DNA of 7,772 nt. Origin: Treponema sp. GTDB taxonomy: Bacteria > Spirochaetota > Spirochaetia > Treponematales > Breznakiellaceae. How positions within the stretch are numbered: the first letter of the stretch is position 1; every line of letters starts with the position of its first letter. Positions 1 through 7,772 of the stretch are shown piece after piece. The stretch covers positions 1-7,772 of the forward strand of contig JAITSE010000079.1 in the NCBI GenBank assembly GCA_031288005.1. The letters run 5' to 3'. The notes under the pieces were generated by a model, which did not search any database, was not told the origin of the DNA, and worked only from the letters and a program-made list of their open reading frames with translations. The translations under genes and the position numbers were made by a program.

Positions 1-48
1 AGCTTCTTTGCGGGTCAAAGCGACCCATCGGTTCGTAGAACCGCGGTT

Positions 49-119
49 CGCAAAACTCCCCGCACCTCTCCCCGGGGTTTTTCCCCGGGAATCAGCCCTT
101 AGGACTATGGAGTTTTGCG
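49..119. repeat. GGAGTTTT-family element 1
   Basis: The left arm CGCAAAACTCC (49-59) is the exact reverse complement of the right arm GGAGTTTTGCG (109-119). The interior holds a G/C-rich hairpin at 71-89 with a five-T loop. The right arm is also complementary to the start of the next element: GGAGTTTTGCGG (109-120) against CCGCAAAACTCC (151-162), 12 of 12. Confidence 0.6.
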
Positions 120-153
120 GAATTAGAAAAATCGACACCTTCATAATCGCCCG

Positions 154-488
154 CAAAACTCCTTAGCAATCCGGCGGAGCCGGATTGCACGGCTCCCACT
201 TAAACCTAAGCGGCTCTCACTAAGAGATTGCTTTAGCAATCTCAAGTGGGAGAGACTCCCACTTAAACCTGAGCCGCTCCCACTCGAGTGAGAGTCTCTC
301 TCACTTAAACCTGAGCCGCTCCCACTCGAGTGAGAGGGACTCCCACTTAAACCTAAGCGGCTCTCACTAAGAGATTGCTTTAGCAATCTCAAGTGGGAGA
401 GACTCCCACTTAAACCTAAGCAGCTCTCACTTAAACCTGGGCGGCTCCCGTGCAATCCGGCTCCGCCGGATTGCTTCGGAGTTTTTTG
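154..488. repeat. GGAGTTTT-family element 2, with 28-bp inverted arms around a tandem array
   Basis: The outer cores are CAAAACTCC (154-162) and GGAGTTTTTTG (478-488). Just inside lie arms at 165-192 and 448-475 that are perfect reverse complements over 28 bp. Each arm is itself a hairpin: GCAATCCGGC + 3-nt loop + GCCGGATTGC at 166-188 and 452-474. Between the arms sits the 21-bp tandem array. The nested symmetry suggests one compound element rather than unrelated repeats. Its function is unknown. Confidence 0.7.
197..448. repeat. Twelve-unit 21-bp modular tandem array
   Basis: The 252 bp divide exactly into twelve 21-bp units, most beginning CACT and ending CTCC or CTCT. Unit A (CACTTAAACCT...GCTCY) starts at 197, 260, 302, 344, 407 and 428. 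Unit B (CACTAAGAGATTGC...) starts at 218 and 365. Unit C (ATCTCAAGTGGG...) starts at 239 and 386. Unit D (CACTCGAGTGAGAG...) starts at 281 and 323. The order is A B C A D A D A B C A A. B and C together form a hairpin (GAGATTGCT TT AGCAATCTC, 224-243 and 371-390). D contains the palindrome CACTCGAGTG. Because of this order, 193-270 recurs exactly as 340-417 (78 bp), and 260-294 recurs as 302-336 (35 bp). Confidence 0.85.
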
Positions 489-506
489 ACACATCTTACC
501 GCTGTT

Positions 507-525
507 AGCTTCTTTGCGGGTCAAA
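507..525 (+). repeat. 19-bp direct repeat (second copy of 1-19)
   Basis: AGCTTCTTTGCGGGTCAAA at 507-525 is identical to the first 19 bases of the window. Both copies lie in the spacer just upstream of an AAAACTCC core, so the spacer may be part of the larger repeating unit. The first copy may extend left beyond the window. Confidence 0.8.
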
Positions 526-582
526 AAACTCCAAGCAATGGTCCTCCGGGCCGGTTCTTAGGGTCCAATTCGGGGAGTTTTG
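522..582. repeat. GGAGTTTT-family element 3
   Basis: Bounded by CAAAAAACTCC (522-532) and GGAGTTTTG (574-582) in inverted orientation. As in its neighbours, the left core is followed by AAGCAAT, but the G/C stem seen in elements 2 and 4 is not well formed. It looks like a short or decayed copy. Confidence 0.45.
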
Positions 583-619
583 GGACTTACAACAATATCC
601 GCAACTTAGACGCCGCTCC

Positions 620-729
620 CAAAACTCCAAGCAATCAGGCTCCGCCTGATTGCACGGCTCCCGGTGATTCCTGAGCGGCTCAGAAACATTGCTGAGCGGC
701 CCGGAAGGGCCCGCCGGCAGCAGTTTTTG
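620..729. repeat. GGAGTTTT-family element 4 with hairpins
   Basis: It starts CAAAACTCCAAGCAAT and carries the hairpin GCAATCAGGC TCC GCCTGATTGC (631-653), then CACGGCTCCC as in element 2. Relative to element 2 the stem has changed on both sides (CCGG/CCGG to CAGG/CCTG), so pairing is kept. Further stems are CTGAG CGG CTCAG (671-683) and GGCCC GGAA GGGCC (698-711, GNRA-type loop). The right boundary is degenerate (CAGTTTTTG, 721-729). Confidence 0.5.
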
Positions 730-896
730 ACAAAAGTGTACAAAACTGTCAAGCAAGCGCTGCGAGGTTGCAAGCCTCACCCTGGGCAGGAGCGCCGTCT
801 TATACTGTGCATCCTCTAATTAGTGTTCACATAAGAGCCGGTCTTCGAGCCGGATATCTATTGTATGCTTCCGTACCCCGTGCTAACCTGAACGCT

Positions 897-1604
897 GTGA
901 AAAAGCCGGTGATTGGCGTGACGCCGCTGTGGGATGAAAGTATGGACAGCCTCTGGATGCTGCCGGGATATATGGACGCGGCGGCGCTGGCCGGAGGGCT
1001 TCCCCTCATGCTGCCCCTGACCAGGGACGAAGCAGCGCTGGAGCAGCTTGCCGGTATGTGCGATGGCTTTATTTTCACGGGCGGCCAGGATGTTTCACCC
1101 GGCCTCTATGGGGAGGGCGTTTTGCCCTTTTGCGGCGAACTCTGCGCGGAGCGGGACGCAATGGAGACGGCCCTGTTCTCGTGCGCCGTGCTTAAACTAA
1201 ACAAACCGGCCCTTGGTATCTGCCGGGGTATGCAGCTTTTCAATGCGCTCCTGGGCGGGACCCTATATCAAGACATAAACGCTCAGTTTTCCCGCGGCTT
1301 TCCCGGACACAAGCAGAATCCGCCCTATGACCGCCCTATTCACAAGGTTTCATTTGAGCCGGGAAGCCCTCTCAACGGGCTTCTTGGCGGGGGAGAGCTT
1401 TCGGTCAATAGCTGCCACCATCAGGGGATAGCAAAGCTTGCGCCACGGCTCAAGCTTATGGCCAGGGCGGAAGACGGTCTTGCCGAAGCCGTGTGCATGG
1501 AGGGCAGGGCCTTTGTGTGGGCCGTTCAGTGGCACCCGGAAATGGCGCTGGCGGAAAAAAGCAGCGGGAAAATCTTTGACGCCTTTGTGAGCGCCTGCGC
1601 TTAG
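897..1604 (+). CDS. Class I glutamine amidotransferase-like protein, gamma-glutamyl hydrolase (peptidase C26) type
   Basis: Predicted cytoplasmic hydrolase of the PuuD / gamma-glutamyl-GABA hydrolase group, which cleaves gamma-glutamyl amide bonds using a Cys-His-Glu triad. The 235-residue product opens MKKPVIGVTPLW, typical of the family. It has FTGGQDVSP (60-68) as the oxyanion-side loop, the nucleophile elbow GICRGMQ (Cys109), SCHHQ (172-176), and QWHPE with His213 and Glu215. All three catalytic positions are present and the length is normal. The GTG at 897 is chosen because family similarity begins there. The frame is open back to 768, but that extension (encoded in the repeat-rich flank) looks non-family, and no Shine-Dalgarno is evident at 897 or at the in-frame TTG 861. 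The exact substrate cannot be read from the sequence. No polyamine or folate gene lies beside it. The gene ends in its own terminator, so it is probably monocistronic. Confidence 0.9.
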   Translation: MKKPVIGVTPLWDESMDSLWMLPGYMDAAALAGGLPLMLPLTRDEAALEQLAGMCDGFIFTGGQDVSPGLYGEGVLPFCGELCAERDAMETALFSCAVLKLNKPALGICRGMQLFNALLGGTLYQDINAQFSRGFPGHKQNPPYDRPIHKVSFEPGSPLNGLLGGGELSVNSCHHQGIAKLAPRLKLMARAEDGLAEAVCMEGRAFVWAVQWHPEMALAEKSSGKIFDAFVSACA

Positions 1605-1659
1605 CCCGCTCCGTAATTGTGAAAGGAACCTGTGGTTCCATCCTGCGGCGGGCTTTTTA
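1603..1659 (+). terminator. Intrinsic terminator after the C26 hydrolase
   Basis: AGCCCGC (1603-1609, overlapping the TAG stop) pairs with GCGGGCT (1648-1654), followed by a T run (1654-1658). An inner hairpin, GGAACC TGT GGTTCC (1625-1639), sits in the loop. It insulates this gene from the lipoprotein gene downstream. Confidence 0.8.
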
Positions 1660-1808
1660 AAGAAACGTTTTATAATTTTTCCCGGCGCCTTCCCGCTGGA
1701 GACCTGCCCGGCTGTAACGGTAGACTTTTCATTAACAACAGGTTATTATCTCCGGCAGAGTTGGGCTGGAATTACGCAAAAAAATCCGCAAACATCCGCC
1801 GCCGGCCT

Positions 1809-1830
1809 GGCGTTCAGTATAAAGAACGCC
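1809..1830 (+). promoter_or_regulatory. Hairpin in the leader of the lipoprotein gene
   Basis: GGCGTTC (1809-1815) pairs with GAACGCC (1824-1830) around an A/T-rich 8-nt loop, about 32 nt upstream of the chosen TTG start. It has no T run, so it is not a terminator. It could be a protein-binding palindrome or a leader RNA stem. No convincing -35/-10 pair was found in 1660-1838. Confidence 0.35.
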
Positions 1831-1848
1831 GATAATCAATGCAAAGGC

Positions 1849-1858
1849 AGGATAGGTG
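1849..1858 (+). promoter_or_regulatory. Ribosome binding site favouring TTG 1863
   Basis: AGGATAGGTG lies 4-9 nt before the TTG at 1863. The alternative ATG at 1839 has no Shine-Dalgarno in front of it (AACGCCGATAATCA). This purine tract decides the start. Confidence 0.55.
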
Positions 1859-1862
1859 TCTT

Positions 1863-3251
1863 TTGAAAAAAGCGCACTTTTTTGTTTTTCTGCTAACCGC
1901 CCTGCTTGCGGGCTGTTCTCCCGTAAAATATGAACAGACGCCGGATGATCGCCTTGGCCGGACTCTGCTGATTTATGATTCGGGATTAAACGCAATTAGG
2001 CCGGTGTTTTCATACAACTCAAGCGAAGCCCGTTTCATACGTCTTGTAAAAACTGTGGCCAGCCTTGGCCGTGCAGATACTTTTGATGTGCGCCGGAATC
2101 AAACGCTTCCAGAAGCGCAGCAATACGACTCTTTTTTGATTGGCATCAACGCATCAGACAGCGGCGGCAATGCGCTGCTTAAAACTTTTCTTGCCGGTTT
2201 TGATTTTTGGGATGGAACTGTGGTTCTGTTTTGGATGGACAGGACTCCTGATAACGCAGAAGAGACGGAGATTGGGACGCTGATACAGGGAGCCTGGGTT
2301 TTTATAAACGGACGGGCTTTTCAGCAGTACAGGGGCGTAAACCAAAGGGAAATTGATCGCCTGGCGGCCGGATGGATGGAGGGACTGCGTATCGAGCTTG
2401 CCATGAGAAAAAATGTGGGCGGCTACGCCGGAGAAGTTGTCAAAGCCTTTGCCGCCGCTTTTCCTGACCGCATTACCGGGCTGGAATTCCGGCTTTCCGC
2501 TGACGGCGGCGCCGCAGACTGGTATTTCAACTTTGACGGCGTTCCCTACGCATACGCGGCGGGACGCTTTCTTCCCGTAGATGAAATATCCCAGCCTAAA
2601 GATTTCCGCCCTCTTTCGGTTTACCGTTACCGGCGGCAGGCGGACGATCCTGAGACCGAAGACCGCTGGAACAAACTGGCATCCCAGGTGAAGTCCCGCA
2701 GAAACGGCGCCGCCTTTTATGTCCGCAGTCGTCCGTCCTTTGCGCCGGACGCGGGACGCTCTCCCTTTTATGAGACGCTCTATAACTGCCGCACCCGTGC
2801 CGAGGCTTATGAACAGCAGGAGTGGATTAGTTTTCTGGACAGGCGCGTTCATGTTCATCGTATGATAACAGCGCCTCTGGCGGCAGTGGAAGCGCGTATT
2901 CTTGAGCTGGAAAAGACTGATGAGACTGTCGCGCTGTGGAAGAAACAGCTTTACAGTATCACTGCGTGGAACTGGAGAAATGTGGCCGGTTCAACAAACC
3001 GCAGCTACCATTCTTACGGCATAGCCATAGACCTTCTGGAGAAATCGCAGCCCGGAAAAGAAACTTATTGGCAATGGACCCGAGATAAGGGCCTTGATTG
3101 GCAGGCTGTTAGCGCCGGTCAGAGGCTTGATCCGCCCCTGTCAGTTATCTGCGCTTTCGAGGAACAGGGTTTTATCTGGGGCGGCTCATGGCCCTGGTAT
3201 GACACTATGCACTTCGAGTACAGGCCGGAACTGCTCATTCTTGGCTCCTGA
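1863..3251 (+). CDS. Lipoprotein with flavodoxin-like region and C-terminal M15 (VanY/D-alanyl-D-alanine carboxypeptidase-like) peptidase
   Basis: 462 residues from TTG 1863. The in-frame ATG 1839 would add 8 but lacks a ribosome binding site. The signal peptide is KKAHFFVFLLTALLAGC, with lipobox LLAGC and Cys18 as the lipidation site, so the protein should be anchored on the periplasmic face of a membrane. Residues about 33-152 resemble a flavodoxin-like fold: strand TLLIYDSG, YDSFLIGI, then DGTVVLFWM and GAWVFINGRA. The phosphate-binding loop is not recognisable, so FMN binding is doubtful. A middle segment (about 210-290) is unrecognised. From about 300 it matches M15 peptidases, with SYHSYGIAIDL (His383, Asp390), FEEQGFIWGG (Glu433/434, catalytic) and DTMHFEY (His450). 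These are the zinc ligands and catalytic base. Predicted role: trimming peptidoglycan stem peptides. D,D versus L,D specificity cannot be told. It stands alone between a terminator and a broken gene. Confidence 0.85.
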   Translation: MKKAHFFVFLLTALLAGCSPVKYEQTPDDRLGRTLLIYDSGLNAIRPVFSYNSSEARFIRLVKTVASLGRADTFDVRRNQTLPEAQQYDSFLIGINASDSGGNALLKTFLAGFDFWDGTVVLFWMDRTPDNAEETEIGTLIQGAWVFINGRAFQQYRGVNQREIDRLAAGWMEGLRIELAMRKNVGGYAGEVVKAFAAAFPDRITGLEFRLSADGGAADWYFNFDGVPYAYAAGRFLPVDEISQPKDFRPLSVYRYRRQADDPETEDRWNKLASQVKSRRNGAAFYVRSRPSFAPDAGRSPFYETLYNCRTRAEAYEQQEWISFLDRRVHVHRMITAPLAAVEARILELEKTDETVALWKKQLYSITAWNWRNVAGSTNRSYHSYGIAIDLLEKSQPGKETYWQWTRDKGLDWQAVSAGQRLDPPLSVICAFEEQGFIWGGSWPWYDTMHFEYRPELLILGS

Positions 3252-3271
3252 GAACAGCGCTTAGAAGAAAA

Positions 3272-3277
3272 AAGGAG
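3272..3277 (+). promoter_or_regulatory. Strong Shine-Dalgarno of the broken GIY-YIG/methyltransferase gene
   Basis: AAGGAG ends 6 nt before the TTG at 3284. It identifies the original start of the pseudogene, upstream of the inserted element. The TTGACA that follows looks like a -35 box but is codons 1-2 (TTG ACA). Confidence 0.65.
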
Positions 3278-3283
3278 CGCAAT

Positions 3284-4644
3284 TTGACAAAAAACAAAGT
3301 AAAATAGTACATTTATATAGTGGACTTGTTCAACAACCTATTTTACTGAACCTTAATCAGGTTCGGGTTGCGGAAACGAAGTTTCCGACGAACAACTCTA
3401 GTGCAGGCGTCGCTGGAACCGTCAGAATGCAAAATAGGCAAAACCCATGACTATGATCGGCGTTTGAAAGAATACAATAATATGACCGGTAAATCCAAAG
3501 AAAATATTTACCAGTATTTATTTGCCAGTGAAGTAAAGGACATGACGGAAGTGGAAAATGACATAAATGAGAAATACAGCGCCCTCAGCGAAGAGAAAAG
3601 CAGGGAAATATATTTTTATAACGCTGAACTATTTAGACATTACATAGAATCTATACGAACCCATGAAATGTTTGTTAAAGAGATATTTATTCGTGCCGAA
3701 GAAAAGAAACAGATAAAAATAATTAAAAGAACAACGCCGGCACCGGAAGAACACGGGCTGACAAAAAAAGACCTGATGCAGAAGGCGCAAAAAGTTAAAA
3801 ATGATGAATTTTATACCCGGCTTGACGACATTGAAAAAGAGCTGTCCATGTATGACAGAACAGCATGGAAAGACAAAACCTTGTTCCACAACTGTGATGA
3901 TGCGGTTGATGATGACTGTAAAAACACATCGGCTTTCGCTCTGTGTTTTTTACAGAATTTTAAGGGCCTGGAATTAAAAAAAATAATATGCACCCATTAC
4001 AGCGGCCCGGTGGATTTATTTAATCAGGCGCAAAAGGGTATGTGTTTACTAAAGACGGTTTCAGAGAATTCAGGAAATTCCCCAAAAACTACACGGGCAG
4101 CTTTGACGATCCCCTGCCGCTGAAAATACTGAAAGAAGACGCGGATATAGTATGCACAAACCCGCCGTTCTCACGGGCGGCGGATTATTGGAAAATCGTA
4201 ATTGAAAGCGGAAAAAATTTTTTAATAATTTCTAACATAACAAATCCGATAGCGCCGGCGTTTATTTCTTATTTCAAAGATAACAAAGTATGGGCGGGAT
4301 ATAACCGTATAGATTATTTTTTAAATCCGAAAAAATAACTTGTAGAAGCGTCGGGACATTGGTACACAAATATTGCCATTAAAAACAGGCCAAAATACAA
4401 GCAGTTAAAAATAACGCCGTTAAAAGATATCCATGAAAAACATAAAAAATATGACGACTCTAAAAATTTAGTTGTGGATAGTTGTTATATTCCAGGCGGC
4501 TATAAAAAGCCTTTTGCGGTATCCGCCCTCCCGGTATTAAACGGCCTGCTGGAAAAGAGATATAAAATTATACAGGATACGCAGTATTTTCCGTACATAA
4601 ACGGAAAAAAATGCTTTGGCCTGGTTTTGGTACAGAAAATATAA
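3284..4644 (+). pseudogene. GIY-YIG (T5orf172-type) nuclease domain fused to EcoRI-type adenine DNA methyltransferase, inactivated
   Basis: The restored protein would be 426 aa. The start TTG 3284 follows AAGGAG. Residues 9-95 form a GIY-YIG-like domain: YIYIV, CKIGKT, DRRLKEY, Glu in MTEVEND, and EIYFYN. Residues about 133-426 resemble M.EcoRI: KNDEFYT (145-151), HNCDDA, then DIVCTNPPF with the catalytic NPPF (266-269), GKNFLIISN, and the terminal INGKKC region matching the M.EcoRI C-terminus. It would methylate adenine in DNA at an unknown site. Four lesions are seen: an in-frame TAG (3305-3307); an 81-bp insertion (element plus target duplication) after codon 13; a one-base deletion in the AAAAGGG run near 4032-4038, shifting to the frame of GTG 4042; and an in-frame TAA (4336-4338). 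Both stops could be CAG/CAA to TAG/TAA changes. The natural stop 4642-4644 abuts a second element. No restriction gene is adjacent. The nuclease domain may have filled that role (inference). Confidence 0.85.
3318..3403. mobile_element. MITE-like element B1 (3323-3398) with TAGTG target duplication
   Basis: A 76-bp element with 9-bp terminal inverted repeats GACTTGTTC (3323-3331) and GAACAACTC (3390-3398), one mismatch. It is flanked by exact 5-bp direct repeats TAGTG (3318-3322, 3399-3403). Internal hairpins are GAACCT/AGGTTC (3348-3364) and CGGAAAC GAA GTTTCCG (3371-3387). It encodes nothing. Deleting element plus one TAGTG restores the reading frame and the GIY-YIG motif, which is direct evidence of insertion. 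Confidence 0.85.
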
Positions 4645-4808
4645 TATGGTTGTTCGATAATCCGAACCCGAAGGAATCGATGCGACTGAAAGTCTACGGT
4701 TCCAGGGTTCAGTAAAATAGGTTTCGGAAACATCGGAAACATCGGAAACGCGGAAACATCGGAAACTTGTTTCCGCGTTTCCGATGTTTCCGCCGAACAA
4801 GTCCAATA
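4642..4808. mobile_element. MITE-like element B2 (4647-4803)
   Basis: A 157-bp relative of B1 in opposite orientation. Its ends are TGGTTGTTC (4647-4655) and GAACAAGTC (4795-4803), flanked by TAATA (4642-4646) and CAATA (4804-4808), a 4-of-5 target duplication that overlaps the TAA stop of the methyltransferase gene. It shares with B1 the stretch GGTTCAGTAAAATAGGTT (reverse-complemented in B1). Its first hairpin is enlarged (GAACCC 4664-4669 / GGGTTC 4705-4710, with inner GGAATCG/CGGTTCC-like pairing). Its second is greatly expanded (see 4725-4792). Confidence 0.75.
4725..4792. repeat. CGGAAAC tandem repeats forming a 24-bp perfect hairpin
   Basis: CGGAAAC occurs at 4725, 4734, 4743, 4751 and 4760, spaced 8-9 bp. 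Its complement GTTTCCG occurs at 4769, 4777 and 4786. Positions 4734-4757 and 4769-4792 are perfect inverted repeats of 24 bp with an 11-nt loop. B1 has only a single CGGAAAC/GTTTCCG pair, so this looks like unit amplification. Lying between convergent genes, it could also act as a transcription barrier. Confidence 0.85.
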
Positions 4809-4815
4809 GAACTGT

Positions 4816-4862
4816 TAAAAACCCGGCTGACATTTCCGCGTTAGGAGCGGGATGCTGCCGGG
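4816..4862 (-). terminator. malQ: Intrinsic terminator of malQ
   Basis: On the minus strand CCCGGC (plus 4857-4862) pairs with GCCGGG (4822-4827), followed by TTTTT (complement of A 4817-4821). A small inner stem CCGC/GCGG (4836-4839/4847-4850) sits in the loop. It starts about 17 nt after the malQ stop and ends just short of element B2. Confidence 0.7.
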
Positions 4863-4878
4863 CATATAGCAGCGAGGC

Positions 4879-6915
4879 TCAATTTTTTTTTCGTTTTGCG
4901 GGCGCGGCCACGGCCAAGTCAAGCACGGACTGGATCAATACTTCGTCTTTCGCTATCTCCTCAATGGGCGCGGGTAGACGGTATGTCCAGTTAAAAGGCG
5001 CGGCAGTGCCTGGTACATTGATACGCTCGGAAGCTGGGTCCTCGGCGTACCACTCAGGCGATAAGTGGAGGAGATCTTGAATCTGAAAAACCCTGAACAA
5101 GGAAGCGGCGGTGGCTATGCGTTGGAGGAGTACTTTGGCGACGCCGGGATTGTAGACTTTTGGCAGGGAAGGATACCCCAGGAATCCGCAGAATACCTGC
5201 TGATCGGCCTCCCGTTCCCACCATTCCCTCAGCGTGGAACTGTCGTGGACCGACGCGGTACAAACGCTAAGTTCCGGGTAATCCTCGAGGGGTACGAAGG
5301 GACTGTCAGGACCGCCTTTTTCCCTGTGCCAGCGGACTACCCGGAGCCCCAGGATTTTGAGTTTTGCCAGGACCCGGGGGACGCAGTCCGGGACCGCCCC
5401 TAGGTCTTCGGCGCATGGCAGCATTGAGGAAGACTCGCTGATAATTGTGAGGAGCTTCTTCCCCTGTTTTTCCCAAATTTCTTCCGAAGCGGCGTTGTGT
5501 TTTGTCAGAAGCGCTTCCAGACCGGACTTTTCTTCCCCGGAAAGGGAAGCGTAGGCCCGGGAAGCCCGGCAGTCCCAGACCGGAAAGAAATCGTTCTTCC
5601 CGGATTCAAAGAAAACGCGGCTGCGCCAGGCGTAAAAAAGGTAATCCCGGGCGGCGGGGTGTAGCCCCAGAGCGGCGATGTCTTTTTCACCATGAATTGA
5701 TTCCTTGAAAAGCCAGAGCTCTTCGCCGGCTATGCGATTCAGGGCGGCGGAGAAGGTTTTTTCCGCTTCCACGGCGATTTCTTGCTCCGTGCGGGCCCCA
5801 CCCCAGTTGTTTCGCAGGGCATCCCAGATTTCCCCGGTGGGAATGTGGGGGAGAGAAAGCCAGCGTATGCGGCCGCCGTCAAAGCCCAGAGCGAAGAGTT
5901 CTTCTTTTTTTACCGGGATGTAGGGGACAAACTGGCCCATAGCCGCGTGAATGTCTTTCCGTCCGGAGGCCCATATACGGAAAAAGCCTAAAACGTGGTC
6001 GATACGGTAGGCTTGATAGTATTTTTCCGCGGCTTTAAGGCGCTTCCGCCACCAACTATAATCCGCTTTTGCCAGGGCATCCCAGTTGTAAATCGGGAAT
6101 CCCCAGTTCTGCCCGCCGGGACTGTACATATCAGGCGGTGCGCCTGCTGACAACTCCATGCGGAAATATTCCGGGTGGGCCCAGACATCACAGGAATCTT
6201 CGTTGATAAGTATGGGCAGGTCTCCCTCAAGGAGTATGCCTGCTGCGGCGACTGCGGCTGCGGCTGCGCTGAACTGAGTGTCAAGGGCTTCCTGAAGCCA
6301 GGCCCAGAAGATATGCTCAGCCCGGAGCTTGCCGTCATTCCAGAGAGCGTCAATGTCAGCCGCTGACGCCTGCCGGAAAGAAGTCCATTCACGCCAGCTT
6401 TTTTCGCTGTTCGCTTCTTTGAGCCTCCGGTATACGGCGTATTCTTTTATCCAGGGGTTTTCCTTTATCCATTTTCCAAGGACGCCGCCTTCAGTTTTTG
6501 CGGCTATTTCTTTTTTATTGGCCTCATAGATCTCTCGAAGCAGGCTCATTTTCGCACGGACTATCTTTTCAAAAGGAAACCGTGTTTCCCCCTCAAATTG
6601 TTTTCCCAGGTCCACGGCTTTTTGCCGGAATTGAGCTGGCCCGGACTTAAGTTCTGGAAGCTCGCTGATTCTTAGATACAGGGGATGCAGGGCGAATACC
6701 GTAAGAGCGCTGTATGGAGAACTTTCATACCCCGTGTCGTTGACCGGCAGAATTTGGATCAAGCCTATACCCATCCTGCCGCATAATTCGGCAAATTTAA
6801 CCAGATCCGGAAATTCTCCGACACCCGCGCTCTCCCTGCTCCGCAGCGCCCCTACTGGTACTGCCGTACCTATCAGCCGTTTTGCGGCGGTCTTTTTTTC
6901 CTGGATTTTGGCCAT
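4879..6915 (-). CDS. malQ: 4-alpha-glucanotransferase (amylomaltase, GH77)
   Basis: 678 residues. Transfers alpha-1,4-glucan segments between maltodextrins, releasing glucose; a cytoplasmic enzyme of maltodextrin/glycogen metabolism (EC 2.4.1.25). Family marks run in order: GVGEFPDL (31-38), LPVNDTGYESSPYSA (56-70), GDLPILINEDSCDVWAHPEY (231-250), AYRIDHVLGFFRIW (302-315, nucleophile Asp306), CAEDLGAVP (501-509, acid/base Glu503), VHDSSTLREWW (556-566, transition-state Asp558), and the C-terminal NVPGT and NWTYRLP. All catalytic residues are present and the length is normal, so it should be active. The ATG is supported by GGAGG 5 nt upstream. It is transcribed alone, convergent with the broken methyltransferase gene. 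No other maltose genes are visible in the window. Confidence 0.96.
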   Translation of the reverse strand: MAKIQEKKTAAKRLIGTAVPVGALRSRESAGVGEFPDLVKFAELCGRMGIGLIQILPVNDTGYESSPYSALTVFALHPLYLRISELPELKSGPAQFRQKAVDLGKQFEGETRFPFEKIVRAKMSLLREIYEANKKEIAAKTEGGVLGKWIKENPWIKEYAVYRRLKEANSEKSWREWTSFRQASAADIDALWNDGKLRAEHIFWAWLQEALDTQFSAAAAAVAAAGILLEGDLPILINEDSCDVWAHPEYFRMELSAGAPPDMYSPGGQNWGFPIYNWDALAKADYSWWRKRLKAAEKYYQAYRIDHVLGFFRIWASGRKDIHAAMGQFVPYIPVKKEELFALGFDGGRIRWLSLPHIPTGEIWDALRNNWGGARTEQEIAVEAEKTFSAALNRIAGEELWLFKESIHGEKDIAALGLHPAARDYLFYAWRSRVFFESGKNDFFPVWDCRASRAYASLSGEEKSGLEALLTKHNAASEEIWEKQGKKLLTIISESSSMLPCAEDLGAVPDCVPRVLAKLKILGLRVVRWHREKGGPDSPFVPLEDYPELSVCTASVHDSSTLREWWEREADQQVFCGFLGYPSLPKVYNPGVAKVLLQRIATAASLFRVFQIQDLLHLSPEWYAEDPASERINVPGTAAPFNWTYRLPAPIEEIAKDEVLIQSVLDLAVAAPAKRKKN

Positions 6916-6920
6916 GATTG

Positions 6921-6925
6921 CCTCC
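6921..6925 (-). promoter_or_regulatory. malQ: malQ ribosome binding site
   Basis: GGAGG on the minus strand (plus CCTCC), 5 nt before the ATG at 6915. A full-strength Shine-Dalgarno that fixes the start. Confidence 0.85.
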
Positions 6926-6989
6926 GTTATTTATTCAAAATTATGTTTTCTCCGCCTGCCGGCAAGGGTCTGTGCGGAAACCATGAATA

Positions 6990-7018
6990 ATTATACCGTA
7001 TGATATGGGAATTGTGTA
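6990..7018 (-). promoter_or_regulatory. malQ: Candidate malQ promoter
   Basis: On the minus strand a perfect -10 TATAAT (plus 6990-6995) lies 17 nt downstream of TACACA (plus 7013-7018, four of six matches to TTGACA). This would give a leader of about 68 nt before the malQ start. No operator is obvious. Confidence 0.5.
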
Positions 7019-7053
7019 TCATTATTTAGAAATTTTTAGGATTATTTACGGGA

Positions 7054-7165
7054 AACCGCCCCGTGCCATTTATACAAGCCGCGCCTGGCGGTTCAGCGCT
7101 TCGAGCTTGAATGGTTTCTTCCCGGACTGCTCCGGCAGGCTGGGGGAGACTTCTCCCGGCTTTTT
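7054..7165 (+). ncRNA. Structured segment ending in a terminator-like stem; possible small RNA
   Basis: Successive stems are AACCGCC/GGCGGTT (7054-7060/7087-7093), CCGGA CTGC TCCGG (7122-7135), and GGGAGA CT TCTCCC (7144-7157) extended by GGC and followed by TTTTT (7161-7165). It does not match a family I can name, and no good promoter precedes it. It could equally be repeat-derived palindromes or an orphan terminator. Confidence 0.3.
7139..7165 (+). terminator. Terminator-like stem plus T run
   Basis: GCT(GG)GGGAGA pairs with TCTCCCGGC across a CT loop (with a GG bulge), then TTTTT at 7161-7165. No plus-strand gene is recognised upstream within the intergenic region. Confidence 0.5.
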
Positions 7166-7197
7166 CTGTATAATCGGATTTACCATTAAGGAATCGT

Positions 7198-7214
7198 GCA
7201 AGCCTTCGGCTTGC
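7198..7214. repeat. Short G/C hairpin
   Basis: GCAAGCC TTC GGCTTGC, a 7-bp stem with a 3-nt loop (UUCG-type closing). Similar in design to the 3-nt-loop hairpins elsewhere in the window (166-188, 631-653, 3371-3387), though without sequence identity. Confidence 0.6.
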
Positions 7215-7345
7215 TTGGCAATTCCAACAAGAAATCGGGGGCGGAGATAGAATTAAGCGTGATGACCCGTCAAGGCCTTAACCGCCGGATAGACACACTG
7301 GTCTACGACAAACACAAGGACAGGTAGGGGTGGAGGTTTTTAATT

Positions 7346-7690
7346 TTACGGTATAGTAAACATCACGCCGGCATGAATTTTAATCTGCGAGCTGTCTGTT
7401 CCGGAATGATAGTTTTGATTTAGCGCGAAGTCATCGTTGGTGATACCTATAATGCTTGATGATGTTTTCCCTCGCAGACCTGTAATTCGCTCATAACCAA
7501 AACCTATGGTCATTGCGATAGTCTGTGGTTCGTCCAAATAAAAAACGCCGTTCAGTCTAAAAAAACAACCAAAACCACCTTCCATTATATCATAGAATTG
7601 TTTTAACCGTATAAAATGGCTGTCAATCGCTTCGACCCATATATATGGGTAAAACGATAAATTTAGGAAAATAACTATTTTCTTATTTAT
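7346..7690 (-). pseudogene. C-terminal remnant of an omptin-family outer-membrane protease
   Basis: About 114 codons remain, reading ...FLNLSFYPYIWVEAIDSHFIR...; an intact omptin is near 300 aa. The frame stays open to a stop at 7709-7711, but protein-like sequence ends where the repeat begins at about 7691. Omptins are ten-stranded beta-barrel proteases in the outer membrane with catalytic Asp83/Asp85 and Asp210/His212 (OmpT numbering). The motif WVEAIDSH aligns with the OmpT segment WVES...DEH and keeps the D-x-H pair. The end is a typical last strand (QIKIHAGVMFTIP). The N-terminal two thirds, including the first aspartate pair, are absent, and no signal peptide or start is present. An internal ATG at 7585 has no ribosome binding site. 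The omptin call rests on motif resemblance. A different spirochaete beta-barrel protein is possible. Confidence 0.6.
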
Positions 7691-7692
7691 TA

Positions 7693-7772
7693 GAGTTGTT
7701 CGATAACTTCAGGTATCGAACAAATTCCTTATAAAAATCGGCAAAATACGTAGTATTTTGCGAGACTTGTTC
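7693..7772. mobile_element. MITE-like element B3, partial (continues past the window)
   Basis: It begins GAGTTGTTC (7693-7701) and shares 12 bases, TAGAGTTGTTCG (7691-7702), with the reverse complement of the B1 end at 3389-3400. Hairpins are TTGTTCGATA/TATCGAACAA (7696-7705/7714-7723) and GCAAAATAC GTA GTATTTTGC (7741-7761). GACTTGTTC, identical to the B1 left end, closes the window (7764-7772). The flank TATTA (7688-7692) is the predicted target duplication. The second copy would lie outside. Confidence 0.6.

Follow-up and report, generated by a model that had tools for sequence, protein, structure and literature searches.

A MITE copy, very probably moved in trans by an IS5-family transposase, interrupts a decaying GIY-YIG/methyltransferase gene in Treponema sp.

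Two reading frames in the window, that is, in the whole stretch of 7,772 nucleotides analysed here, look like separated parts of one gene, and the locus raises the question of what lies between them and how it came to be there. The frame opened by TTG 3284 reads LTKNKVK*YIYIV and then, inside the intervening DNA, DLFNNLFY*. From GTG 3401 the window reads VQASLEPSECKIGKT, in a frame that continues to about 4030. The pentamer TAGTG stands at 3318-3322 and again at 3399-3403, a spacing of 81 bp. This letter-level description of the frames and of the two TAGTG copies, given in the first-pass annotation, was confirmed on the window sequence. The annotation had also taken the repeat as internal proof of an insertion, a target duplication and a precise original site. 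An identical 5-mer recurs at +81 at 17 positions across the window, so the TAGTG repeat alone is weak evidence; it becomes strong evidence because homologues read uninterrupted through the site.

To collect these homologues, the open stretch 3401-4036 was used as the protein query; 349 proteins reached E 1e-5 or better, and 120 were listed. Among the listed relatives, a CKIG-type motif falls in the first 80 residues of 86, and in 84 of these a YIYIVQ-like string immediately precedes it (for example, P0002 reads ...KQYIYIVQASLEPSKCKIGKT). The two exceptions are the window's own database entry, P0001, and the truncated P0075. Among the best protein relatives with names are those of Spirochaetaceae, Treponema and Ignavibacteria MAGs and of a Treponema endosymbiont of Eucomonympha; the window itself probably comes from a spirochaete of the termite gut. 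In relatives of the gene K-Q-YIYIVQASLEPSKCKIGKT is unbroken, and the window string is broken exactly at the 81-bp unit. At the DNA level the motif is uninterrupted in 69 of 79 related bacterial loci, the other 10 being unmatched by the search expression. Several loci come close to the window flanks, among them L006 with TACATTTATATAGTTCAGGCGTCG; its TACATTTATATAGTTCAGGCG stands against the window's flanks TACATTTATATAGT | GCAGGCG. The empty site predicted by the annotation, TATATAGTGCAGGCG, has near-matches in relatives, the nearest (L006, L005 and L017) being one or a few bases off, and is absent in its exact form from the 72 listed motif stretches; the empty site is thus demonstrated for relatives, not for the same species. 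The annotation had named two outcomes that would speak against it: orthologues without YIYIVQ ahead of KIGKT, or orthologues in which the element is normal coding sequence. This check left the insertion standing. Judged from these comparisons, the insertion in the window is real and precise, and its original site is evident from relatives. Besides the homologues, two further observations support the insertion, its target duplication and its original site: the element family occurs elsewhere with duplications, and complete insertion sequences share its ends.

The exact limits of the element follow from its other copies. We assembled 38 distinct pairs of ends, GACTTGTTC...GAACAACTC, the window's included, pairing a left end with the first right end to follow within 450 bases and excluding duplicates and pairs with flanks shorter than 10 bases. 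The base preceding GACTTGTTC is G in 32 pairs, A in 5 and T in 1, and the base following GAACAACTC is T in all 38. Because these outer bases are near-constant, they belong to the element, and the 5-bp TAGTG duplication was rejected in favor of one of 3 bp. The annotation was therefore right that an element and a target duplication exist, and wrong in their sizes: the element is 78 bp rather than 76, and the duplication is AGT. MITE copy A occupies 3322..3399 on the forward strand, has the ends GGACTTGTTC and GAACAACTCT, and lies within the GIY-YIG/methyltransferase gene; flank comparison places the left copy of AGT at 3319..3321 and the right copy at 3400..3402.

Matching 3-bp flanks, mostly ANT, were found in 34 of the 38 pairs, the window's among them. 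The flanks match in 27 of 27 pairs whose left triplet is ATT and in 7 of the remaining 11. When right flanks were shuffled (2000 shuffles), the mean was 22.7 matches and the maximum 30 of 38, so the agreement comes largely, though not entirely, from the preference for ATT. Two of the four pairs without exact duplication (L110, L170) resemble mispaired neighbouring ends. A looser list (141 pairs, 53 triplet matches) was not relied on, since it mixes pairings within palindromes with real ends. As delimited by flank and end alignment, the element is GGACTTGTTC...GAACAACTCT with a 3-bp duplication, mostly ANT, and in the window it is 3322-3399 with AGT.

Copy A has the features of a MITE. It is short, its terminal inverted repeats (GGACTTGTTC and AGAGTTGTTC) agree at 8 of 10 positions, its family has a target duplication of fixed length, and copies are many, with three in the window. 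It contains no transposase gene, and at 78 bp is too short to encode one. L246, L249 and L257 carry a plain form of 60 bp between two ATT triplets; copy A corresponds to this form plus 18 bases that form a small hairpin. The end pattern GACTTGTTCRAYAACC is present in 101 of 195 spirochaete genomes (the family of G010), with 0 matches to the reversed control among the rows listed. When copy A itself was searched for in 12 genomes, its first 16 bases had exact matches in G010 and G007, and G007 also gave a 47-base match at 89%. An 18-base inner pattern, allowing up to 2 mismatches, was found in 38 of 195 genomes; the reversed control gave 13 matches, so only exact or near-exact matches to this pattern count. 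In one genome, G044 (L140-L159), the end pattern matches 362 times, and the usual copy in this genome has a length of about 108-110 bp and the appearance of three consecutive hairpins. Virus-borne copies were considered and rejected: viral contigs gave 0 stretches with the 18-base inner pattern and 26 with the end pattern, and no palindromic partner was seen in those 26 (70 bases each, inspected by eye).

The two other copies in the window lie on the reverse strand. MITE copy B (4646..4804, 159 bp) starts two bases past the last stop codon of the GIY-YIG/methyltransferase pseudogene and is flanked by AAT at 4643-4645 and 4805-4807; one of its arms contains a long GGAAAC-type hairpin, and one of its ends is degenerate. 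MITE copy C (7692..7772) has 81 bp present, ends at the window edge, and resembles the longer three-hairpin G044 form. Copies A and B both fold much better than their shuffled counterparts, with a z of -5.2 for copy A and of -8.1 for copy B. The GGAAAC-type hairpins of copies A and B sit in opposite arms, and the copy B stem is a perfect one of 25 bases. The idea that left-arm hairpins are common was rejected: a plain 3-base spacer is present in 93 of 99 left arms, and among the other 6 a long hairpin occurs only in the window's copy B (this set comprised arms flanked by AAT, ACT or ATT, excluding viral loci and AGT flanks, and thus copy A). A comparison of the window with Rfam gave no family at or above its gathering score. 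The first 720 positions of the window are densely filled with nested short palindromes and repeats (CTCCCACTTAAACCTAAGC..., GCAATCCGGCGGAGCCGGATTGC); CTYYCACTTAAACCTRAGC from this region, with one mismatch allowed, was found in 1 of the 195 related genomes. The neighbourhood gave no empty-locus comparison: the upstream lipoprotein has its nearest relatives in G071 and G067 (about 64% identity), on contigs of 4398 and 9618 bases with neither malQ nor the methyltransferase.

Autonomous partners with the same ends are present in related genomes. In G005, an 887-bp stretch between GACTTGTTCGAGAACCC and GGGTTGTCGAACAAGTC (L112) has ATT on both sides and holds two ORFs, which match HTH_Tnp_4 (PF13613) and DDE_Tnp_4 (PF13359) above cut-off; the NCBIfam IS5 models scored below cut-off for each ORF alone. 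Relatives of the first ORF were found in 40 of the 195 genomes. By the search expression, both ends lie 600-1500 bases apart at 7 of the 30 loci given. Exact duplications flank four of the seven, namely L200 (the same place as L112), L201, L208 and L221, with ATT, ATT, AAT and ATT, respectively, and are missing at L203, L206 and L217. The complete elements with an IS5-type transposase and exact duplications measure 871-889 bp. The end pattern is found in 30 of 40 genomes with the transposase versus 71 of 155 without (Fisher p 0.0012, from a table counted by hand and a test that treats genomes irrespective of shared ancestry); the latter 71 genomes are without a transposase match at E 1e-10.

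ANT is the target triplet of the ISL2 group. Together with element size and ORF layout, this triplet would place the partner element in the ISL2 group of the IS5 family. The available part of one survey describes the ISL2-group elements ISCaa2 and ISCaa3 of Amoebophilus asiaticus as 914-916 bp long with two ORFs, and gives one ORF as usual for the group (PMC3196728). The spirochaete partner is similar in size, and its two ORFs are likewise jointly like one IS5 transposase; it differs in having 3-bp duplications, whereas no direct repeats are listed for ISCaa2 and ISCaa3 in that part of PMC3196728. Copy A and its relatives also share with IS5-derived bacterial MITEs their shortness, the lack of an ORF of their own, inverted repeats, a 3-bp duplication, many copies, and the existence in related genomes of complete elements that share their ends; the window copies differ by extra hairpins within their arms. 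The open-access literature searched yielded no paper on MITEs or insertion sequences of termite-gut treponemes or spirochaetes, none on IS5-family non-autonomous MITEs, none describing this family with these ends, and none that names the IS5 subgroups together.

The interrupted gene extends over 3284..4644 on the forward strand and, by Pfam matches, homologues and lesions, is a pseudogene that joins a GIY-YIG-like domain (T5orf172/MUG113) to an EcoRI-type adenine methyltransferase. Pfam recognizes T5orf172 and MUG113 (PF10544, PF13455) and EcoRI_methylase (PF13651) at 3368-4123, so that both domains of the fusion are present in one gene, as they are in L005. EcoRI_methylase is matched a second time at 4042-4338; no Pfam family matches the third piece, 4339-4644, yet this piece aligns to the same relatives. 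The 81 bp add 27 codons, and copy A supplies an in-frame TGA. Removing them, as the annotation proposed, gives the right original site, but does not reopen the gene start, where TAG 3305-3307 remains; relatives mostly have Gln, and some Glu, at this position. Further lesions are a frame break near 4030 and TAA 4336-4338, and there is consequently no open reading frame through the gene. The three neighbouring genes in the window are open, and several lesions occur in this gene alone. In a 27-row alignment the window gene differs at 11 of 82 near-invariant positions, the next highest row at 5 of 82, and such drift has the look of a gene freed from selection. With these further lesions and this relaxed sequence, the gene is today a decaying pseudogene, and its enzyme activity has presumably been lost.

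We therefore consider it very probable that copy A is a MITE that an IS5-family transposase mobilized in trans and that inserted at AGT, in a gene that is now a pseudogene. An IS5-family transposase would have acted on the ends GACTTGTTC...GAACAAGTC and so have moved the gene-less MITE; the element would have landed at an AGT triplet in the Y-I-V-Q codons of the GIY-YIG/EcoRI-type methyltransferase gene, duplicating AGT, and translation from the old start would then end at the in-frame TGA. That a transposase of this type was the mover is suggested by the shared ends of the complete elements. Those elements, with their own 3-bp duplications, also speak against another reading, in which copy A belongs with palindromic repeats such as REP/BIME or the Rickettsia RPE and no IS5-type transposase took part in its spread. 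The copies are indeed short, palindromic and numerous, and the number of bases inserted is divisible by three. For other common copies, however, the added length is not, and copy A introduces an in-frame stop; we regard this reading as highly improbable.

An assembly chimera, with a repeat misjoined into an intact gene, is marginally less probable again. Copy C does lie at the very end of the contig, as where a repeat breaks an assembly. A misjoin would not produce the AGT duplication of copy A, however, and the same gene continues on both of its flanks; nor would one expect open neighbours beside a single gene with several lesions and 11 odd residues at the 82 positions. The least probable reading is that the insert is a leader or attenuator hairpin outside the coding region, with a working protein starting at GTG 3401 or TTG 3368. 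A 251-aa ORF does begin at TTG 3368 inside the element, the database entry P0001 (240 aa) begins with the GTG 3401 codon, and copy A folds well. Against a working protein, a product begun at GTG 3401 would lack the first GIY-YIG strand, which precedes CKIG in nearly all the listed motif-bearing relatives; the frame is also broken near 4030 and at 4336, and drift has altered conserved residues.

The gene hit by the MITE insertion is open in other spirochaetes. Matches to P0004 were found in 16 of the 195 spirochaete genomes, and 12 of 13 places with more than 300 residues have no internal stop. Open single-chain fusions of about 425-447 aa are seen at L005:7965-9251, L018:7905-9248, L012 and L021. 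In L005, PF13651, T5orf172 and MUG113 are all above cut-off; it shares PF13651 with EcoRI-type adenine methyltransferases and the GIY-YIG-like domain with GIY-YIG restriction enzymes, such as Eco29kI, Cfr42I and Hpy188I (available part of PMC4081073). It differs from both in having the two domains in one chain of about 430 aa. PADLOC labels the fused chain MTase_II, with a weak PDC-S57. No restriction-enzyme family was recognized in nine neighbouring proteins at four loci, one of these proteins having no Pfam match. A search of solved-structure sequences with L005 gave no match at E 0.01, and no paper in the open-access literature searched names both Pfam families of the fusion together. The fused chain is possibly a one-chain restriction-modification gene distributed across many phyla.

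A 109-bp member of the family (L075:8620-8728) interrupts a homologous gene in G010 (L075) at its V-D-L-F codons; it is flanked by ATT on both sides, at a site that differs from the window's. It is conceivable, but improbable, that these two cases, the window and L075, stand for a recurrent silencing of a solitary GIY-YIG/adenine-methyltransferase gene by this MITE family in gut spirochaetes. Such insertions would then be a regular means for hosts to turn off, or to switch, a single-chain restriction-modification gene, and in the window's host the copies would also grow by gaining GGAAAC-type arm hairpins.

For annotation, the locus carries a warning: the gene call from GTG 3401 covers only a pseudogene fragment. 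Since open copies of the fused nuclease-methyltransferase gene occur elsewhere, with no partner recognized at four loci, this gene may merit its own study. The window offers a clean case, at the sequence level, of a MITE insertion whose original site can be seen in relatives. The insertion process is ordinary, and the spirochaete MITE family is new, of a known kind; the locus defines this group of short spirochaete elements, together with their 3-bp target and a likely transposase.
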